The notes under the pieces are model-generated. The model worked only from the letters and a program-made list of their open reading frames with translations, made no database searches and was not told where the DNA came from. DNA of 64,000 nucleotides from Lachnospiraceae bacterium (lineage in GTDB: Bacteria > Bacillota > Clostridia > Lachnospirales > Lachnospiraceae). The number at the start of each line of letters is the position of its first letter. The stretch's first letter is position 1. The DNA lies in the NCBI GenBank assembly GCA_900199595.1, contig FZRB01000024.1, forward strand, positions 1-64,000. The letters are read 5' to 3'. Positions 1 to 64,000 of the stretch are shown piece after piece. Position numbers and translations under genes: made by a program.

Positions 1-138
1 AATTGGGAGCAATATATTCAAATATCTCTCTTAAACGTTTTGATATATCATCATTTATCACTTTTCTGCGATATTTCACTACTAGGACTAAGTGAAAATG
101 CATCGAGAATACCGAATGATTATTAGATTCTAAATACA
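1..138 (-). CDS. tnpA: IS200-like transposase TnpA, N-terminal part
   Basis: The frame starts at a GTG (complement of 136-138) behind a GGAGCTT ribosome site and runs off the window. The N-terminus contains HSVFSMHFHLVLVVKYRRKV, the usual opening of Y1 HUH transposases of the IS200 type, which move single-stranded DNA by hairpin recognition. It differs from the copy at 63825 by a few substitutions (FHLVLV against YHLVMV), so the two copies have diverged slightly. Intactness beyond the edge cannot be judged. Confidence 0.75.
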
Positions 139-304
139 CTTTATTTAAGCTCCTTTTATATATTTACCACTGAATTAATTATATCATATTGAGACATCTT
201 TTTCAATGAAAGATAGACGATTTATTATAGATTTTTAGAGCCCGTTAGTGCGATTCATCCCCGCCTTAAAGAAGACGGAGTATTCTCGCTTAGAATTGAT
301 AAAT
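1..304 (-). mobile_element. IS200/IS605-type element, 5' part, cut by window edge
   Basis: This stretch is the reverse complement of 63660-63963 with only scattered differences, so the same element sits at both window ends in inverted orientation. It holds the start of a TnpA-like reading frame (1-138, minus) and an end region with a hairpin (CCGTCTT/AAGGCGG around a CTTT loop in element orientation, near 267-284). Subterminal hairpins and the lack of terminal inverted repeats are typical of IS200/IS605 elements. The shared sequence stops at about 304, beside a TTTAT-like flank that may be the target motif (inference). Confidence 0.8.
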
Positions 305-373
305 ATGTTGGTGAAACAAGCTGGAATGATGTAATAGAGTCACTAGTTTCTTTATGGTTACTATTCACGGTTT

Positions 374-429
374 ATGAGATATAATTGAAAAACAACTACT
401 TGCAGTTTGTTTTTCATATTATATCTCAT
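374..429. repeat. long AT-rich inverted repeat
   Basis: ATGAGATATAATTGAAAAAC (374-393) pairs with 409-429, leaving one bulged A, to give a stem of about 20 bp with a short loop. It lies between the IS remnant and the kinase gene. The low GC and lack of a T-run argue against a standard terminator. It could be a MITE-like remnant or a structured RNA element. Confidence 0.6.
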
Positions 430-532
430 GATCCGCGAACCGGGATTAATTGTTGTGACCTATTCTGGACGGTGATATAATTATACTGTGATTTACGTAG
501 CCCAAAAGATGAATTATGTATATTATGATGTG

Positions 533-557
533 GGTGTCAAAAGTACCTTTTGACACC
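533..557. promoter_or_regulatory. perfect 10-bp palindrome upstream of sensor kinase
   Basis: GGTGTCAAAA, a 5-nt spacer GTACC, then TTTTGACACC form a perfect dyad that ends 31 bases before the kinase start codon. This could be an operator for a dimeric regulator or a 5' UTR hairpin. The GTGTCAAAA word recurs in the structured leader at 56471. Confidence 0.6.
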
Positions 558-588
558 ATATGACATTTGATGGAAGAGGGTGTAAGAC

Positions 589-3500
589 ATGCATTCGCTT
601 AGATCTAAAATATTATCTGTTACAATAGGTGCAATAATCATTACAATGATAGTTGCAACTGTTTTTGGTATTGTTGCTATAAGGAATATCTGTATAGACA
701 ATTCGCGTCTGTTGCTTCAATTGTTATGTGAAACAGGACAGAAGAACCTTGATTCAAGCCTGAATAGTGTTGAAAGTGAAGTGCGTTATATCTCTACATA
801 TGTAGAGTCAGACCTTAAAGGCCTTGATGATCAGGAATTGGAGGAACATCTTGACCGTGTAAACGTTATTTTTGAAAAAGTTCTGAAAAATACTAAGGGC
901 GTCATGACTTATTATTATAGGATTGACCCGGCTGTTTCCTCCGATGTGAAAGGATTTTGGTATGTCAATACAGATGGAGATGGTTTTCAGGAGCATGAGG
1001 TGACTGACATAACCATGTATGATACGGAGGATACCTCGCAGCTGGTCTGGTTCACTGTTCCCAAGGCAACAGGTGAGCCTGTATGGCTTCCGCCATATAT
1101 TACAGACAATCTGGATGTTAAGGTAATATCTTATAGTACCCCTATATATCTGGATGGAAAGTTTGTCGGAGTGATAGGTGTTGAACTGGATTACACCTAT
1201 ATGGCTGAAATGGTAGATAATATCACGTTGTATGATAATGGCTATGCCTTTGTAAATGATTCGGAAGGAAATATTGTATATCATCCCCGTATGGATGTTA
1301 CAACTATGGGGGTGCAGCCTGCTGTTCCGGAAGGGCTTCTGGGAGATGCGGAAATAATTAAATACACATATGAGGGTGTAGACAAGATAGCAGTCGTACT
1401 TCCCCTGGTCAATGGGGATCGCCTGAATGTTTCGGTTCCTGAAAAGGAAGTCTATGAGGAAATGCAGAAATGGATTAATGTAATAATCATTGTTTTTTTC
1501 ATTCTTCTAGCCATTTTCATCTTACTTATTATGAGATATACAGGCAAGATCACCAGACCATTGCAGGAACTTACAGAGGTGGCGGAGCAGATCGACAAAG
1601 GTAACTATAATCATTCGCTAAATTATAAAGGGGATGATGAGATAGGGGTACTCACACAAACCTTTAACTCTGTGACTAACAATCTGAATAATTACATTAC
1701 CGATTTGAATAATCTTACAAAACAGCTGACTTTACAAAAGGAATCACTCAGCGCATTACTTAATAATATGCCGGCCATCAGCTTTACTAAAGATGCTGAA
1801 ACAGGAGTATATCTGGCCTGCAACCAGGCATTTGCAGATTATGCACATAAACTGAATCCGGAGGAAGTGGTTGGACTTACAGATACACAGTTATTTGACT
1901 CTTCAACTGCTACACATTTTGTAGAACAGGATCGTAAAGCACTTTCTATGGATGAACCCTTTATATATTTTGAGGATGTAAAGGATGCCAAGAGAAAGGC
2001 GAGACAACTTCAGACTACGAAGCTTAAGTTTATAGATTCAAATGGACGACTTTGTCTTTTGGGAGTATGCACCGATGTAACAGATTCTCGTGCCAAAAAT
2101 CAGGCAGATCGTATGATTACAGCCATGGCCGCTGATTATCGTTGTGTGTATTATATCGATCTTGATGAAAATGATGGTGTATGCTATAGAAATGATCCGG
2201 GAGATTCAGGTCTGACAACTCCAGGTGAACATTTTTCTTATATAGAAAGGGTGAACTGGTATGCCCAGAACTATGTAACTGATGCATATAGAGAAGGCTT
2301 TCTGGAGTTTAGCGAACCTGAAAATATAAGAAAACGCCTTTCTGAGGAACCTATTATCGCTTATCGTTATCTGGCAAAAAGGGGGAATCATGAATACTAC
2401 GAAATGATTCGTGCAGCAGGAGTGCGTCGTGCGGAAGAAAGAGAAGACCATATGGTTCATGCTATAGGACTTGGCCTGACAGAAATTGACGTTGAGATGC
2501 GTGAGACCATGGCGAGGAATGATGCACTTGTGGAAGCTCTTTCTCTGGCAGAGGAAGCAAGTAAAGCTAAGACATCATTTCTTTCAAGCGTGAGTCATGA
2601 AATCCGAACGCCGATGAATGCTATTATCGGACTAGATAATCTGGCCTTGCATGATGATACGATATCAGAGCAGACGCGGGATTATCTGAAAAAAATTGGA
2701 GAAAGCGCACAACATCTGCTCGCATTGATCAATGATATTCTGGATATGAGTCGAATTGAATCTGGTCGTATGGTATTAAAAAAGGAGGAATTCTCCTTCA
2801 GTGCCATGTTGGAACAGATTAATACATTGGTATCCTCACAATGTGCTGACAAGGGTCTTCACTATGAGTGTCATATGCTGAGTAAGGTGAATGAATTCTA
2901 TATCGGTGACGATATGAAGCTTAAGGAAGTGATTGTAAATATACTTTCGAATGCAGTTAAGTTCACAAATGCACCAGGTAGTATCACTTTGTCAGTTGAA
3001 AAGACAGCAGAATTTGAAGACCAGTCTACATTAACATTTTGTATTAAAGATACTGGCATTGGAATGAGCAAAGAATATCTTCCAAGAATATTTGAACCAT
3101 TTTCACAGGAGGATGGAAGTACTAAGAACAAATATGGAAGTACTGGTCTTGGAATGGCAATCACAAAGAATATAGTAGAGATGATGAATGGTACTATAAG
3201 TGTGGAATCAGAAAAGGACGTGGGAACAGAGTTTACTGTTGTAGTTACACTTAAAAATTCCATGCGTGACAGTTTATACAGGAATGGCACATTTGATCCA
3301 AACCAACTGAGAGTTCTAATCGTAGATGATGAGGAAATTCCTGCTGAACATGCAAGAATGGTGCTTGATGAAGCCGGCATCAGGGCGGATATAAGTATGA
3401 GTGCAGAAGAGGCCTTCCGAATGATGGAACTTCAGAATATGAAGCAGGAGCCTTATAATCTTGTGCTGCTGGATTGGAAGATGCCTGATAAGGATGGAAT

Positions 3501-4119
3501 TGAAGCAGCAAAGGAAATCAGAGAGTATTACAATAATGAGACTACCATAATTATTCTTACTGCTTATAACTGGGATGAAATTATGGATAAGGCACTCGAA
3601 GCCGGAGTAGATGGATTCATCGCCAAGCCTCTTTTTGCTTCTAATGTACTTTCGGAATTTGAAAATGCTGTTTATCGAAATCATGTGAATGTGTTTGAAG
3701 AAAAGAAACGCGCAGATTTGGCCGGACGTAGAGTTCTTGTGGCGGAAGATGTCGAAATGAACGCTGAAATCATTATGGATGTCCTGGAAATGGAAGAGAT
3801 AGAATCTGATCATGCAGAAAATGGAAAGATAGCTGTCGAAATGTTTGAAAACAGTGAGCCGGGAACCTATGCAGCAATTCTGATGGATGTAAGAATGCCA
3901 ATTATGGATGGACTAGAAGCCGCAGCAACCATACGTTCATTAGAAAGAGCTGATGCAAAGGTAACTCCGATCATAGCACTTACCGCAAATGCTTTTGATG
4001 AAGATGTTCAGAGATCTCTGCAGGCAGGAATGAATGCACATCTTTCGAAGCCGGTTGAGCCAGAGCATCTGTATCAGACACTCGGAGAATTAATATATGA
4101 GGCAGAAAATCATTCCTGA
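589..4119 (+). CDS. hybrid sensor histidine kinase with two receiver domains
   Basis: Membrane-bound two-component sensor of 1176 aa. Order: N-terminal membrane helix (about residues 8-30), a large extracytoplasmic Cache-like region (about 35-285), a second helix (about 295-315), HAMP (about 316-370), a PAS-like region (about 385-500) and a second PAS-like stretch (about 505-640). The HisKA domain has SVSHEIRTPMNAIIG with the phospho-acceptor His670. The ATPase domain shows N box NILSNAVKF, DTGIGM and STGLGMAI. Two receiver domains follow, with acceptor Asp962 (LLDWKMPD) and Asp1100 (LMDVRMPI). The start is preceded by GGAAGAGGG. No output regulator gene is adjacent, so phosphotransfer probably goes to its own receivers and an unlinked partner. 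The ligand is unknown; Cache domains usually bind small extracellular metabolites. Confidence 0.93.
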   Translation: MHSLRSKILSVTIGAIIITMIVATVFGIVAIRNICIDNSRLLLQLLCETGQKNLDSSLNSVESEVRYISTYVESDLKGLDDQELEEHLDRVNVIFEKVLKNTKGVMTYYYRIDPAVSSDVKGFWYVNTDGDGFQEHEVTDITMYDTEDTSQLVWFTVPKATGEPVWLPPYITDNLDVKVISYSTPIYLDGKFVGVIGVELDYTYMAEMVDNITLYDNGYAFVNDSEGNIVYHPRMDVTTMGVQPAVPEGLLGDAEIIKYTYEGVDKIAVVLPLVNGDRLNVSVPEKEVYEEMQKWINVIIIVFFILLAIFILLIMRYTGKITRPLQELTEVAEQIDKGNYNHSLNYKGDDEIGVLTQTFNSVTNNLNNYITDLNNLTKQLTLQKESLSALLNNMPAISFTKDAETGVYLACNQAFADYAHKLNPEEVVGLTDTQLFDSSTATHFVEQDRKALSMDEPFIYFEDVKDAKRKARQLQTTKLKFIDSNGRLCLLGVCTDVTDSRAKNQADRMITAMAADYRCVYYIDLDENDGVCYRNDPGDSGLTTPGEHFSYIERVNWYAQNYVTDAYREGFLEFSEPENIRKRLSEEPIIAYRYLAKRGNHEYYEMIRAAGVRRAEEREDHMVHAIGLGLTEIDVEMRETMARNDALVEALSLAEEASKAKTSFLSSVSHEIRTPMNAIIGLDNLALHDDTISEQTRDYLKKIGESAQHLLALINDILDMSRIESGRMVLKKEEFSFSAMLEQINTLVSSQCADKGLHYECHMLSKVNEFYIGDDMKLKEVIVNILSNAVKFTNAPGSITLSVEKTAEFEDQSTLTFCIKDTGIGMSKEYLPRIFEPFSQEDGSTKNKYGSTGLGMAITKNIVEMMNGTISVESEKDVGTEFTVVVTLKNSMRDSLYRNGTFDPNQLRVLIVDDEEIPAEHARMVLDEAGIRADISMSAEEAFRMMELQNMKQEPYNLVLLDWKMPDKDGIEAAKEIREYYNNETTIIILTAYNWDEIMDKALEAGVDGFIAKPLFASNVLSEFENAVYRNHVNVFEEKKRADLAGRRVLVAEDVEMNAEIIMDVLEMEEIESDHAENGKIAVEMFENSEPGTYAAILMDVRMPIMDGLEAAATIRSLERADAKVTPIIALTANAFDEDVQRSLQAGMNAHLSKPVEPEHLYQTLGELIYEAENHS

Positions 4120-4198
4120 TAAATATCGTTTTCTTTATACAATCTTAATACCATTTCATAAGGCTTAATGCCATCTTTTTCGAATTAGATATACAATT

Positions 4199-4242
4199 CA
4201 GACATACAGGAAATCGGAAGGTTTTCGTATGTCTGATTTTTT
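4199..4242 (+). terminator. intrinsic terminator after sensor kinase
   Basis: TCAGACATAC (4199-4208) pairs with GTATGTCTGA (4227-4236), followed directly by six T residues. It ends the kinase transcript about 80 bases after the stop codon. Confidence 0.85.
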
Positions 4243-4680
4243 GAGTTAGCCGTGAATAGTAACTCTTTATGCAATCAATAAAGGATTAATTAAATAGTTT
4301 ATTGCGGATTCTTGACCATGATGTGATAATTTGTTTTGTAACGAAATGTATATAAAATTCGTTACAAGAAAGTGTTGCTGATGTAAGGATTGATCCTACG
4401 AAGAAATAAATAGAATAAAGTAAAGACTATGACAGATAGTTGGGAGAAAGATATTACAAATAAATTTGGTTTACATAAACAAGAATATTATGTCTACTGA
4501 ACAAATTACTTATCAAAATTTTTTGAGCTTTACAAAAACAATAAAAAATCTTGCAAGTTTTTACACCTGCAAGACTTCTATTTTTATCTGTTATTTTAGT
4601 TGTAAATAGCATAAATGAGTTAAAATATTTATTTGAGAATAGATAATAACTTACAGTTTAATGTAAACTTTGGTTTAATA
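4243..4680. other. non-coding stretch with an inverted repeat
   Basis: No credible gene is visible in this AT-rich interval. It contains a perfect 10-bp inverted repeat, TTGTAACGAA (4336-4345) with TTCGTTACAA (4358-4367) across 12 bases, possibly an operator or hairpin. A weaker CTTGCA/TGCAAG hairpin lies near 4551-4573. The 14-mer at 4250-4263 is the reverse complement of 357-370, so the kinase locus is flanked by a short inverted repeat. Confidence 0.5.
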
Positions 4681-4728
4681 TTGACAAGTAACCGCTCGGT
4701 AACTATAATGAAGTTACCAATCGGTTAC
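4681..4728 (+). promoter_or_regulatory. sigma-A promoter with TetR-type operators
   Basis: A consensus promoter, TTGACA (4681-4686), a 17-base spacer, then TATAAT (4704-4709). The spacer is almost filled by the palindrome TAACCG-CT-CGGTAA. A second half-symmetric site, GTTACC-N4-GGTTAC, lies at 4713-4728 over the expected start point. Occupancy would block RNA polymerase. The TetR gene is the second gene of the operon, so autoregulation is the obvious inference. Confidence 0.85.
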
Positions 4729-4768
4729 TTATTTTATTGGATGTAGATATTGAAAAGGGAAAAACCTG

Positions 4769-5686
4769 ATGAGAAAGAAGAGGAAGAAGAAACTGGTTAT
4801 GATGGCTTTTACAATATTGGGTATTGGAATCGTCGGACTTACAATTGATTTCTTTATAGTTAGAAAGATTGCAATGGACCGATTTTCAACCTATGAGGCA
4901 AAGGCTAAGTCAGTTACAACATCATATGGAAAAATGAGCTACATAGATGAAGGTAGAGGAGAACCATTCCTTATATGTCACGGAATCACCGGAGGATATG
5001 ATCAGGGCTTTGATGTAATGAGTGGTCGTACAGATGATTACAGGATTATTGCCCCATCAAGATTTGGATATCCGGGAACTGATATACCAGATAATGCCAC
5101 GGTAGATATGCAGGTGGAGGCATATATCGAACTACTTGATGAACTGGGAATAGAGAAAATATTTGTCACCGCAACCAGTGCTGGAGGAACAGTTGCTCAG
5201 AGGTTTGTGCTAATGCATCCTGAAAGATGTAAAGGATTAATCCTTTATTGCTCCGGATATCCTGCGCAGAAAAAACCAAGTGAACCCGTTTCGGGAATGA
5301 CAGGACCACCAGCGTTTTTCTGCAATGATTTTGCTATGTGGATGATAAGTCCATTATTCAAGCCGATGATGGGAATGGAGAGAAATGTTATCAAGCAGAT
5401 TATGCCTATGAAAGAACGTAAAGCGGGTATAGTTTTTGATGGTGATGTGGTTAATAAGGATCATATAAACAATTATGATAATTATGACTTGAAGAACATA
5501 CAGGTTCCGGTTCTTATCATTCATTCTGAAGATGATAAGCTGGCTGATTCTGAAAAGGCAAAGTATTGGAGCAAGGAGATTCCTAACTGTAAGTCTGTAT
5601 TTTTCTCGGGTGGAGGTCATCTGATGACAGGAAATAGTGAGGAAATTAATCAGATACTTGATGAATTTGTGGAGGAAAATAAATGA
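4769..5686 (+). CDS. membrane-anchored alpha/beta hydrolase
   Basis: 305 aa. A Lys/Arg-rich N-terminus precedes one membrane helix (about residues 9-31), so the catalytic domain is probably outside or at the membrane. Fold markers: oxyanion-hole CHGITGG, nucleophile region TATSAGG (Ser, with Ala in place of the usual first Gly), acid region HSEDDKLAD, and catalytic His in GGGHLM. The substrate cannot be told. It shares an ATGA overlap with the downstream TetR gene and is transcribed from the operator-bearing promoter at 4681, which suggests induction by a compound the hydrolase acts on. Confidence 0.88.
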   Translation: MRKKRKKKLVMMAFTILGIGIVGLTIDFFIVRKIAMDRFSTYEAKAKSVTTSYGKMSYIDEGRGEPFLICHGITGGYDQGFDVMSGRTDDYRIIAPSRFGYPGTDIPDNATVDMQVEAYIELLDELGIEKIFVTATSAGGTVAQRFVLMHPERCKGLILYCSGYPAQKKPSEPVSGMTGPPAFFCNDFAMWMISPLFKPMMGMERNVIKQIMPMKERKAGIVFDGDVVNKDHINNYDNYDLKNIQVPVLIIHSEDDKLADSEKAKYWSKEIPNCKSVFFSGGGHLMTGNSEEINQILDEFVEENK

Positions 5687-6312
5687 ATACTAAGGAATTG
5701 ATACTAGAAGAGGCACTTAAGCAGTTTTCAGAAAAAGGGTTTGCGGGAACTTCCATGAGCGACATTGCAAAGCCTCTTGGTATAACAAAGGCTGCACTTT
5801 ATAAACATTTTAAGAGTAAACAGCAGATATTTGACGAAATAATATCTGAATCGGGAGAGCGATTTAAGGATATTTTTGAGGAATTGTCGGTTCATATTTC
5901 CGATAATCCAAAAGAAGAAATGAATAAAAAGGATGTGGATGTTTTCAGCAAAATTACACCTGAAGGATTATGTGAAAGTGTTCTTTCATTTGTACGATTT
6001 TCTATGAATGATCCATATTCTAAACAGGTACGAAGAATGCTGACCATATCACAATTTCAGAGCAAAGAACTGGCCGAGATGTATACCAAAAGATATGTGG
6101 AAACAATGCTTAACTATGACGAGAAATTGTTTTCAAATCTTATGGAACGTGGTGTCATAATGAATGGAGATTCCAAAACTTTAGCGAGGATGTTTTATGC
6201 ACCGGTGATCATGTATATGGGGATATGGGACAGAGAGCCTGACAGAGCGAAGGAATGTGAGAAAGAAATTAAGAAGCATGTGGAAGAGTTTGTTGCAATG
6301 ACGAAAAGATAA
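5683..6312 (+). CDS. TetR/AcrR family transcriptional repressor
   Basis: 209 aa. The N-terminal helix-turn-helix is clear: ILEEALKQFSEKGFAGTSMS, then DIAKPLGITKAALYKHFKSK. The C-terminal ligand domain is divergent, as usual. The start overlaps the hydrolase stop (ATGA), so the two are translationally coupled. The two palindromes in the operon promoter (4687-4728) are its likely operators. Confidence 0.92.
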   Translation: MNTKELILEEALKQFSEKGFAGTSMSDIAKPLGITKAALYKHFKSKQQIFDEIISESGERFKDIFEELSVHISDNPKEEMNKKDVDVFSKITPEGLCESVLSFVRFSMNDPYSKQVRRMLTISQFQSKELAEMYTKRYVETMLNYDEKLFSNLMERGVIMNGDSKTLARMFYAPVIMYMGIWDREPDRAKECEKEIKKHVEEFVAMTKR

Positions 6313-6321
6313 GTAGTTGAA

Positions 6322-6570
6322 ATGAGTTACTTCAAATACGAAGATAAAATGATTTATTATGAGGAATCAGGTGAGGGGATACCGCTTATAATGCTGCATG
6401 GAAATACATCATGCGGAAAGATGTTTGAACCGATAGTTCTGCCTGATTATCAGGGAAAAGGTATTGGACGCAAAATAATTGAAACTTTGGAAAATGATGA
6501 ATATGGACTTCGAGCAAATAGAATTGAAATACCTGCCTCGATAACGGTAATCGATTATACCGAATGTTAA
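6322..6570 (+). pseudogene. chimeric scar: hydrolase N-terminus fused to GNAT fragment
   Basis: The 82-codon frame begins like an alpha/beta hydrolase (GEGIPLIMLHGNTSCGKMFE, about residues 18-37). It then switches in frame to an acetyltransferase motif A, DYQGKGIGRKIIETLEND, and stops just where a GNAT domain would continue to its FYxKxGY region. Neither half is complete. It looks like a deletion joining two genes, retained behind the TetR operon. An active protein is unlikely. Confidence 0.75.
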
Positions 6571-6610
6571 TTTATAGAATATTTGGAAGTTTATTTTTGG
6601 TACAAATAGG

Positions 6611-6705
6611 TTGCGCAAAGGTGTATTTATATGATATTATTAGTTTGCGCATTATGGTATTTATTATAGAATATTATTTTGCGTATTATTGCCAAGGGGT
6701 GAGCT
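6611..6705 (+). repeat. 34-nt tandem repeats upstream of AAA ATPase gene
   Basis: TTGCGC occurs at 6611 and 6645 and TTGCGT at 6679, exactly 34 bases apart. GTATTTAT and ATATTATT are also conserved at the same repeat positions. The last unit runs into the ribosome site AAGGGGTGAG of the ATPase gene. Probable promoter/operator array or transcribed repeat leader. Confidence 0.65.
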
Positions 6706-8070
6706 ATGGAAATTAAAAGAAATATCTATTATAAGATAGCTGAGTGGAAGAAAGAGACAAATGGGACGAAGGCATTACTGATTGAAGGAGCCAGACGAAT
6801 CGGAAAATCAACGGTTGTCGAAGAATTTGCTCAGAATGAGTACAAGTCATATATCTTGATCGATTTTAATAAGGCTAAGAAAAAGATAAAAGATGCTTTT
6901 GAATCCCTTGATGATCCGGATATTTTCTTTCAGACACTGGTGCTTGAATATAACACAAGGCTGTACCCAAGAGAATCTCTGATAATATTTGATGAAATAC
7001 AGAAATTTCCAAAGGCCAGGGAGGCAATTAAATATCTTGTCGCTGACGGAAGATATGACTACATTGAGACAGGATCGCTGATTTCAATTAAGGAGAATGT
7101 TGAGAGTATAACAATTCCATCAGAAGAGCGGAAAATGCAGATGTATCCGGTAAATTTCGAGGAATTTATGGTATACATGGGCGAAGAAATACTTCTTGAT
7201 CATATAAGGGGATGCTTCGAGGAAAGTCAGCCGCTTGATAGACAGATGCATAATAAGGCTATGCGCTTATTTATGGAGTATATGCTTGTTGGCGGAATGC
7301 CTCAGGCAATAGTTGCATTCAAGAAAAATGGAAGGGATTTCCATGCTGCCGATGTAGAAAAGAGGGATATTCTTGCACTCTATGAAGATGACATCAAAAA
7401 GGCAGCCAAGAAATATAAATCAAAGGTCTCAGCTATCTTTGATAATATCCCGGGCTTTTTGTCAACGCATGAAAAAAGGATTGTTTTAAGAGAAATTGAT
7501 AGTAATAATGGAACCTTTGACCGTTATGATGAGCCTTTGTTCTGGCTTGGCGATTCTATGATATGTAATCTTTGCTACAAATGTAATGACCCGAATGTTG
7601 GTCTTGCATTAAATAAAAATGAATCCTATGTAAAATGTTATATGGGAGATACAGGATTATTGGTCAGCCATGCATTTAGCGAGAATGAAATCATGGATGA
7701 ACAGCTTTATAAGCAGATAATGGATGGTAAATTGTCACTTAATCAGGGAATGCTTTATGAGAATATGATAGCACAGATGATTACAGCATCAGGCCGTAAG
7801 CTTTTCTTTTACACAAGATATAGCGAGGAAAAGCATAGGAATGATATTGAAATAGATTTTATTATCTCGAATGAGAGCAAGACAAAGTTTAAAATCAGCC
7901 CTATAGAAGTAAAATCATCAAAAAATTATACGACTTCATCACTTGGAACATTCAAAGAACTCTTTAAAAAGAGAATTGATAAGCAAATAATAGTGCACCC
8001 TAAGGGCTATTCAGAAGCGGATGGAGTCATAAAGATACCTCCATATATGATGCATCTAATATGTAGTTGA
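6706..8070 (+). CDS. AAA ATPase with DUF4143 domain (paralog 1)
   Basis: 454 aa. N-terminal P-loop ATPase (AAA_14 type): Walker A EGARRIGKST, Walker B-like SLIIFDEIQKFPKAR, sensor region YIETGSLISIKEN. The C-terminal half carries the DUF4143 signature YMGDTGLLVSHAF and a nuclease-like E-x-K, IEVKSSKNYT, near the end. The family is widespread and often multicopy in gut Firmicutes; its role is not settled. It is single-gene, with a repeat array directly upstream. A paralog lies at 12391. Confidence 0.9.
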   Translation: MEIKRNIYYKIAEWKKETNGTKALLIEGARRIGKSTVVEEFAQNEYKSYILIDFNKAKKKIKDAFESLDDPDIFFQTLVLEYNTRLYPRESLIIFDEIQKFPKAREAIKYLVADGRYDYIETGSLISIKENVESITIPSEERKMQMYPVNFEEFMVYMGEEILLDHIRGCFEESQPLDRQMHNKAMRLFMEYMLVGGMPQAIVAFKKNGRDFHAADVEKRDILALYEDDIKKAAKKYKSKVSAIFDNIPGFLSTHEKRIVLREIDSNNGTFDRYDEPLFWLGDSMICNLCYKCNDPNVGLALNKNESYVKCYMGDTGLLVSHAFSENEIMDEQLYKQIMDGKLSLNQGMLYENMIAQMITASGRKLFFYTRYSEEKHRNDIEIDFIISNESKTKFKISPIEVKSSKNYTTSSLGTFKELFKKRIDKQIIVHPKGYSEADGVIKIPPYMMHLICS

Positions 8071-8148
8071 CGGAAATCCTGTAGCTTTGAATCATAATAA
8101 TATATGTGTTAATATATGGTGGTGTAATTAAAAAAAAGGAAGTAAAAC

Positions 8149-8214
8149 GTGCCCAAAAATGATATAGTTGATATTAAGAAGAAACATGGGAAAACTAAAA
8201 AGAAGAAGTATTAA
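8149..8214 (+). CDS. possible 21-aa lysine-rich peptide
   Basis: GTG start behind AAAGGAAG, with a short frame ending in a Lys-rich tail (KKKHGKTKKKKY). It could be a remnant or a small basic peptide. Only the ribosome site and length support it. Confidence 0.2.
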   Translation: MPKNDIVDIKKKHGKTKKKKY

Positions 8215-8312
8215 AAATGCACTTTCCAAAGATTATGTGTAATGAAAGGAAAATGTATTACCGTGATATAAAGAAATTTATAATTTATTATTTTATAAGG
8301 AGGTAAGAAAAA

Positions 8313-9458
8313 ATGGGTGTAAATCGTTTTGTGTTGAATGGGGTTTCGTATCATGGCCATGGTGCTATAAATGAAATTCCAGGAATCATTAAGTCAAAAG
8401 GATTTAAGAAGGCTTTTGTAGCTTCAGATCCTGATCTGGTTAAGTTTGGGGTTACGACAAAGGTTACTGATTTGTTGGAACAGAATGGAATTGAATATGA
8501 AATATATTCAGATATTAAGCCTAATCCAACCATTGAAAATGTACAGAGTGGCGTTGCAGCTTATAAGGCATCTGGTGCCGATTTTATGATCACTATAGGT
8601 GGCGGTTCATCTATGGATACAGGAAAAGGAATAGGTATCATAGTAAATAATCCAGAGTATGCAGATGTTCGTTCTCTTGAAGGAGTTGCACCAACAAAGA
8701 ATCGTACAGTATTTACTATAGCAGTTCCTACAACAGGAGGAACTGGCGCTGAGTCAACAATCAATTATGTAATCACTGATGTTGAGAAAAAACGTAAATT
8801 TGTATGTGTTGACCCTAACGATATACCTGATGTAGCGGTTGTTGATCCGGATATGATGTCTACTATGCCTAAAGGCCTGAGTGCTTCAACAGGAATGGAC
8901 GCGCTGACACATGCCATCGAGGGTTACACCACAGCTGCAGCGTGGGAACTTTCGGATTGCTTGAATCTTGAAGCTATTAAGCTCATAGCCGCTAATCTTA
9001 GAAAAGCTGTTGAAAATGATCCTGAAGGCCGTGAAGGTATGGCGCTTGCACAATATGTTACGGCTATGGCATATTCAAATGTTGGACTTGGTATAGCTCA
9101 TTCTATGGCACATACACTTGGAGCGGTTTATGATACACCGCATGGTGTTGCCTGCGCGATGATGCTTCCGATAGTTATGGAGTTCAATGCTGAGGCAACT
9201 GGAGAAAAGTTTAAATATATAGCAGAAGCATTTGGTATAGATACACAGGGAATGGATCAGGCTACATATCGAAAAGCAGCTATAGATGCTGTTAGACAGC
9301 TTTCTGTTGACGTGGGTATACCTATAAAGCTTGATAAGCTTAAAGAAGAAGATCTTGATTTCCTTTGTGAGTCAGCAGCTGCAGATGCATGTGCGCCAGG
9401 TAATCCTAGAACTGCAAGTCTTGAAGAATTTAGAGAAATGTTTAAGAAATTGATGTAA
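8313..9458 (+). CDS. fucO: lactaldehyde reductase (1,2-propanediol oxidoreductase)
   Basis: 381 aa, the usual length of group III iron-dependent alcohol dehydrogenases. It shows NAD-binding GGGSSMDTGKG, PTTGGTGAES, and metal-binding DALTHAIEGY and HSMAHTLGAVYDTPHG, close to E. coli FucO throughout. It would reduce lactaldehyde, from fucose or rhamnose breakdown, to 1,2-propanediol with NADH. No sugar-pathway genes are adjacent, so it may act as a general fermentative aldehyde reductase. AAGGAGG ribosome site; an intrinsic terminator follows at once. Confidence 0.9.
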   Translation: MGVNRFVLNGVSYHGHGAINEIPGIIKSKGFKKAFVASDPDLVKFGVTTKVTDLLEQNGIEYEIYSDIKPNPTIENVQSGVAAYKASGADFMITIGGGSSMDTGKGIGIIVNNPEYADVRSLEGVAPTKNRTVFTIAVPTTGGTGAESTINYVITDVEKKRKFVCVDPNDIPDVAVVDPDMMSTMPKGLSASTGMDALTHAIEGYTTAAAWELSDCLNLEAIKLIAANLRKAVENDPEGREGMALAQYVTAMAYSNVGLGIAHSMAHTLGAVYDTPHGVACAMMLPIVMEFNAEATGEKFKYIAEAFGIDTQGMDQATYRKAAIDAVRQLSVDVGIPIKLDKLKEEDLDFLCESAAADACAPGNPRTASLEEFREMFKKLM

Positions 9459-9470
9459 TAAACTTATTGT

Positions 9471-9501
9471 TGCCAGGGGGATTTCCCCTGGCATTTTGAT
9501 T
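9471..9501 (+). terminator. intrinsic terminator after fucO
   Basis: TGCCAGGGG (9471-9479) pairs with CCCCTGGCA (9485-9493), followed by TTTTGATT. It lies 12 bases after the stop codon. Confidence 0.9.
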
Positions 9502-9549
9502 AGCAAATGTATATTATCAGGATATCTGATTAACGGGGAGAACAAAAAA

Positions 9550-9957
9550 ATGGAAATCAAGCGAGTTGAGGAGAATGACAGAATAGGCGAATTCATAAAT
9601 GTAGCGTTTTCAGAGTATGCTGCTGATTGTGATGTAGCACTTAACTTCGAAGAGTTTTGTTTTGTGGCAGAAGATGATGGCAAAATTGCAGGAGTTATCA
9701 CTGGTAGAGCATACTATAACGAGGTGCATATCGGAGATCTGATTGTTGCAAAAGCATACAGAAGAGAGGGCGTTGGCAGTAAACTTGTTGAGGCTGTAGA
9801 GAATGCATACAATGATAAGGGCTATGAAAAAATAGCGCTTACAACATTTGGGTTTCAGGCACCAGAGTTTTATAAAAAACTTGGATATGAATTGGAATTT
9901 ATCCGGAAGGATAATGATTCTAAGCTTAGTAAGTATTTTTATTTGAAGAAGATATGA
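9550..9957 (+). CDS. GNAT family N-acetyltransferase
   Basis: About 135 aa. Acetyl-CoA-binding motif A is VAKAYRREGVGSKLVEAVEN, with a later APEFYKKLGYELE region. The start at 9550 is preferred to 9496 because GGGGAG lies just before it and the extra residues resemble nothing in the family. Substrate unknown. The 3' end overlaps the next possible start (ATGA). Confidence 0.85.
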   Translation: MEIKRVEENDRIGEFINVAFSEYAADCDVALNFEEFCFVAEDDGKIAGVITGRAYYNEVHIGDLIVAKAYRREGVGSKLVEAVENAYNDKGYEKIALTTFGFQAPEFYKKLGYELEFIRKDNDSKLSKYFYLKKI

Positions 9958-9992
9958 ATATCTTTCAGTCACGTAATATAAAAGGGGCTTTG

Positions 9993-10211
9993 ATGAATTA
10001 CATAGTAAATAATGAATATAATTATGAGTTTGAAAATGTTAAAAGGATAGGTATCGGAACCGGAAAAATCTTCTATGTTTATAAAGATGATACACGTAGG
10101 ATTAAGCAGGAATATAAGGGACGGATGGCAGTATATCTTGGAATAGAAAGAGATATGTATAGTTGTGCGGATCCAAAATCGGAAGTTGTTTTCCAGTTTT
10201 ATAGACGATGA
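9993..10211 (+). CDS. small conserved-looking hypothetical protein
   Basis: 72 aa from the ATG at 9993, which follows AAAGGGG; an upstream ATG at 9954 overlaps the previous stop but has a weak ribosome site. A beta-rich frame (NYEFENVKRIGIGTGKIFYV) with no recognised motif. It lies between two acetyltransferase genes, 30 bases before the next. Confidence 0.45.
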   Translation: MNYIVNNEYNYEFENVKRIGIGTGKIFYVYKDDTRRIKQEYKGRMAVYLGIERDMYSCADPKSEVVFQFYRR

Positions 10212-10241
10212 CAAATCTAAGTTTGTTAGCGAGGTAGTAAT

Positions 10242-10673
10242 ATGATCAGAATTATGAAATACAGTGATTTAGCACAATGTGGTGTGATTTATGCAAAAGC
10301 ATTTCCGATAGAACATTGGGGCATAGATTGGACGGCAGAAAATGCAACAGACTATCTTCAAGATTTTTTTGAACATAAAAAATTTGTTGGATATGTATAT
10401 GTGGAAAATGGTGAAGTGTTAGGTTGCATATTCGCACTTTGTAAGATTTCGGGAAGTAAGAAAGAGATTTATATTAATGAGATGGCGGTACTTCCTGAAC
10501 GGCAAGGCCATGGAATAGGCAAGCAATTATTAGATGCTGTTAAAGATTACAGTAAAGATAACGGACTTGCTGGAATAGTTCTTTATACAAGCGAGTATGC
10601 GCCAGCAGCTAAATTTTATGAAAAGAATGGATTTAAGCTATCTAATGGAACTATATGTATGTATTGCGAATAA
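10242..10673 (+). CDS. GNAT family N-acetyltransferase
   Basis: 143 aa. Motif A is EMAVLPERQGHGIGKQLLDA, with C-terminal APAAKFYEKNGFKLS. The N-terminal half (SDLAQCGVIYAKAFPIEHWG) resembles aminoglycoside 6'-acetyltransferase-like proteins, but substrate cannot be assigned from sequence alone. AGCGAGG precedes the start. Confidence 0.82.
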   Translation: MIRIMKYSDLAQCGVIYAKAFPIEHWGIDWTAENATDYLQDFFEHKKFVGYVYVENGEVLGCIFALCKISGSKKEIYINEMAVLPERQGHGIGKQLLDAVKDYSKDNGLAGIVLYTSEYAPAAKFYEKNGFKLSNGTICMYCE

Positions 10674-10742
10674 TTGAAAGATAGTTTACAGAATCACTTT
10701 AAGCTTGTCAGAGTGACAAATTCCGGTATGACGAGGTAGTGT

Positions 10743-10877
10743 ATGAACAGATCAATAATAAAAAGATTGTCAATATATGGCATTGTTCTGCTGTTCTCCT
10801 TTTTCGCATTCGGATGCGGAACAAAAGAAGCAGCACAGACAGATTCTTTTATGGGCACTGGAAAATATAAACAGTAA
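10743..10877 (+). CDS. short lipoprotein or lipoprotein remnant
   Basis: 44 aa. Basic N-terminus, hydrophobic stretch and a lipobox-like AFGC at about residue 25, then only about 19 residues. The frame may be a truncated N-terminus of a longer lipoprotein, since acetyltransferase debris follows at once. GACGAGG lies upstream. Confidence 0.4.
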   Translation: MNRSIIKRLSIYGIVLLFSFFAFGCGTKEAAQTDSFMGTGKYKQ

Positions 10878-10902
10878 GCGGATAATACTGCGTGTGGCCG
10901 CA

Positions 10903-10964
10903 TGGAATAGAAGAGCTATTAGTTTATATGAGAAAATGGATTTGAGATAGTAGGAAAAGCGTAA
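10903..10964 (+). pseudogene. GNAT C-terminal remnant with 1-nt frameshift
   Basis: WNRRAISLYEK is read in one frame and GFEIVGKA in the next, the characteristic C-terminal ending of a GNAT acetyltransferase. Restoring one G after GAGAAAATG would rejoin them. No N-terminal part remains. Confidence 0.65.
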
Positions 10965-11029
10965 TATTCCGGAATTATTAATCATGGATAGTGTTACGAA
11001 AAGTAGAAATATTGAAGAGGAATTATGAT

Positions 11030-11839
11030 ATGAATGTTGGGATAATTGGATATGGTAGCATGGGAAAAATGCTACTTCAGAAAATCAGTGAAACTGGTAA
11101 AGTAAATCATGATAAGTTATTTGTATCAAACAGGACTTTATCGAAAATTGAAGCAGCTCCAGATAAATATGTGATCAGTGAATCAAATACTTCTCTTGCA
11201 ATGTCTTCAGATATTATATTTATATGTACTCGTCCTGCTGATTTGCTGCCAGTATTAGAGGAAATATCAAGTGTTGTAAAAGATGATACGCTTATTATAT
11301 CCCTTAATGGAAGTATAACATTTGAATCTCTTGAGAAGATCAGCAACCGAAAATATGTAAAGGTTATTCCGAGCGTAACCGCTGAAATAAATAAATCTCA
11401 AACGTTGGTTACTTATAACAGATTTGTGAGTGAGGATGATAAAAGATTATTAAGAGATATTCTTTCATGTATCGGTAACGTCATCGAATTACCTGAAAAT
11501 GAGATGGGAATGGGGTCAGAGCTTGTAAGTTGTATGCCGGGATTTATAGCATCTATTTTCGATGTGATTTGTCAATCGGCAATAAAACATACGTCGATTC
11601 CGCAGGAGCAAGTAATTAAGATGGTTCTTGACACTTTGAGTTCAACCGGGGAACTCATGCTCCGTAAAGATATGAGTTTTGAAGATGTGGTAAAACGAGT
11701 GGCAACCAAAGGTGGTATTACTGAAGTGGGCTCAAGAGTGATATATGATGGCTTTCCAGACATTGCAGATGAGATGTTTGGAAAAACTCTTGCTAAGAGA
11801 AGAGAAACTGCAGCTATAGTTAAAACATACTGTGATTGA
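11030..11839 (+). CDS. pyrroline-5-carboxylate reductase family protein
   Basis: About 269 aa from the ATG at 11030, which is preceded by GAAGAGG and opens with the NAD(P)-binding MNVGIIGYGSMGKMLL. The family's C-terminal dimerisation region is visible as VATKGGITEVGSRV, with KVIPSVTAEI and SCMPGFIAS in the middle. True ProC makes proline from pyrroline-5-carboxylate; the divergence here, including SCMPGF in place of the usual SGSGPAY-like loop, points to a ComER/ProC-like paralog rather than the housekeeping enzyme. No proline genes are adjacent. Confidence 0.8.
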   Translation: MNVGIIGYGSMGKMLLQKISETGKVNHDKLFVSNRTLSKIEAAPDKYVISESNTSLAMSSDIIFICTRPADLLPVLEEISSVVKDDTLIISLNGSITFESLEKISNRKYVKVIPSVTAEINKSQTLVTYNRFVSEDDKRLLRDILSCIGNVIELPENEMGMGSELVSCMPGFIASIFDVICQSAIKHTSIPQEQVIKMVLDTLSSTGELMLRKDMSFEDVVKRVATKGGITEVGSRVIYDGFPDIADEMFGKTLAKRRETAAIVKTYCD

Positions 11840-11906
11840 AGTTTAAAATGGCAAACTATAGATAAATTAATTTCAGTATAACTGAGATAAAGGGGTGAGA
11901 ATAACA

Positions 11907-12011
11907 ATGATAAGACATGTTGAAATGCGGGATAAAGAAGCGTGGTATGCTCTCGATAAGCATTTGCCGGAATCTGTGTTTGCCGAAAAGGTAAGAAGTG
12001 GGCAGGGGTAG
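11907..12011 (+). pseudogene. GNAT N-terminal remnant
   Basis: Good ribosome site (AGGGGTGAG) and an ATG open a frame like a GNAT N-terminus (MIRHVEMRDKEAWYALDKHL), but it stops after 34 codons, before any acetyl-CoA motif. Confidence 0.55.
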
Positions 12012-12094
12012 AGAAGATATACAGGAGCTTACTGGAAGGTTGAAATAGAGTGGTGCAATAATAATGGGCTTCCGGAATATATTACACCAATTTC

Positions 12095-12259
12095 GCTAAG
12101 CCACTATTATCATTTGCGGAAAAATATCTTCCGGATAATAAGCAAGTGTTTTTTATTTATACTCATGGAGCACCAAAGGGTGGATTCTTAAAAGGAATCC
12201 GAGAGATTACAAATAAGAAAAATTGTAAGGAATTAGGTGATTATCACACTTTATTTTGA
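12095..12259 (+). pseudogene. flavodoxin-family C-terminal remnant
   Basis: An open stretch without a start reads AKPLLSFAEKYLPDNKQVFF, then IYTHGAPKGGFLKGI, the pattern of a flavodoxin-like or EFR1-type flavoprotein after its FMN site. The N-terminal phosphate-binding loop is missing. Confidence 0.5.
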
Positions 12260-12263
12260 TGAT

Positions 12264-12387
12264 AAATCTTGATTTGGTGTGAAATTCAAGAATTAAAAAT
12301 CTTGATTTGTGTCGCGAGAGGGATTATAATCAAAAAAACATGATTTGGTGTAAATGTCATGAACTAAAAATCTTGATTTGGTGATGA
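12264..12387 (+). repeat. ~33-nt repeats upstream of second AAA ATPase gene
   Basis: YTTGATTT-type words start at 12269, 12302, 12340 (as ATGATTT) and 12373, spacings 33, 38 and 33. Units 1 and 3 each form a dyad: CTTGATTT with AAATTCAAG, and CATGATTT with AAATGTCATG. The T-to-A change in one arm is matched in the other arm. The last unit ends in GGTGATGAG, which serves as the ribosome site of the ATPase gene. Confidence 0.65.
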
Positions 12388-12390
12388 GAT

Positions 12391-13749
12391 ATGCTTATGA
12401 AGCGCAAAATTGAAGAAAAAATCCTTAAATGGAAAGCAAATAGCAATGGCAAAACAGCCTTACTTATTGATGGTGCCAGACGTGTCGGAAAGAGTTATAT
12501 AGTTGAGGAATTTGCTAGGCAAAACTATAAGTCATATATTCTAATTGATTTTAATCAAATTGGTTCTGAAATCACTGATCTCTTTGATATGAATCTTCGA
12601 GATCTCGACAGCTTCTTTATGTATCTGTCGGCTGCCTTTAATGTAAAACTATATGACAGAGAGTCCCTGATTATTTTTGATGAGGTTCAGTTATATCCTC
12701 GAGCAAGAGCTGCAATTAAATTCCTTGTAGCAGATGGCAGATACGATTATATTGAGACTGGTTCTCTTATGTCTATTAAGAAAAATGTAAAAGACATTGT
12801 TATTCCATCGGAAGAACGTCATATTAAGATGTATCCCATGGATTTTGAGGAGTTTCTATGGGCAAAGGGCGAAGATATGATAATGCCTCTGATATTGGAT
12901 TGTTTTGAAAAAAGGAATCCATTGGGACAAGCTTTGCATCGTAAAGTCATGACACTTTTTCGTGAATACGTAATCATCGGCGGAATGCCTCAAGTTGTCA
13001 AGGAGTATATAGAGACTGGAAACTTCGAAGCAGCCGATCAGATTAAAAGAGATATCCTGACTTTGTACAGGGAGGATATTCAGAAACATGCGGAAGGTTA
13101 CGAGGGAAAAGTGGAGAGTATCTTTGATGAGATTCCTGCTCAGCTGTCAAAGCATGAAAAGAAGTTTACGATTTCTTCCTTGGGGAAAGGAGCTCGTTTT
13201 AGAGATTATGAGAGTGCATTTCTTTGGCTTCAGGATTCTATGATGACAAATGTGTGTTTCAATTCAACTGAACCCAATATAGGTTTAAAGATTAACCGTG
13301 ATAATTCTGCTTTTAAAATGTACATGGGAGATACCGGGCTTCTGATTAGTCACGCTTTTGACGAAAATGGGATTGTTTCAGAGGAAATATATAAAAAGCT
13401 GTTGTTTGGCAAGTTGGAAGTCAACGAGGGAATGATTTTTGAAAATATAGTATCACAAATGCTTGTTGCTAATGGTCGTGCCCTATACTTCTATTCTAAT
13501 TCATCTCGAACGGATAAGGATAGCAGAATGGAAATTGATTTTCTTTTGGCAAAGAGCAAAACAACCAATCGGCACAATATATCTCCGCTTGAAGTTAAAT
13601 CTGGAAAGAATTATACGTTATCATCTTTGAATAAATTCAGAAAAAAGTATTCTGAGCAGTTGAATGAAGCGTTTGTTTTACATACTGCTGACCTGAGTGA
13701 GAAAGATGGAATAACGTATTTGCCTGTTTATATGATTGTTTGTCTATAG
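12391..13749 (+). CDS. AAA ATPase with DUF4143 domain (paralog 2)
   Basis: 452 aa, collinear with the protein at 6706: Walker A DGARRVGKSY, Walker B-like SLIIFDEVQLYPRAR, YIETGSLMSIKKN, YMGDTGLLISHAF, and C-terminal LEVKSGKNYTLSS. Start M1 or M3 (12397) are equally possible; alignment with the paralog slightly favours M3. The Walker A Thr is replaced by Tyr (GKSY), whereas paralog 1 has GKST. Preceded by its own repeat array of different sequence but similar period. Confidence 0.9.
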   Translation: MLMKRKIEEKILKWKANSNGKTALLIDGARRVGKSYIVEEFARQNYKSYILIDFNQIGSEITDLFDMNLRDLDSFFMYLSAAFNVKLYDRESLIIFDEVQLYPRARAAIKFLVADGRYDYIETGSLMSIKKNVKDIVIPSEERHIKMYPMDFEEFLWAKGEDMIMPLILDCFEKRNPLGQALHRKVMTLFREYVIIGGMPQVVKEYIETGNFEAADQIKRDILTLYREDIQKHAEGYEGKVESIFDEIPAQLSKHEKKFTISSLGKGARFRDYESAFLWLQDSMMTNVCFNSTEPNIGLKINRDNSAFKMYMGDTGLLISHAFDENGIVSEEIYKKLLFGKLEVNEGMIFENIVSQMLVANGRALYFYSNSSRTDKDSRMEIDFLLAKSKTTNRHNISPLEVKSGKNYTLSSLNKFRKKYSEQLNEAFVLHTADLSEKDGITYLPVYMIVCL

Positions 13750-13876
13750 CAAAGAATGCTGATTGATAAAAGTCAGGGAGTCGAAATCGTGGTCAAAAGA
13801 GTAAATGTGTTGTTAAATTAAATCGGAAAAGAACTTGATATGAGTGCTGCAGGTAAAAATAGATAGATTGAGAGCT

Positions 13877-13994
13877 GTCTCATGAGCAAAGCACCCGAGC
13901 GGGACGCGGAAACGCTCCCGCTGCGGGCTGCCTTGTATATAGGATAGAGCGGTCATGAGACCGAGCTGGATCAATTGAAAAGGAGAACAAAACC
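13877..13994 (+). promoter_or_regulatory. repeated RiPP leader region, copy A
   Basis: Shares GCTTGTATATAGGATA or its one-base variants, a GCGGTCATGAGACCGAGCT hairpin and AAAAGGAGAACAAAACC ribosome site with copies B-D. Copy A alone has a strong hairpin AGCGGGA-c-GCG-GAAA-CGC-TCCCGCT (13898-13922). GTCTCATGA (13877-13885) can pair with TCATGAGAC (13953-13961), which competes with the local CGGTC/GACCG stem. Confidence 0.65.
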
Positions 13995-14192
13995 ATGAGC
14001 GAAGAGATCAAAAAGGAAGCGCAGGACACGGAGCTGAACAAAGAGGAGTTAGACAAGGTTGCTGGGGGAAGAATCACCATTGGACCCGACGGAGACTATC
14101 TGTTCAGGTGCCCTGAATGCGGCGAAACCTATGTGCCGGGGCAAAGCCATCAGTGCAGCTATTATAATAAGCCCTGCACCCCTCAACGGTAA
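13995..14192 (+). CDS. RiPP precursor, short SEEIKK leader, CxxC core (P1)
   Basis: 65 aa. The 25-residue leader MSEEIKKEAQDTELNKEELD ends in KVAGG. The core has CPECGETYVPGQSHQC and a final Cys, a zinc-knuckle-like spacing. The ribosome site AAAAGGAG is strong. The leader class is shared with P5, P6, P7 and P8. The likely role is a substrate for the cluster's radical SAM enzyme, cleaved after GG (inference). Confidence 0.75.
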   Translation: MSEEIKKEAQDTELNKEELDKVAGGRITIGPDGDYLFRCPECGETYVPGQSHQCSYYNKPCTPQR

Positions 14193-14256
14193 ACGAATAT
14201 AGATATCATCAAAGAGGAGAATAACGCCATAAAATGCATCGAAAGGAACATACCTT

Positions 14257-14463
14257 ATGATCAAAGTACACAACCGGGACATAGAAGAGTTACTGCGCGA
14301 TGCTGACTTTTCCAACTCAACCCATAAGGAGGCTTTGCGCAAACGTCTTTTCGGAGAAGGTACTGAATTGAAATTGGACGATCTTGCTATGGTTGCGGGC
14401 GGCCTGAACGAACCCTTTATTTCCCCGGAAGATTGGTCGGATAAGGATACGAGCCATGAATAA
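14257..14463 (+). CDS. RiPP precursor-like peptide paired with HExxH protein (P2)
   Basis: 68 aa. A different leader class: IEELLRDADF and ALRKRLFGEGTELKLDDLAM ending VAGG, then a Cys-free acidic core LNEPFISPEDWSDKDTSHE. The last 8 bases overlap the HExxH gene, so the two are translationally coupled. Its near copy at 17490 has the same core, so unlike the other precursors this one is conserved, not variable. Confidence 0.7.
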   Translation: MIKVHNRDIEELLRDADFSNSTHKEALRKRLFGEGTELKLDDLAMVAGGLNEPFISPEDWSDKDTSHE

Positions 14464-15310
14464 AACAAGTGTATTGGGATGTCTTGCAGAGGAGTACCCC
14501 CAGCTGTATCTGAACCCAGATACGGACAAGCGGGAGGCTTATCGTCGTGTCGTGCTGCGCGGTGAAGAACCGGTGACAAAAAGCCTGTCTCATTACCGGG
14601 GAGATCCCGCGGACTGGGAGGAAATCGCTGACACTCCAGCGGGACAGGTACGGGTGGTCACGCTGGGGTCTCGGCGGGATTTTGAACTGGTGCTGCGGGG
14701 CCTCATGGCTGCCAAGGACGGACCTCTGACTCCGATCCCGGAAAGCCAGGGGGCAGCCATGCTGACCGTGTTCAACTGGCCACGAATCCACACGCACCTT
14801 GCGGCCTTCCCGGAGAAGGAAAGAGAGGTGGAGCTGAAACGCTTCACTGCCGTCCGAGAAAATTACATAGATACACTGGTAGTGCTATCCCGAGGACCGT
14901 ATAGCCATGTGGATGCCGTCACTGTCGGAGAAACAGATGCCGAATGGCTCGATCACTCTGATACGATCCGCCGCTATCATGAGCTGAGCCATGTGATCTG
15001 CCGCAGGCTTTACCCCGGAGATATTGTTCCAATACGGGATGAGCTGGTGGCCGATGCGGTGGGACTCATCGCCGCCTATGGTCAATTTGACCTGCTTCTG
15101 GAGCAACGCTTTCTCGGCGTTCAGGGCGGATGTTATGTCGGTGGGCGGTTGGGCAACTATACGGACAATCCCGATACGCTGGCCTCACAGGCTTCCTTCG
15201 CATTGGAGCGTATCAAAGCGAAAACCGACACGCTCTCCTGGGAAGAACCCTTTGACCTGATCCCGGTCTTGATGGAAGTCGCTGATATTGGAGAGGCAGG
15301 AAAAGCATAA
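14456..15310 (+). CDS. HExxH putative metallopeptidase of RiPP cluster, copy 1
   Basis: 284 aa, no signal peptide or membrane helix. Residues 175-179 are HELSH (HExxH), and 196-200 are ELVAD (ExxxD), a gluzincin-like zinc-site pattern, in a soluble protein. I do not recognise the family with certainty. It overlaps P2 by 8 bases and is repeated with P2 at 17689. It could cleave leaders, since no C39 peptidase or ABC exporter is seen in the island, or it could modify P2. Base composition is richer in G and C than the flanking chromosome. Confidence 0.7.
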   Translation: MNKTSVLGCLAEEYPQLYLNPDTDKREAYRRVVLRGEEPVTKSLSHYRGDPADWEEIADTPAGQVRVVTLGSRRDFELVLRGLMAAKDGPLTPIPESQGAAMLTVFNWPRIHTHLAAFPEKEREVELKRFTAVRENYIDTLVVLSRGPYSHVDAVTVGETDAEWLDHSDTIRRYHELSHVICRRLYPGDIVPIRDELVADAVGLIAAYGQFDLLLEQRFLGVQGGCYVGGRLGNYTDNPDTLASQASFALERIKAKTDTLSWEEPFDLIPVLMEVADIGEAGKA

Positions 15311-15315
15311 AAATG

Positions 15316-15405
15316 CTGTCTCCAAATGGATGGCAGGCTTGTATATAGGATAAAGCGGTCATGAGACCGAGCTAAATAAACAATTATGAAAAGGAGAACA
15401 AAACC
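15316..15405 (+). promoter_or_regulatory. repeated RiPP leader region, copy B
   Basis: CTGTCTCCAAATGGATGGCA, then GCTTGTATATAGGATAAAG, the CGGTCATGAGACCG hairpin (15357-15368 core) and AAAAGGAGAACAAAACC. Nearly identical to copy D at 18549. GTCTC and GAGAC can also pair over the longer range. Confidence 0.65.
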
Positions 15406-15765
15406 ATGAACGAAAACCTGAAGAAATTTCTGGAGGAAGCCAGCAAGAACGAGGAACTGAAAGCCAGGCTCGCCGCACTGACCGACAAGGACACGGCTGC
15501 GGCGAAGGCCGTTGAACTGGCCAAGGAGTACGGCTTCGCCCTGACCGCCGAGGATTTTCAGCCCGCCGATGGCGAGGAGCTGTCTCTCGACGAGCTGGAC
15601 AATGTTGCGGGCGGCTGGTGCATTTTTGCAGGCGGCGGAAGCGGTGGTACAAAGAAAATACCATATTGTGAAAAGTGCGAAGAGTGCAAAGTGGATGAAA
15701 CGGTAGGGAAGCCATGCTCCAAATGTGGCACGATTCTCACAGAAATTATTCTTCATTACAATTGA
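15406..15765 (+). CDS. RiPP precursor, Nif11-like leader, zinc-ribbon core (P3)
   Basis: 119 aa. A Nif11-like leader of about 70 residues (NLKKFLEEASKNEEL, AVELAKEYGFALTAEDFQP, LSLDELDNVAGG) is followed by a Gly-rich core with one Cys, then PYCEKCEEC and CSKCGTIL. The two CxxC pairs are zinc-ribbon-like. Nif11 leaders guide RiPP enzymes; the GG marks the probable cleavage site. P11 and P12 have nearly the same leader and tail but different middle parts. Confidence 0.85.
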   Translation: MNENLKKFLEEASKNEELKARLAALTDKDTAAAKAVELAKEYGFALTAEDFQPADGEELSLDELDNVAGGWCIFAGGGSGGTKKIPYCEKCEECKVDETVGKPCSKCGTILTEIILHYN

Positions 15766-15801
15766 TTTCTTTTGCTAAACAATCGGGCACAGAGGTCGAT
15801 C

Positions 15802-15879
15802 ATGTACTACCGTTTGAAAGATAGATACTGTCTGCGGGGCTGGGAGTTGCTGCCTTACGCCCTGCTGGATGCCAAATAG
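15802..15879 (+). pseudogene. 5' remnant of radical SAM gene, copy 1
   Basis: MYYRLKDRYCLRGWELLPYA continues LLDAK and stops. It matches the first 23 or so residues of the radical SAM protein at 19633. It follows a Nif11 precursor, as the intact gene does, so a former precursor-plus-enzyme unit was cut down here. Confidence 0.85.
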
Positions 15880-15928
15880 GACGATCAAATGAGCCAATCT
15901 AATTATCATGAAGAAGGAGAACAAAACC

Positions 15929-16198
15929 ATGAACGAGAACCTGAAGAAATTTCTGGAAGTGGCCAGCAAGAACGAGGAGCTGAAAGCCAGCCTCACCGCG
16001 CTGACCGACAAGGATACCGCAGTTGAAAAGGCTATCGAGCTCGCCAAGGAGTACGGCTTCGCCCTGGCTGCCGAGGATTTTCAGCCCGCCGATGGCGCAG
16101 AGCTGTCTCTCGATGAGCTGGATAGTGTTGCGGGCGGCGGATTGTTTGACATTTTGAAAGAGATTGGGAAAGGCTCCTGGAGGGAGGAAAACTCATGA
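15929..16198 (+). CDS. RiPP precursor, Nif11-like leader, amphipathic Cys-free core (P4)
   Basis: 89 aa from the ATG at 15929, matching the start of its paralogs and placed behind AAGGAGAACAAAACC; an in-frame ATG at 15908 lies within the ribosome-site region. The leader ends LDSVAGG. The core GLFDILKEIGKGSWREENS has no Cys and looks like a short amphipathic helix. ATGA overlap with P5 couples their translation, hinting at a paired product (inference). Confidence 0.8.
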   Translation: MNENLKKFLEVASKNEELKASLTALTDKDTAVEKAIELAKEYGFALAAEDFQPADGAELSLDELDSVAGGGLFDILKEIGKGSWREENS

Positions 16199-16425
16199 GT
16201 GAAGAGATCAAAAAAGAAGCGCAGGACGCGGAACTGAGCCCGGAGGAGATGGACAAGGTTGCCGGGGGCTTTACCGACCATTTTAAACGCGAAGAAAGAT
16301 TTGTTTTTTCAGAAGAAGAAATGAAAAAAATGAAAAATGGCATTTGCCCAATATGCAACCAAAAAATCGGTTCTGGAACAGATATCATGAAAGTTTGGGA
16401 GCATGCGAAGAACTGCAAAGGGTGA
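16195..16425 (+). CDS. RiPP precursor, short leader, CCHC-like core (P5)
   Basis: 76 aa. Leader MSEEIKKEAQDAELSPEEMD then KVAGG. The core carries CPICNQKIGSG and later EHAKNC, a C-x2-C-x15-H-x3-C pattern like a zinc finger. Ribosome site GGGAGGAAAA inside P4. Coupled to P4 by ATGA. Confidence 0.75.
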   Translation: MSEEIKKEAQDAELSPEEMDKVAGGFTDHFKREERFVFSEEEMKKMKNGICPICNQKIGSGTDIMKVWEHAKNCKG

Positions 16426-16443
16426 TGCTTGAAAAATGCACCC

Positions 16444-16530
16444 TGTCTCCAAGCGGCGGGCTGCCTTGTATATAGGATAGAGCGGTCGTGAGACCGATCT
16501 AAATATTTTTTTGAAAAGGAGAACAATACC
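16444..16530 (+). promoter_or_regulatory. repeated RiPP leader region, copy C
   Basis: CTGTCTCCAAGCGGCGGGCT, CCTTGTATATAGGATAGAG, a GGTCGTGAGACC hairpin (16484-16495), then GAAAAGGAGAACAATACC. The loop base change A to G leaves the stem intact. Confidence 0.65.
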
Positions 16531-16758
16531 ATGAGTGAAGAAATCAAAAAGGACAATGAACTGAATCCTGAGGTGTTGGAAAATGTTACCGGTGGGGGTA
16601 TGTTTACACCGAATGATAACGGAACAATAGTCACTGAGAAAATCACAGATGATCCGGGCAAGAAAATAGTATGTCCGAAGTGCGGATCTTAGAATTTAAG
16701 CTACAAAGGCGGTACCACTTTCAAATGTTATATTTGCAGTACTGAATTCACCGTCTGA
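16531..16758 (+). pseudogene. RiPP precursor interrupted by in-frame TAG (P6)
   Basis: Short SEEIKK-type leader ending NVTGG, then a core that reaches CPKCGS and meets TAG at 16690-16692. The same frame stays open for 21 more codons (NLSYKGGTTFKCYICSTEF and two residues) to TGA. The second CxxC pair of a zinc ribbon therefore lies beyond the amber codon. Either a recent nonsense mutation or, less likely, readthrough. The 53-aa truncated product may still be made. Confidence 0.7.
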
Positions 16759-16837
16759 GTAACAGAACTTGCGAGTTAAAAGTTTAGCACCCACTGATGC
16801 CATGATTATAAACAATTATGAAAAGGAGAGCAAAACC

Positions 16838-17065
16838 ATGAGTGAAGAGATTAAAAAGGAAGCGCAGGACGTGGAGCTGAGTTTGGAGGATTTGACGAAA
16901 ATTGCCGGAGGAACAAATTCGAACACTGTGGACTGGGGAGACCCTTCCAAGCTGCCGTACACTTGCCCCTTCTGCAATGCAACCCTCACTACACGAGAAG
17001 AGGTTGTAGGTCATCTTACGGCTCATGTATCGGATGTGTTACAAAAAACGCAGCCATCGTGGTAG
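16838..17065 (+). CDS. RiPP precursor with classical C2H2-spaced core (P7)
   Basis: 75 aa from the ATG at 16838, behind AAAAGGAG; the upstream extension to 16769 is not leader-like. The leader ends LTKIAGG. The core contains CPFC, 12 residues, then HLTAH: C-x2-C-x12-H-x3-H, the exact spacing of a classical C2H2 zinc finger. No other Cys follows. Confidence 0.75.
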   Translation: MSEEIKKEAQDVELSLEDLTKIAGGTNSNTVDWGDPSKLPYTCPFCNATLTTREEVVGHLTAHVSDVLQKTQPSW

Positions 17066-17113
17066 GCAGCAGATTTAGAAGGAGCAAAATAATCAGAAAA
17101 GGAGAACAACACC

Positions 17114-17326
17114 ATGAGCGAAGAGATCAAAAAGGAAGTACAGGATGCAGAGCTGAACCCGGAGGAGCTGGACAAGGTCGCGGGAGGATTTATTATTGAT
17201 CAAAATAAAATATACACATGTCCAAAATGTGGAGGACAGTTTAAGGGCATGGATTATTATGTTCATTCGCAAGGTTGCGGAGCTGAACCCGGAGGATGGG
17301 GAGAAGGTCAGCGGCGGAAAAATTAG
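17114..17326 (+). CDS. RiPP precursor with recombined 3' end (P8)
   Basis: 70 aa. Leader MSEEIKKEVQDAELNPEELD then KVAGG. The core has CPKCGGQFKGMDYYVHSQGC, a C-x2-C...H-x3-C pattern. After HSQGC the frame reads through a second leader in the wrong frame (GAEPGGWGEGQRRKN). The natural end was probably near HSQGC, so the tail is a fusion scar. Confidence 0.7.
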   Translation: MSEEIKKEVQDAELNPEELDKVAGGFIIDQNKIYTCPKCGGQFKGMDYYVHSQGCGAEPGGWGEGQRRKN

Positions 17327-17453
17327 CACCACTCCAAAATGCCCGAACTGTGGTGAATATTTGGACTGGAATGGCGGATTCGGTACGTATATTTGCCCCA
17401 AATGCGGCTATCACAAGCCGAAAATTGATGGGTACGGTCCATTTGGACAATAA
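17271..17453 (+). pseudogene. leaderless precursor fragment fused behind P8 (P9)
   Basis: In the frame shifted from P8, the sequence reads KVAELNPEDGEKVSGG, the end of a short leader, then a full zinc-ribbon-like core with CPNCGEYLDW and YICPKCGYHKP. There is no start codon of its own, so translation would need a frameshift from P8. Recombination between two leader sequences explains it. Confidence 0.7.
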
Positions 17454-17489
17454 TTTTGGCAATCCTGCGCCAAAAGAAGGGGATAGTTC

Positions 17490-17696
17490 ATGAGAAAACC
17501 ACCTGACCGAGACGTTGAAGCGCTGCTGCGCGACGCCAACTTTGCCAACTCCGCCCACAAGGAGGCTTTGCACAAATGTCTTTTCGGAGAAGGCACTGAA
17601 TTGAAATTGGACGATCTTGCTATGGTTGCGGGCGGCCTGAACGAACCCTTTATTTCCCCGGAAGATTGGTCGGATAAGGATACGAGCCATGAATAA
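17490..17696 (+). CDS. RiPP precursor-like peptide, copy of P2 (P10)
   Basis: 68 aa. The leader differs from P2 at a number of residues in its first half, including one Cys (ALHKCLFGEG), but the VAGG and the core LNEPFISPEDWSDKDTSHE are identical. It overlaps the second HExxH gene by 8 bases. Strong conservation of a Cys-free core suggests a product with its own function, or a leader-like adaptor for the HExxH protein. Confidence 0.7.
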   Translation: MRKPPDRDVEALLRDANFANSAHKEALHKCLFGEGTELKLDDLAMVAGGLNEPFISPEDWSDKDTSHE

Positions 17697-18543
17697 AACA
17701 AGTGTATTGGGATGTCTTGCAGAGGAGTACCCCCAGCTGTATCTGAACCCGGATACGGATACGCGGGAGGTTTATCGTCGTGTCGTGCTGCGCGGTGAAG
17801 AACCGGTGACAAAAAGCCTGTCTCATTACCGGGGAGACCCCGCGGACCGAAAGGAAATCGCTGACACTCCAGCGGGACAGGTACGGGTGGTCACACTCGG
17901 CAATCGGCAGGATTTTGAACTGGTGCTGCGGGGCCTCATGGCCGCCAAGGACGGACCTCTGACCCCGATCCCGGAAAGCCAGGGGGCAGCCATGCTGACC
18001 GTGTTCAACTGGCCACGAATCCACACGCACCTTGCGGCCTTCCCGGAGAAGGAAAGAGAGGTGGAGCTGAAACGCTTCACTGCCGTCCGTGAAAATTACA
18101 TAGATACACTGGTAGTGCTATCCCGAGGACCGTATAGCCATGTGGATGCCGTCACTGTCGGAGAAACAGATGCCGAATGGCTCGATCACTCTGATACGAT
18201 CCGCCGCTTTCACGAGCTGAGCCATGTGATCTGCCGCAGGCTTTACCCCGGAGATATTGCTCCAATACGGGACGAGCTGGTGGCCGATGCGGTGGGACTC
18301 ATCGCCGCCTATGGTCAATTTGACCTGCTTCTGGAGCAACGCTTTCTCGTCGTTCAGGGCGGATGTTATGTCGGTGGACGGCTGGGCAACTATACGGATA
18401 ATCCCGATACGCTGGCCTCACAGGCTTCCTTCGCATTGGAGCGCATCAAAGTGAAAACCGACACGCTCTCCTGGGAAGAACCCTTTGACCTGATCCCGGT
18501 CTTGATGGAAGTCGCTGATATTGGAGAGGCAGGAAAAGCATAA
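17689..18543 (+). CDS. HExxH putative metallopeptidase of RiPP cluster, copy 2
   Basis: 284 aa, differing from the protein at 14456 at only about a dozen positions (for example RRFHELSH against RRYHELSH, GDIAPIRD against GDIVPIRD). H175, E176, H179, E196 and D200 are all kept. That both copies keep the putative zinc ligands and an intact frame suggests that both are functional or that the duplication is recent. Coupled to P10 by an 8-base overlap. Confidence 0.7.
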   Translation: MNKTSVLGCLAEEYPQLYLNPDTDTREVYRRVVLRGEEPVTKSLSHYRGDPADRKEIADTPAGQVRVVTLGNRQDFELVLRGLMAAKDGPLTPIPESQGAAMLTVFNWPRIHTHLAAFPEKEREVELKRFTAVRENYIDTLVVLSRGPYSHVDAVTVGETDAEWLDHSDTIRRFHELSHVICRRLYPGDIAPIRDELVADAVGLIAAYGQFDLLLEQRFLVVQGGCYVGGRLGNYTDNPDTLASQASFALERIKVKTDTLSWEEPFDLIPVLMEVADIGEAGKA

Positions 18544-18548
18544 AAATG

Positions 18549-18638
18549 CTGTCTCCAAATGGATGGCAGGCTTGTATATAGGATAGAGAGGTCATGAGAC
18601 CGAGCTAAATAAACAATTATGAAAAGGAGAACGAAACC
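18549..18638 (+). promoter_or_regulatory. repeated RiPP leader region, copy D
   Basis: Near-identical to copy B: CTGTCTCCAAATGGATGGCA, GCTTGTATATAGGATAGAG, GGTCATGAGACC hairpin (18590-18601) and AAAAGGAGAACGAAACC before P11. One stem base differs (AGAGGTC against AAGCGGTC), which removes an outer pair. Confidence 0.65.
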
Positions 18639-19013
18639 ATGAACGAAAACCTGAAAAAATTTCTGGAGGAAGCCAGCAAGAACGAGGAACTGAAAGCCAA
18701 GCTCGCCGCACTGACCGACAAGGACACGGCTGCGGCGAAGGCCGTTGAACTGGCCAAGGAGTACGGCTTCGCCCTGACCGCCGAGGATTTTCAGCCCGCC
18801 GATGGCGAGGAGCTGTCTCTCGACGAGCTGGATCAGGTCGCGGGCGGCGCGAACTGCGTAGCCTCGAGCAGCACGATGTGCATGGTCTTTGGCATGAATA
18901 AAGTAAAAATGCCTTATTGTACAAAGTGCGAATCCTTCTGGGGAGGTGAGGGCAACCCGATCGGAAGTCCCTGCCCTAAATGCGGCACGATCCTCATTGG
19001 GAAGGAGTGGTGA
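18639..19013 (+). CDS. RiPP precursor, Nif11-like leader, zinc-ribbon core (P11)
   Basis: 124 aa. The leader is almost identical to P3 up to LSLDELDQVAGG. The core first has ANCVASSSTMCMVFG, unlike P3, then the shared tail PYCTKCESFW and CPKCGTILIGKEW. Two Cys in the variable part and two CxxC pairs in the tail. Confidence 0.85.
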   Translation: MNENLKKFLEEASKNEELKAKLAALTDKDTAAAKAVELAKEYGFALTAEDFQPADGEELSLDELDQVAGGANCVASSSTMCMVFGMNKVKMPYCTKCESFWGGEGNPIGSPCPKCGTILIGKEW

Positions 19014-19091
19014 TAAGCCCCGGTAGATGCCGACCAGAAAGGCCAAGTCAACCAATCCTATTATTATATTTTTGAAAAGGAGAACAAAACC

Positions 19092-19484
19092 ATGAACGAG
19101 AACCTGAAGAAATTTCTAGAAGAGGCAAGCAAGAACGAGGAGCTAAAAGCAAAGCTCGAAGCGCTGACCGACAAGGAGACCGCAGTGGACAAGGCCATCG
19201 AACTGGCCAAGGAGTATGGCTTTACCCTGACCGCTGAGGATTTTCAGCCCGCAGAGGGTGCGGAGTTGTCTCTGGACGAGTTGGATAGTGTTGCTGGGGG
19301 GAACGGTTGCTTTTGCATATTGTTTGGTAGCGGCGGCGGTAATAACTGCGCCTGTATGGGCAGCGGCGATGGCCCAAAGAAAAGACCATATTGTGAGAAG
19401 TGCCAAGAATTTGTATGGGATGGCACAGTAGGGACCCCCCACAGTTGCGGCACTATTCTCGTTGAAAAAGAGTCTTTGTTCTGA
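19092..19484 (+). CDS. RiPP precursor, Nif11-like leader, Cys/Gly-rich core (P12)
   Basis: 130 aa. The leader ends LDSVAGG. The core opens NGCFCILFGSGGGNNCACMG (four Cys), then PYCEKCQEF and a tail HSCGTILVE where the usual CxKC has lost its first Cys. The dense Cys/Gly part is typical of thioether-type or disulfide RiPP cores. It lies last before the radical SAM gene. Confidence 0.85.
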   Translation: MNENLKKFLEEASKNEELKAKLEALTDKETAVDKAIELAKEYGFTLTAEDFQPAEGAELSLDELDSVAGGNGCFCILFGSGGGNNCACMGSGDGPKKRPYCEKCQEFVWDGTVGTPHSCGTILVEKESLF

Positions 19485-19522
19485 GTTGCTTTTTGCGAGA
19501 AGATTGGGGTGGATGGGTAAGT

Positions 19523-19552
19523 ATATACTACCGTTTGAAAGATAGATATATC
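19523..19552 (+). pseudogene. 5' remnant of radical SAM gene, copy 2
   Basis: YYRLKDRY is readable at 19526-19549, with ATA where the ATG would be, then the similarity ends. With 15802 and the intact gene at 19633 this makes three copies of the gene's 5' end, each downstream of a Nif11-type precursor. Confidence 0.75.
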
Positions 19553-19570
19553 TACAAATCATTCATCAAA

Positions 19571-19602
19571 CAGGCACGTCACCCTTTGAAGTGGCGTGCC
19601 TG
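19571..19602 (+). terminator. strong hairpin between precursors and radical SAM gene
   Basis: CAGGCACG-t-CAC pairs with GTG-g-CGTGCCTG around an 8-base loop. No T-run follows, so it is more likely a partial terminator, an mRNA stabiliser for precursor transcripts or a processing site than a full stop. It would let precursors be made in excess over the enzyme (inference). Confidence 0.55.
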
Positions 19603-19632
19603 CAATAAAAAAGATCGAACGGAAGGGATACT

Positions 19633-21087
19633 ATGTACTATCGTATAAAAGACAAATACAAACTGCGGGGCTGGGAACTGCTGCCCTACGCTCTGGTGGA
19701 CAGCGAAACGCACCGGGCGCACTTCGTGCAGAAAGCAGAGTTTGACGCCCTCACCCTCTGCGACGGGACGGTAGATCTTGCCCTCCCCCTGATTTCGCAG
19801 AGTGTGCGGGAAAGTGCTGAAAAACTGTCTGAGAAGGGATATATCGAACAATGTTCACCCGGAACGGAGATTTTGGATGAGCAGAAATATAAGCGTTATC
19901 CTAACCGCTTTATGAAACATGCCCATTGGTCCATCACCGGAAAATGCAACTGCAAATGCAAGCATTGTTTTCTGTCTGCTGCTGACGGGCGTTATGGTGA
20001 GCTAAGCCACGATGACGCCATGAAAATAGTCGATGAGCTTGGAGCGTGTGGTGTGCTGTCTTGTTCCATCACCGGAGGTGAGCCTTTCGTGCGTTCCGAC
20101 TTCTGGGAGATTGTTGATGGACTGACAGAGCGGGGCATATACATTAGCCAGATATACTCCAATGGTTTACTTGTAAATGAAAGGCTTTTAGATAAGTTTG
20201 AAGATCGCGGACTGCATCCGGAGTTCAATATGAGCTTTGATGGTGTAGGATATCATGATTGGCTCCGTGGCATAGATGGGGCAGAAAAAGCCGTGCGTCA
20301 TGCCTTTGAAATCTGCCGGGACAGGGGTTTTCCAACTGGGGCTGAGATGTGTCTGTGGAGGGAAAATGCTCATACCCTGCGTGATAGTGTAAACTATTTG
20401 GCTTCTGTAGGCTGCTGGAGCCTTAAGACCAATCCTGTGGCAGACACAGGTGCATGGCAGGAGGGTGGCTATGCAAAGAAACATGGTCTGAGCTCAGATG
20501 AGACGAATGCCATATATCTTGACTACATAGAGGATTTCTATCAGGACCTGCCGGAGATTTCACTGCATCTGGGAGGCTTCTTTGCTGCGGATGGGCGGCA
20601 GCCGGATACATACAGTCTACCCGCCATCCATGTGGCAAAGGATCCGGAGAATACCTGTATGTGTGCTCACGCAAGAAATTCTCTGTATATTTCAGCGGAG
20701 GGACGTGCGCTTACCTGTATGCCCATCTCAAACAACGACGAGTTTCAGGCGGAGTATCCGCTGATTCAGGAACTGGGTCTGCGTCAGTGCCTGACGGAAT
20801 CGAAGTACATGGAGCTTATAAATACTCGCTCCGCTGCCGTGCTTGCTCATAACGAAAAGTGCGTTGACTGCGCCTATCGCAGACTCTGTCTTGGCGGCTG
20901 CCGGGCGGTGGGGCTCCAGTGCCATCCGGGCGACATCCTTGCCCCGGACGAATCCACCTGCAGGCTCTTCCGTGACGGCTGGCTGCAGCAAATTACGGAG
21001 AAGGTAAGCAGACTGCGTCCTTCGGCGGAGTGTGCGGAGCAAAAGCGTCTGCGCGAGCTTGGCCGTGAAGACGAGATCAGGCGCTGA
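19633..21087 (+). CDS. radical SAM/SPASM peptide maturase
   Basis: 484 aa. Residues 1 to about 80 resemble a PqqD-like recognition domain (LPYALVDSETHRAHF, AEKLSEKGYIEQC). The radical SAM motif is C105-N-C-K-C109-K-H-C112, with GGEPFVRSDF after it. A Cys-rich SPASM region follows: CMCAHARN, LTCMP, CVDCAYRRLCLGGCRAV, CHPGD and STCRLF, enough to bind two auxiliary Fe-S clusters. Such enzymes make thioether or C-C crosslinks in Cys-rich peptides. It is the only tailoring enzyme of this type here, so it probably serves many precursors. GGAAGGGATACT ribosome site. Confidence 0.93.
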   Translation: MYYRIKDKYKLRGWELLPYALVDSETHRAHFVQKAEFDALTLCDGTVDLALPLISQSVRESAEKLSEKGYIEQCSPGTEILDEQKYKRYPNRFMKHAHWSITGKCNCKCKHCFLSAADGRYGELSHDDAMKIVDELGACGVLSCSITGGEPFVRSDFWEIVDGLTERGIYISQIYSNGLLVNERLLDKFEDRGLHPEFNMSFDGVGYHDWLRGIDGAEKAVRHAFEICRDRGFPTGAEMCLWRENAHTLRDSVNYLASVGCWSLKTNPVADTGAWQEGGYAKKHGLSSDETNAIYLDYIEDFYQDLPEISLHLGGFFAADGRQPDTYSLPAIHVAKDPENTCMCAHARNSLYISAEGRALTCMPISNNDEFQAEYPLIQELGLRQCLTESKYMELINTRSAAVLAHNEKCVDCAYRRLCLGGCRAVGLQCHPGDILAPDESTCRLFRDGWLQQITEKVSRLRPSAECAEQKRLRELGREDEIRR

Positions 21088-21113
21088 TGAGGGCGGCCTA
21101 AAAGAGGTGTTTT

Positions 21114-21341
21114 ATGTTTGAACCATATAGGAACAGAGTAATAAAGGGAATAGCCTTTGTAATGGCATTACTTATCGTAGCATCGCATATATTTTTATCC
21201 GATACGGCGGCGGCCGCAGGCACGGGTGACAGCGGTGAAACGACTTTTCTTTCAGAGAATTATTCTGATGTATATTTGGAAACCCATACAGGGGTTATGG
21301 TTGCGGCTGAGGCAGAGGCAGCTGCAAATAGTGATAACTGA
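21114..21341 (+). CDS. small exported or membrane-anchored peptide
   Basis: 75 aa. Positively charged N-terminus, one hydrophobic helix (about residues 11-30) and an Ala-rich stretch DTAAAAGTGD that could be a signal peptidase site, then a short acidic tail ending AAEAEAAANSDN. It starts 27 bases after the radical SAM gene with AAGAGGTG. Role unknown; it may belong to the same operon. Confidence 0.5.
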   Translation: MFEPYRNRVIKGIAFVMALLIVASHIFLSDTAAAAGTGDSGETTFLSENYSDVYLETHTGVMVAAEAEAAANSDN

Positions 21342-21454
21342 TTGTAGTGTGAAAAAGAATTGTGGCACAGATTAAAGGTCATCCCCCAAAAAGTCTAGGG
21401 TATTTATCGTTGATGTGTAGTAGACTGTTCTTGAATTAGCTATACCAACTGCAT

Positions 21455-21679
21455 ATGTTTGTCTCTTCAATCCGTGGAAATGTATATCCGTATAAATGGA
21501 TGTGTATTATCAATCCACTTGTGATGATGATATTATGTATCGTTCTCTCAAAGATTCTTTCTCAAAATTCATTTATAAACGGTGTGTTCGGGTTCGGACA
21601 GCAAATCATAGGATTGTTTACGGTATTCTTAACGTTATTATTAACGTGTGAAAGTAAAACAAAGCAGAGTCAATCATAA
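21455..21679 (+). pseudogene. membrane protein C-terminal fragment
   Basis: Two hydrophobic helices (IINPLVMMILCIVLSKIL and IIGLFTVFLTLLL) joined by a short loop, with no ribosome site before the first ATG. It looks like the tail of a larger membrane protein. Confidence 0.4.
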
Positions 21680-21740
21680 ATATCCAATTCAATGATAAGC
21701 CTTGAAGCCTAGTGTTTCAGGACTTTTTCGATAACTGGAA

Positions 21741-21769
21741 TTTACCAGGGGGACAGTCCCTCTGGTAAA
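21741..21769. terminator. strong hairpin
   Basis: TTTACCAGGGGGAC (21741-21754) pairs with GTCCCTCTGGTAAA (21756-21769), with one G-T pair and a one-base formal loop. Followed by TTTGTAGTTT. Probably a terminator or an IS-end remnant. Confidence 0.55.
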
Positions 21770-21846
21770 TTTGTAGTTTCCGCCACGAACCGACTCCGGT
21801 GGCACATAGACTTTAATTCGGTTGAGTACGGGATAGGATTGATGCT

Positions 21847-21883
21847 CCTCTTCAATTGAAAGTTCAATCGAAGAGGTTTTTTT
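21847..21883 (+). terminator. intrinsic terminator
   Basis: CCTCTTC (21847-21853) pairs with GAAGAGG (21870-21876), with an inner ATTGAA/TTCAAT-type stem, and seven T residues follow. The gene it served is no longer clear. Confidence 0.8.
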
Positions 21884-21993
21884 ATTTAAAAGTCCTCTTT
21901 TTATCCTTCAGTTCTTGTTGCCGATATTAATATTTCCCTTATATTTTCCCTTATCAGTTTCGAAAAACGATATAACATGATATAATCTCTAAT

Positions 21994-22061
21994 GTTATCA
22001 TTCGGAAAGTTGACATCATTAAATTTCGCTAAATATAAGGCTTTCCGATAAATCTGATAAC
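21994..22061. repeat. two-part inverted repeat
   Basis: GTTATCA (21994-22000) pairs with TGATAAC (22055-22061), and CGGAAAG (22003-22009) with CTTTCCG (22041-22047). The spacing suits an RNA secondary structure. No gene is seen in 21900-22200. Confidence 0.5.
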
Positions 22062-22107
22062 AAAATATAAGTCTTGATAAAGTCTTATATAAAATGAGAT
22101 TTTGAAT

Positions 22108-22169
22108 CGGAAGAAATATGAATAAGCATGTAAAGTTTAATTCTTATGGAAATGTAGCTATATAATAAA
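22108..22169 (+). repeat. 62-bp repeat, copy 1
   Basis: Identical over 62 bases to 31896-31957. It contains AATTCTTATGGAAATGTAGC and TATAAT near its end, so it may carry a promoter. Here it faces only gene debris. Confidence 0.85.
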
Positions 22170-22206
22170 TCTGAATTAATGCTGTTGGAATATAGAGGTA
22201 TAAAAG

Positions 22207-22230
22207 GAGAGCCGAGAGTAATCGGCTCTC
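22207..22230 (-). terminator. minus-strand intrinsic terminator
   Basis: GAGAGCCGA (22207-22215) and TCGGCTCTC (22222-22230) form a perfect 9-bp stem. On the minus strand it is followed by CTTTTA and lies 12 bases after the stop of the TetR fragment. Confidence 0.7.
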
Positions 22231-22241
22231 TTGTTATGTAT

Positions 22242-22382
22242 TCATATTTTTCTGGCCTGCATGATACATTCGATCTGTTTCGGCGTTTCCTTCATTCCAC
22301 GCTTATACCAGGTGTCGAGGAAGCTGAAAATAAAGTACGAAATATAACCGACTGCATAGCTGCGTTTCGGCGTGGCTATCCG
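22242..22382 (-). pseudogene. TetR regulator C-terminal fragment
   Basis: On the minus strand, an open stretch between two stops reads SYFIFSFLDTWYKRGMKETP, then KQIECIMQARKI and stop, like the C-terminal end of a TetR/AcrR regulator. No DNA-binding domain is present. A matching-looking N-terminus lies on the other strand at 24519. Confidence 0.55.
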
Positions 22383-22502
22383 CTATTTTTTGTGATTTCA
22401 AGGTCTGAGATATAGACTTTTACACATACAAGTGTTATTATAATAAGTTAGTGATAACTAACCACAATCGGGATTTAATGTAGAAGAGATGGAGAAATTT
22501 AT

Positions 22503-22637
22503 ATGCTGTTAACGATATGTGTTGCATTGGGATTATGCATAATTGAATCTCTGGTGATAGTGATAGCAAGTTATTCCCTGAAACTGCAGATTGTGAAGGC
22601 TGGAAAGACAGGGGGTTCAATAATAAAAAACAGATAG
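22503..22637 (+). CDS. possible small membrane peptide
   Basis: 44 aa with one hydrophobic helix (LTICVALGLCIIESLVIVIA) and a basic tail. A ribosome site is weak (GATGGAGAAATTT). It overlaps an open fragment in another frame, so it may not be real. Confidence 0.25.
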   Translation: MLLTICVALGLCIIESLVIVIASYSLKLQIVKAGKTGGSIIKNR

Positions 22638-22810
22638 TCAGGATTAATTTTTACCCTAAGACCGTGCAGGAGCGGGCTTTTGAGATCCCTTATGTTCAGA
22701 CGTGGAAGCAGATGCTTAAAAAGCGCGGATTTCTGACGCTCATATGGGTTGTGGGTTCCTTTATTGTGGCAGGAATCGTAGTTTTGTTTTTTGGAGGCTT
22801 ATTCGGATGA
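22547..22810 (+). pseudogene. startless membrane protein fragment before methyltransferase
   Basis: An 87-codon open frame without a start codon reads KQIVRINFYPKTVQERAFEI and LTLIWVVGSFIVAGIVVLFF, then stops in an ATGA overlap with the methyltransferase gene. The coupling suggests it is the tail of a former upstream operon gene. Confidence 0.45.
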
Positions 22811-23313
22811 AGATCAGGAATTTTGTGAAAGAAGGACAGAAATTACCTTTATATGGGGTGGGGCCATATATTGTTTATGGTATGGTCGGGCTGACGATCC
22901 TCGGAATAATTTTTTTCTGTTACTTGCTGAAGATCGGATCATTAGGAATGCCGTGGATATATTTATTTCGTATCACCGGCGGTATTTTAATGTTGTTGGG
23001 AGCTTTCATATGGTTCACCGGCGCCCTGCGCTCTGGAATGGACGATAACATAGCGGACAACAAACTGAAAACTGACGGTATATATGCATGGGTCAGGAAT
23101 CCGATGTACAGCGGAATATGGGTTTTCAATTTTGGATTAAGTCTGATGTGGCATAATGCATGCCTCGTCCCGATAGTGGGGATCAACTGGCTGATCATGA
23201 CGATCGCATTGAAGAATACGGAAGAAAAATGGCTACTGGATCTGTATGGAAATGAATATGAAGAATATAAAAAGAGAGTAAACAGATGCATTCCATGGTT
23301 TCCGAAGAGATAG
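22807..23313 (+). CDS. isoprenylcysteine methyltransferase-like membrane protein
   Basis: 168 aa from the ATG at 22807, which overlaps the upstream frame by ATGA; the longer frame from 22744 lies in that fragment. About four membrane helices. The C-terminal signature of ICMT/PEMT-type membrane methyltransferases is present: GIYAWVRNPMYSG, then NTEEKWLLDLYGNEYEEYKK. Substrate unknown; bacterial members act on varied isoprenoid or phospholipid substrates. Confidence 0.8.
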   Translation: MKIRNFVKEGQKLPLYGVGPYIVYGMVGLTILGIIFFCYLLKIGSLGMPWIYLFRITGGILMLLGAFIWFTGALRSGMDDNIADNKLKTDGIYAWVRNPMYSGIWVFNFGLSLMWHNACLVPIVGINWLIMTIALKNTEEKWLLDLYGNEYEEYKKRVNRCIPWFPKR

Positions 23314-23363
23314 ATTTAGAATTCGAAAAAATTCATGAACAACACTTATCAGGAGGTGGGATT

Positions 23364-23423
23364 TTGGAAAAGAATGAAGCGCTTGTTATTCTGGAAGATC
23401 AAAGCCTTCATCCAGGTCAGTAA
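23364..23423 (+). CDS. possible 19-aa reading frame or gene start remnant
   Basis: TTG start behind an excellent AGGAGGTGGG site, MEKNEALVILEDQSLHPGQ. The strong ribosome site suggests a former gene truncated soon after its start. Confidence 0.25.
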   Translation: MEKNEALVILEDQSLHPGQ

Positions 23424-23436
23424 TCCATAATGTTTG

Positions 23437-23488
23437 AATCTTAACATATGTCAATGCGAATAATATAAAGTAATGGTATTGTTTCTTT
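23437..23488 (+). promoter_or_regulatory. repeated upstream element, copy 1
   Basis: AATCTTAACATATGTCAATG-CG, a 14-base variable gap, then ATGGTATTGTTTCTTT. The same two blocks at the same spacing occur at 54642-54693 upstream of a Crp-like gene. It contains TTAACA and AT-rich promoter-like words, and directly precedes the CPBP gene. Confidence 0.6.
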
Positions 23489-23502
23489 CAGGAGGTGACA
23501 TC

Positions 23503-24198
23503 ATGAAAGAAAATGATATCAAGAATGCCGGAAAGGCATTAACAATTACCACTGTGTTGACACTTTTTATTGCCACTTTTGAAATGGTAAATGCGCTTAG
23601 GTTCTATAAGCCGGGAATGAATCTGCTTGATATAGCTAGTTATGTACAGGCTAATAGATGGATATTTGCTTTTACATTTATATTTGCAAATCTTGTCCTT
23701 TTTCCAAGTGCGCTGCTTCTTTATAAGGCGAATGGAATCAGTCTTAAAAAGGAAGTATACGAAAGAGAGACTCTTGGCGGTGATATTCTTTGGGGGGTGA
23801 TACTCGCAATTGTAGCCAGCCTGTTAAGTCTTCTTTCTTTGCCTATATATAAAGGCTGCACAGAACTTGCTTTTGTAGAAGATGAAAAGATGGGAGTAGG
23901 AATAACTATTCTTTATGTAATCGCACTAGTCTTTGTGAGTGGAATTTGCAAGGAAATATATTTCAGAGGCTTTGCAAGAAAATTTTGTGGGCAGGTATTT
24001 GGAGAGATTACGGCACTTTTACTATTCAATATGCTCTTTGGGTTACTTGACTGGTATAATTTTGGATATTCCTTCGTGCTTGGACTTGTATGTATCTTTG
24101 GTTATCAGAAAAGAAAACACATGATAGTTCCTATGATTATACACGGTGGAGTGAATTTAATTAGTATCATATACATCATTGTTATGGGTAGCCAATAA
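23503..24198 (+). CDS. CPBP family intramembrane protease-like protein
   Basis: 231 aa with about seven membrane helices. The ATG at 23503 follows CAGGAGGTGAC; the longer frame begins inside the repeated element. The CPBP motif 1 is seen as GICKEIYFRGFARKF, where the usual EExxxR has become KExxxR, and motif 3 as PMIIHGGVNLI. Loss of the first glutamate may impair proteolysis. Members process prenylated peptides or protect against bacteriocins; the prenyl-protein-type methyltransferase just upstream fits that context loosely. Confidence 0.8.
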   Translation: MKENDIKNAGKALTITTVLTLFIATFEMVNALRFYKPGMNLLDIASYVQANRWIFAFTFIFANLVLFPSALLLYKANGISLKKEVYERETLGGDILWGVILAIVASLLSLLSLPIYKGCTELAFVEDEKMGVGITILYVIALVFVSGICKEIYFRGFARKFCGQVFGEITALLLFNMLFGLLDWYNFGYSFVLGLVCIFGYQKRKHMIVPMIIHGGVNLISIIYIIVMGSQ

Positions 24199-24210
24199 GG
24201 AGGCGTTCCT

Positions 24211-24258
24211 ATGAATAAAGATTTTATTGTTACCACAGACGGTGGCGAACAATCTTAA
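24211..24258 (+). CDS. possible 15-aa peptide or gene start remnant
   Basis: AAGGAGG ribosome site and MNKDFIVTTDGGEQS. The opening resembles the start of the Crp-like protein at 54734 (MNKDYFVKQ), so this may be the stub of a similar gene. Confidence 0.25.
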   Translation: MNKDFIVTTDGGEQS

Positions 24259-24518
24259 AAGATTATTCGTCCCCGTCTTTTTTTATCTCAAAATCGCCGG
24301 AAACGGCACAGCAAAGAAAGGAGAATTTCAAAATTGAACAGCAGCAGATTTCAGCCAAAAAGCTGAAGGCAATGGAGAAGGTGAAGCGAGCAAATGCGGA
24401 GCTTGCTTTAAGGCGGATTTAATTTCGCTTTAATGGAGCTTTAATGACAAAATGAGAGGTTTATTATAGTATAAACGATGAACCGTCATTATCATTTGCA
24501 AATAGAAGGGGGCGGAAT
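24259..24518. other. gene-poor stretch with fragments
   Basis: No intact gene. Around 24334-24420 an open stretch without a good start reads QQQISAKKLKAMEKVKRANA, a basic helical tail. Nothing else is recognisable. Confidence 0.4.
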
Positions 24519-24566
24519 ATGCCTAAGGTTTCAGAAGAGTATTTTGAGAACAAAAAGAATAATTGA
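24519..24566 (+). pseudogene. TetR regulator N-terminal stub
   Basis: After AGGGGGCGG, the frame MPKVSEEYFENKKNN stops at codon 16. The sequence is a typical N-terminus of some TetR/AcrR regulators, before the helix-turn-helix. Confidence 0.4.
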
Positions 24567-24590
24567 TAAAACGAAAAAGGAGTTTGCGTT

Positions 24591-26183
24591 ATGTGTTTAG
24601 GTTTTTCGTACATAGGATTGATATGGTTGATCATGCTTCTCGTTCCGAATTTCATTTGGATGAAGAACAAGCCAAAGGATTATGAAGAATATGTTCATCA
24701 TGAGAACAAAGTATTGCTTTTTTTTGAGCGTGCAGGGCAGTTTATTGTTACACCGGTAGCGCTTATCTTTTCTGATTTTAATTTCAAAGGATGGAACTTC
24801 TGGTGTCCGGTGTTAATAGTATCATTTCTCTGTATGGTGTTATATGAGATTTTCTGGATTCGCTATTTCAAAAGTGAGAAGACCATGGAGGATTTTTATA
24901 GAGGGATTATAGGAATTCCCGTAGCAGGAGCTACACTTCCTGTTATTGCATTTTTTCTTCTTGGAATTTATGGCGGGAACGGAATCATGATCATTGGTTC
25001 AATAATCCTTGGAATCGGACATATCGGAATACACCTGGCTCATAGAAAGGAAGTTTGTGAGCCCAAACCTAAAAAGCATATTGTACGAAGGATACTTGTT
25101 GGAATACCTAAGGTTATTGTTTCGATGGTTCTGATAATTGTTTTTGGATTCTCTGTCGTGGTAATTATTGGCCGAAATATAAATCAAATTAAGCGTACGA
25201 TTGATTATAAAGACGGAATCAATAAGTCGGAATATGTAATGTTAAATGGACAGGAGCAGTATATCCTTACTATGGGGCATGATATATCAAATCCTGTTAT
25301 TATCTTACTTCATGGTGGCCCCGGTGTTCCTTCAACTTGGGGTGACTATTGTTGGCTTGATTATATGACTGATGATTATACGGTCATTTGTTGGGATCAA
25401 AGAGGATGCGGCAGGACATATTATCATAATGTGAATACAGACCCCGATAACAACACTGTTTCATTCGAACAAGCTATAGATGATCTGGATGCCTTGGTTG
25501 ATTATGCGCGAAAGACATATGGCCAAGAAAAGGTGATTATTATGGGACATTCATATGGAACCCTTCTCGGAAGCCAGTATGTACTTGAGTATCCTGAAAA
25601 GGTTTCGGGTTATGTGGGAGTAGGTCAGGAAGTGATTGAAGAAGATATGTTTGCATATACTTATGTGTATGAGGATGCCTTGGCAAAAGCAAAGGAAGCT
25701 GGTGACGACACCACCGAAATGGAGAAGGCATATGAGACTCTTATAAATTCGCCTTTTGGCGTAGCCGATACATCTGCGCTTGATAATTTAACAGCCAAGT
25801 ATCATCAGCCGAGAGTGACAGAGGATGTATCGACAGTTGCATCCATCTTTTCACCATATATCGGTGTTGATGATATGAGGTGGCAATTTCTCATATTATC
25901 TTCGATGAACGGCAGTACGGCATATGAAGAACTGGAATCATCATTGCTAGAGTATTTATTGAGTTTTAATGCATACAAAAGAAGTACTGATTTTCAAGTT
26001 CCGGTGCTTTTTGTATCCGGTTCGGATGACTGGTCGTGTCCGGTCGGACCGATAGAAGAATACTGTGGAGTGATAACAGCTCCAAAGAAAGAAATGTATC
26101 TTGTCGATGGCTGTGGACATAGCCCGCAGATTCAGCTGCCGGAGGAGTGCTGTCAGGTAATAAAGAGTTTCCTTGGACAGTAA
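24591..26183 (+). CDS. membrane-domain-fused alpha/beta hydrolase (S33-like)
   Basis: 530 aa. Residues 1 to about 205 hold some five membrane helices; the rest is an alpha/beta hydrolase related to proline iminopeptidases: HGGPGVPSTWG, CWDQRGCGRT, nucleophile elbow MGHSYGTLLG, acid SGSDDWSCP, and His in GCGHSPQ. All catalytic residues are present. An N-terminal multi-helix domain on this enzyme is uncommon and suggests action at the membrane. A terminator follows. Confidence 0.88.
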   Translation: MCLGFSYIGLIWLIMLLVPNFIWMKNKPKDYEEYVHHENKVLLFFERAGQFIVTPVALIFSDFNFKGWNFWCPVLIVSFLCMVLYEIFWIRYFKSEKTMEDFYRGIIGIPVAGATLPVIAFFLLGIYGGNGIMIIGSIILGIGHIGIHLAHRKEVCEPKPKKHIVRRILVGIPKVIVSMVLIIVFGFSVVVIIGRNINQIKRTIDYKDGINKSEYVMLNGQEQYILTMGHDISNPVIILLHGGPGVPSTWGDYCWLDYMTDDYTVICWDQRGCGRTYYHNVNTDPDNNTVSFEQAIDDLDALVDYARKTYGQEKVIIMGHSYGTLLGSQYVLEYPEKVSGYVGVGQEVIEEDMFAYTYVYEDALAKAKEAGDDTTEMEKAYETLINSPFGVADTSALDNLTAKYHQPRVTEDVSTVASIFSPYIGVDDMRWQFLILSSMNGSTAYEELESSLLEYLLSFNAYKRSTDFQVPVLFVSGSDDWSCPVGPIEEYCGVITAPKKEMYLVDGCGHSPQIQLPEECCQVIKSFLGQ

Positions 26184-26209
26184 AATTGGAAGTTATCTAA
26201 ATAGGTGTT

Positions 26210-26244
26210 AAAGGAGCTTTTTATGAGCTCCTTTTTGTTTGTTT
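26210..26244 (+). terminator. intrinsic terminator
   Basis: AAAGGAGCT (26210-26218) pairs with AGCTCCTTT (26226-26234), then TTGTTTGTTT. Confidence 0.85.
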
Positions 26245-26365
26245 CTAAAGAATATGACTTTAGTCATATTGTTGTTATTTCTTTTTTCACTACAAAGAAG
26301 AATGGCATAAGTCTATAATGCAGATTAATGAAATATACAAACGGTGTCTAAAGGAGAGAGAATAA

Positions 26366-26983
26366 ATGGATATGAACAAGATGATTTCAAAAGTTGGTTC
26401 AGCAATCGTAACAGTGACAGTATTTCTATTTGCAATATTTCTGCTGTTTAATTATTCTATGGGTGGCTATTTTGTCTGCCTTATCCTACCGATAGGTTTT
26501 ATCATGATGACGGCAGGTCTGAGCAACGAGTGTGAAGGTGACCACAAGGTTGCTGCTAATATAGGTTTGATTCTGGCGGCGGTGTATGGTACGTTTATAA
26601 TGCTTGTTTATTTTTCACAGCTGACTACGGTAAATAATGAACAATTGAACGAACAAGCGTCAAGACTATTAGAATTCAATAAGTTTGGGCTAATTTTTAA
26701 CTACGATTTGCTTGGCTACGGTGTAATGGCGCTTTCTACCTTCTTCACGGGACTATCAATGAAGCCTAAGAACAAGGTAGATAAGTGGATCAGAGTGCTA
26801 ATGATGATACACGGAGTGTTTTACTTTAGTTGTACGTTTATGCCAATTACTGGAATGTTCGTGAGAATGTCCTCTGGTGGTAACGGAATCGGCGGAAGGC
26901 TTGCTCTTGTTGCGTGGTGTGTTTATTTTCTGCCAATTGGGATACTTTCAATTCTTCATTTCCATTCAGAAAAAAAGATATAG
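26366..26983 (+). CDS. hypothetical multi-pass membrane protein
   Basis: 205 aa with about six hydrophobic helices (for example IVTVTVFLFAIFLLF). AAGGAGAGAG ribosome site. No catalytic motif. I do not recognise the family. Confidence 0.65.
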   Translation: MDMNKMISKVGSAIVTVTVFLFAIFLLFNYSMGGYFVCLILPIGFIMMTAGLSNECEGDHKVAANIGLILAAVYGTFIMLVYFSQLTTVNNEQLNEQASRLLEFNKFGLIFNYDLLGYGVMALSTFFTGLSMKPKNKVDKWIRVLMMIHGVFYFSCTFMPITGMFVRMSSGGNGIGGRLALVAWCVYFLPIGILSILHFHSEKKI

Positions 26984-27002
26984 GATGTGATAAATAAGCC
27001 TG

Positions 27003-27164
27003 CTGATAGGACCTGCTATTGACGGCAGAGAAGGAGAGCCCCAGGTCTTTGACGGAAGGCGGAAAGACAGGAAACCCGTTCATATGCTGCTGAAAGATAT
27101 CCAAAAATTTGAAGACGGAGCCGTATGGCTTCGATACGAGGTGAAGAATGGCGGCGGCAAATGA
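27003..27164 (+). pseudogene. startless fragment
   Basis: Open frame without a start, ending WLRYEVKNGGGK and overlapping the next start. Its charged, beta-like sequence is coding-like but not recognised. Possibly the tail of a deleted gene. Confidence 0.3.
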
Positions 27165-27393
27165 CAGACAGGGATGTTTACTCCAAAATCTGCAGGATGC
27201 AATGTGTCCGGAGGAAATGACCAGAGAGTGCATAGGTCTGGCAGAGACAGAAAATGAGAGGGAAATGCTACGGATTCTTGAAGAGCATAGAAAAGAACTG
27301 CTTACCAGGATACATGGCTATCAGAAAGCATTGGACTGTCTGGATTACCTTGTGTTTCAGACAAAAAAGCACAGAAAGCAGGAAGAACTATGA
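27148..27393 (+). CDS. small helical protein of unknown function
   Basis: 81 aa, mainly alpha-helical. QGCLLQNLQDAMCPEEMTRE and ILEEHRKELLTRIHGYQKAL followed by DCLDYLVFQ match a pattern seen in small proteins next to MerR-type or cyclophilin-like genes in clostridia. It overlaps the lipoprotein gene downstream by four bases, so they form one operon. Confidence 0.6.
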   Translation: MAAANDRQGCLLQNLQDAMCPEEMTRECIGLAETENEREMLRILEEHRKELLTRIHGYQKALDCLDYLVFQTKKHRKQEEL

Positions 27394-27995
27394 AAACGAA
27401 AATGACAACGTTGTTTATTGTGGTTTCGATTATAGCGGTGGCCTTCAGCGCATGCGGTAAGACTGGCACACCGGAACCTGATGCTGTTTCAACTGAAGCA
27501 GTTAGTAGCAAAGGAAGTACACAGGAAGAGACAATCGGAATAACCGAGGTACCGGAAAATGAATCGGAAAGCAATGTAAATGAAGATCAAATCCAAACAG
27601 AGGATTTGGAAACAGAAACGGAGGATACAGAAAAAATGTTGCAAATGAAGATAAACGGTACTGTCGTAAATGTTTTGTGGGAAGAAAATGAATCCGTTGA
27701 TGCGCTGATGGATATGTGCAAGGATGCGCCGCTTGAGATCCAAATGTCCATGTATGGCGGTTTTGAACAGGTAGGACCGCTCGGAAGAAATCTTCCGAGA
27801 AACGATTCGCAGACAACCACATCAGCGGGAGATATCGTCCTCTATTCAGGAGATCAGATTGTGGTATTTTACGGCAGCAATTCATGGAGCTATACAAGGC
27901 TGGGACATATCATAGATCTGGATAATGAGGGAATGGCAGCGCTCCTTGGCAACGGAGATGTGATAATTACGATAAGTATGGAGGCGCAACGGTGA
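27390..27995 (+). CDS. lipoprotein with cyclophilin-like domain
   Basis: 201 aa. Signal peptide with lipobox AFSAC (Cys22). An acidic, Thr/Glu-rich linker runs to about residue 85. The C-terminal domain (MKINGTVVNVLWEENESVDA, GDIVLYSGDQIVVFYGSNSW, TRLGHI) matches the bacterial cyclophilin-like fold family, which is not known to have isomerase activity. Surface-anchored. ATGA overlap upstream and GTGA overlap downstream. Confidence 0.83.
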   Translation: MKTKMTTLFIVVSIIAVAFSACGKTGTPEPDAVSTEAVSSKGSTQEETIGITEVPENESESNVNEDQIQTEDLETETEDTEKMLQMKINGTVVNVLWEENESVDALMDMCKDAPLEIQMSMYGGFEQVGPLGRNLPRNDSQTTTSAGDIVLYSGDQIVVFYGSNSWSYTRLGHIIDLDNEGMAALLGNGDVIITISMEAQR

Positions 27996-28090
27996 AAATA
28001 CTGATTTTGAATGGAAGCCCTCATCTTGATGGTCCGACTTCGGATATGGCAAGGGCATATGTGCACAAAAGGATGACAATAAACATATAG
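27992..28090 (+). pseudogene. flavodoxin/NADPH-FMN reductase N-terminal stub
   Basis: GTG start overlapping the lipoprotein stop. MKILILNGSPHLDGPTSDMA is the FMN phosphate-binding opening of the NADPH-dependent FMN reductase family, but the frame ends after 32 codons. Cyclophilin-like domains and flavodoxin genes are common neighbours, so the operon once continued. Confidence 0.7.
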
Positions 28091-28187
28091 TTGGCGAAAT
28101 TAAAATAATAAAAGAATATTCAGAGTATGGTATTGGTTAAATCGGAATTGTATTTCAGCATAATGCAATAGGGACGAGGTGTTTATC

Positions 28188-28790
28188 ATGAAATTGGATC
28201 AGGTTGAAAGTATTCTTAATGTTAAATTTCCTAAGAAATGGAAAGCTATTCATTCTATGGGCGTGATGGAATGGATGGAACAGAGCATTCAGGAATTTAG
28301 AGAGAATAAAGAAAAATACATAAATGATCAAAAAGCATTTTTTATGCTGGAATGTGACTGTGAGCCATTGTTTTTTGACGATATACCTAAAAGATTAGAG
28401 GAATTAAAAGAATGGATTTCCTGGAGAGAAGAAGATGAAAAAACAGCTTTAAATGAGAATGTGAGACTGATCCCTTTTGCACAGAACGGTGGGGGTGATT
28501 TGTTCTGTTTCTTATACGAGGAGAATGAAGAAGAACCACGAATAGTATTGTATTATCATGATGATTATAGTGGTCCGGTGTTAGAAGCAAGTTCTTTTGA
28601 TGAATTTATATATGTGATTTTATTGGAAAGTGCTTCCTGGAGTGGGGATATAGAAAATGATTATTGGAAATCCCACTACCAGCTTTTAAATGATGAATAT
28701 AAGAATAAGTTAGATGGCAGAACTGCTGAAGAATTGGCGGAAGAATATGAAAGCTGTAATTTGGAAAATGTAGATATTTGGAAGAACTGA
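28188..28790 (+). CDS. SMI1/KNR4 (SUKH) family protein
   Basis: 200 aa from the ATG at 28188, placed behind GACGAGG. SUKH pattern: acidic N-terminal helices, IPFAQNGGGDLFCFLY, then IVLYYHDDYSGPVLEASSFD. SUKH proteins are mostly immunity proteins against contact-dependent or polymorphic toxins. No toxin gene is next to it, so it is an orphan immunity gene or has another role. Confidence 0.75.
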   Translation: MKLDQVESILNVKFPKKWKAIHSMGVMEWMEQSIQEFRENKEKYINDQKAFFMLECDCEPLFFDDIPKRLEELKEWISWREEDEKTALNENVRLIPFAQNGGGDLFCFLYEENEEEPRIVLYYHDDYSGPVLEASSFDEFIYVILLESASWSGDIENDYWKSHYQLLNDEYKNKLDGRTAEELAEEYESCNLENVDIWKN

Positions 28791-28844
28791 TATTCAACAT
28801 CGATTATCTTCCAGTTTTATGGATGAGCATTGAGGAATCGAAAT

Positions 28845-29597
28845 ATGAACCAAATATATTGGGATGTCAGTCAAATATCCATGCTGACAGACAATCTAGG
28901 GGCATCGACACATAGCCATGGAATGGTGCAATTCTTTTTAGCGCTGGAGAATATACCGGATATTCAGATAGGGAGAAAAAAACTTGATAAGCCGATATGT
29001 CTTTTTGTGAATAAAAATGTTAAGCATAGTGTAAAATTTCACGACGGAATTATCTTTACAACTGTAATAGATCCGACATCGGATATTGGGATATTTATTG
29101 ATGCCCTTATGAACGGAAATGAATATTATCTGATAGATACGGATGTGGCTAAAAAACTTAGCAAATATGCCTATCCTATGATAGAAACATTTGATAAGGA
29201 AAGCTATGTAACATTCCTAAATCAGATGTATTTGAATCTTGGTTTTCAACCGAGAGAGAGACAGATGGATGAGAGAATTACCGGATTATTAAAGATACTG
29301 GAGGATTGTAATTGTTTCGATCATTCCGTAGAAAAGTATGCCGAAGAACTGGATATTTCAACCAGCAGGCTTTCTCATCTTTTTAGTGAGCAGGTAGGGA
29401 TATCTCTAAAGAGTTATCTGACGATTCATCAGCTTGAGAAGGCATTTCAGAGCATTCTGGAAGGAAGCAGGTTGACGGAAGCAGCTATGAATGCGGGATT
29501 TGGTTCGCCTTCACATTTTGCTGCTACGGTAAAACGTCTTATGGGGCTGCCTACGAGAAAAACCATAAAAGATAGCAGATTTTTGAAAGTTTATTGA
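28845..29597 (+). CDS. AraC family transcriptional regulator
   Basis: About 250 aa from the ATG at 28845, behind TGAGGAATCG. Cupin-like N-terminal half (HSHGMVQFFLAL, VNKNVKHSVKF) and a C-terminal AraC double helix-turn-helix: YAEELDISTSRLSHLFSEQV and AAMNAGFGSPSHFAATVKRL. Same-strand neighbours downstream are a transglutaminase-like and an ATC-hydrolase-like gene, possible targets. Confidence 0.88.
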   Translation: MNQIYWDVSQISMLTDNLGASTHSHGMVQFFLALENIPDIQIGRKKLDKPICLFVNKNVKHSVKFHDGIIFTTVIDPTSDIGIFIDALMNGNEYYLIDTDVAKKLSKYAYPMIETFDKESYVTFLNQMYLNLGFQPRERQMDERITGLLKILEDCNCFDHSVEKYAEELDISTSRLSHLFSEQVGISLKSYLTIHQLEKAFQSILEGSRLTEAAMNAGFGSPSHFAATVKRLMGLPTRKTIKDSRFLKVY

Positions 29598-29644
29598 TTT
29601 TCATTTTTTTATAATCAGGTCATCAAATGAAAGGATGACCGATT

Positions 29645-30349
29645 ATGATGGATAATTATTTAAAAGAAACCCGGATGTTAAATTATAAGGCGAAAAGCCT
29701 TGAGGAACTTGTTAGATCAAGAAACTGGAAAGAATTGGATGAGTTTGAAAGAATCGGAGCAATATACGATTATGTAAGAAATGAAATCCTGTTTGGCTAC
29801 AACCGGTCTGATCTGCTTTCGGCGGAGGAGGTGCTGGCAGATGGCTACGGACAATGTAATACGAAGGCGACGCTGCTCATGGCACTTCTCAGGGCTGTGG
29901 AGATCCCATGCAGGCTGCATGGAACTCAGGTGAGTAAGTATTTCCAGAAAGGAGCAACATCGGGGCTGATTTCTGTGCTTGCACCCAAAAGTGTTGTTCA
30001 TACATGGGTGGAGGTGTTATATAAAGGACAGTGGATAGCACTGGAAGGCGTTATCACGGATGAAGCATATGTCCGGGGGGTGAAAAAAAGATTTTCGGAT
30101 CATACAGGTGAGTTTAAAGCATATGCCATATCTGTACCGGATTTAAAGTTTCTGGATCTTAATTGGAAGGGTGCGAATCTTTTTGTTCAGAACACCTCAG
30201 TAGTAAAAGATTATGGGGTATTTGAAAACCCAGACGTTTTCTTCTCGGAACATAAGCAGACGTGGAATAGAATAAAGGATTTTGCGTATGTACATTTTGG
30301 AAGAAAAATGATGAACAGAAATGTCGCCTGTATAAGAATGCCGGCATAG
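29645..30349 (+). CDS. transglutaminase-like domain protein
   Basis: 234 aa, no signal peptide. Transglutaminase core with the Cys in DGYGQCNTKATLL, His in SVVHTWVEV and an acidic position in WIALEGVITD. Such bacterial proteins are often cysteine peptidase-like. An AAGGATG ribosome site precedes M1 or M2. Confidence 0.82.
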   Translation: MMDNYLKETRMLNYKAKSLEELVRSRNWKELDEFERIGAIYDYVRNEILFGYNRSDLLSAEEVLADGYGQCNTKATLLMALLRAVEIPCRLHGTQVSKYFQKGATSGLISVLAPKSVVHTWVEVLYKGQWIALEGVITDEAYVRGVKKRFSDHTGEFKAYAISVPDLKFLDLNWKGANLFVQNTSVVKDYGVFENPDVFFSEHKQTWNRIKDFAYVHFGRKMMNRNVACIRMPA

Positions 30350-30413
30350 TCTGTGCAGAGAAGGAAAAATGTTTGTGAATTGCGGTATAATATGAGATAG
30401 GAGGCACAGTCTT

Positions 30414-31118
30414 ATGGCGGATAATCATATTCAATTGGCTGATTTGCCATATTGCAAGCCGGTAAAAGAATTGCTTTACAAAAGATATGGGGAGAAGCAA
30501 GCTGCAGATATATGGAAAAAGATAGAAAAACAGTATAATGAATATCTTGTAGACCTGCCTGATTATGGCGGAAAGAAGAATGGTCATGCGATGGCTGTTT
30601 ACGGAGGACTGTTGATCTTTTCCATGTATCCCTGTCTGCCGGATCAGCCGCCCGTATCGGAGTTGCAGGATTTTGTATCTAATATGTTTATGGGGACTTT
30701 TGTAAAACTTGGAAAAATCATAAATCTTAACAGATCGTCAAATATGTGGTTGATCAGTAAAATCTTTAAGAAGTCAGGCGATGGGGATAGACGGGATATC
30801 GTAAAATATCCAGCAGGATTCATAAATGTTGAAGAACCTTATGATAAAGAAAACCATGCTGCGAGATATCATTTTGTGCAATGTCCCAATGCGGAGTTTG
30901 CGAAAAAACACAATCTACTTCATGTGTTGCCGCTTATGTGCAACTGTGATTTCTTTGGAATTGAGCAGCTTCATGGGACTTTAATCCGTTGCGGAACCTG
31001 CGGCAATAGTGATATTTGCGATTACTGTGTTGTTGGCGATAAAAATCCGCTTGCAGACAGATATGAAATTAAGACCGATGACAGCGGTTTTCTTGTCAGT
31101 GTAGAAAAAGAGAGATAA
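30414..31118 (+). CDS. L-2-amino-thiazoline-4-carboxylate hydrolase-like protein
   Basis: 234 aa. The C-terminal Cys-rich pattern LMCNCDFFGIEQLHGTLIRC, then GTCGNSDICDYCVVG, is typical of the ATC hydrolase family (Pfam ATC_hydrolase). The founding enzyme makes L-cysteine precursors from a thiazoline; most clostridial members are uncharacterised. GATAGGAGG ribosome site. Confidence 0.75.
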   Translation: MADNHIQLADLPYCKPVKELLYKRYGEKQAADIWKKIEKQYNEYLVDLPDYGGKKNGHAMAVYGGLLIFSMYPCLPDQPPVSELQDFVSNMFMGTFVKLGKIINLNRSSNMWLISKIFKKSGDGDRRDIVKYPAGFINVEEPYDKENHAARYHFVQCPNAEFAKKHNLLHVLPLMCNCDFFGIEQLHGTLIRCGTCGNSDICDYCVVGDKNPLADRYEIKTDDSGFLVSVEKER

Positions 31119-31210
31119 AACATTATCTTGGAATTAAACGTGCTAAGGCAAAAATCGGAGTTTGTCTGAGCGTGTATGAAATATGGACATCTACGAATTA
31201 AGGAATTGAT

Positions 31211-31858
31211 ATGAGTAATGTTGTAGAAAATTGGTATGAAGATAAAAATAATGTTGACGAAATGTTTAATTGGAATTCTGAACTTAAAGATTGGGAAAAG
31301 TCTGTAATTAAGCATTTTCCTTCAGGTGCCAGAATACTAGACATTGGTTGTGGTTTAGGACGGGAAGCATTTGCATTGTCTGATCTTGGATTTAATGTGA
31401 TTGGGATAGATATTTCAAAAGAAGTAATACTACAAGTAAAGAAGTTGTCTGCTGACAAAGGATACAAGATTCCGTTTTATGAATATGATGGTGAACATCT
31501 GGATTTTTCTGCAGATTCTTTTGATGTCGTATTGATTTGGTCTCAGACACTTGGTTTGATTTATGGAAATGAACGTAAGCAGATGTTTTTGGGAGAATGC
31601 AAGAGAGTTCTGAAAAAGGATGGATTACTCAGCTTCTCAACGCATGACTATAATTATTTAAAAGAGAATTATCCGAATTGTTTGGTTGATCAGAAGTTTT
31701 ATCCTTATGCTAATGCCGAAATATATTGGGAAGCATTTGAAGAAGATGATTTGAAGATGTTTGCAGATCAGGCCGGAATGGATGTTCTTGTTTTTGAAAA
31801 GGGAAGCATTTATAAACCGGAAGACGGAACGATCCTTCATTGCTTATGCAGGAAGTAA
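31211..31858 (+). CDS. SAM-dependent class I methyltransferase
   Basis: 215 aa. SAM motif I RILDIGCGLGREAF, acidic GIDIS at the end of strand 2, and motif IV-like FDVVLIWSQTLGL. The lid and C-terminal regions give no substrate clue. AAGGAATTG lies before the start. Confidence 0.87.
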   Translation: MSNVVENWYEDKNNVDEMFNWNSELKDWEKSVIKHFPSGARILDIGCGLGREAFALSDLGFNVIGIDISKEVILQVKKLSADKGYKIPFYEYDGEHLDFSADSFDVVLIWSQTLGLIYGNERKQMFLGECKRVLKKDGLLSFSTHDYNYLKENYPNCLVDQKFYPYANAEIYWEAFEEDDLKMFADQAGMDVLVFEKGSIYKPEDGTILHCLCRK

Positions 31859-31895
31859 ATTCCAATTTGTAGAGATGACTGATCGGAAGTTATCC

Positions 31896-31957
31896 CGGAA
31901 GAAATATGAATAAGCATGTAAAGTTTAATTCTTATGGAAATGTAGCTATATAATAAA
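31896..31957 (+). repeat. 62-bp repeat, copy 2
   Basis: Identical to 22108-22169. Here it ends 13 bases before the start of a DUF3592-like gene and probably provides its promoter (TATAAT at its end) while GCGGAGG supplies the ribosome site. Confidence 0.85.
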
Positions 31958-31970
31958 GCGGAGGATATAA

Positions 31971-32393
31971 ATGAGTATTGGTGCTGTAATAGTAGGATTA
32001 ATTTTATTGGTTTTTCATTTACTTATATTATGTGTTATTTTGGGAAATCTTAAAAGAATGATTGTATGTACTGAAACAATTGTTGCTAAGGTAAAATATG
32101 TAGACGAAAAGCAACATAAACATGAAGATTCTAAAACAGGTAAAGTAAAATATGATTATAGTTATGATGTGACTTTTCAATATGATTATAATGGTCAGAT
32201 ATATGAGTCGGAGCATAATTATTCTAAACATTGCCGTTATTCTAAAAATCAAAACACTGATATAAAAATTAATCCACATAATCCGGAAGAAAGTTGGACA
32301 AAAGGCGAGCTTATAGACATATTAAAATTGTCTTTATCTATACCGCTTTTAGTATTTTTTGATTTAATTTATATAAATGTCTTTTTTGGATAA
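31971..32393 (+). CDS. DUF3592-like membrane protein
   Basis: 140 aa. One N-terminal helix (VIVGLILLVFHLLILCVILG), a beta-rich middle (YDVTFQYDYNGQIYESEHNY, then INPHNPEES) and a C-terminal helix. The middle pattern fits DUF3592. Function unknown. Confidence 0.65.
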   Translation: MSIGAVIVGLILLVFHLLILCVILGNLKRMIVCTETIVAKVKYVDEKQHKHEDSKTGKVKYDYSYDVTFQYDYNGQIYESEHNYSKHCRYSKNQNTDIKINPHNPEESWTKGELIDILKLSLSIPLLVFFDLIYINVFFG

Positions 32394-32419
32394 GATATCT
32401 TTTTTTCAAGAAGATAATA

Positions 32420-32518
32420 GTGGTTAATGGAACTACACCACTATGGAGAAATGAGCAGGGAATAACATTTATGGGATTGTACGATTTCTTCCTGAATGAT
32501 AACAGCCTAAATATGTAA
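32420..32518 (+). pseudogene. short C-terminal-like fragment
   Basis: VNGTTPLWRNEQGITFMGLY, then DFFLNDNSLNM and stop, without a ribosome site. Coding-like, but not recognised. Confidence 0.25.
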
Positions 32519-32574
32519 TGGGAAGATAACTATAGTAATGCAGAAGTGTGTGAAAAATTTTAGAGGTAAGACGT

Positions 32575-33072
32575 ATGGTAATAACAAATACCAATGAGGA
32601 GAGAGTGACAAAGATTGATACTTATTTGAATGCGGCTGAAGTTTTTGCTTACCGTAGTACTTGTCTAAAAAGAAAATATGGAGCAGTTATAGTAAGAGAT
32701 GATGCTGTAATATCAACTGGATATAATGGTGCACCCAGGGGAAAGAAGAATTGCTGTGATATTGGATATTGCCCGAGAAAAGAAAAGAATCTTCATCAAG
32801 GTCAAGGATATGATATTTGCAGAGCTGTTCATGCAGAGGCAAATGCGTTGCTTAATTGTTCTAGAGAGCAGACTATAGGTGCTGATTTATATCTTACAGG
32901 TATTAACCCGGAGGACAGTTCAATTCATGAAGCTAAGCCATGTCCATTATGTGCCAGAATGATTATTCAGGCAGGTATAAAAAATGTTTACCTTCGTGTC
33001 GGAAAAGGTGTTGGCGAATACAGGGTTGTTCCGGCTGAAAAATTGCTTTGGGTTGTTGGAGATAGTGATTAA
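32575..33072 (+). CDS. dCMP/cytidine deaminase family protein
   Basis: 165 aa. Zinc-site motifs VHAEANALL and PCPLCARM, with CLKRKYGAVIV at the front and a Cys-rich CCDIGYC insert that is usual in dCMP deaminases and binds a second zinc. It would convert dCMP to dUMP for dTTP synthesis. An identity as ComE-type deaminase is possible. TAGAGGTAAG precedes the start. Confidence 0.87.
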   Translation: MVITNTNEERVTKIDTYLNAAEVFAYRSTCLKRKYGAVIVRDDAVISTGYNGAPRGKKNCCDIGYCPRKEKNLHQGQGYDICRAVHAEANALLNCSREQTIGADLYLTGINPEDSSIHEAKPCPLCARMIIQAGIKNVYLRVGKGVGEYRVVPAEKLLWVVGDSD

Positions 33073-33131
33073 CTCGTTCTGTAAACAATCGGTCTAAGGA
33101 CTGAAGAGTATATATAAGGAGTAATGCCCTA

Positions 33132-33542
33132 ATGATAAAACCAATTGTAAAAGATGTATTTTTCTTGAGACAGAAATCGGAACCTACTACAGAAAATGAT
33201 ACGGAGGTCATAAAAGATCTTCAGGATACACTTTTTGCCAATAGAGAAGGTTGTGTAGGTATGGCAGCAAATATGATAGGATACAAAAAGCGAACTATCA
33301 TAGTCTCGATGGGTTTTATGAATCTGATCATGAATAACCCAGTGCTTGTCTCAAAGTCTGGAGAATATGAGGCGGAAGAAGGCTGCCTTTCTTTACTAGG
33401 TACAAGAAAGACAACAAGGTATAAAGAGATAGAAGTTGAGTATGAAGATATCAACTTCAAGAAGCAAAGGCAGAAGTTTACCGGCTTCACAGCTCAAATA
33501 GTGCAGCATGAAGTGGATCACATTGAAGGAATTATCATATAG
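33132..33542 (+). CDS. def: peptide deformylase-like protein
   Basis: 136 aa. The three deformylase motifs are visible: GCVGMAANMIG (motif 1, where GxGLAAPQ-type Gln is replaced by Met), EEGCLSL (motif 2, metal Cys) and QHEVDHIEG (motif 3, metal His pair and Glu). It is shorter than housekeeping Def and ends soon after motif 3. The motif 1 change suggests a divergent second deformylase. AAGGAG upstream. Confidence 0.85.
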   Translation: MIKPIVKDVFFLRQKSEPTTENDTEVIKDLQDTLFANREGCVGMAANMIGYKKRTIIVSMGFMNLIMNNPVLVSKSGEYEAEEGCLSLLGTRKTTRYKEIEVEYEDINFKKQRQKFTGFTAQIVQHEVDHIEGIII

Positions 33543-33620
33543 TAGTTTCTAAAGGATTATGTTAAAATTAGTACATAATGACATTTCAAAATCAATCAAT
33601 ATATGAAACGGAGATTTATT

Positions 33621-36329
33621 ATGGAAAGAAAAGTAGTAGACAGTGTTGAAACATTGGAAGAGGCTCTGGCACGGGTAAGATCGGCGCAAAAAAAGTATGC
33701 CACATATACTCAGGAGCAGGTGGACAAGATTTTCAAGGCGGCTGCCATAGCGGCTAATATGGCACGTATCCCTCTTGCCAAAATGGCAGTAGAGGAAACG
33801 GGTATGGGCATAGTAGAAGATAAGGTAATCAAGAATAATTATGCGGCTGAATATATTTATAACGCATACAAGGATGTTAAAACCTGCGGAGTTATCGAAG
33901 AAGATAAGGCATTCGGAACCAGAAAGATAGCTGAGCCTATTGGCGTGATCGCAGCGGTTATCCCTACGACAAATCCAACATCGACAGCTATATTTAAAAC
34001 ACTTATAGCGCTTAAGACCAGAAATGCCATCATCATTTCTCCCCATCCCAGGGCAAAAAAATCTACTATAGAGGCTGCCAAGATAGTACTTGATGCAGCT
34101 GTAAAAGCCGGAGCTCCCGAGGAAATAATAGAGTGGATTGATGCTCCGAGTCTTGATATGACAAACATGGTTATGAAGGAAGCAGATATAATCCTGGCCA
34201 CAGGTGGTCCCGGAATGGTAAAAGCTGCATATTCCAGTGGCAAGCCTGCACTCGGAGTAGGAGCTGGAAATACACCTGCGATTATCGATGAATCAGCAGA
34301 TATCATACTGGCTGTAAATTCCATAATCCACTCAAAAACATTTGACAACGGCATGATCTGTGCTTCCGAACAGTCCGTTATCGTACATAAAAATGTATAT
34401 GATGCGGTACGCGAAGAATTTGCGCTGAGAGGTTGTTATTTCTTAAAGAGTGACGAGATAGATAAAGTAAGAAAAACAATACTGATAAACGGTGCTCTCA
34501 ATGCAAAGATAGTAGGTCAGCCTGCTTATAAGATAGCTGAGTTAGCCGGAGTGACGATTCCTAAGGGCTCAAAAGTACTTATAGGTGAGGTTGAAAGTGT
34601 AGACATTTCAGAAGAATTTGCTCATGAGAAGCTTTCACCTGTACTTGCTATGTATAAAGCAAAGGATTTAGATGATGCATTTGAAAAAGCAGAACATCTG
34701 ATAGCTGACGGTGGATATGGTCACACATCATCCATATATATTAACACCACGACCGGTCAGGAGAAGCTCGAAGAATTTGAAGCACGTATGAAGACCTGCC
34801 GTATCCTGATAAATACACCTTCATCACAGGGCGGTATTGGTGATCTTTACAACTTCAAGCTCGCTCCTTCACTCACACTGGGATGTGGCTCATGGGGAGG
34901 AAACAGTGTATCTGAAAATGTTGGAGTAAAGCACCTTATAAATATAAAAACTGTAGCTGAAAGAAGGGAAAATATGTTGTGGTTCAGAACACCTGAGAAG
35001 GTATATATCAAGAAGGGGTGCCTTCCTGTTGCGCTCGATGAATTGAAGACCGTAATGGGAAAGAAGAGAGCGTTTATCGTAACTGACAGTTTCCTGTATA
35101 ATAACGGATATACAAAACCTATATCGGACAAACTTGATGAGATGGGAATAGTTCATGAGACTTTCTTTGATGTTGAGCCCGATCCGACACTTGCATGTGC
35201 TAAGGCTGGAGCAGAGCTCATGCGTTCATTTAAGCCTGATTGCATTATAGCACTTGGCGGTGGTTCAGCTATGGACGCAGCAAAGATTATGTGGGTTCTG
35301 TATGAGCATCCTGAAGCAGACTTTATGGATATGGCTATGAGATTTATGGATATCCGTAAGCGTGTATATACTTTCCCGAAGATGGGCGAAAAGGCATATT
35401 TTATAGCGATTCCTACATCAGCAGGAACAGGTTCTGAAGTGACACCTTTTGCAGTTATAACCGACGAGCAGACAGGTGTGAAATATCCACTAGCAGACTA
35501 TGAACTTTTACCTAATATGGCTATCATTGACACAGACTTCCATATGTCTGCACCTAAAGGATTGACTGCAGCATCAGGAATTGACGCAGTATCACATGCA
35601 CTTGAAGCTATAGCTTCGATAATGGCTACAGATTATACCGATGGATTGGCAGTTAAGGCTTTGCAGATCATTTTCAAATATCTGCCTAGAGCTTATGACG
35701 ATGGACCGAATGATGTAGAGGCACGTGAAAAGATGGCAAATGCTGCCACTATGGCAGGTATGGCATTTGCTAATGCTTTCCTAGGAGTATGCCATTCCAT
35801 GGCGCACAAGCTTGGCTCATTCCACCATATCGCTCATGGCGTGGCAAATGCCTTGATGCTTGAGGAAGTTTTAAGGTTTAATGCTGCAGAAGCACCTGTA
35901 AAGATGGGTACATTCAGTCAGTATGATCATCCTCATACATTGGAAAGATATGCAATGGTTGCAGATGAGTTAAAACTGGGTGGAAAGAATGATGAAGAAA
36001 AACTCGAAAAACTGATCGAGGCTGTAAACGATCTGAAGGCAAGAGTAGGAATTAAACCGACTATTAAAGATTATGTACCGGATGAAAAGGATTTCCTTGA
36101 CCGTCTCGATGCCATGACTGAGCAGGCATTTGATGATCAGTGTACGGGCTCAAATCCTCGTTATCCTCTTATGAGCGAGATCAAGCAAATGTACTTGAAC
36201 GCATACTATGGAGAGAAGCATTTTGAAGAGCCTGATATGCCTGATACAAATATAGGTGACAAAGCGGATGGCGGACATAATACCCAAAAGTCAAATCGTA
36301 GAGCAAAAAGCGGTCTTAAGAAAAACTAA
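33621..36329 (+). CDS. adhE: bifunctional acetaldehyde-CoA/alcohol dehydrogenase
   Basis: 902 aa from the ATG at 33621; the ATG at 33603 is rejected because AACGGAG, the ribosome site, lies between them. Residues 1 to about 440 are an aldehyde dehydrogenase domain with catalytic Cys in NGMICASEQS. The C-terminal half is an iron-dependent alcohol dehydrogenase (ALGGGSAMDAAK, HSMAHKLGSFHHIAHG). It reduces acetyl-CoA to ethanol with two NADH and forms spirosomes. A short basic tail follows. A kinase-like gene begins 15 bases downstream. Confidence 0.95.
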   Translation: MERKVVDSVETLEEALARVRSAQKKYATYTQEQVDKIFKAAAIAANMARIPLAKMAVEETGMGIVEDKVIKNNYAAEYIYNAYKDVKTCGVIEEDKAFGTRKIAEPIGVIAAVIPTTNPTSTAIFKTLIALKTRNAIIISPHPRAKKSTIEAAKIVLDAAVKAGAPEEIIEWIDAPSLDMTNMVMKEADIILATGGPGMVKAAYSSGKPALGVGAGNTPAIIDESADIILAVNSIIHSKTFDNGMICASEQSVIVHKNVYDAVREEFALRGCYFLKSDEIDKVRKTILINGALNAKIVGQPAYKIAELAGVTIPKGSKVLIGEVESVDISEEFAHEKLSPVLAMYKAKDLDDAFEKAEHLIADGGYGHTSSIYINTTTGQEKLEEFEARMKTCRILINTPSSQGGIGDLYNFKLAPSLTLGCGSWGGNSVSENVGVKHLINIKTVAERRENMLWFRTPEKVYIKKGCLPVALDELKTVMGKKRAFIVTDSFLYNNGYTKPISDKLDEMGIVHETFFDVEPDPTLACAKAGAELMRSFKPDCIIALGGGSAMDAAKIMWVLYEHPEADFMDMAMRFMDIRKRVYTFPKMGEKAYFIAIPTSAGTGSEVTPFAVITDEQTGVKYPLADYELLPNMAIIDTDFHMSAPKGLTAASGIDAVSHALEAIASIMATDYTDGLAVKALQIIFKYLPRAYDDGPNDVEAREKMANAATMAGMAFANAFLGVCHSMAHKLGSFHHIAHGVANALMLEEVLRFNAAEAPVKMGTFSQYDHPHTLERYAMVADELKLGGKNDEEKLEKLIEAVNDLKARVGIKPTIKDYVPDEKDFLDRLDAMTEQAFDDQCTGSNPRYPLMSEIKQMYLNAYYGEKHFEEPDMPDTNIGDKADGGHNTQKSNRRAKSGLKKN

Positions 36330-36344
36330 GGGAGAGATAATAAG

Positions 36345-37094
36345 ATGGAACTAAATACAATCATAGCAGAGAGAAAGAATAAAACAATATACCGCGATGC
36401 AGAAAAGGTATACAAGGTATTTGATCAGTCTTATTCAAAGGCAGATGTATTAAATGAAGCTTTAAATCAGGCAAGAATAGAAGGAACGGGTCTCAATATA
36501 CCGAAAGTACTGGAAGTTACCATGATAGACGGAAAATGGACGATTGTTTCAGATTATATCAAAGGAAAAACACTTGCAGCTCTTATGAAGGAAAATCCAG
36601 GGAAAAAGGATGAATATCTGAATCTGTTAGTTGATCTCCAGCTAAATATGCATTCAAAAGTATGCCCTGGACTCAATAAACTGAGAGACAAAATGAAACG
36701 CAAAATCGGTGAGACTGATCTGTCTGCTACAGTATGTTATGACCTGCAAACCAGACTTGAATCTATGCCGAAGCATAACAAGGTATGTCACGGAGATTTC
36801 AAACCTTCAAATATCATCATTAAAGATGATGGGACACCGTATATACTGGATTGGTCACATGCAACCCAGGGAAATGCTTCAGCGGATGTAGCTCGTACAT
36901 ATCTGCTTTTCTGTCTGGAAGGAGATATCAATGGAGCTAAAAAGTACCTGGATCTTTTCTGCAAGAAGAGTAATACTGAAAAGAAGTATGTTCAGAAATG
37001 GATGCCTATAGTTGCGGCATCACAGACGGTAAAAGGTAACGCTCAGGAACGCGAATTCCTTTATTCCTGGATAGATGTAGTAGATTATGAATAA
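36345..37094 (+). CDS. APH/choline kinase-like phosphotransferase
   Basis: 249 aa. Kinase signature VCHGDFKPSNIII (catalytic Asp), then YILDWSHATQGNASADVART (Mg-binding Asp). The N-terminal ATP-lobe is short. Members phosphorylate small alcohols such as aminoglycosides, thiamine or choline; substrate here is unknown. It starts 15 bases after adhE and is probably co-transcribed. Confidence 0.82.
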   Translation: MELNTIIAERKNKTIYRDAEKVYKVFDQSYSKADVLNEALNQARIEGTGLNIPKVLEVTMIDGKWTIVSDYIKGKTLAALMKENPGKKDEYLNLLVDLQLNMHSKVCPGLNKLRDKMKRKIGETDLSATVCYDLQTRLESMPKHNKVCHGDFKPSNIIIKDDGTPYILDWSHATQGNASADVARTYLLFCLEGDINGAKKYLDLFCKKSNTEKKYVQKWMPIVAASQTVKGNAQEREFLYSWIDVVDYE

Positions 37095-37309
37095 ATACAA
37101 AAAGACTTGTGATGTGATAGACTCAGATTTATAAGAAAACCATGAAGATTTTTACTGCGGGTATGATTATGGACATCTCTTGCTCCATAAGAGATTTTGT
37201 CCTTACTGATCATATTAGTATGTTCTTCGTGTGGCCACTTGACAATCTTATTCAAAAGTATATAATTCGCTTTTGGTGTTTTATTGTTTTTGAACGAGAG
37301 GTGTCGGTT

Positions 37310-38434
37310 TTGGAAAAAACAAAAAGTTTAATAAAAATTTTTAAGAAAGACTCAATCCTGTTTATATCAGGTATTCTTGCAGCGATATCCTGTTTTTTTG
37401 TTAGACCGGATTCGGGATATATCGGCTATATAAATTTCAGAGTATTAGCTATTCTTTTTTCGCTAATGCTTGTGGTCAGTGCATATATACGAATAGGCAC
37501 ATTTGATTATTTTACAAATAAGCTTTTGGGGAAGATTCATTCAGAAAAAAACATTTCTCTGTTTCTGGTGATCTTGTCATTTTTTATGAGTATGCTTCTC
37601 ACAAATGATGTAACACTGGTTACGCTGGTTCCGTTTGCAATAAATGTTTTGAAAGCATTTAAGGACAGAAGAAGAACCATGTATACATTAATTCTGATGA
37701 CTGTATCAGCCAATCTTGGAAGTATGCTGACACCTATAGGTAATCCCCAAAATCTTTATCTCTATACTGAGTATCACATAACTCTTTTTGATTTTATCAA
37801 GCTGATGCTGCCATACAGTATGGTATCTTTGATTCTTCTTGTGATAAGCGTGATAATGCTGAATAAAACAGATAAAACACTTGATACTGCTGTAACAGAA
37901 GAGGTTTCTGCGCCTAAACTTTTACCTCTTCTTGTATACACGGCTCTTTTTGTGATATGTTTGCTTACAGTGTCAAATATAATAAGCTTTATGATCATGT
38001 TGGGCATTGTAGCATTAGTTGTTCTTATATTTGATAAAAAAGCTTTTATAAATATAGACTATGGTCTGTTGTTTACTTTTGTATTCTTCTTTGTGTTGAT
38101 TGGAAATCTCGGAAGGATAGATATAATTCACGATACATTATCCCGTATTATAGAGAAAAATGTTACATTGACGGCTGTTCTGGCTTCTCAGTTTATAAGT
38201 AATGTTCCGGCTGCCATGTTGCTTTCAGCATTTACCAAAAAAGGACCATCTCTTCTTATTGGAACAAATCTCGGTGGACTTGGAACCTTGATAGCCAGTA
38301 TGGCGAGTTTAATAACATATAAATTCTATAATAAGGAAAAGAAAGAAGGAGAGCATTATCTCCTTTCCTTTACTGTTATCAATATAGTGTTTCTGCTCAT
38401 TCTGCTGATTTTATATTGTGTATTGAGTTTGTAG
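37310..38434 (+). CDS. SLC13/ArsB-type anion permease
   Basis: About 374 aa from a TTG at 37310 with GAGAGGTG in front; the longer frame from 37142 has no ribosome site and its first part does not look like the family. About ten helices. Ion-transporter superfamily loops: MLLTNDVTLVTLVPFA, SMLTPIGNPQNLYLY and FISNVPAAMLLSAF. The conserved NDV and SNVPAA/TPxGNPQN loops fit sodium-coupled carboxylate or arsenite carriers. Confidence 0.83.
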   Translation: MEKTKSLIKIFKKDSILFISGILAAISCFFVRPDSGYIGYINFRVLAILFSLMLVVSAYIRIGTFDYFTNKLLGKIHSEKNISLFLVILSFFMSMLLTNDVTLVTLVPFAINVLKAFKDRRRTMYTLILMTVSANLGSMLTPIGNPQNLYLYTEYHITLFDFIKLMLPYSMVSLILLVISVIMLNKTDKTLDTAVTEEVSAPKLLPLLVYTALFVICLLTVSNIISFMIMLGIVALVVLIFDKKAFINIDYGLLFTFVFFFVLIGNLGRIDIIHDTLSRIIEKNVTLTAVLASQFISNVPAAMLLSAFTKKGPSLLIGTNLGGLGTLIASMASLITYKFYNKEKKEGEHYLLSFTVINIVFLLILLILYCVLSL

Positions 38435-38491
38435 ATATAAAGCCTTTGGTATTTTTTAATAGCAGGTAATCCTATTATGTATTAGTGAAGG

Positions 38492-39220
38492 CTATGATAT
38501 TACTCGACCGAAGATTTTGAAATCGCTTGCTTCAGTTACTTTGATTGGCATGTACTCAGGATTGAAGGATATGAGTTCTATGCTGTTTTTCATCTTATGA
38601 AGCTTCTTGCAATATGCCTGTCCATCCAGATAAAAGATTCCTATATCACCATCATAAAGTTCAGTTGTCCTGTATACCCAGACTATCTGTCCGTTCATAT
38701 ATCTCGGTTCCATACTGTTACCATTAAGTCTGATGCCAAAGCTTGCCTTTTCTGGAACCTCACTTCCTACAACAACCATTTCGTGATCATCACTATCTAG
38801 AAATTCTCCGGTACCTGCAGATGCCGGCAGAAGATAGAGCGGAAGCTTACGCTGCTTGACCGGAAACTTTGTTACATTATCATTCGTTTCGTTAATTACT
38901 ACATCTTCGTGGCGGTATTCATCCGTCATCGACAGGATTCTGATGAAATCCTTGGCTTTCTCCTTACCGGCTTCATTAAGAATGGCAAGTGGATTATCTG
39001 GATTTGGTTCTATGAAAGTTGAGTAGATATCTGTTATCCCATACATCTGACAGAGTAGAAGAAACTGTGTAGGGTTTGGGGTTGATTTGTTCTTTTCCCA
39101 GGCATAAATAGCTTTATTTTGGAGAGGAAATCCGGCTTTCGTAAGTCTTTCAGCAACATCTATTTGAGAGAGCTTGGCCTTTTTTCTGTAGATAGTTAGT
39201 GTCTCACCTATATTTTTCAT
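38492..39220 (-). CDS. XRE regulator with S24 peptidase domain (LexA/CI-like)
   Basis: 242 aa. N-terminal XRE helix-turn-helix (LTIYRKKAKLSQIDVAERL, NKAIYAWEKNKSTPNP) and a C-terminal S24 peptidase with Ser in GNSMEPRYM and Lys in YCKKLHK. A probable self-cleavage site lies at ASAGTGEFLD. Such repressors are inactivated by RecA-stimulated self-cleavage after DNA damage. The divergent small gene at 39535 is typical of SOS Y-family polymerase loci, so it is probably its target. Confidence 0.88.
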   Translation of the reverse strand: MKNIGETLTIYRKKAKLSQIDVAERLTKAGFPLQNKAIYAWEKNKSTPNPTQFLLLCQMYGITDIYSTFIEPNPDNPLAILNEAGKEKAKDFIRILSMTDEYRHEDVVINETNDNVTKFPVKQRKLPLYLLPASAGTGEFLDSDDHEMVVVGSEVPEKASFGIRLNGNSMEPRYMNGQIVWVYRTTELYDGDIGIFYLDGQAYCKKLHKMKNSIELISFNPEYMPIKVTEASDFKIFGRVIS

Positions 39221-39534
39221 TGAATCACCTTCTTTTTCTATATATTATAGATTATTTCTGAAAATTCCCAAGAAAATATTATATAGTTGGAAATCTGATA
39301 TTTTTACGCAAAATATGTAGTTTCTCTATAATGTACTATACAATATTTCGTGTATTATGGCAAGAGGAAATCTATAAATAATGGTAAAAATACATAAAAA
39401 TATACTTGAAATCCTTAAAAAATAGACTTATACTGTGAGACACAGTGATGAGATACATATATAGCTAAGCTAATAGTTAAAAGCACTTTTAAGAAGATTT
39501 TATTAAGGATTATAACGAAAAGGAGAGGATGTGA
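39221..39534. promoter_or_regulatory. divergent control region of S24 repressor and small SOS-type gene
   Basis: Very AT-rich. TATAAT with TTCTC in front lies near 39326-39333 on the plus strand. I see no clear LexA-type GAAC-N4-GTTC dyad, so the operator cannot be named. AAAAGGAGAGGATG is the ribosome site for 39535. Confidence 0.4.
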
Positions 39535-39813
39535 ATGATTGAAGAGAGCCCTTATAAGATCTATGTAGATGTAAATGTCGAGTTTACTAAGGAGGGTAAA
39601 TTGATTCCCAGATCTATTATCTGGGATGATGGAACTACTTATGAGATACAGAAGATCACTGATATAAGACGTGCAGCCAGTTTGGTCGCTGGTGCAACGG
39701 GTATCAGATATACCATTTACGTAGATGGATATGAGAGTCATCTGTATTTTGGCGATAATCGTAGATGGTTTGTAGAAGGTAAAGAAAAGAATAAAGAGAT
39801 GGTAAGCGTCTGA
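39535..39813 (+). CDS. small protein of UmuC-associated type
   Basis: 92 aa, beta-rich. ESPYKIYVDVNVEFTKEGKL, WDDGTTYEIQKITDIRRAAS and TIYVDGYESHLYF match the small protein that commonly sits between an S24 repressor and a Y-family polymerase in Lachnospiraceae. The polymerase is missing here: a lipoprotein gene follows. Confidence 0.7.
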   Translation: MIEESPYKIYVDVNVEFTKEGKLIPRSIIWDDGTTYEIQKITDIRRAASLVAGATGIRYTIYVDGYESHLYFGDNRRWFVEGKEKNKEMVSV

Positions 39814-39973
39814 TCTTATTTCACGGATAAAAGGTGTTGGAAAGGGCAATCTGTGTATCAGAAGTGGTATTAAAGGTTGCTCTTTTCAGGTGCCTAATGT
39901 AGTGTCTTGTGTTATAATTTGAATGACGAGTTACGACTATTTTCTTTTGGAAATTTGAAGAGGGGGCAGCACT

Positions 39974-41053
39974 ATGAAACTAAATAACTATAAAGAAACA
40001 TCCTTATTTCTGGTTATATGTATGGTTTTAGCAATTCTTCCAGGATGTTCAATAAATGAAGCGAATAACGGCTCCGAGACAGGAAAAAAGGATAGCTTTA
40101 CATTTACAAATTGGGAACAGGATGCTGATTCTCTGAGGGCACTTAAGGAATATGTGGAGGATGTGACTGATGAAAAGTCAGATCATTTTATTCCGGAAGA
40201 GGACCGTATAGCTGCATTTGATATGGATGGAACGTTATATGGAGAGCTTGCACCGATTTATATCGAGTGGTGGATGTATGCTTATCGAGTTAATGAAGAT
40301 CCTTCCTTTATGGCAGATGAAGATGAAAAGGTGGTCGCAGACCAGATAGTTGAGGCGGCTAAAACTGGAAAGATACCTGAGAATCTTGAATACGATCATG
40401 CTATTCAGAATGCCAGAGTTTTTGAAGGTATGACACTGGAAGGCTATAATCAGTATGTCAGGGAATTTGTTAAGAGAGATGCAGTAGGTTTCAATAACCT
40501 GACCTATAAAAATGCTTTTTATAAACCTATGATTGAGGTTGTTGAGTATCTGAATGAAAATGGATTTACAGTATATATTTGCAGCGGTACCGATCGTTTC
40601 CTTTGCAGAGAACTTTGCGACGGAGTACTTCCGATTGCTGATAACCATTTCATAGGAATGGATGTCATGCTTAAGGCCAAAGGTCAGGGTGATACCGATG
40701 GACTTGACTATATTTATTCTGCTGATGACGCAGTTGTTCGTACGGATGAGCTTCTGATAAAGAATGTTAAGATGAATAAGGTCAGCCTGCTGTCACAGGA
40801 ATTGGGAAAACCTCCGGTACTCTGCTTTGGCAACAGTAGCGGTGATGAAAGTATGGGAATCTATACTACAGAGAATAATCCGTACTATTCCAAGACCTTC
40901 ATGCTTATAGCTGATGATGATGTTCGTGAATTTGGTAATCCGGAAAAGGCAGAAGAGAAGGCAGAGAAGTGGAGAAGTCATGGATGGGAAGTTATATCTA
41001 TGAAGAATGATTGGAAGACAATATATGGAGATGATGTGACCAAAACCAATTAA
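39974..41053 (+). CDS. HAD-superfamily lipoprotein phosphatase
   Basis: 359 aa. Lipobox LPGC at about residue 25. HAD motif I AFDMDGTLYGE, motif II-like VYICSGTDRF and acidic motif IV CFGNSSGDESM. Extracellular, membrane-anchored by lipid. Likely an acid phosphatase or phosphoserine phosphatase-like enzyme; the substrate is unknown. AGAGGGGGC ribosome site. Confidence 0.85.
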   Translation: MKLNNYKETSLFLVICMVLAILPGCSINEANNGSETGKKDSFTFTNWEQDADSLRALKEYVEDVTDEKSDHFIPEEDRIAAFDMDGTLYGELAPIYIEWWMYAYRVNEDPSFMADEDEKVVADQIVEAAKTGKIPENLEYDHAIQNARVFEGMTLEGYNQYVREFVKRDAVGFNNLTYKNAFYKPMIEVVEYLNENGFTVYICSGTDRFLCRELCDGVLPIADNHFIGMDVMLKAKGQGDTDGLDYIYSADDAVVRTDELLIKNVKMNKVSLLSQELGKPPVLCFGNSSGDESMGIYTTENNPYYSKTFMLIADDDVREFGNPEKAEEKAEKWRSHGWEVISMKNDWKTIYGDDVTKTN

Positions 41054-41060
41054 TGTCATA

Positions 41061-41372
41061 TCAAATTTTTGAACGTTGTACCAGTAACAATGAACTGTGT
41101 GTAGTCATGCCTTCTTTCAGTACTGCGTGCTGGTCCAGATAACCTATCTTTACATTTTTTGCCCATTCTATCTTTCCTTCATCAGGCTGAAGCTGTCCTG
41201 TTATTATATTCATAAAAGTGGACTTGCCTTCGCCGTTTGCTCCGATAAGTCCTATATGTTCTCCGGCTAAAAGCCTGAATGATACATCTTCAAATATAGC
41301 TCTGTCTCCAAAACCGTGAGTCAGGTGTTCAACATTTAATATATTCAAAATCTTTTTCGGATTACTATTCAT
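41061..41372 (-). pseudogene. ABC-F ATPase, N-terminal fragment
   Basis: 103 aa on the minus strand. The opening NILNVEHLTHGFGDRAIFED, Walker A GANGEGKSTF and IGYLDQHAVL are a typical ABC-F start, but the frame ends soon after, well before the signature motif, with an unrelated tail THSSLLLVQRSKI. Full ABC-F proteins have two such domains and more than 500 aa. Clear truncation. Confidence 0.85.
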
Positions 41373-41441
41373 GGGGATTGTTTTATGTTATATTGTTTAA
41401 GTATTGAGTAACAATATGGGCAATAGTAAAGAGGAGGTACT

Positions 41442-44400
41442 ATGTTGAAGAAAAGCAGATTTTTATCAGTTTATATGATGATTATTTCAGTTTTATTAAC
41501 ACTGGGATGTCTCCTTCCATCAGTGACAGCCAGGGCAGAAGGGGAAACTGTTACGGTCACGTCAAGTAATTTCAGTACTTATTTTGATGACGAAGGTAAT
41601 CTAAAATCCGGAAGCTTTGACACACTTAAGTTTTCGGGTGAATTTACAAGTATTCCTGTTTCCAAAATCGTTATCAACAGGTCTGTAAAACTGTCTTCTG
41701 ATGATGCATACTTTGAAAACGTGGTTTTTGAGATTGCGGCAGATAGTGTATCTTTAGATGGACTGAATATAAAGAATTCTCAGAATGGAATTATTATTAA
41801 TGATGCTGAAAATGTTACCCTGACAAATAGTACGATTGAGGTAACTACAGATGATAAATCTGATGGATATGCAGTAGAAGCATATAATGCCGGCGGATTA
41901 AAGATGTCTGGTAATACAATAAACTATACCGGAGCATCTACTGGAGAAACTTATAATAAAGGACTATATATACATGGCGAGATAAAATCAGATGTATTGG
42001 TCTCTGATAATATTTTCAATATAAATATTCCTTCTCTCGCTACTGGCTGGAATGAAAACCCTCCTGGAAGCGGAAATTGGGAGATGGATGAAATGTCTGC
42101 TGGAATCGCTATTGAAGAGGAAGAAACATCCAGCAGTAATATAACATTTAAGAGTAATAATATAACTGTCAAATATATTAATGTGGCTGGAAGTTATGAT
42201 ACTATTTATGCTGTTAGAATTAAAAAAAATAGTGGAATTGTAAATGTTTCTGATAATGTGCTAGTTGCAAATGGAGTTAGTTTCACTTATGGTTTTTCAG
42301 TTTCCGCAGAATCGCTCACAATGGATAAAAATGATATAACGGTTATCTCAGATGGTATGTATGCCTGTGGAATAGATCTTTCCGAACATGGAAATTATAC
42401 TGATTGTGTCATCAAAAATAATATAATAAAAGCAAACGCAGCTGATAATGCCTTTGGCATTTTTAGTAATGATAATAATTACACAGTTAATGAACCAGAG
42501 TTTACTTCAAATGAAATGACATTAAAAGCTAATTACTGTATCGGAATTGATCTGATGTCGGATAGTGCTCCTTCAAAAGGATTTAATATTGGTTCTAATA
42601 CTATCATAGCAGAAGGTGAATATCTGAGCGGTATTGCTGTAAGAGTGAATGGAAAATGTGGTATAAAGGATAACAAAATAGAAGCTTCGTCAGTTAATTC
42701 TGATGCTGTTCCAGACTATAGACCACATGAATTTACAGGAGTAAGCTGTATATATATCGATGGTGGTAGTGAGGCGGTAATTTCAGGAAATGATATTCTG
42801 TCATCTGAAACAGGTATCATTATTAAAGGTGCTCAAAATGTCACCCTGACAGATAATGATATTGAAGTAAATAAAGGCGAAGAATCTGATGGATATGCAG
42901 TAGAAGCATATAATGCCGGCGGATTAAAGATGTCTGGTAATACAATAAACTATACCGGAGCATCTACTGGAGAAGCTTATAATAAAGGACTGTATATACA
43001 TGGCGAGATAAAATCAGATGTATTGGTCTCTGATAATATTTTCAATTTAAATATTCCTTCTCTCGCTGATTACTGGAATGAAAACCCTCCTGGAAGCGGA
43101 AATTGGGAGTCGGTTAATTTGTCTGTGGGAATAGATATTGTGGATGAAGGAACATCCAACAGTAAAGTTACATTTTCAGATAATAATATAACTGTTAAAT
43201 ATAATGATGTAGTTGGACCTTATGATAGCCTGTATGCAGTTAAAATTAGAAAACCTAGTGGAATCGTAAATGTTTCAAATAATGTACTTGTTGAAAATGG
43301 AAAAAATTACACTTATGGTTTTTTAGTTTTAGCCGGATCGCTTACAATGGATACAAATGATATAACCGTTATTTCAGATGGTTCATATGCCTGTGGAATA
43401 TCTATTTCTGATTTTAGTTATTATTATAAGTCTTCTTATAGTGTCATCAAAAATAATAAAATAAATGCAAAAGCTGATAATTCAGCCAATGGTATTTATA
43501 GTGAAGGAAATGAGTATACTGGTAATGGACCGGAGTTTGCTTTAAATGATATGACATTAAAGGCTAATACCTGTATCGGAATTGATCTGGTGTCGGATAG
43601 TGCTCCTTCAGACGGATATTATATTGGTTCTAATACTATTGCAGCAGAAGGTGCATATCTGAGTGGTATAGCTGTAAGAGTGAAAGGAAAATGTGGAATA
43701 AAGGATAACAAAATAGAAGCTTCGGCAGTTGAGTCTGATACTGATTCGTTTTCGGATTATTACTCATTTAATTTAAAAGGAATAAGTGGTATATATATCG
43801 ATGGTAGTAGTGAAGCTGTAATTTCAGGAAATGATATTCATTCCACTGACTCTGGTATCATATCTTATTGTGTGTCTTCTATCAGTTCGAATATAGTTAA
43901 AACTGAAGGCGACTATGCTATAGATGTTGATGATTCAGCTGATAAAAATACTAAAGCAACAGTTACCGAAAATAAGATTTTAGCAAAGTCAGTAGACGGA
44001 GATGCAAGTGTTAAACATTCAGATGTTGATGATGTGCATGATAATAATCAGGTATCATATATTCTTACAATTAAATCATATGACGACACCAAGAAACTGG
44101 AAACTATTACGGCTAAAGGTGAAAAAGATGGCTATTATGCACATCTTGATGTTGCAAAATATGGTGATTATATATTCCTGAAAAAAGCAAATGGGGGATC
44201 GGACGATGTTATAGATCCGGTATATTCCAAAGATGCTTCTGGTAAAATAAACGATATGTGTTTCAGTTTGACTGATAATAGTACTATATATGCAGTGGAA
44301 CCGGTTTATAAAGACAAAGTTCATAAGTATGACATGAGTGATGGAAAGGATGTTAAAATATCGGTAGAGGATAATAATGAATTTGATGATGCACTGAAAG

Positions 44401-45713
44401 AGTATTACAGTGATGACTCCAATGATTTACTTATGGTTAAGTATCTTCGGATTATCATAGAAAGAAAATGGAGTACTGGAGAATTTGGAGATATATCAGA
44501 TCTTTCTGATGCGGAAAAGATGAAAAAGAAGTCGGAATCTTCTTATTACGTTATTCCTTGTGATTATAGTTCTTCAGATAAACTGACAAAAGGTGATAAG
44601 TATTTGATTGAAACAGTTTTTGGAAAATCAAAAGTAGTGCCGCATATTTCACTTGAAGAAGAGGAAGGTGCAGTGCTGAAAATCAGCATGATCACAGGCG
44701 AAAATAATAAGGGTGCAAGCTACACTGAGATGACATTATCCCCGCTTGATTCAGATAAAAAAGTTGAAAATGTCCTGATTATGGATATCGGAAAATATCC
44801 GATATATGGTGGGGATATGTATTTTGGTGGCAAAGGTGATGAAAATGTTGTTCTTACCTCCAGTAAAGTGTATATCACTTATGGTTCTGATAAACCAGAA
44901 CCGACTCCATCACCTAAAACTGAGGTAAATCCTACACCGGTTTCAACAGTATCACCAACTCCAATGATAACACTAGCACCAACAGCATCACCAACTCCTA
45001 CAGTAACGTTAGCACCAACAGCATCACCAACTCCGACACAGACATCTGGAGAGGATGATGATATTACAAAAGATATTCCGTTTGCGGAAAATGTTCCTGT
45101 TGAGGAAAAGACTGCAGTAATTAAGAAAACAGATACAGATAAGAAGGATGTGGTCGGCTCAACTCAACAGCATCTCTATCTTAGGTCTGCAAAGGTAAAA
45201 AATAATTCTGTTAAAATTTCTTGGAAGAAGGTTAAAGGAGCAGATGGTTATATCATTTATGGAAATAAATGCGGTAAAAAGATGAAGTATATAACCACTA
45301 TAGATAAGCCTTCCGCAACAAGTTATATAGCAAAGAAACTTAAAAAAGGTACATACTACAAATATTTGGTTGTAGCATATAAAACAACTTCATCCGGTGA
45401 CAAGGTCATTACGACCTCGAAGTCCGTACATGCAGCTACCACTGGTGGAAAAGTTGGCAATCCAACTTCAATCAAGGTAAAGAAATCTAAGTTCGTTCTG
45501 AAAAAAGGAAAGAAGGCTAAGATTAAGGCTAGCTTCAAAAAGAAGAAAAATGTGAAGCTTCATATTGCCGATTTCCGCTATGAGAGTCTGGATAAATCAG
45601 TTGCCACCGTAAATAAAAAGGGCGAAATAAAAGCTGTCTCAAAAGGCAAAACAAAAATCATCGTTTACACTCAGAATGGTTTATCTAAAGCCGTTTCAGT
45701 AACCGTTAAATAG
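41442..45713 (+). CDS. large surface protein with beta-helix repeats
   Basis: 1423 aa. Signal peptide (residues 1 to about 31, ending TARAEG). Residues about 50-860 are right-handed beta-helix repeats (many SGNxI and IxxNxI turns). Inside them two blocks of about 330 residues (about 110-440 and 475-800) are near repeats: both contain GYAVEAYNAGGLKMSGNTIN. A Pro/Thr/Ser linker (SPTPMITLAPTASPTPT and repeats, about 1145-1205) leads to an Fn3-like domain and a C-terminal BIG2-like domain (KSVATVNKKGEIKAVSKGKT). No LPxTG is seen. A polysaccharide-binding or lyase-like role is plausible (inference). Confidence 0.88.
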   Translation: MLKKSRFLSVYMMIISVLLTLGCLLPSVTARAEGETVTVTSSNFSTYFDDEGNLKSGSFDTLKFSGEFTSIPVSKIVINRSVKLSSDDAYFENVVFEIAADSVSLDGLNIKNSQNGIIINDAENVTLTNSTIEVTTDDKSDGYAVEAYNAGGLKMSGNTINYTGASTGETYNKGLYIHGEIKSDVLVSDNIFNINIPSLATGWNENPPGSGNWEMDEMSAGIAIEEEETSSSNITFKSNNITVKYINVAGSYDTIYAVRIKKNSGIVNVSDNVLVANGVSFTYGFSVSAESLTMDKNDITVISDGMYACGIDLSEHGNYTDCVIKNNIIKANAADNAFGIFSNDNNYTVNEPEFTSNEMTLKANYCIGIDLMSDSAPSKGFNIGSNTIIAEGEYLSGIAVRVNGKCGIKDNKIEASSVNSDAVPDYRPHEFTGVSCIYIDGGSEAVISGNDILSSETGIIIKGAQNVTLTDNDIEVNKGEESDGYAVEAYNAGGLKMSGNTINYTGASTGEAYNKGLYIHGEIKSDVLVSDNIFNLNIPSLADYWNENPPGSGNWESVNLSVGIDIVDEGTSNSKVTFSDNNITVKYNDVVGPYDSLYAVKIRKPSGIVNVSNNVLVENGKNYTYGFLVLAGSLTMDTNDITVISDGSYACGISISDFSYYYKSSYSVIKNNKINAKADNSANGIYSEGNEYTGNGPEFALNDMTLKANTCIGIDLVSDSAPSDGYYIGSNTIAAEGAYLSGIAVRVKGKCGIKDNKIEASAVESDTDSFSDYYSFNLKGISGIYIDGSSEAVISGNDIHSTDSGIISYCVSSISSNIVKTEGDYAIDVDDSADKNTKATVTENKILAKSVDGDASVKHSDVDDVHDNNQVSYILTIKSYDDTKKLETITAKGEKDGYYAHLDVAKYGDYIFLKKANGGSDDVIDPVYSKDASGKINDMCFSLTDNSTIYAVEPVYKDKVHKYDMSDGKDVKISVEDNNEFDDALKEYYSDDSNDLLMVKYLRIIIERKWSTGEFGDISDLSDAEKMKKKSESSYYVIPCDYSSSDKLTKGDKYLIETVFGKSKVVPHISLEEEEGAVLKISMITGENNKGASYTEMTLSPLDSDKKVENVLIMDIGKYPIYGGDMYFGGKGDENVVLTSSKVYITYGSDKPEPTPSPKTEVNPTPVSTVSPTPMITLAPTASPTPTVTLAPTASPTPTQTSGEDDDITKDIPFAENVPVEEKTAVIKKTDTDKKDVVGSTQQHLYLRSAKVKNNSVKISWKKVKGADGYIIYGNKCGKKMKYITTIDKPSATSYIAKKLKKGTYYKYLVVAYKTTSSGDKVITTSKSVHAATTGGKVGNPTSIKVKKSKFVLKKGKKAKIKASFKKKKNVKLHIADFRYESLDKSVATVNKKGEIKAVSKGKTKIIVYTQNGLSKAVSVTVK

Positions 45714-45761
45714 CAGGATATGCTGGTAAAAATCGAAAAAGAGTTTAAATGAGGTAAAGAA

Positions 45762-45793
45762 GGATAATGGCTTTGATGTCATTATCCTTTTTT
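45762..45793 (+). terminator. intrinsic terminator after surface protein gene
   Basis: GGATAATG (45762-45769) pairs with CATTATCC (45780-45787), followed by TTTTTTCTTTT. Confidence 0.88.
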
Positions 45794-45808
45794 CTTTTAT
45801 TAAATAAT

Positions 45809-45930
45809 GTGACTAAATTGTCACTTTAACAGGAGCTTTTGTAGTAGCAATTAGATTTATCTCCTTTACCATCTTGATATATTGTAATATAATAAGCAAA
45901 TGTCAACGATGGTGACAGAATTGGTTGACA
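45809..45930 (+). promoter_or_regulatory. bioB promoter and candidate BirA-type operator
   Basis: TATAAT near 45888-45893 has a weak TTTACC -35 at 17 bases. Just downstream TGTCAAC (45901-45907), 16 bases, GTTGACA (45924-45930) form a dyad whose size resembles BirA operators of Firmicutes; arms differ from the usual GTTAAC. A second dyad GTGAC-N6-GTCAC lies at 45809-45824. Biotin repression is inferred. Confidence 0.5.
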
Positions 45931-45968
45931 ATTGGATGTTCTGAAGAAACAGGAAAAGGAGAAATAAA

Positions 45969-46937
45969 GTGACCGTATTAGAAAATGCTGAGAGAATCAG
46001 AGATGGTTATAGAATAAAAAGAGAAGATAAGGATTTAATAAATCAATTAAAAACATGTGATATAGATGGACTACTTGAAGCTGCTGATATGCTGAGAGAG
46101 CATTTTAGAGGGGACTTTGTGGATCTATGTTCCATTATAGCCGGAAAAAGTGGAAATTGTGGTGAGAATTGTAAGTTCTGCGCACAATCAGCATATAATC
46201 ATACACAGTGTGAGGTTTACAAGCTTCTGGATTATGAAACTATTTATAACGAGGCTCGTTCAAATGAATCAGAAGGTGTTCAAAGATTTGCTATAGTGAA
46301 CTCCGGAAAGGGTCCAACAGATAATGAATTTGAGGAGCTGATAAAGATATATGAGAAACTGGGAAAGGAGCTGAATATTTCACTTTGTGCGTCTTTGGGA
46401 TTCCTGACTCAGGACCAGTTCGACAGGCTATATTCTGTTGGAGTTAGAAGGTACCACAATAATATTGAAACCTCCAGAGGGTATTTTCCTCATATCTGCA
46501 CTTCTCATTCATTTGATGACAAGATTGCAAATATAGAACGAGCAAAAAAAGCTGGATTAGAGGTTTGCTCAGGCGGTATTATCGGAATGGGAGAAACAAT
46601 GGATGACCGTATTGATATGGCCTTTGATCTGAAGGCTCTGGAGATTAAGTCTATACCTATTAACGCATTGATTCCAATAAAAGGGACTGCTCTTGAAAAT
46701 CTATCACAGCTTACAGAAGAAGAGATACTCCGAACAGTAGCAATTTTTAGGTTTATAAATCCTGATGCTGACATTCGGCTTGCAGCAGGAAGAAGTCTGA
46801 TCCAGAATGATGGGGAGAGGGCATTTCTTGGCGGTGCCAGTGCAACAATAACTGGAAATATGCTAACCACATCTGGCTCTACAATCAAGAGTGATATGGA
46901 GATGTTTCAGCGTTTGGGAAGGAATGTCAGAATATAG
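45969..46937 (+). CDS. bioB: biotin synthase
   Basis: 322 aa, GTG start behind AAAAGGAG. Radical SAM motif NCGENCKFCAQS (CxxxCxxC) and the biotin-synthase landmarks GVRRYHNNIETS, CSGGIIGMGE and IRLAAGRSLI. It inserts sulfur into dethiobiotin using an iron-sulfur cluster. No other biotin gene is near, so the cell may import or finish dethiobiotin made elsewhere. Confidence 0.95.
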   Translation: MTVLENAERIRDGYRIKREDKDLINQLKTCDIDGLLEAADMLREHFRGDFVDLCSIIAGKSGNCGENCKFCAQSAYNHTQCEVYKLLDYETIYNEARSNESEGVQRFAIVNSGKGPTDNEFEELIKIYEKLGKELNISLCASLGFLTQDQFDRLYSVGVRRYHNNIETSRGYFPHICTSHSFDDKIANIERAKKAGLEVCSGGIIGMGETMDDRIDMAFDLKALEIKSIPINALIPIKGTALENLSQLTEEEILRTVAIFRFINPDADIRLAAGRSLIQNDGERAFLGGASATITGNMLTTSGSTIKSDMEMFQRLGRNVRI

Positions 46938-47022
46938 ACCTAAGAGTGACAACTTTGTATCGGATATATTTGATCGGGCTGATAAAGAAATGTATGAAGA
47001 CAAACAAAGATTAAAAAACTGA
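46924..47022 (+). pseudogene. GGDEF-domain C-terminal remnant
   Basis: DNFVSDIFDRADKEMYEDKQ followed by RLKN is the classical end of a diguanylate cyclase domain (ADxxMYxxK). Only 32 codons remain, overlapping the bioB 3' end, so a deletion joined bioB to the tail of a GGDEF gene. Confidence 0.75.
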
Positions 47023-47121
47023 AAAATGATATAATTTTATACAACTCAAATATTGACAAAACTGAGTGACAGGAATAGAATAAGTCACTGAACTTAATAA
47101 AGACAGAAATGATATAATATC

Positions 47122-47206
47122 ATTGGGGAGCTAGTGGACTGGCTGAGAGGAAGTTAAAACTTCGACCCGTTAACCTGATTTGGATAATGCCAACGTAGGG
47201 AAGAGT
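47122..47206 (+). ncRNA. TPP riboswitch (THI element)
   Basis: Core motifs of the TPP aptamer are present: GGGGAGCTAG, GGCTGAGAGG, CGACCCGTTAACCTGA, TGGATAATGCCAACGTAGGG. TATAAT lies just upstream (near 47113). An intrinsic terminator follows at 47239, so thiamine pyrophosphate should cause early termination before thiS. Confidence 0.95.
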
Positions 47207-47238
47207 CAAAGAATTAAATCTTTTGTGAATGAAGCAGC

Positions 47239-47272
47239 AGCTGATATACCTGATGGTATGTCAGCTGTTTTT
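47239..47272 (+). terminator. riboswitch expression-platform terminator
   Basis: AGCTGATATACC (47239-47250), TGAT loop, GGTATGTCAGCT (47255-47266), then GTTTTT. Twelve pairs with one G-T. Confidence 0.9.
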
Positions 47273-47306
47273 GTGTTCAAAAATAAAGTCTTAAGGAGGA
47301 ATATAT

Positions 47307-47501
47307 ATGGTCAAGGTGAATGGTGAGAGCTATGACTATGCCGGACTTACTGTAATGGAAATGCTCGGGAAACTCGGCTTTTCTACTGAACGTATAGCAG
47401 TGGAGATAAATATGGAAATAGTACCTAAGGCAAGTTATAGTGCGGCTACTTTAAAAGACGAAGATACAGTTGAAGTTGTAAGCTTCGTGGGAGGTGGCTG
47501 A
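47307..47501 (+). CDS. thiS: sulfur carrier protein ThiS
   Basis: 64 aa ubiquitin-like carrier ending VSFVGGG, whose C-terminal GG is adenylated and thiocarboxylated as sulfur donor for thiazole formation. AAGGAGG ribosome site. First gene of the riboswitch-controlled operon. Confidence 0.95.
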   Translation: MVKVNGESYDYAGLTVMEMLGKLGFSTERIAVEINMEIVPKASYSAATLKDEDTVEVVSFVGGG

Positions 47502-47502
47502 T

Positions 47503-48138
47503 ATGATTCCTTCAAGAGAAGAGTGGATAAATGCATTAGTAGAGAGGCATGGAAAGGAGCGTCAGAAAGCATTCCTAAATTCAACAGTTGCCATATGCGG
47601 ACTTGGAGGACTGGGATCCAACATAGCAACTGCGCTTACTCGTGCAGGCATAGGTAGGCTGATACTTATAGATTTCGACAAGGTTGATATTACGAATCTT
47701 AATCGTCAGCAGTATAAGATGAGTCAGATCGGTATGCCTAAGACAGAGAGCTGTCTGGAGAATCTACGGGATATTTCCCCATATACTGAGATTGAAATCC
47801 ACACGATAAAGCTAACTGAAGAGAATATACCAGAGCTGCTAGGAAATGCTGATATCATATGTGAAGCTTTTGACAAAGCAGACCAGAAGGCGATGCTGGT
47901 TAATACTGTGCTTGAAACCTTTCCAGAAAAATATATGCTGTCAGGAACAGGGATGGCAGGCTTTGGAAGTGCAAATACTATACAGAGTCGTAAGGTATTT
48001 GGAAAGTTCTATCTCTGCGGTGATGAAAAGAGTGATGTGAATGATGGTATCGGACTTGTGGCATCCAGAGTTATGGTATGCGCAGCACATGAAGCACACA
48101 TGGTACTAAGAATCCTCTCTGGAGAGCTGGATGTGTAA
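47503..48138 (+). CDS. thiF: thiamine biosynthesis adenylyltransferase ThiF
   Basis: 211 aa from the ATG at 47503, behind GGGAGGTGG at the end of thiS. Nucleotide-binding [39 protein letters not shown] (E1-like family) and a [14 protein letters not shown] region. It is the short Firmicutes type that activates the ThiS C-terminus. Confidence 0.93.
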
Positions 48139-48187
48139 GCTTAATAAGTATATAAAGAATAATAAACAGAAAATGAAAGAAGGAAAA

Positions 48188-48973
48188 ATGATGGAAGACA
48201 TAAAAACAGAAGATAAGTTAGTGATTGGAGGAAAGGAGTTTACTTCCCGTTTTATATTAGGTTCAGGTAAGTATTCTATGAAGCTTATCGAAGCAGCAGT
48301 TCGTGATGCGGGAGCTGAGCTCATCACTCTTGCAGTAAGAAGAACTAACACTAAGGATAACGAAAATATCCTTGACTATATCCCTAAAGGGGTGACACTT
48401 CTTCCTAATACAAGTGGTGCAAGAAATGCAGAGGAAGCTGTAAGAATCGCTCGCCTGGCAAGAGAGCTTGGATGCGGTAACTTCGTAAAAATTGAAATTA
48501 TGAGAGATACTAAATATCTTCTTCCGGATAATGCAGAAACAATCAAGGCAACTGAAATCCTTGCTAAAGAAGGCTTCGTGGTAATGCCTTATATGTATCC
48601 GGATCTTAATGCAGCCAGGGACCTTGCAAATGCTGGTGCTGCATCAATCATGCCACTTGCTTCGCCAATTGGTTCAAATAAGGGGCTTGCTACAAAAGAG
48701 TTCGTTCAGATACTTATAGATGAGATAGATCTTCCAATTATAGTTGATGCGGGAATAGGTCGTCCTTCACAGGCTTGCGAGGCTATGGAAATGGGATGTG
48801 CAGCGGTTATGGCAAATACAGCTCTTGCAACAGCTGGTGACCTTCCACTTATGGCATCTGCATTTAAGGATGCAATTAATGCAGGACGTAAGGCTTATCT
48901 TTCAGGACTTGGAAGAGTGCTTACCAGAGGTGCATCCGCATCTGATCCTCTGACAGGATTCCTTAGAGATTAG
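48188..48973 (+). CDS. thiG: thiazole synthase
   Basis: About 261 aa. ThiG TIM barrel: [38 protein letters not shown], then [20 protein letters not shown]. Forms the thiazole phosphate from deoxyxylulose phosphate, dehydroglycine and ThiS thiocarboxylate. The start is ATG 48188 or 48191, behind GAAAGAAGG. Confidence 0.95.
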
Positions 48974-49001
48974 GGATTTCATTTGAGGGAGGACTAAACA
49001 A

Positions 49002-50255
49002 ATGGAAAATAACTTTTTAATAGATTCAGATGAACTCTCACCAGAGGCACTAGAGAAGAAGCATCGTCTGGAAAATGATCCATCCTGCAGAACTAATCAT
49101 ATGGAGTATATGCCGGGAATGGATATCATAAAGTCAGATATCTGTGATAAGGTTCTTAGTGAAATGAATAGCTATGACTATTCAAAGTATACTGCAAAAG
49201 ATGTTGTAGCTGCTCTTAACCACGATCACTGTTCTATAGAGGATTTCAAGGCACTTCTGTCACCTGCTGCAGAACCACTTCTTGAGAAGATGGCAGAGAG
49301 AGCAAGACTTGAAACCAGCAAACATTTTGGTAATACAGTATATCTCTTTACTCCATTATATATAGCCAATTATTGCGAGAACTACTGTGTATACTGTGGC
49401 TTCAACTGCTATAACAAGATTCGTAGAATGAAGCTGACGTCAGAACAGATAGAGCATGAGATGAAAGTTATAGCTGACAGCGGAATGGAAGAGATTTTGA
49501 TCCTTACAGGAGAAAGCCGGGCTGCCAGTGATGTTGAATATATAGGAGAGGCCTGCAAGCTTGCAAGGAAATATTTCCGACTAGTTGGACTTGAGGTCTA
49601 TCCTGTAAATGTGGATGAGTATAAGTATCTACATGAATGTGGTGCTGATTATGTGACCGTGTTCCAGGAAAGCTATGATACAGATAAGTACGAGACACTT
49701 CATCTGATGGGACATAAGAGAGTATGGCCATATAGATTCGATGCCCAGGAGCGTGCTTTAATGGGTGGAATGAGAGGCGTTGCATTTTCTGCACTCCTCG
49801 GTCTATCGGACTTCAGAAAAGATGCTCTTGCCACAGCACTTCATGCATATTTCCTTCAGAAGAAGTATCCGCATGCAGAGATTTCACTTTCCTGTCCAAG
49901 GCTTCGTCCTATTATAAACAATGAGAAGATAAATCCACTGGATGTACATGAGAAGCAGCTCTGCCAGGTGCTCTGTGCATACAGAATATTCCTGCCATTT
50001 GCAGGAATTACGGTTTCTTCAAGAGAGACTGCTCAGTTCAGAAATGGAATCGTAAAGATAGCTGCTACTAAGGTGTCAGCGGGAGTATCTACAGGAATCG
50101 GAGATCACGAGTCTAAGTATACAGGAAAAGAAGACGAATACGATCAGGGCGATGAGCAGTTTGAAATCAGCGACAGCAGAAGCCTTGATAAGATGTATCA
50201 GGATATCGAAGGCGAAGGACTTCAGCCGGTACTTAATGATTATCTTTTTGTATAA
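49002..50255 (+). CDS. thiH: 2-iminoacetate synthase ThiH
   Basis: 417 aa radical SAM enzyme with NYCENYCVYCGFNC (CxxxCxxC). It cleaves tyrosine to dehydroglycine for ThiG. A tyrosine-lyase (ThiH) rather than glycine oxidase (ThiO) route suits an anaerobe. GGGAGG ribosome site. Confidence 0.95.
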   Translation: MENNFLIDSDELSPEALEKKHRLENDPSCRTNHMEYMPGMDIIKSDICDKVLSEMNSYDYSKYTAKDVVAALNHDHCSIEDFKALLSPAAEPLLEKMAERARLETSKHFGNTVYLFTPLYIANYCENYCVYCGFNCYNKIRRMKLTSEQIEHEMKVIADSGMEEILILTGESRAASDVEYIGEACKLARKYFRLVGLEVYPVNVDEYKYLHECGADYVTVFQESYDTDKYETLHLMGHKRVWPYRFDAQERALMGGMRGVAFSALLGLSDFRKDALATALHAYFLQKKYPHAEISLSCPRLRPIINNEKINPLDVHEKQLCQVLCAYRIFLPFAGITVSSRETAQFRNGIVKIAATKVSAGVSTGIGDHESKYTGKEDEYDQGDEQFEISDSRSLDKMYQDIEGEGLQPVLNDYLFV

Positions 50256-50269
50256 AAGCAGGAGACTAA

Positions 50270-50899
50270 ATGAAAAGTAGTGACATAATTTGCGTTACCA
50301 ATAGACACCTCTGCGAAGGGGAGTTTAGAGAGAAACTGGTGGAAATTGCAAAGGCACATCCACTAGCAATTATTCTTCGTGAGAAGGATATGAGTGAGGA
50401 AGAGTATAGAGAACTCGCCGGTTGGTTTCTTCCAATATGTAGAAAGGAAGGCACAAAGCTTTTTCTCCATAATTTCTATAGGGTTGCTATGGAACTAAGA
50501 TGCGATGGACTGCATCTGCCACTTCCGGTTTTGGAAGAAGTAATGTCAGAATTTATAAATGATCAGCCAGAGTTATTGCTGGAAAGATTAGGAGTATCAG
50601 AACTTGGAGCTTCCTGTCACAGCGCTCACGATGCTAGAAGAGCTAAGGAGCTTGGATGCACATATATCCTGGCAGGTCATATATTTGACACAGATTGCAA
50701 GAAGGGACTTCCTGGCAGGGGACTAGAGTTTTTAAGAAAGGTGACGGAAGAAGTTGATTTGCCGGTATATGCCATAGGTGGTATAGAACCGGAGAATATG
50801 GATGAGGTACGTAGCGAAGGTGCGGCGGGAGCCTGCATCATGAGCAGTGCCATGACAGTTAAGGGTGTTGAGGAATTACTGACTAAATTCATTCGGTAA
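50270..50899 (+). CDS. thiE: thiamine phosphate synthase/TenI family
   Basis: 209 aa TIM barrel: CVTNRHLCEG, LFLHNFYRVA, LGASCHSAHDARRAKELG, YILAGHIFDTDCKKG and YAIGGIEPENM. It would join the thiazole and pyrimidine phosphates, or act as a TenI thiazole tautomerase; the phosphate-binding loop fits both. Last gene of the operon. No thiC or thiD in the window. Confidence 0.85.
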   Translation: MKSSDIICVTNRHLCEGEFREKLVEIAKAHPLAIILREKDMSEEEYRELAGWFLPICRKEGTKLFLHNFYRVAMELRCDGLHLPLPVLEEVMSEFINDQPELLLERLGVSELGASCHSAHDARRAKELGCTYILAGHIFDTDCKKGLPGRGLEFLRKVTEEVDLPVYAIGGIEPENMDEVRSEGAAGACIMSSAMTVKGVEELLTKFIR

Positions 50900-51008
50900 C
50901 CTGTGAAGACTTTTACTATACAAGTAGATTGTAAATTACGTAATTAAAAAAGCTTGAATTTGGCGAAACAACAATGCATAATGTTGTTAAAAAAAGGAGT
51001 AAACCAAC

Positions 51009-51965
51009 GTGAAAGCATTGATTATCGGAACAGGGGCGGTTGGGTGTGCTGTTGCCATCGCTACGATTGATGGAGGAATGGAAACTGCGGTTCTAGCCAG
51101 AAGTGAAACAGCTGAATACCTACGGGAGCATGGTTTAAAACGAACCGGAATATTTGGCGACATCACAATTCCCGCAGATCGTTTTACCGTTTATGAGGAT
51201 TATGCCAAAATCCCTTCCGGCTATGAATATGTCATTGTCGCAGTAAAAACACTAGCAAATGAGGACGTGGCCAGAGAACTGAATACCTATTCAGACATTC
51301 TTGGTCAGACAGGACGAATAGTGATTTTTCAAAATGGATGGGGAAATGACGTTCCATTTCTGGAGTATTTCCCGGCCCGTCAAGTATTCAATGCAAGAGT
51401 TATTACTGGTTTTGAGAGAATAGCGCCGGGTGTCACTAACGTTACCGTACATACAGCGCCGATTCTGCTAGGTTCCCTGCATGGCGTGGCAACGGATGAA
51501 TTGGAATCGCTAGCACAGGCAATCAGTAATTCTGGTATTCCTTCTCAAGTCTCAGGGGAGCTAGAAGAAGCTCTATGGGCAAAGATGCTTTATAACACAA
51601 CCTTAAACCCGTTGGGGGCTATCCTGAACATGAGTTATGGACAGCTTTCGAGTTCACAGAATCTAATCAGTATCATGAATCGTATGATTGATGAGACATT
51701 TGCAGTTATTGACGCTGCCGGATACAAGACCTTTTGGAAAAATGCTGAAGAATATAAAGAAGTGTTTTATGGAAAGCTGGTTCCTGATACATTTGCACAT
51801 CGATCATCTACGTTGCAGGATATTGAAAAGGGTAATTTGACAGAGATTGGCACACTTAATGGCTGTATTATTAGGCTTGGAGAAGAATTCGATGTTCCAA
51901 CGCCAACTCATCATATGATTGTGCAGTTAATCAGAGGAATTGAGGATATCCGCTGCAAATCTTAA
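51009..51965 (+). CDS. ketopantoate reductase (PanE/ApbA) family
   Basis: 318 aa. N-terminal Rossmann loop LIIGTGAVGCAVA and the family's later FQNGWGNDVPF, EALWAKMLYNTTLNPLGAIL (catalytic Lys) and LNGCIIRLGEEFDVPTPTH. It reduces 2-dehydropantoate or a related 2-oxo acid with NADPH. Stand-alone gene, so a role other than pantothenate synthesis is possible. AAAAGGAG upstream and a terminator downstream. Confidence 0.88.
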   Translation: MKALIIGTGAVGCAVAIATIDGGMETAVLARSETAEYLREHGLKRTGIFGDITIPADRFTVYEDYAKIPSGYEYVIVAVKTLANEDVARELNTYSDILGQTGRIVIFQNGWGNDVPFLEYFPARQVFNARVITGFERIAPGVTNVTVHTAPILLGSLHGVATDELESLAQAISNSGIPSQVSGELEEALWAKMLYNTTLNPLGAILNMSYGQLSSSQNLISIMNRMIDETFAVIDAAGYKTFWKNAEEYKEVFYGKLVPDTFAHRSSTLQDIEKGNLTEIGTLNGCIIRLGEEFDVPTPTHHMIVQLIRGIEDIRCKS

Positions 51966-52085
51966 TTAAGTAACTAAAACTTCCCACATATAGATAATTT
52001 GGATTCTTTCATGTCATTCTTCCAGCTTTATATCGAAATGTTTGAAACTGTAATTGAACTTAATAATTTATATACAGCGATACGG

Positions 52086-52118
52086 CGTCTATGAGTAGAA
52101 GTACTTATAGGCGTTTTT
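52086..52118 (+). terminator. intrinsic terminator
   Basis: CGTCTATGAGTA (52086-52097), GAAG, TACTTATAGGCG (52102-52113), with two G-T pairs, then TTTTT. Confidence 0.85.
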
Positions 52119-52288
52119 AATTAAGGATTGGATTTATCCGGTCCTTTTTTAATGCAACGAATTCGCACATTTTGATACTTGAAATGTTAACTCTGCTTGA
52201 TAGACAGTTCGGCAAAAACATTTATAATAGTGTTAAAAAGAGTTGCAAATGTATGAACTATATGATTATTATGAAAGGTAGGCAGGGT

Positions 52289-53413
52289 ATGAATAATATG
52301 GTTAGTAATACATCTGAAGTATCGTATAAAAGAAAATATTTTGTAGATAATATTCGCTGGGTGACTGTGATTCTTGTGCTGATATATCATGTGTTTTATA
52401 TGTATAATGCAGAGGGAATTGCTGGAGGTCTGCAGAAGATTACGAATCTCAAAGTTCAGCACTACGATATATATATGTACTTTGTTTATCCATGGTTTAT
52501 GCCAGTTTTGTTTCTGGTAGCAGGTATGAGCTCCAGATTCTATCTGGATAGTCACACGAACAAGGAATTCATTAAGAGCAGAACCACGAAGCTGCTGGTT
52601 CCATCAACTATTGGACTCCTTTTCTTCCAGTTTATTCAGGGCTATGTGAGTATGTCTTTAGGCAATGCATTTGATAGCATGAAAGAGGTTCCAGGCGTTA
52701 TAAAGTATTTTATTATGGTTTTGTCTGGACAGGGAGTTCTCTGGTTCGCATCGCTTCTTTGGGTATATTCACTTTTATTAGTTCTGGTAAGAAAGATCGA
52801 GAAGGGAAAGCTTATTGAGACAGGAGCCAAGACTCCTATATGGATGATTATTCTTTTCTATATTCCTGTATGGGCATCGGGACTGATAATGAATACTCCA
52901 GTGATCACAGTTTATAGATTAAGTTTCTATTTCGTATTCTTTATGTTGGGTTACTATGTGTTTTCAAATGAAGAAGTAATAGAGAGATTAAAGAAGGTTG
53001 CTATTCCAGTAGTTATTATAGGTGTGGTGATTTCGATAGCATTCGGCATCTACTTTTTTGTAATTAAGGATATGGCAAACTTTGCAGATAAGCCAGTTAA
53101 CAGGACACTTCTTTATGCAGCTTCTGCATACTTTGGTTCACTAGCTATGATAGCTGGCTTTGCGAAGTTTTTTGACTTCAGTAATGGATTTACAAAGTGG
53201 ATGAGCAAGAAAAGTTTTGGATTATACGTATTCCATTATCTTGGAATCTCAACCGTGGCGCTTGTTTTTGGAAAGACTGGAATGCTTCCAGCGTTCGCAG
53301 TGTATGTGCTTTCCTTAGTGGCTGGTTTTGTATTTGGTTTTGGACTATATGAAATAATCTCACGTATCCCATTCTTCAGATGGGCAGTACTTGGAATCAA
53401 GAAGAAGGTGTAA
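52289..53413 (+). CDS. acyltransferase 3 family membrane protein
   Basis: 374 aa from ATG 52289, placed behind AGGTAGGCAGGG; the longer frame from 52172 lacks a site. About ten helices, with the family's N-terminal YFVDNIRWVTVILVLIYHVF (catalytic His in YHVF) and FVYPWFMPVLFLVAGMSSRF. Acyltransferase 3 proteins transfer acyl groups to sugars or surface polymers. Followed by a regulator gene. Confidence 0.87.
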   Translation: MNNMVSNTSEVSYKRKYFVDNIRWVTVILVLIYHVFYMYNAEGIAGGLQKITNLKVQHYDIYMYFVYPWFMPVLFLVAGMSSRFYLDSHTNKEFIKSRTTKLLVPSTIGLLFFQFIQGYVSMSLGNAFDSMKEVPGVIKYFIMVLSGQGVLWFASLLWVYSLLLVLVRKIEKGKLIETGAKTPIWMIILFYIPVWASGLIMNTPVITVYRLSFYFVFFMLGYYVFSNEEVIERLKKVAIPVVIIGVVISIAFGIYFFVIKDMANFADKPVNRTLLYAASAYFGSLAMIAGFAKFFDFSNGFTKWMSKKSFGLYVFHYLGISTVALVFGKTGMLPAFAVYVLSLVAGFVFGFGLYEIISRIPFFRWAVLGIKKKV

Positions 53414-53436
53414 GTAGGTGTGAAGGAGGTAAAGTG

Positions 53437-53856
53437 ATGTTCAGTGATAATTTGGTTCAGCTTAGGAAGCTAAATGATATGACTCAGGAAGAACTGGCTG
53501 AGGCAGTGGGGGTTACCCGTCAGTCGATAGCAAAATGGGAGTCGGGGGATAGCGTGCCTGATCTCGAAAGAAGTAAAGCGATAGCAGATGCATTTGGCGT
53601 TTCTCTTGATGACCTTGCCAACTATGATCCCGAGGATAATATGGGTATGGGTGTTGCCCCAAAGGGTAAGCATATATTTGGTATGGTGACGGTTGGTGAG
53701 AAGGGCCAGATTGTAATACCGGCTAAAGCGAGAAAACTTTTTAAGATTGAGTCGGGGGACCATCTGATCGTTCTCGGTGATGAAGGACAGGGACTTGCTA
53801 TCATCAAAGCTAAGGATTTCCTGAAACTGGCTGATGCAGTTAAAAAAATGAAATAA
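53437..53856 (+). CDS. XRE-AbrB fusion regulator
   Basis: 139 aa from ATG 53437, behind GAAGGAGG. N-terminal XRE helix-turn-helix (MTQEELAEAVGVTRQSIAKW) and a C-terminal SpoVT/AbrB swapped-hairpin domain (VGEKGQIVIPAKARKLFKIE). The two DNA-binding folds in one small protein are a known Firmicutes arrangement. It lies 23 bases after the acyltransferase gene. Confidence 0.9.
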   Translation: MFSDNLVQLRKLNDMTQEELAEAVGVTRQSIAKWESGDSVPDLERSKAIADAFGVSLDDLANYDPEDNMGMGVAPKGKHIFGMVTVGEKGQIVIPAKARKLFKIESGDHLIVLGDEGQGLAIIKAKDFLKLADAVKKMK

Positions 53857-53900
53857 GCTTGCTGTGATAATCCTAGTGAAATAGTACTAAGGTGAGTGAT

Positions 53901-54551
53901 ATGGTTAAGACTTCAGACAGAATAGAATATGTACGATTTGAGAAATCTTATGAAGAAGAGGTATTAAAGGTTTTCGTTGAGTCTTTTGTTAATTATCCTC
54001 TTTTCTGGGGAGTTTTCGAAGACCGTTTTAAGTCTAATGAAAAACTTTACAGTTTTCATGAGCGTCTAATGAAGGGAATATTTAAAGCAACTATTCGTAA
54101 GGATGACTGCTATATAGGTTTTGTGGATGGAAAGGTTGTATCTGTTGTAATTATTGAGAAACCATCAGATAAACCCGTTGGATTTTGGGATTATGCCGTA
54201 AGCGGAATGGCAGGTATTATAGTGAGAGTCGGCATTAAGGATACCCTTAAATTTATGGATATGTCAGATAAAACGGAAATAGTTGTAAAAAATATTACAG
54301 ATCCCCGCTGGCATTTGTATTTTCTGTCAGTTGCCCCTGAATATCAGAGCCAGGGTATCGGATCTAGTGCGATACAAGATTTTCTTATACCTATGGTAAA
54401 AGAAAATGGTGGACACTTAATTACCGTAACTACCAATGCTAAGAAAAATGTGGACTTTTATACTAAAAACGGATTCTCACTTGTTAAAGAAGAAACCCTT
54501 GAATGTAATGGAAAATCTGTTGGAAACTGGACGTTCAGAATGGATTTATAA
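53901..54551 (+). CDS. GNAT family N-acetyltransferase
   Basis: 216 aa from ATG 53901, behind AAGGTGAG. Motif A LSVAPEYQSQGIGSSAIQDF, then VDFYTKNGFSLVKEE. The long N-terminal half is typical of the broader-substrate GNATs. Substrate unknown. Confidence 0.87.
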   Translation: MVKTSDRIEYVRFEKSYEEEVLKVFVESFVNYPLFWGVFEDRFKSNEKLYSFHERLMKGIFKATIRKDDCYIGFVDGKVVSVVIIEKPSDKPVGFWDYAVSGMAGIIVRVGIKDTLKFMDMSDKTEIVVKNITDPRWHLYFLSVAPEYQSQGIGSSAIQDFLIPMVKENGGHLITVTTNAKKNVDFYTKNGFSLVKEETLECNGKSVGNWTFRMDL

Positions 54552-54641
54552 TATGATAAGGGCGGGGATTTGGACATTGCTTACTGACAAATCAGTTTGA
54601 GTATACTTCAGAGAATAAATATGACCCGAATAATAATCTGA

Positions 54642-54693
54642 AATCTTAACATATGTCAATGCGCGTATAATAATGAAATGGTATTGTTTCTTT
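54642..54693 (+). promoter_or_regulatory. repeated upstream element, copy 2
   Basis: AATCTTAACATATGTCAATG-CG and, 36 bases from its start, ATGGTATTGTTTCTTT, as at 23437. Here it precedes the Crp-like gene by 40 bases. The middle has GTATAATAATG, a better -10 than in copy 1. Confidence 0.6.
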
Positions 54694-54733
54694 GAGAGTT
54701 ATTAAAATGATAGATCATTAGAGGGATATTCTT

Positions 54734-55327
54734 ATGAATAAAGACTATTTTGTAAAACAGCTGATGGCATTTGCCAGGAGATACGATATTGAAGTAAGTG
54801 AAGAACTGGTGGGTGAGATAGTGAGTCTTGCCAGCTTCAGAGTGGTAAAGAAGGGTGAGATTCTTGCCTCCATCGGAGATGATACTACCTATGCGGGGCT
54901 TACCCTGTCAGGGCTGGCACGTGCATACTACATAGATAATGACGGAAATGATATTACGAGAGGCTTTGCTCCGGAAGGTGTTATGTTTATGGATGAGGGC
55001 TTTTTTGGATACACAGAAAGAAACTGTATGTGGGAAACTCTTGAAGAAACGACCGTCATGATTTGTGAGACTGCAGCTATAAAAAAGATAATCAAGGAAT
55101 ATGTACCCTTCAAAGATGTATGGATTTATCTTTTGGAAAGCGGTATGAGATATAAGATATACAGAGAAAATGGTTTCCTTGTGGAAAATGCAACAGAGAG
55201 ATATATTCATTTCAAGAAATTATATCCTGATCTAAGCGAGAGAGTACCTCAGAGACATATAGCTACATACCTTGGCATCACACCGGAATCGCTCAGCAGA
55301 ATCAGAGGTGCGATGAAGGAGGGATAG
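54734..55327 (+). CDS. Crp/Fnr family transcriptional regulator
   Basis: 197 aa. Cyclic-nucleotide-binding-like beta barrel (VVKKGEILASIGDDTTYAGL, GFAPEGVMFMDEGFFG) and a C-terminal helix-turn-helix PQRHIATYLGITPESLSRIR. No Cys cluster for Fe-S sensing. Ligand unknown. Confidence 0.88.
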   Translation: MNKDYFVKQLMAFARRYDIEVSEELVGEIVSLASFRVVKKGEILASIGDDTTYAGLTLSGLARAYYIDNDGNDITRGFAPEGVMFMDEGFFGYTERNCMWETLEETTVMICETAAIKKIIKEYVPFKDVWIYLLESGMRYKIYRENGFLVENATERYIHFKKLYPDLSERVPQRHIATYLGITPESLSRIRGAMKEG

Positions 55328-55448
55328 CTAAAAATATTATTTTATAGTTATTTTTACACTCAAAACACCGTTCGCGACATCTAAAAAACAATTTACAACA
55401 GAATTTGTATCTTAGTGCTTAACTTATTGTATTATCAGTTCATCAAAT

Positions 55449-55480
55449 AAAACAAAGCGAACTAATCGCAGAATATATAA
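55449..55480 (+). promoter_or_regulatory. shared leader motif, copy 1
   Basis: AAAACAAAGCGAACTAATCG-CAGAATATATAA, with a small GCGA/TCGC stem. A variant at 59971-60003 precedes the DUF4003 gene at a similar distance to the start. Confidence 0.5.
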
Positions 55481-55499
55481 GAAAGATGAGGAAAATACA

Positions 55500-55763
55500 A
55501 TGCAAAAAACAAATAATAATGAATCAAAGATGCAGGCTTTTTTTAAGGAAGATAATCCAAAGACACTTATGATCCTGAACGGATTTACAGCTCTTATATG
55601 GACTTTTTGTGTAGTATTGAGGCTTCATGAGATTATTGCTTACAACCAGTCTACCGGAGCTAGTTTATATGTTCAGGGTGGTCTTGCATTATTCTACCTC
55701 GGAATGACAATTGGATATGCCTGCAAGTATGCTAAGGCTAAGAAACTTGAAAGGGGTGAATAG
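55500..55763 (+). CDS. small two-helix membrane protein
   Basis: 87 aa with two hydrophobic segments (ILNGFTALIWTFCVVLRL and VQGGLALFYLGMTIGYAC). Two bases separate its stop from the next gene, so they form an operon. Family not recognised. Confidence 0.7.
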   Translation: MQKTNNNESKMQAFFKEDNPKTLMILNGFTALIWTFCVVLRLHEIIAYNQSTGASLYVQGGLALFYLGMTIGYACKYAKAKKLERGE

Positions 55764-55765
55764 TT

Positions 55766-56125
55766 ATGTCATTAAGCGATGGATTAATTTATTTCGGTGC
55801 TATGTGTTTGATTTTGGGGATACTCATTATATTTGCAGATCATAAACTAAACAAGAAGACAGGTGGCGATAAGAAGCTGGCTGAAAGAATCATATTTTTT
55901 AAGAATAAATGGAATGGAGAGCATGCTGGTCTTGTACTGGCACCATTTGGGGTAGCTGTCCTGCTGACAATTCTCAGCTGCTTCACAGATTTGAGTGCAT
56001 TTCTTTATCTTGCAGGAGTAGAGATGCTGGTGGCATCTATATTTATCTACAATAAGATGATGATTTATGTTGAGGCAAATGCTTTCAAAATAGATGACGA
56101 TTATGAAAACAACAAAAATAGTTAA
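55766..56125 (+). CDS. small membrane protein
   Basis: 119 aa with an N-terminal helix, a basic loop and two further helices (VLAPFGVAVLLTILSCF, FLYLAGVEMLVASIFIY). Ribosome site AAAGGGGTGA lies in the end of the upstream gene. Family not recognised. Confidence 0.7.
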   Translation: MSLSDGLIYFGAMCLILGILIIFADHKLNKKTGGDKKLAERIIFFKNKWNGEHAGLVLAPFGVAVLLTILSCFTDLSAFLYLAGVEMLVASIFIYNKMMIYVEANAFKIDDDYENNKNS

Positions 56126-56196
56126 AAATGTGGAAATTGTTGCCAAGTCCCCTTAAAAAAAATTCCCCTTAAATTAAGTGGCTATGAAGATGTTTA

Positions 56197-56232
56197 AAGT
56201 CCGGCGGATACCCGCCGGACTTCACTTTTTCT
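56197..56232 (+). terminator. intrinsic terminator
   Basis: AAGTCCGGCGG (56197-56207) and CCGCCGGACTT (56212-56222) around GATAC-type loop bases, then CACTTTTTC. Confidence 0.88.
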
Positions 56233-56290
56233 AATTATAGCTTTTTTAATTATAGACTTTTTAACTATAGATTTTTCAAATTATAGATTA
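56233..56290. repeat. 15-nt AT-rich tandem repeat
   Basis: AAYTATAG words start at 56233, 56248, 56263 and 56279, each followed by a short T-run. Four units just after a terminator. No gene is seen in 56291-56460. Confidence 0.65.
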
Positions 56291-56460
56291 GGTCGTTTAG
56301 GCTTTTGTACGCTTTCAGCATCTTTAGATGGAGCTTTTTTATATTCATAATCCATCTTGCGTTACACTAACATCTTTTTATAATATAGATTATCTTTAGT
56401 TACAAAGGAATATATCATATAATTGTAAATATCTGGGATTTTACCATAAATATGATATAA

Positions 56461-56586
56461 TATGACATAAGTGTCAAAAGTCAAAAAGCGTTCTTGCTTG
56501 CAAGAATAGCTTGTTGACTTTATGACACGCTGAAACATGAGGAAATAGCAATTTTCGTAGAAAATTAGCGGTTTCCGTATGTCATA
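56461..56586 (+). promoter_or_regulatory. elaborate structured leader
   Basis: Nested dyads. TATGACATA (56461-56469) pairs with TATGTCATA (56578-56586). Inside, GTGTCAAAAGTCAA (56471-56484) pairs with 56514-56528 with one bulged base and encloses TTCTTGC/GCAAGAA (56491-56506). A third hairpin is GGAAATAGCAATTTTC with GAAAAT...GTTTCC (56541-56576). TATAAT lies upstream at 56456. It ends 35 bases before the start codon. Confidence 0.7.
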
Positions 56587-56621
56587 AGATATTAGAGGTT
56601 GTATTTTGAGGGAGAGAAAAA

Positions 56622-58223
56622 ATGCCAAAGACAACGTTAGATAATTACAAGAGTCAGGTTAACGCAATAAGACAAAGTATTAGACAGAACGATGGGGTGA
56701 CAAAGGAGGCGCAGATAGAAGCGATTGCCATACTGCTCACTAATCAGGCGTTTGATACAGCATCGCTTCAGGAGACCTGTACAGCGAGAAAAATAAAAGA
56801 AACCTGGGAAAAGAATTATGCTGTTTATAAGACACTTGCAGAGGAATTCTTCGAAGCTAAGGGACAGAGGAAAATAAAAAGCATTCTGCAAAAAAATGAT
56901 AATGATAAAACACTGGTTATGGAAGTTACTAATTTCGTTGCAGAGAGGGATCGTATTCCGGAGGGATTATGTGAGCTTCTGAGACCTAAAGCTATCACTC
57001 GTATTAGGTCACTGAAAAATCGTATAAAAAGTGGTGACTTTGATACTGATGAGAAAAAACGCAGGGTTCTTGCAGAGATACTTGCAGCCAGAGAAGCGGT
57101 AAAAGCAGGTCGAAGCGGTATATTTTCTTATAATGATGAATTAGACTCAAAAATTCCTGCAGATGTTTCTTCAAAAGCCGATATAATTGAAAATGAGCTT
57201 AAAAAAGTTCCTGAGGATGTTTTCAACCAGCAATACCGAAACATGTCTAATAGTACCTTTGGTGGTGCCATGCAGGAGGTGTTTGCCCCTTACAGAAAAA
57301 CTTCTGTAGTTAGGGAACTGGAAGAAATGTCAGGCTCTGATGACTATATCTCGTCTGAAAAAATAAAAGATAACGCACCTAGATTTATCTGGCTGCTGAG
57401 AAATCAGGACATGTCGGATGATGAATATAATACAAAAAAATCACAGGGACAGATTGCTGAAGAGATTGAACAGATAAAAATGTCACAGGCTTACTATCAG
57501 TTTGTAGAAAGCATGCCGTCAAAAGATTTTGTAAATATGTTTAATAAAATCGGTCCCTATAAAACCGAGGCAAATAAAAAAGTACTCGACGCATATGGAA
57601 AAGTCGAAGAGGATTTAAAAAATGCTGATCCATGGGCATCAGAACTATATGACAGCCTTATGAGTGAGGGAGGCAAGCTTGGTGATCTTCATACTTTTAT
57701 AGGGATGCTGTGTAGCCCGGAAATGATAATGCCTAAGATGCTTAATGATGATCAGGGTTCTGCAGAAAATCTAAACTTAAGAGAAGCGATACATAAAAAA
57801 AGTAACTACTATTATAGCTTTTTTGAGAGCATTAAAGATCTGAATGAAGCACTCTTTGATATGGATGACAGAAATAATTTTATTAAGTGTGCGAATATAT
57901 TAAAAGAAAAATATGCTTCGGTAGCTGATAATTTTAAAGATGATGATAGTATTTTTCAAAGATTTCCTGAATTAGAAAAGTTAAAAAACATTCTGGATAT
58001 GCCTGAAAAAAAGACGGCAGAATATTTTGCTCTTCTTCAGAGAGGAACACTGGAAAAAGATGCTACAAATGTTTCTTATAACGAAATTGTGACCATAATA
58101 TTTAACCAGGCTGCACTATACGAATTAACTAAAGATGCTCCTGATTGGAAAAATGTTCTTATTGATGATGAAACTCTTTCGGAAAAAATGCATGAGATAC
58201 ATGCAAAATTGATAATGAATTAA
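56622..58223 (+). CDS. repeat protein of unknown function, N-terminal part
   Basis: 533 aa, acidic and helical, no signal peptide. It has one copy of a repeat domain (about residues 125-225): RRVLAEILAAREAVKAGRSG, DELDSKIP, then FGGAMQEVF. The frame ends HAKLIMN, while the -1 frame continues smoothly as KIDNELIDHLYDDYPIEELA into the next CDS. The two are therefore one gene of about 1073 codons, split by a frameshift near the AAAA at 58205-58208. GGGAGAG ribosome site. Function not recognised. Confidence 0.75.
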   Translation: MPKTTLDNYKSQVNAIRQSIRQNDGVTKEAQIEAIAILLTNQAFDTASLQETCTARKIKETWEKNYAVYKTLAEEFFEAKGQRKIKSILQKNDNDKTLVMEVTNFVAERDRIPEGLCELLRPKAITRIRSLKNRIKSGDFDTDEKKRRVLAEILAAREAVKAGRSGIFSYNDELDSKIPADVSSKADIIENELKKVPEDVFNQQYRNMSNSTFGGAMQEVFAPYRKTSVVRELEEMSGSDDYISSEKIKDNAPRFIWLLRNQDMSDDEYNTKKSQGQIAEEIEQIKMSQAYYQFVESMPSKDFVNMFNKIGPYKTEANKKVLDAYGKVEEDLKNADPWASELYDSLMSEGGKLGDLHTFIGMLCSPEMIMPKMLNDDQGSAENLNLREAIHKKSNYYYSFFESIKDLNEALFDMDDRNNFIKCANILKEKYASVADNFKDDDSIFQRFPELEKLKNILDMPEKKTAEYFALLQRGTLEKDATNVSYNEIVTIIFNQAALYELTKDAPDWKNVLIDDETLSEKMHEIHAKLIMN

Positions 58224-59842
58224 TAGATCACTTATACGACGATTATCCGATCGAGGAGTTAGCATCTATCGTCAGAGCACCCGGTAATGGTAAAAGAGCT
58301 GCAGAATTGTGTCAGAATATTCTTGCTGGTGCGGCTAAAGAAGTTGAGAAGAAAGATCCATTAACAGTGGAGGACAGGATTGAAGAATATACAGGACTGC
58401 CTACAACAAAACAGTTCCTTGCCTCAAGAGATAATAGTGTCTACGATATAGTTCAGGCGCAAAAAGAAGTTCTTACTGCCAGAATGCTTAAAAAGGAATA
58501 TGCGGAGCATCCTCAAAACTTTAAATCGGTAAAAGATGTAAATGATTTCATCGATGCCTATGAATCTGCTTACAAATATGTTATTGGGCGTATGCATGAT
58601 AAAGATGCGGAGCTTGGACACTTAGAATTAAGGGCTGAAGAAAATGGAAAAGTATTTGAAGAGGTATTTAAAAAGGCACTTCCCGGGGGTGACAACATAA
58701 GGTATATGAAACTTATGGATGCATCACATCAGCCTACAGCCCGTAAGCATATTGAGGCACTTCAGGAACATTTGGAAAAAAATGATTATACTGATACCAA
58801 TGAAGGGACGGTTACTCATGAAGAGGGTAGTCGCTTGAATAAGGTAAAATCTTCTCTGGCTCATATAATAGCCGCAAGGGAAATCCTAAATGTGCGTCCG
58901 GGAATTAAGGGCGGAGATGAACGACTAAACGGCGTGATGAATACCAAGATCTATGAGAGGGCGGAGCAGATAAAGTCCCTGATAGATACATTAACTGAAG
59001 ATGAACTGGAAACCCTTCGTGTAAAAGCCTGCAAGGGACACGGTGGAGAACTACAGGAAGATTTCAAAAATCTTATGACTAAAAAGGCATCAGAGAAGGA
59101 TGTGCTTCCGGAAAATCTTCCTGATGATCATATTCCGACTGCAAAGCAGCGAATCAAGAGTATGCAGGACAAACTGAAACATTCAGAATCTGTTGTTGAG
59201 AAACGTCGCTGCCTTGCACAGATCATTGCAGCACGTCAGATGACCGGAGCAAAACGAGGAAGCTTTCTCGGTGGTGCTGATGAAAGACTGAATAATAAAC
59301 TGAACCCTGAAGAACTGGCACAGATAGTAGACGATGTAGATGATTACCTTTCACGTATGCCGGAAAATGTACTTAATCAGCTTATCCGTAAGGCCGGCGA
59401 TGGACACGGCGGTGCTATGATGGAAGAGTATCAGAGGCAGAATACCTATGAGAATCAGTTTAAGTGGATTCAGGAGACCTTTGCAAGTGCAGATCCGGAA
59501 GCAGTAAAACCTGTGCTGGCAAAAGCAACGAGTATCTGTACGAAAACAATTCTCCTTAAGGAAGATAGAAATACAACGATAGATGAGAAGGAAATCAGGG
59601 CCAGGACGAACAATGCCAAGGAAAATCCGGCCTATGCAGTCTTCGTCTCAAATCCGGACGTTCCAGGCCTTATCGCCAGTGGAGACTTCAAAGCCCTTAA
59701 TTCAAAATGGCTTGATGCAATTGATACGGTACAGAGGGAAAGAATGAATCAGCTCAATCAGAATATCGGTCGGAATGTCGCACCTGCAGGACCGAATAAT
59801 CCTGTAGGACAGAATAACCCGGTTGCACCGGTTCTTCATTGA
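58208..59842 (+). CDS. repeat protein of unknown function, C-terminal part
   Basis: Open in the -1 frame from 58208. An isolated start would be the TTG at 58307, without a good ribosome site, which supports the fusion view. It has two more copies of the repeat domain: PTARKHIEALQEHLE...HIIAARE...GGDERLN...GHGGELQ and PTAKQRIKSMQDKLK...QIIAARQ...GADERLN...GHGGAMMEEY. The tail is Pro/Asn-rich (GPNNPVGQNNPVAP). Cytoplasmic or non-classically exported; unknown family to me. Confidence 0.7.
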   Translation: MDNELIDHLYDDYPIEELASIVRAPGNGKRAAELCQNILAGAAKEVEKKDPLTVEDRIEEYTGLPTTKQFLASRDNSVYDIVQAQKEVLTARMLKKEYAEHPQNFKSVKDVNDFIDAYESAYKYVIGRMHDKDAELGHLELRAEENGKVFEEVFKKALPGGDNIRYMKLMDASHQPTARKHIEALQEHLEKNDYTDTNEGTVTHEEGSRLNKVKSSLAHIIAAREILNVRPGIKGGDERLNGVMNTKIYERAEQIKSLIDTLTEDELETLRVKACKGHGGELQEDFKNLMTKKASEKDVLPENLPDDHIPTAKQRIKSMQDKLKHSESVVEKRRCLAQIIAARQMTGAKRGSFLGGADERLNNKLNPEELAQIVDDVDDYLSRMPENVLNQLIRKAGDGHGGAMMEEYQRQNTYENQFKWIQETFASADPEAVKPVLAKATSICTKTILLKEDRNTTIDEKEIRARTNNAKENPAYAVFVSNPDVPGLIASGDFKALNSKWLDAIDTVQRERMNQLNQNIGRNVAPAGPNNPVGQNNPVAPVLH

Positions 59843-59884
59843 CCTGGAAATAAAAACATGAATAATAATTAGGAGGTAATTACT

Positions 59885-59923
59885 ATGGGACCATTTTACA
59901 ACAAACCCCGAATTTTAGTGTAA
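59885..59923 (+). CDS. possible 12-aa leader peptide
   Basis: An excellent AGGAGG site is followed by a short frame MGPFYNKPRILV. It may be a leader peptide for the DUF4003 gene or the start of a deleted gene. Confidence 0.3.
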   Translation: MGPFYNKPRILV

Positions 59924-59970
59924 GGTGTATTATCAAATCATGCAAGCCGCGGAAAGCATTACGGCGCAAA

Positions 59971-60003
59971 AAAACAGAGCGAACGAGTCGCTAGAATATA
60001 AAT
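59971..60003 (+). promoter_or_regulatory. shared leader motif, copy 2
   Basis: AAAACAGAGCGAACGAGTCG-CTAGAATATAAA, a variant of 55449-55480 that keeps the GCGA/TCGC stem while loop bases differ. Confidence 0.5.
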
Positions 60004-60030
60004 TATAAACAAACTAATGGAGGATTCAAA

Positions 60031-61026
60031 ATGAAGGAAAGTATTAAAAACAAGGTTGATCTTCTGGTTGCTAACAAAGAAAAAATCGCAAAGGAATTTA
60101 AATGGGGTTATGCTCTTATGAATATAGCTGCTGCTCTTGTATTCACAGGCGCAGACAAAGAAGCTGATATTGAAAGACTTAAGGAATGTAGAAAGATTCT
60201 TAAAAAGAATACAGGTACTTTTTCCAGCTTTCAGGGTAATTCAGAGGCTGTTATTATAAGTAAGATGGCATTAGCAGATGATCCTGATCAGTATATAAAG
60301 GATGTGAAGGTTATATATGATATTATTAACAAGAAACATACCATTGATAATCCATATCTGATTCAGGGAGCAATCTGTATTTATGAAGCAGGCAGAATGA
60401 ATGATGCGGAAATGATTGCTGAAAAGTACAGGGAGCTTTATAAGAAGATGGATAAGAAGCATCCTATTCTTACTTCGTCGGAGGACATTGTCTATGTAGT
60501 TCTTCTTGCAATGACAGACAAGGATGTTGACACTATTTATAATGAGATTGAAGAATGCTATACATATATGAAGAAGGATGTAAATCTTAAGGTTGGAAAT
60601 AATGAGATTCAGGGACTTGGCGAGATACTTGCTCTTTCAGAGGGCGATATCAAAGAAAAGAGTGATAAGGTTGTAGAGCTTTACAATACTATTATAGAGC
60701 ATGGTGTTAAGTGGGGCAAAGAGTATAATGAATTTGGATCACTTGGAACACTTATTAATCTAAATGTAGATAATAATACTCTCGTAGATGAGATAGTTGA
60801 GGTTTCTGAATATCTTAAAGACAGCAAAGGTTTTGGAGGATGGTCTTTGGACAAAAAGCAGAGACTCATGTTCTCTGCAATGCTTGTAGGAGATTCTTAT
60901 AGTGAGAGTGGATCATTAATAGGAAGTTCAGCGGTCAATAGTACAGTAGCTATGGTAATCGCAGAAGAAGTTGCCCTTATGATGTGCATGATGATCTGTG
61001 TATCAGCATCAACAGCAAGTCACTAA
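60031..61026 (+). CDS. DUF4003 family protein
   Basis: 331 aa, helical. KWGYALMNIAAALVFTGADK, LKKNTGTFSSFQGNSEAVII and GGWSLDKKQRLMFSAMLVGD match the DUF4003 pattern. The C-terminal hydrophobic stretch (MVIAEEVALMMCMMICVSAS) is typical of the family. No assigned function. ATGGAGG ribosome site. Confidence 0.82.
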   Translation: MKESIKNKVDLLVANKEKIAKEFKWGYALMNIAAALVFTGADKEADIERLKECRKILKKNTGTFSSFQGNSEAVIISKMALADDPDQYIKDVKVIYDIINKKHTIDNPYLIQGAICIYEAGRMNDAEMIAEKYRELYKKMDKKHPILTSSEDIVYVVLLAMTDKDVDTIYNEIEECYTYMKKDVNLKVGNNEIQGLGEILALSEGDIKEKSDKVVELYNTIIEHGVKWGKEYNEFGSLGTLINLNVDNNTLVDEIVEVSEYLKDSKGFGGWSLDKKQRLMFSAMLVGDSYSESGSLIGSSAVNSTVAMVIAEEVALMMCMMICVSASTASH

Positions 61027-61073
61027 AAGGTGCCTGACCTTATCCTGCAGAGGAGTTTGAAGGAAATAAAAGT

Positions 61074-61523
61074 ATGACTACACAAAAAATATTCAAATAC
61101 ATTTTAGGGATAATAATTATCTTATCGATGGGGGCGTTGATAAGTTACCTGATGCAGATTCTGCTTCTGACATCTATACAATCGACACGTTCCGTTCCAT
61201 TGATAATGCTTCTGATGCTGGCAGGAGCGTTGTCGATTATATTAATTAATGTATTGTTATACCTTCTGAATAGAAGAAATCTTTGGCTGGAAGAAACTGA
61301 CGGATTAATAGTAATCTGCACATCATCTGTCCTGTATGCAGTTTTTATGTGGCTTATATTTCAACATATCACTGTTCCATACGAACTTATTCCCAGTGCG
61401 GAGATGGGATTTGGATTTCTTCAGCTTTTGCTCCAGATATTCAACTCGTTAGGAGCCGGTGCATGCGTTCTTGCAGCCATAATAAGATTACTGATTTTAA
61501 AGTCAAATCAAAACTCAAAGTAA
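61074..61523 (+). CDS. four-helix membrane protein
   Basis: 149 aa with about four helices (YILGIIIILSMGALISYLMQ, VPLIMLLMLAGALSIILINV and two later). GAGGAGTTTGAAGG lies upstream. Family not recognised, though it resembles DUF2975-type proteins. Confidence 0.6.
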   Translation: MTTQKIFKYILGIIIILSMGALISYLMQILLLTSIQSTRSVPLIMLLMLAGALSIILINVLLYLLNRRNLWLEETDGLIVICTSSVLYAVFMWLIFQHITVPYELIPSAEMGFGFLQLLLQIFNSLGAGACVLAAIIRLLILKSNQNSK

Positions 61524-61583
61524 TTAGTTTACAATCTTTCACACCTGTAAGATTCCGGAAATAATCTGGTAAGAATCATATGT

Positions 61584-61626
61584 TATCCTATCTTTGTAAT
61601 AAGAAATACAAAGGTAGGATATTTTT
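61584..61626 (+). promoter_or_regulatory. hairpin covering the ribosome site of the permease gene
   Basis: TATCCTATCTTTGTA (61584-61598), loop ATAAGAAA, TACAAAGGTAGGATA (61607-61621), 15 pairs with one G-T, then TTTTT and at once the ATG at 61627. The right arm holds the only ribosome site (AAAGGTAGGA). It could terminate upstream transcription or mask translation initiation. Confidence 0.75.
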
Positions 61627-63531
61627 ATGTCAAAAAACAGTAAAAAAACAATAAAAAAATTAGCCGTCGGCTCCATGAAAACCGGTCGCGGTAAATATTC
61701 GGTAATGACCTTCTCAATCATTCTCACAACAGTTCTCTTCTCATCCCTCTTTACGGTGGTGGGAAGTGTGCTGAGCGAATTAAGGCAGTCCTCAATGGGA
61801 CAGTGTAGTTACCTTGATCCGGTAGCAATGCTTGTATGCGCAGCAGCAACAGTTCTCTTTATGCTCTCGGGGTATCTTATCATTTACAACATATTTGATC
61901 TGAATCTGATATCCGACATGAAGGAATACGGACTTCTTAAAACTGTGGGAACCTCGGGAAAGCAGATACGCCAGATGGTAAAGCTGAGAACAAGACGTCT
62001 ATGTCTGATAGCCATACCGATAGGTCTTATGATTGGATGCGGAATAGGTGGATGGCTTCTTCCCATGATTGGAAAATTCATCAATACAGTAGGTGCTGGT
62101 AAAGGACATGTTCATATGAGCATATGGATAATCCTTTTCACATCGGTTTTCGCCTATCTCACAGTAGCCATAAGTTCAAGAAAGCCCTGCAGAAAAGCAG
62201 CTAAGATATCTCCCGTGGAGGCAGCGCATTTTACAGGCGGTCTTAAGAAAAATGGAAAGCCTAAAAAGAGAACATTTGTAGTCGTTCTTTCACTCACACT
62301 GTCACTTGTAATGCTTAACAGCGCATATACGCTGATAGATAGCTTCAGTATGGATAATTACGCAGAGAACTTTATAGTCAGTGATTTCTGCATACAGGAT
62401 GAGTTTCTTGATAATGCAGGAGCAAACGAGAAAAATGTAAACGCAGTGGACAGCTCCTTACTTGCAGAAATCGGCAGACAGGACGGTGTCGAAGGTATCG
62501 GCAACTTATATCTTACTACCGGAGCTCATAAATTTTCGACCGAAGTCTGGAGTGAAATAGAAAAATACTTCTACTCAGATGAGATAGTGAAAATGCAGAT
62601 CGAATCCTTCTACACAGACGAGGATTACTCACTTAATGACTACCTTAATGAGATACATAACAAACGAACAATCGATGGCAATACCTATGGCATGGGCGAG
62701 CTTGCTGCAGCTAAGCTGGAAGACGTTCAGACCATGGACGGAGATACGAGTATCGACTGGGCGAAATTTAACTCAGGCAGCTATGTCCTTGCCGAAAGAT
62801 GGCAGTATGCCAGTGACGGCTTTCTTAATATCGTAAGTCCCGGAGATAAGGTTGAAATAGAAGGACGAGAATATACAGTATACGCGCTGGTAGATATACC
62901 TATGATAATTGAGTATCCCGTATATAACCCAATCGAATGTAACTTTATTCTCCCTGAAGACGAGTATCTGTCGATCTATGGTGAGATGAGTCCGATGCGT
63001 ACACTAGTTGATGTAGAGGACAGCAAAGAGGCAGCATTTGAAGAATGGATAAAAAGCTATACACAAAATACATCCCTCAGTTATACCTCAAAGCAGAGCG
63101 TGATCGAGGATAACAAATCCTTCGGACAGCTGTTTGCAATAGCCGGAATCCTTGTAGCAGTAATCCTTGGAATAATCGGTGTAATGAACTTCGGCAACAC
63201 CATCATCGCATCCATCATCTCAAGAAGCCATGAGCTTGCCATGCTGGAAGCAGTAGGAATGACAGAAAAGCAGCAGAAAAGAATTCTCCTTAAAGAAGGC
63301 TTCAGCTATTTTGCCTATACATCGGTACTTACAGTAATCATTTCAAGCATATTGAATATAACTGCAGTGAAGATGTTCGTTAATAATCTTCCTATGTTTT
63401 CATGGCATTTCAGACTTACCTCACTTGCTTTATGTCTGCCAGTAATACTGGTCGTTATCCTGATAATTCCGGTAGCGGCATATAAAAGACTCAGCAGAAG
63501 AAACTTGATAGAAAGACTTAAGATAGATTAA
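61627..63531 (+). CDS. FtsX-like ABC transporter permease
   Basis: 634 aa. MacB/FtsX-type permease: N-terminal helix, a first three-helix FtsX block ending FAYLTVAISSRKPCRKAAKI-SPVEA, an extracytoplasmic domain (about residues 240-500), and a second block GIIGVMNFGNTIIASIISRS-HELAMLEAVGMTEKQ. Close relatives (BceB-like) have a larger loop after the first helix; here QSSMGQCSYLDPVAML follows it directly, so an internal deletion is likely. No partner ATPase gene is upstream; its expected downstream position is cut by an IS element. Confidence 0.85.
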   Translation: MSKNSKKTIKKLAVGSMKTGRGKYSVMTFSIILTTVLFSSLFTVVGSVLSELRQSSMGQCSYLDPVAMLVCAAATVLFMLSGYLIIYNIFDLNLISDMKEYGLLKTVGTSGKQIRQMVKLRTRRLCLIAIPIGLMIGCGIGGWLLPMIGKFINTVGAGKGHVHMSIWIILFTSVFAYLTVAISSRKPCRKAAKISPVEAAHFTGGLKKNGKPKKRTFVVVLSLTLSLVMLNSAYTLIDSFSMDNYAENFIVSDFCIQDEFLDNAGANEKNVNAVDSSLLAEIGRQDGVEGIGNLYLTTGAHKFSTEVWSEIEKYFYSDEIVKMQIESFYTDEDYSLNDYLNEIHNKRTIDGNTYGMGELAAAKLEDVQTMDGDTSIDWAKFNSGSYVLAERWQYASDGFLNIVSPGDKVEIEGREYTVYALVDIPMIIEYPVYNPIECNFILPEDEYLSIYGEMSPMRTLVDVEDSKEAAFEEWIKSYTQNTSLSYTSKQSVIEDNKSFGQLFAIAGILVAVILGIIGVMNFGNTIIASIISRSHELAMLEAVGMTEKQQKRILLKEGFSYFAYTSVLTVIISSILNITAVKMFVNNLPMFSWHFRLTSLALCLPVILVVILIIPVAAYKRLSRRNLIERLKID

Positions 63532-63650
63532 AGAAAACCAGTGTTTATGCGGCCTCCGAGCTGTGCTGAAAATGGGACACCTAGTGATGTAGAGTAGAAT
63601 CAGATAAAGCCACTAAAAAAGAATAAAAAAGTGGAAAAATGAAAGGAGCC

Positions 63651-63674
63651 ATGAGCATGATTTATCAATTCTAA
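63651..63674 (+). pseudogene. gene start interrupted by IS element
   Basis: AAAGGAGCC then ATGAGCATGATTTAT opens a frame that stops at once inside the IS end. The strong ribosome site and position after the permease suggest that the IS landed a few codons into a gene, perhaps the transporter ATPase (inference). Confidence 0.55.
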
Positions 63675-64000
63675 GCGAGAATACTCCGTCTTCTTTAAGG
63701 CGGGGATGAATCGCACTAACGGGCTCTAAAAATCTATAATAAATCGTCTATCTTTCATTGAAAAAGATGTCTCAATATGATATAATTAATTCAGTGGTAA
63801 ATATATAAAAGGAGCTTAAATAAAGTGTATTTAGAATCTAATAATCATTCAGTATTCTCGATGCATTATCACTTAGTTATGGTAGTGAAATATCGCAGAA
63901 AAGTGATAAATGATGATATATCAAAACGTTTAAGAGAGATATTTGAATATATTGCTCCCAATTACAACATATCCATTGAGGAATGGAATCATGACATAGA
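63660..64000 (+). mobile_element. IS200/IS605-type element, 5' part, cut by window edge
   Basis: 63660-63963 is an inverted copy of 304-1. The element end carries the CCGTCTT-CTTT-AAGGCGG hairpin (about 63687-63704), then a TATAAT-containing promoter region and the transposase start. The other end lies outside the window. Confidence 0.82.
63825..64000 (+). CDS. tnpA: IS200-like transposase TnpA, N-terminal part
   Basis: GTG start behind AAAAGGAGC. Reads HSVFSMHYHLVMVVKYRRKV, the N-terminus of IS200-type Y1 transposases, and continues ISKRLREIFEYIAPNYNISI to the edge. The catalytic HUH and Tyr motifs lie beyond the window. Confidence 0.8.
   Translation, partial: MYLESNNHSVFSMHYHLVMVVKYRRKVINDDISKRLREIFEYIAPNYNISIEEWNHDI

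Follow-up and report, generated by a model that had tools for sequence, protein, structure and literature searches.

Zinc-finger-like and zinc-ribbon-like cores on export-type leaders in a Nif11 peptide island of a Lachnospiraceae bacterium

The window, i.e. the whole 64,000-nucleotide stretch of DNA that was analysed, carries at positions 13882-21087 an island of eleven small GG-leader ORFs, two HExxH proteins and one radical SAM/SPASM enzyme. This confirms the initial annotation, which had described about eleven leader peptides beside such an enzyme and duplicated HExxH proteins. The leader-bearing ORFs start at 13995, 14257, 15406, 15929, 16195, 16531, 16838, 17114, 17490, 18639 and 19092. 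Their leaders are Nif11-type or other, and end in VAGG, VTGG or IAGG; VAGG, described earlier as the shared ending, is not the only one. A twelfth element (17272-17453) has a leader end (VSGG) only, without a start of its own. The features are:

13882..13947, + strand: 5′ remnant of a leader gene (68-aa type) that continues into the repeat (by-eye comparison with the 68-aa leader peptides)
13935..13964, + strand: upstream repeat copy 1, TATATAGGATAGAGCGGTCATGAGACCG
13995..14192, + strand: short-leader peptide, core CPEC..H.C..C
14257..14463, + strand: 68-aa VAGG peptide with acidic tail, cysteine-free, overlapping the next gene
14456..15310, + strand: DUF7005 (PF22541) HExxH protein, copy 1 (Pfam E 4.6e-37)
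15341..15370, + strand: upstream repeat copy 2
15406..15765, + strand: Nif11-leader peptide, extra N-terminal Cys and CEKC..CSKC ribbon (TIGR03798, 38.2 bits)
15802..15879, + strand: N-terminal radical SAM remnant (26 residues at 73% identity, followed by TAG)
15929..16198, + strand: Nif11 leader with a truncated, cysteine-free core
16195..16425, + strand: short-leader peptide, C2HC finger-like core (alignment with relatives)
16468..16497, + strand: upstream repeat copy 3
16531..16692, + strand: short-leader peptide, stop TAG (16690-16692) after one CxxC
16838..17065, + strand: short-leader peptide, canonical C2H2 finger-like core (zf-C2H2_4 E 0.0046, below cut-off; structure model)
17114..17326, + strand: short-leader peptide, C2HC-like core, extending into the following leader in a different frame
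17272..17453, + strand: VSGG leader end and CPNC..CPKC ribbon, lacking a leader start (zinc-ribbon profiles)
17490..17696, + strand: 68-aa VAGG peptide, copy 2, acidic tail, cysteine-free
17689..18543, + strand: DUF7005 HExxH protein, copy 2 (E 3.0e-35)
18574..18603, + strand: upstream repeat copy 4
18639..19013, + strand: Nif11-leader peptide, two extra Cys and CTKC..CPKC ribbon (TIGR03798, 40.4 bits)
19092..19484, + strand: Nif11-leader peptide, four extra Cys and CEKC..HSC (TIGR03798, 41.2 bits)
19633..21087, + strand: radical SAM/SPASM enzyme (PF04055 E 7.1e-19)

The window holds four Nif11 leaders, with one more on contig C15 of the same genome, and five genes with a short leader of the SEEIKKE type. 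A profile search, as the initial annotation had suggested, matches Nif11-type leaders to the model TIGR03798, with those at 15406, 18639 and 19092 above its cut-off of 32.3 bits, and the HExxH protein to Pfam DUF7005. The Nif11 scores and the conserved cysteines of the radical SAM enzyme bear out a RiPP-type island with a SPASM-type maturase. CxxC pairs are found in many of the cores, but those at 14257, 15929 and 17490 are free of cysteine and 16531 stops after a single CxxC. The region of the 13882 remnant is matched in two other loci, over 13854-14011 for L031 and over 13854-13925 for L038.

In its radical SAM core and SPASM-type cysteines the enzyme resembles the thioether SPASM maturases. 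These C-terminal cysteines are conserved among relatives; the Pfam SPASM model does not match the window enzyme, but matches its relatives in L031 and L138. Among its relatives by profile in the PDB are SkfB (6efn) and two entries, 5v1q and 5wgg, that we take to be SuiB and CteB. Unlike these maturases the window enzyme fits no named NCBIfam subfamily, the best 25 of 65 matches all being far under their cut-offs. The TIGR04103 systems (nif11-class peptide radical SAM maturase 3) are similar in that a radical SAM gene adjoins Nif11 peptides, and one of this type, Nostoc p057_G, has a DUF7005 gene close by. However, the Nif11 cores of Nostoc do not resemble fingers, and the window enzyme scores 67 bits against a family cut-off of 725. 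Other than L038, the collected relatives share only 29-41% identity with it. The N-terminus has a conserved region of 96 columns in eight sequences, for which no RRE (PqqD-like) chain was found by profile at E 10.

The two DUF7005 copies are 96% identical. H175, E176, H179, D195, E196 and D200 are invariant, and HExxH is accompanied by a downstream Glu and Asp in 15/15 aligned sequences. This is the motif rule of the gluzincins, and a zinc metallopeptidase-like accessory is the probable role of DUF7005. The family now gains some genomic context. All four plasmid matches have NHLM or Nif11 parts nearby, and overall some of its loci, in Clostridia, in cyanobacteria and on one Bacteroidota plasmid, have such neighbourhoods. 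Zinc-transport genes adjoin DUF7005 in 3 of the 25 loci inspected gene by gene, a raw count: in L010 a ZnuA gene (E 1.8e-69) lies 13 bases away, in L037 ZnuA (E 1.4e-65), ABC and ABC-3 genes are directly upstream, and in L016 a Cation_efflux gene with ZT_dimer (E 3.6e-40) is upstream. In L133 two Cation_efflux genes precede a sigma factor, a radical SAM and a C39 ABC gene. A motif scan of the window island, L031, L038 and L084 found no zinc-transport neighbours.

Are the cores really zinc-site-like? We collected 57 distinct GG-leader cores from 12 records, 10 of which yielded any. Similarity of the enzyme or the leader had guided the choice of records, or they came from the surroundings of such matches; the cores played no part in it. 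A two-pair zinc-site pattern, devised within this analysis, fits 30/57 cores, while 2000 composition-preserving shuffles give a mean of 3.7 and none reached 30. The finger type, with a motif ending in His-x3-5-His/Cys and a hydrophobic fourth residue after CxxC, numbers 15/57 cores against 0.12 expected. When the cores are loosely clustered into 22 groups, 10 of the representatives still fit (0.49 expected, 0/5000 shuffles). Of the 63 ORFs in these records that have an RBS but lack a GG leader, none fits. Eight records fetched later gave 4/8 fitting cores against 0.61 expected (0/5000 shuffles), all four from one locus. The cores are therefore zinc-site-like far beyond chance, although 27 of the 57 do not fit, 12 are without any cysteine, and the four-ligand spacing of a C2H2/C2HC finger or ribbon is found for the fitting cores only.

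Profiles and structure models are consistent with this. At a Pfam threshold of E 0.05, 8/10 chosen cores have a match, 7/10 to a zinc family by name, against 0/10 shuffled cores. The scores are mostly weak: one of the ten, the L031:6145 core, is above the zf-C2H2_4 cut-off (27.3 vs 27.0 bits), and the window cores all fall below. The 17272 ribbon matches several zinc-ribbon profiles, with E values between 1.6e-4 and 1.5e-3, again all below cut-offs. For the 16838 peptide the model shows a beta-beta-alpha finger, with strands at 41-42 and 49-50, a helix at 53-70 and a block pLDDT of 78-79 over residues 41-60. Of the 50 Foldseek matches listed from the PDB for this model, 44 have titles that mention zinc or zinc fingers, five further ones are presumably finger proteins and one is a reovirus core; the rmsd is often 1.0-1.3 over 24-27 residues. 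In the 16195 core the ligand columns are invariant in 5/5 aligned relatives, as are many other columns. Several of these peptides look like genuine zinc fingers or ribbons and unlike the usual cores of bacteriocins, resembling C2H2/C2HC fingers (e.g. the SUPERMAN single finger, 1njq) in spacing, hydrophobic positions and predicted fold. They differ from them in being single isolated fingers behind an export-type leader, in being bacterial and in scoring weakly.

Cysteines ahead of the zinc-like site are a feature of 6/7 Nif11-leader cores and 7/7 CAATVE cores, compared with 2/16 others, and the short-leader cores have almost none beyond the motif. These extra cysteines are a plausible target of the radical SAM enzyme.

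The island itself contains no exporter. In the window genome NHLM ABC1 (899.9 bits, cut-off 853.3) and ABC2 (699.3 bits, just below 709.4) are encoded on contig C2, apart from the island contig; FeoB genes precede this exporter, and the small gene preceding the pair matches no NCBIfam model at E 1e-10. In the relative L038 both ABC1 (911.7 bits) and ABC2 (727.8 bits) are above cut-off and lie beside the same peptides; L084 likewise combines the peptide array with exporter genes. The combination recurs in L138, from a separate lineage of the same family (genome G012), where DUF7005 (35% identity), a radical SAM enzyme (30%) and four peptides occur together, three of them above the Pfam Nif11 cut-off and all four with ribbon-like cores. 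In L072, from another family (G663), a 64% relative of the L138 radical SAM enzyme is found beside a CPMC..CYDC Nif11 peptide.

The island is thus an NHLP/Nif11 (NHLM) RiPP system, a known kind with an unusual payload. The earlier statement that no named class matches was too strong, as leaders, maturase type and exporter are those of described systems (Haft, Basu and Mitchell 2010, PMC2887384). Shared with these are the Nif11-type GG leader, the hypervariable core and the NHLM C39 ABC exporter with a second ABC protein (in the relative and on contig C2). Finger and ribbon cores, short SEEIKKE leaders, DUF7005 and the lack of an internal exporter set the island apart, as does a core that is an SH3 domain, seen once: in L086 another leader carries a folded SH3_3 domain (E 5.4e-15). 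Conserved leaders with many unlike cores also recall the prochlorosins, in which Nif11-type leaders, according to one account (PMC10783134), are served by one promiscuous enzyme of the ProcM lanthipeptide group; here the enzyme is a radical SAM/SPASM protein and the cores are finger-like. Our literature search found no publication on a zinc-finger payload of such leaders, nor on DUF7005.

The island apparently reached the window genome by transfer from another bacterium. Its GC content (0.46-0.52 vs 0.34-0.42) is a sign of this, and the leader is found in 1/61 genomes of the genus, the window's own. Leaders have a median DNA identity of 0.69, whereas cores are at 0.45, equal to the shuffled 0.45. 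A 28-bp repeat occurs in 13 copies, in 5/6 genomes, on the array contigs. Relative to L038, both enzymes have a dS of about 1.0, compared with 0 to 0.32 in the peptide cores and 0.12 to 0.36 in the complete peptide genes. Conserved leaders with unrelated cores, a common repeat and a dS that is lower in most peptide genes than in the enzymes point to leader-core cassettes that are exchanged between bacteria.

We consider it fairly probable that the island acts as a satellite to an NHLM-type system for peptide export, which ships interchangeable, often zinc-binding mini-domains. The make-up of the island, the excess of zinc-like sites, the exporter genes and the traces of cassette exchange come directly from the sequences; metal binding, cleavage, modification and function we infer, as follows. 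Each small gene would combine a conserved leader (short SEEIKKE or Nif11) with an exchangeable core, many cores being small zinc-binding folds (C2H2/C2HC fingers and zinc ribbons). The leader would direct its peptide to the NHLM exporter; there the C39 domain would cleave after GG and release the mini-domain outside. The radical SAM/SPASM enzyme would modify Nif11-leader peptides, probably at the extra cysteines before the ribbon, while the finger cysteines would hold metal, with DUF7005 as the putative peptidase-like accessory. In an anaerobe such a metal site, in place of disulfides, could staple a secreted mini-protein, whose most likely use would be competition or signalling between bacteria. 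Cassettes would be swapped, and the island would have arrived by transfer. More tentatively, the payload may be an open library of small folded metal-binding domains, including zinc fingers and ribbons, on standard export leaders, traded between Clostridia as cassettes marked by the 28-bp repeat. Zinc would do in these what disulfides or crosslinks do in other secreted mini-proteins, and radical SAM crosslinks would be confined to a separate cysteine patch, giving hybrid peptides that are both metal-stapled and crosslinked.

The initial annotation had left the choice between thioether crosslinks and metal binding open. Could the enzyme link the CxxC cysteines, as in sactipeptides or ranthipeptides, so that crosslinks replace metal and the finger look is a mere rhythm of cysteines? 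Cysteine-rich cores do adjoin an enzyme related to SkfB, and in L072 and L138 the precursors observed beside it are all ribbon-like. We nevertheless think this unlikely for the motif itself. The excess of cores ending in His-x3-5-His/Cys with a hydrophobic position and the exchange of Cys for His at a ligand position in one ribbon family (from an alignment) favour metal over thioether links; shuffles of equal cysteine count match no zinc family, and short-leader cores are nearly free of cysteines outside the motif. Of the two, metal is the better supported for these short-leader cores, given also the beta-beta-alpha model; thioethers are still plausible, above all at the extra cysteines of the Nif11-leader and CAATVE cores.

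An exported peptide metallophore that scavenges or delivers zinc, in place of peptides acting on other cells, strikes us as quite unlikely. Many cores look metal-capable, and the zinc-transport genes by DUF7005, the Cation_efflux genes of L133 and FeoB at the C2 exporter fit this idea. However, such neighbours are missing from the window island, L031, L038 and L084 in the motif scan, the 3/25 is a raw count, cysteine-free cores and an SH3 domain are among the payloads, and cores diversify instead of keeping one site. A decaying relic of transfer, or unexported fingers that act as intracellular regulators, we likewise hold to be distinctly improbable. There are truncated or broken copies at 13882, 15802, 15929, 16531 and 17272, and the exporter is unlinked to the island in the window genome, but dN/dS against L038 is 0.11 for the radical SAM enzyme and 0.17 for DUF7005, the reading frames of most peptides and of both DUF7005 copies are uninterrupted, and L038 and L084 join the array to exporter genes. 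We think it very unlikely that DUF7005 decorates the cores as an alpha-ketoglutarate HExxH hydroxylase of the ChlH, PflC or PosC kind. A search of the protein against NCBIfam at E 1 gave no family, and we assume that this library includes a model of the described RiPP family. HExxH enzymes of RiPP clusters have proved to be such oxygenases, according to one report (PMC12636437).

If the export reading is correct, the cargo of RiPP-type leaders and NHLM exporters extends to small folded domains, and searches for short modified cores alone would misread or miss such peptides. It would also supply a panel of single zinc fingers, secreted by (gut) bacteria, for testing, and a natural, oxygen-free way to stabilise secreted mini-proteins.

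A minor observation concerns the 17114 peptide. The Cys codon at 17276-17278, its putative ligand number four, falls within repeat D2 (from 17272), a stretch alignable with the leader of the gene that follows, and this finger may therefore be partly a product of recombination.

The window, contig C8 of a genome of 3.49 Mb, contains a block at 13882-21087 that stands out by its composition, with a GC content of 0.46-0.52 in 2-kb bins versus 0.34-0.42 outside. Encoded there are two DUF7005 proteins, a single radical SAM/SPASM protein and eleven peptides with leaders, together with one peptide end that lacks a leader. Three leader types can be distinguished among the peptides, which are named here by their start coordinates. 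Nif11 leaders are found on 15406, 15929, 18639 and 19092, of which 15406, 18639 and 19092 exceed the TIGR03798 cut-off, and a short leader, MSEEIKKEAQD..L..VAGG, is found on 13995, 16195, 16531, 16838 and 17114. The third type comprises 68-aa peptides, one ahead of each DUF7005 gene. Immediately upstream of the island is an AAA_14/DUF4143 ATPase (12391-13749, tested by profile), which is resembled by ORFs at 6706-8070 and at L040:7613-8953, the latter adjoining a Nif11 finger peptide on contig C15 of the same genome. Past the radical SAM gene, a 75-aa ORF with a hydrophobic N-terminus (21114-21341) lies within the range considered here and has at most a putative link to the island; Pfam gives nothing for it at E 0.01.

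Many of the cores have cysteines spaced as in zinc sites. We compared 57 cores gathered by their leaders (60 peptides minus identical cores), a set whose filter missed 17490 and 17272 of the window and excluded a 427-aa fusion in locus L031. The pattern CxxC-x(6-30)-[CH]-x(1-5)-[CH] fits 30 of these versus 3.7 in shuffles, a finger pattern that also requires a hydrophobic residue and a histidine fits 15 versus 0.12, and the C2H2 signature of PROSITE fits two versus 0.01. When the cores are clustered, loosely and with some unlike cores merged, the zinc-site fit is 10/22 versus 0.49. Chance spacing of cysteines is ruled out by the shuffles of the same composition and by running shuffled cores against Pfam. 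The ten real cores run against Pfam were hand-picked as finger-like, the leader-less 17272 ribbon included, and the resulting 8/10 with a Pfam hit does not extend to the cores as a whole. One core, L031:6145, lies above the Pfam C2H2 cut-off, and the 16838 core matches zf-C2H2_4 at E 0.0046 within the whole protein and at 0.002 alone. A model of 16838, built on an alignment of ten array peptides that was anchored at leader and CxxC, has a helix and two short strands where they are expected; its PDB matches are nearly uniform in kind, with E-values that are poor because the peptide is short. Peptides 15406, 18639 and 19092 form a ribbon family, in which 19092 has histidine at the position of one ligand cysteine. 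We consider it quite likely that the short-leader finger cores bind zinc.

Not every core resembles a zinc site. Over all records 12 of the 57 are free of cysteine, and a CCxxC core adjoins DUF7005 in two loci (L031:10834 and L038:8480). In genome G399 a short leader ending in GG precedes a bacterial SH3_3 domain (L086:3363-3635, E 5.4e-15), and the genes downstream encode proteins with signal-like N-termini. What is common to all cores is the leader and not the metal, and we therefore read the array as a system for exporting small domains rather than as a family of zinc peptides. A broader rule, that Nif11 cores in general are zinc-like, was dropped, as it holds for 2/25 outside the window's genome versus 1.2 expected.

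A candidate exporter is seen in locus L038. Its gene order is HlyD-like, C39 ABC, a small unrelated ORF, a second ABC, a sigma factor, short-leader peptides, a 68-aa peptide, DUF7005, the CCxxC peptide, two Nif11 peptides and radical SAM. Profile searches place the two ABC proteins above the cut-offs for NHLM ABC1 and ABC2, while the HlyD-like gene is short and has only a partial match to TIGR03794, under cut-off. Contig C2 of the window's genome carries both ABC genes, a 35% identical radical SAM enzyme, two CAATVE peptides and a small gene that by eye resembles the HlyD-like gene of L038; contig C15 has one additional Nif11 peptide with the core CPYC..H..C. Export of the window's peptides by the C2 exporter appears fairly likely. 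The explanation that we favour, and hold to be more likely than not as a whole, is that leader-tagged mini-domains would be exported by an NHLM-type system, that many of these would bind zinc, and that the radical SAM enzyme would modify a subset of the peptides. A function toward other cells would be a guess. A gene for an ECF sigma factor lies between exporter and array at L038:5831-6328 (E 6.3e-24), L084:9730-10227 and L031:2003-2500, the latter two being alike by eye.

The window's radical SAM enzyme has the CxxxCxxC motif and C-terminal SPASM-type cysteines. The best 25 of its 65 NCBIfam matches, all far under their cut-offs, place it in no named subfamily, and an RRE profile search of its N-terminal region gave no match at E 10. 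Of the cores fitting the zinc pattern, 6/7 with Nif11 leaders have additional cysteines before the site, as do two of the 16 others and all seven of the CAATVE type, for which the count is rough because the CxxC that is matched may be part of the CAATVE patch. Gene order and the number of cysteines suggest that these extra cysteines are the enzyme's targets and that it leaves the short-leader cores untouched; on the same grounds the enzyme may act on the ribbon itself, since ribbons adjoin it in loci L138 and L072. For action on the extra cysteines we see an even chance. By eye, another short stretch like the start of this gene is present at 19522-19560. CAATVE motif peptides also adjoin related radical SAM enzymes at L039:15683-16337 and L085:9773-10678; the L039:15683 peptide belongs to no NCBIfam family at E 0.1 and the L085:10220 peptide to no Pfam family at E 0.01.

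A compact version of these associations is found in L138, the wider flank of a DUF7005 hit (L017) in genome G012 of the window's family:

L138:8720-9427, DUF7005
L138, between DUF7005 and radical SAM, STAS protein
L138:10912-12360, radical SAM
L138:12446-13863, four peptides, three of which exceed the Pfam Nif11 cut-off

Each of the four cores combines CPxC with a second, later cysteine pair, and in three of them an additional cysteine precedes the site. Identity of the enzyme is 30% with that of the window and 64% with that of L072, where the peptide adjoining the enzyme has CPMC..CYDC. A second Nif11 peptide in the L072 genome (G663), on another contig (L098), is cysteine-rich and does not fit the zinc pattern. 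L138 and L072 indicate that the association of DUF7005, this enzyme family and ribbon-like Nif11 cores extends beyond the window's array, and L138:8720-13863 is probably the plainest compact example of the trio.

Residues H175, E176, H179, D195, E196, A199 and D200 are common to 15 aligned DUF7005 members, and HExxH followed by E and D is the gluzincin arrangement. The structural model is confident (pLDDT 93.2), and searches with Foldseek and VIA returned no usable PDB match. Whether DUF7005 is a metallopeptidase seems to us evenly balanced. Within the family sample it occurs in 14/397 genomes. It adjoins NHLP or Nif11-like peptides in L007/L134, L012 and L017/L138, and no such peptide is close to it in L131, L132, L135, L136 and L137, although in L131 a possible GG peptide lies 8 kb away. 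Relatives in named MAGs number nine loci, five of which (L032, L033, L035-L037) stand apart from such peptides. On plasmids, all four hits (two in Nostoc, one each in Pseudanabaena and Spirosoma) have Nif11, NHLP or NHLM genes nearby, the unannotated Nostoc plasmid being judged from HlyD-like and C39 ABC-like ORFs. At L031:9554-10837 one ORF (427 aa) joins DUF7005 to a CAATVE precursor including its leader and ribbon; the fusion may be genuine or an error of assembly. DUF7005's usual place is taken at L030:2551-3561 and L084:5636-6646 by a 336-aa protein after a 68-aa leader or remnant; neither NCBIfam nor Pfam gives a match for the L030 copy at E 0.1.

An alternative is that the peptides serve to take up metal, for which the following neighbours speak:

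L010:318-1307; L037:6253-8905; L016:131-910, DUF7005 adjoined by genes for zinc uptake (ZnuA, ABC-3) or Cation_efflux
L133:5407-8250, the same kinds of gene next to a radical SAM relative that is accompanied by a sigma factor and a C39 ABC

The first set amounts to 3/25 loci, a raw count that chance may account for; the loci are the nine named-MAG relatives, ten further loci, L084, the window and four plasmids, with L011, L015 and L018 outside the gene-by-gene inspection. We regard metal capture as improbable and retain export of leader-tagged domains as our reading. The gradings given for zinc binding, C2 export, radical SAM action and DUF7005 are our own judgements.

The short-leader form is rare. 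It is present in L030 (RGIG4372, roe deer jejunum), L031 (RUG166) and L038 (RUG467). A sample of the family of G397 yielded 2/300 genomes, G397 itself and a further one (G787), and the same search centred on G398 yielded 2/380. Within the window's genus only 1/61 genomes has it, the window's own, where it was probably acquired. Relatives of the radical SAM enzyme at E 1e-60 occur in 3/391 genomes of the class sample, the window's own among them. A phage or plasmid carrier is unsupported, since DUF7005 has no match in phages at E 1e-5, the enzyme has none in plasmids at E 1e-40 and no relative in viral contigs, and the pattern of a 28-bp repeat from the array has no exact match in viral contigs.

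Genes of the array have diverged to different degrees. In the comparison of the window with L038, radical SAM and DUF7005 have a dS of about 1.0 and the 68-aa peptide, in line with the enzymes, one of 1.1, versus 0.12-0.36 for three peptide genes and 0-0.32 for their cores. Two array genes of L031 and L084 share 99-100% protein identity with dS 0. Across 26 short-leader genes, median DNA identity is 0.69 for leaders and 0.45 for cores versus 0.45 when shuffled; 17/325 core pairs exceed the 99.5th percentile obtained for shuffled ones. The 28-bp repeat precedes many array genes, with four copies in the window and 13 in five of the six genomes searched, all on array contigs, versus none for reversed-pattern controls. 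Remnants of 68-aa genes run into the repeat at window 13882 and L031:5685. Homologous recombination that uses the leaders and the repeat would be the simplest account of these sequence patterns. Two copies of the repeat fold with z-scores of -1.9 and -2.3, values that are not decisive; as an alternative to a recombination site, the repeat may be a promoter, on which the ECF sigma factor would act.
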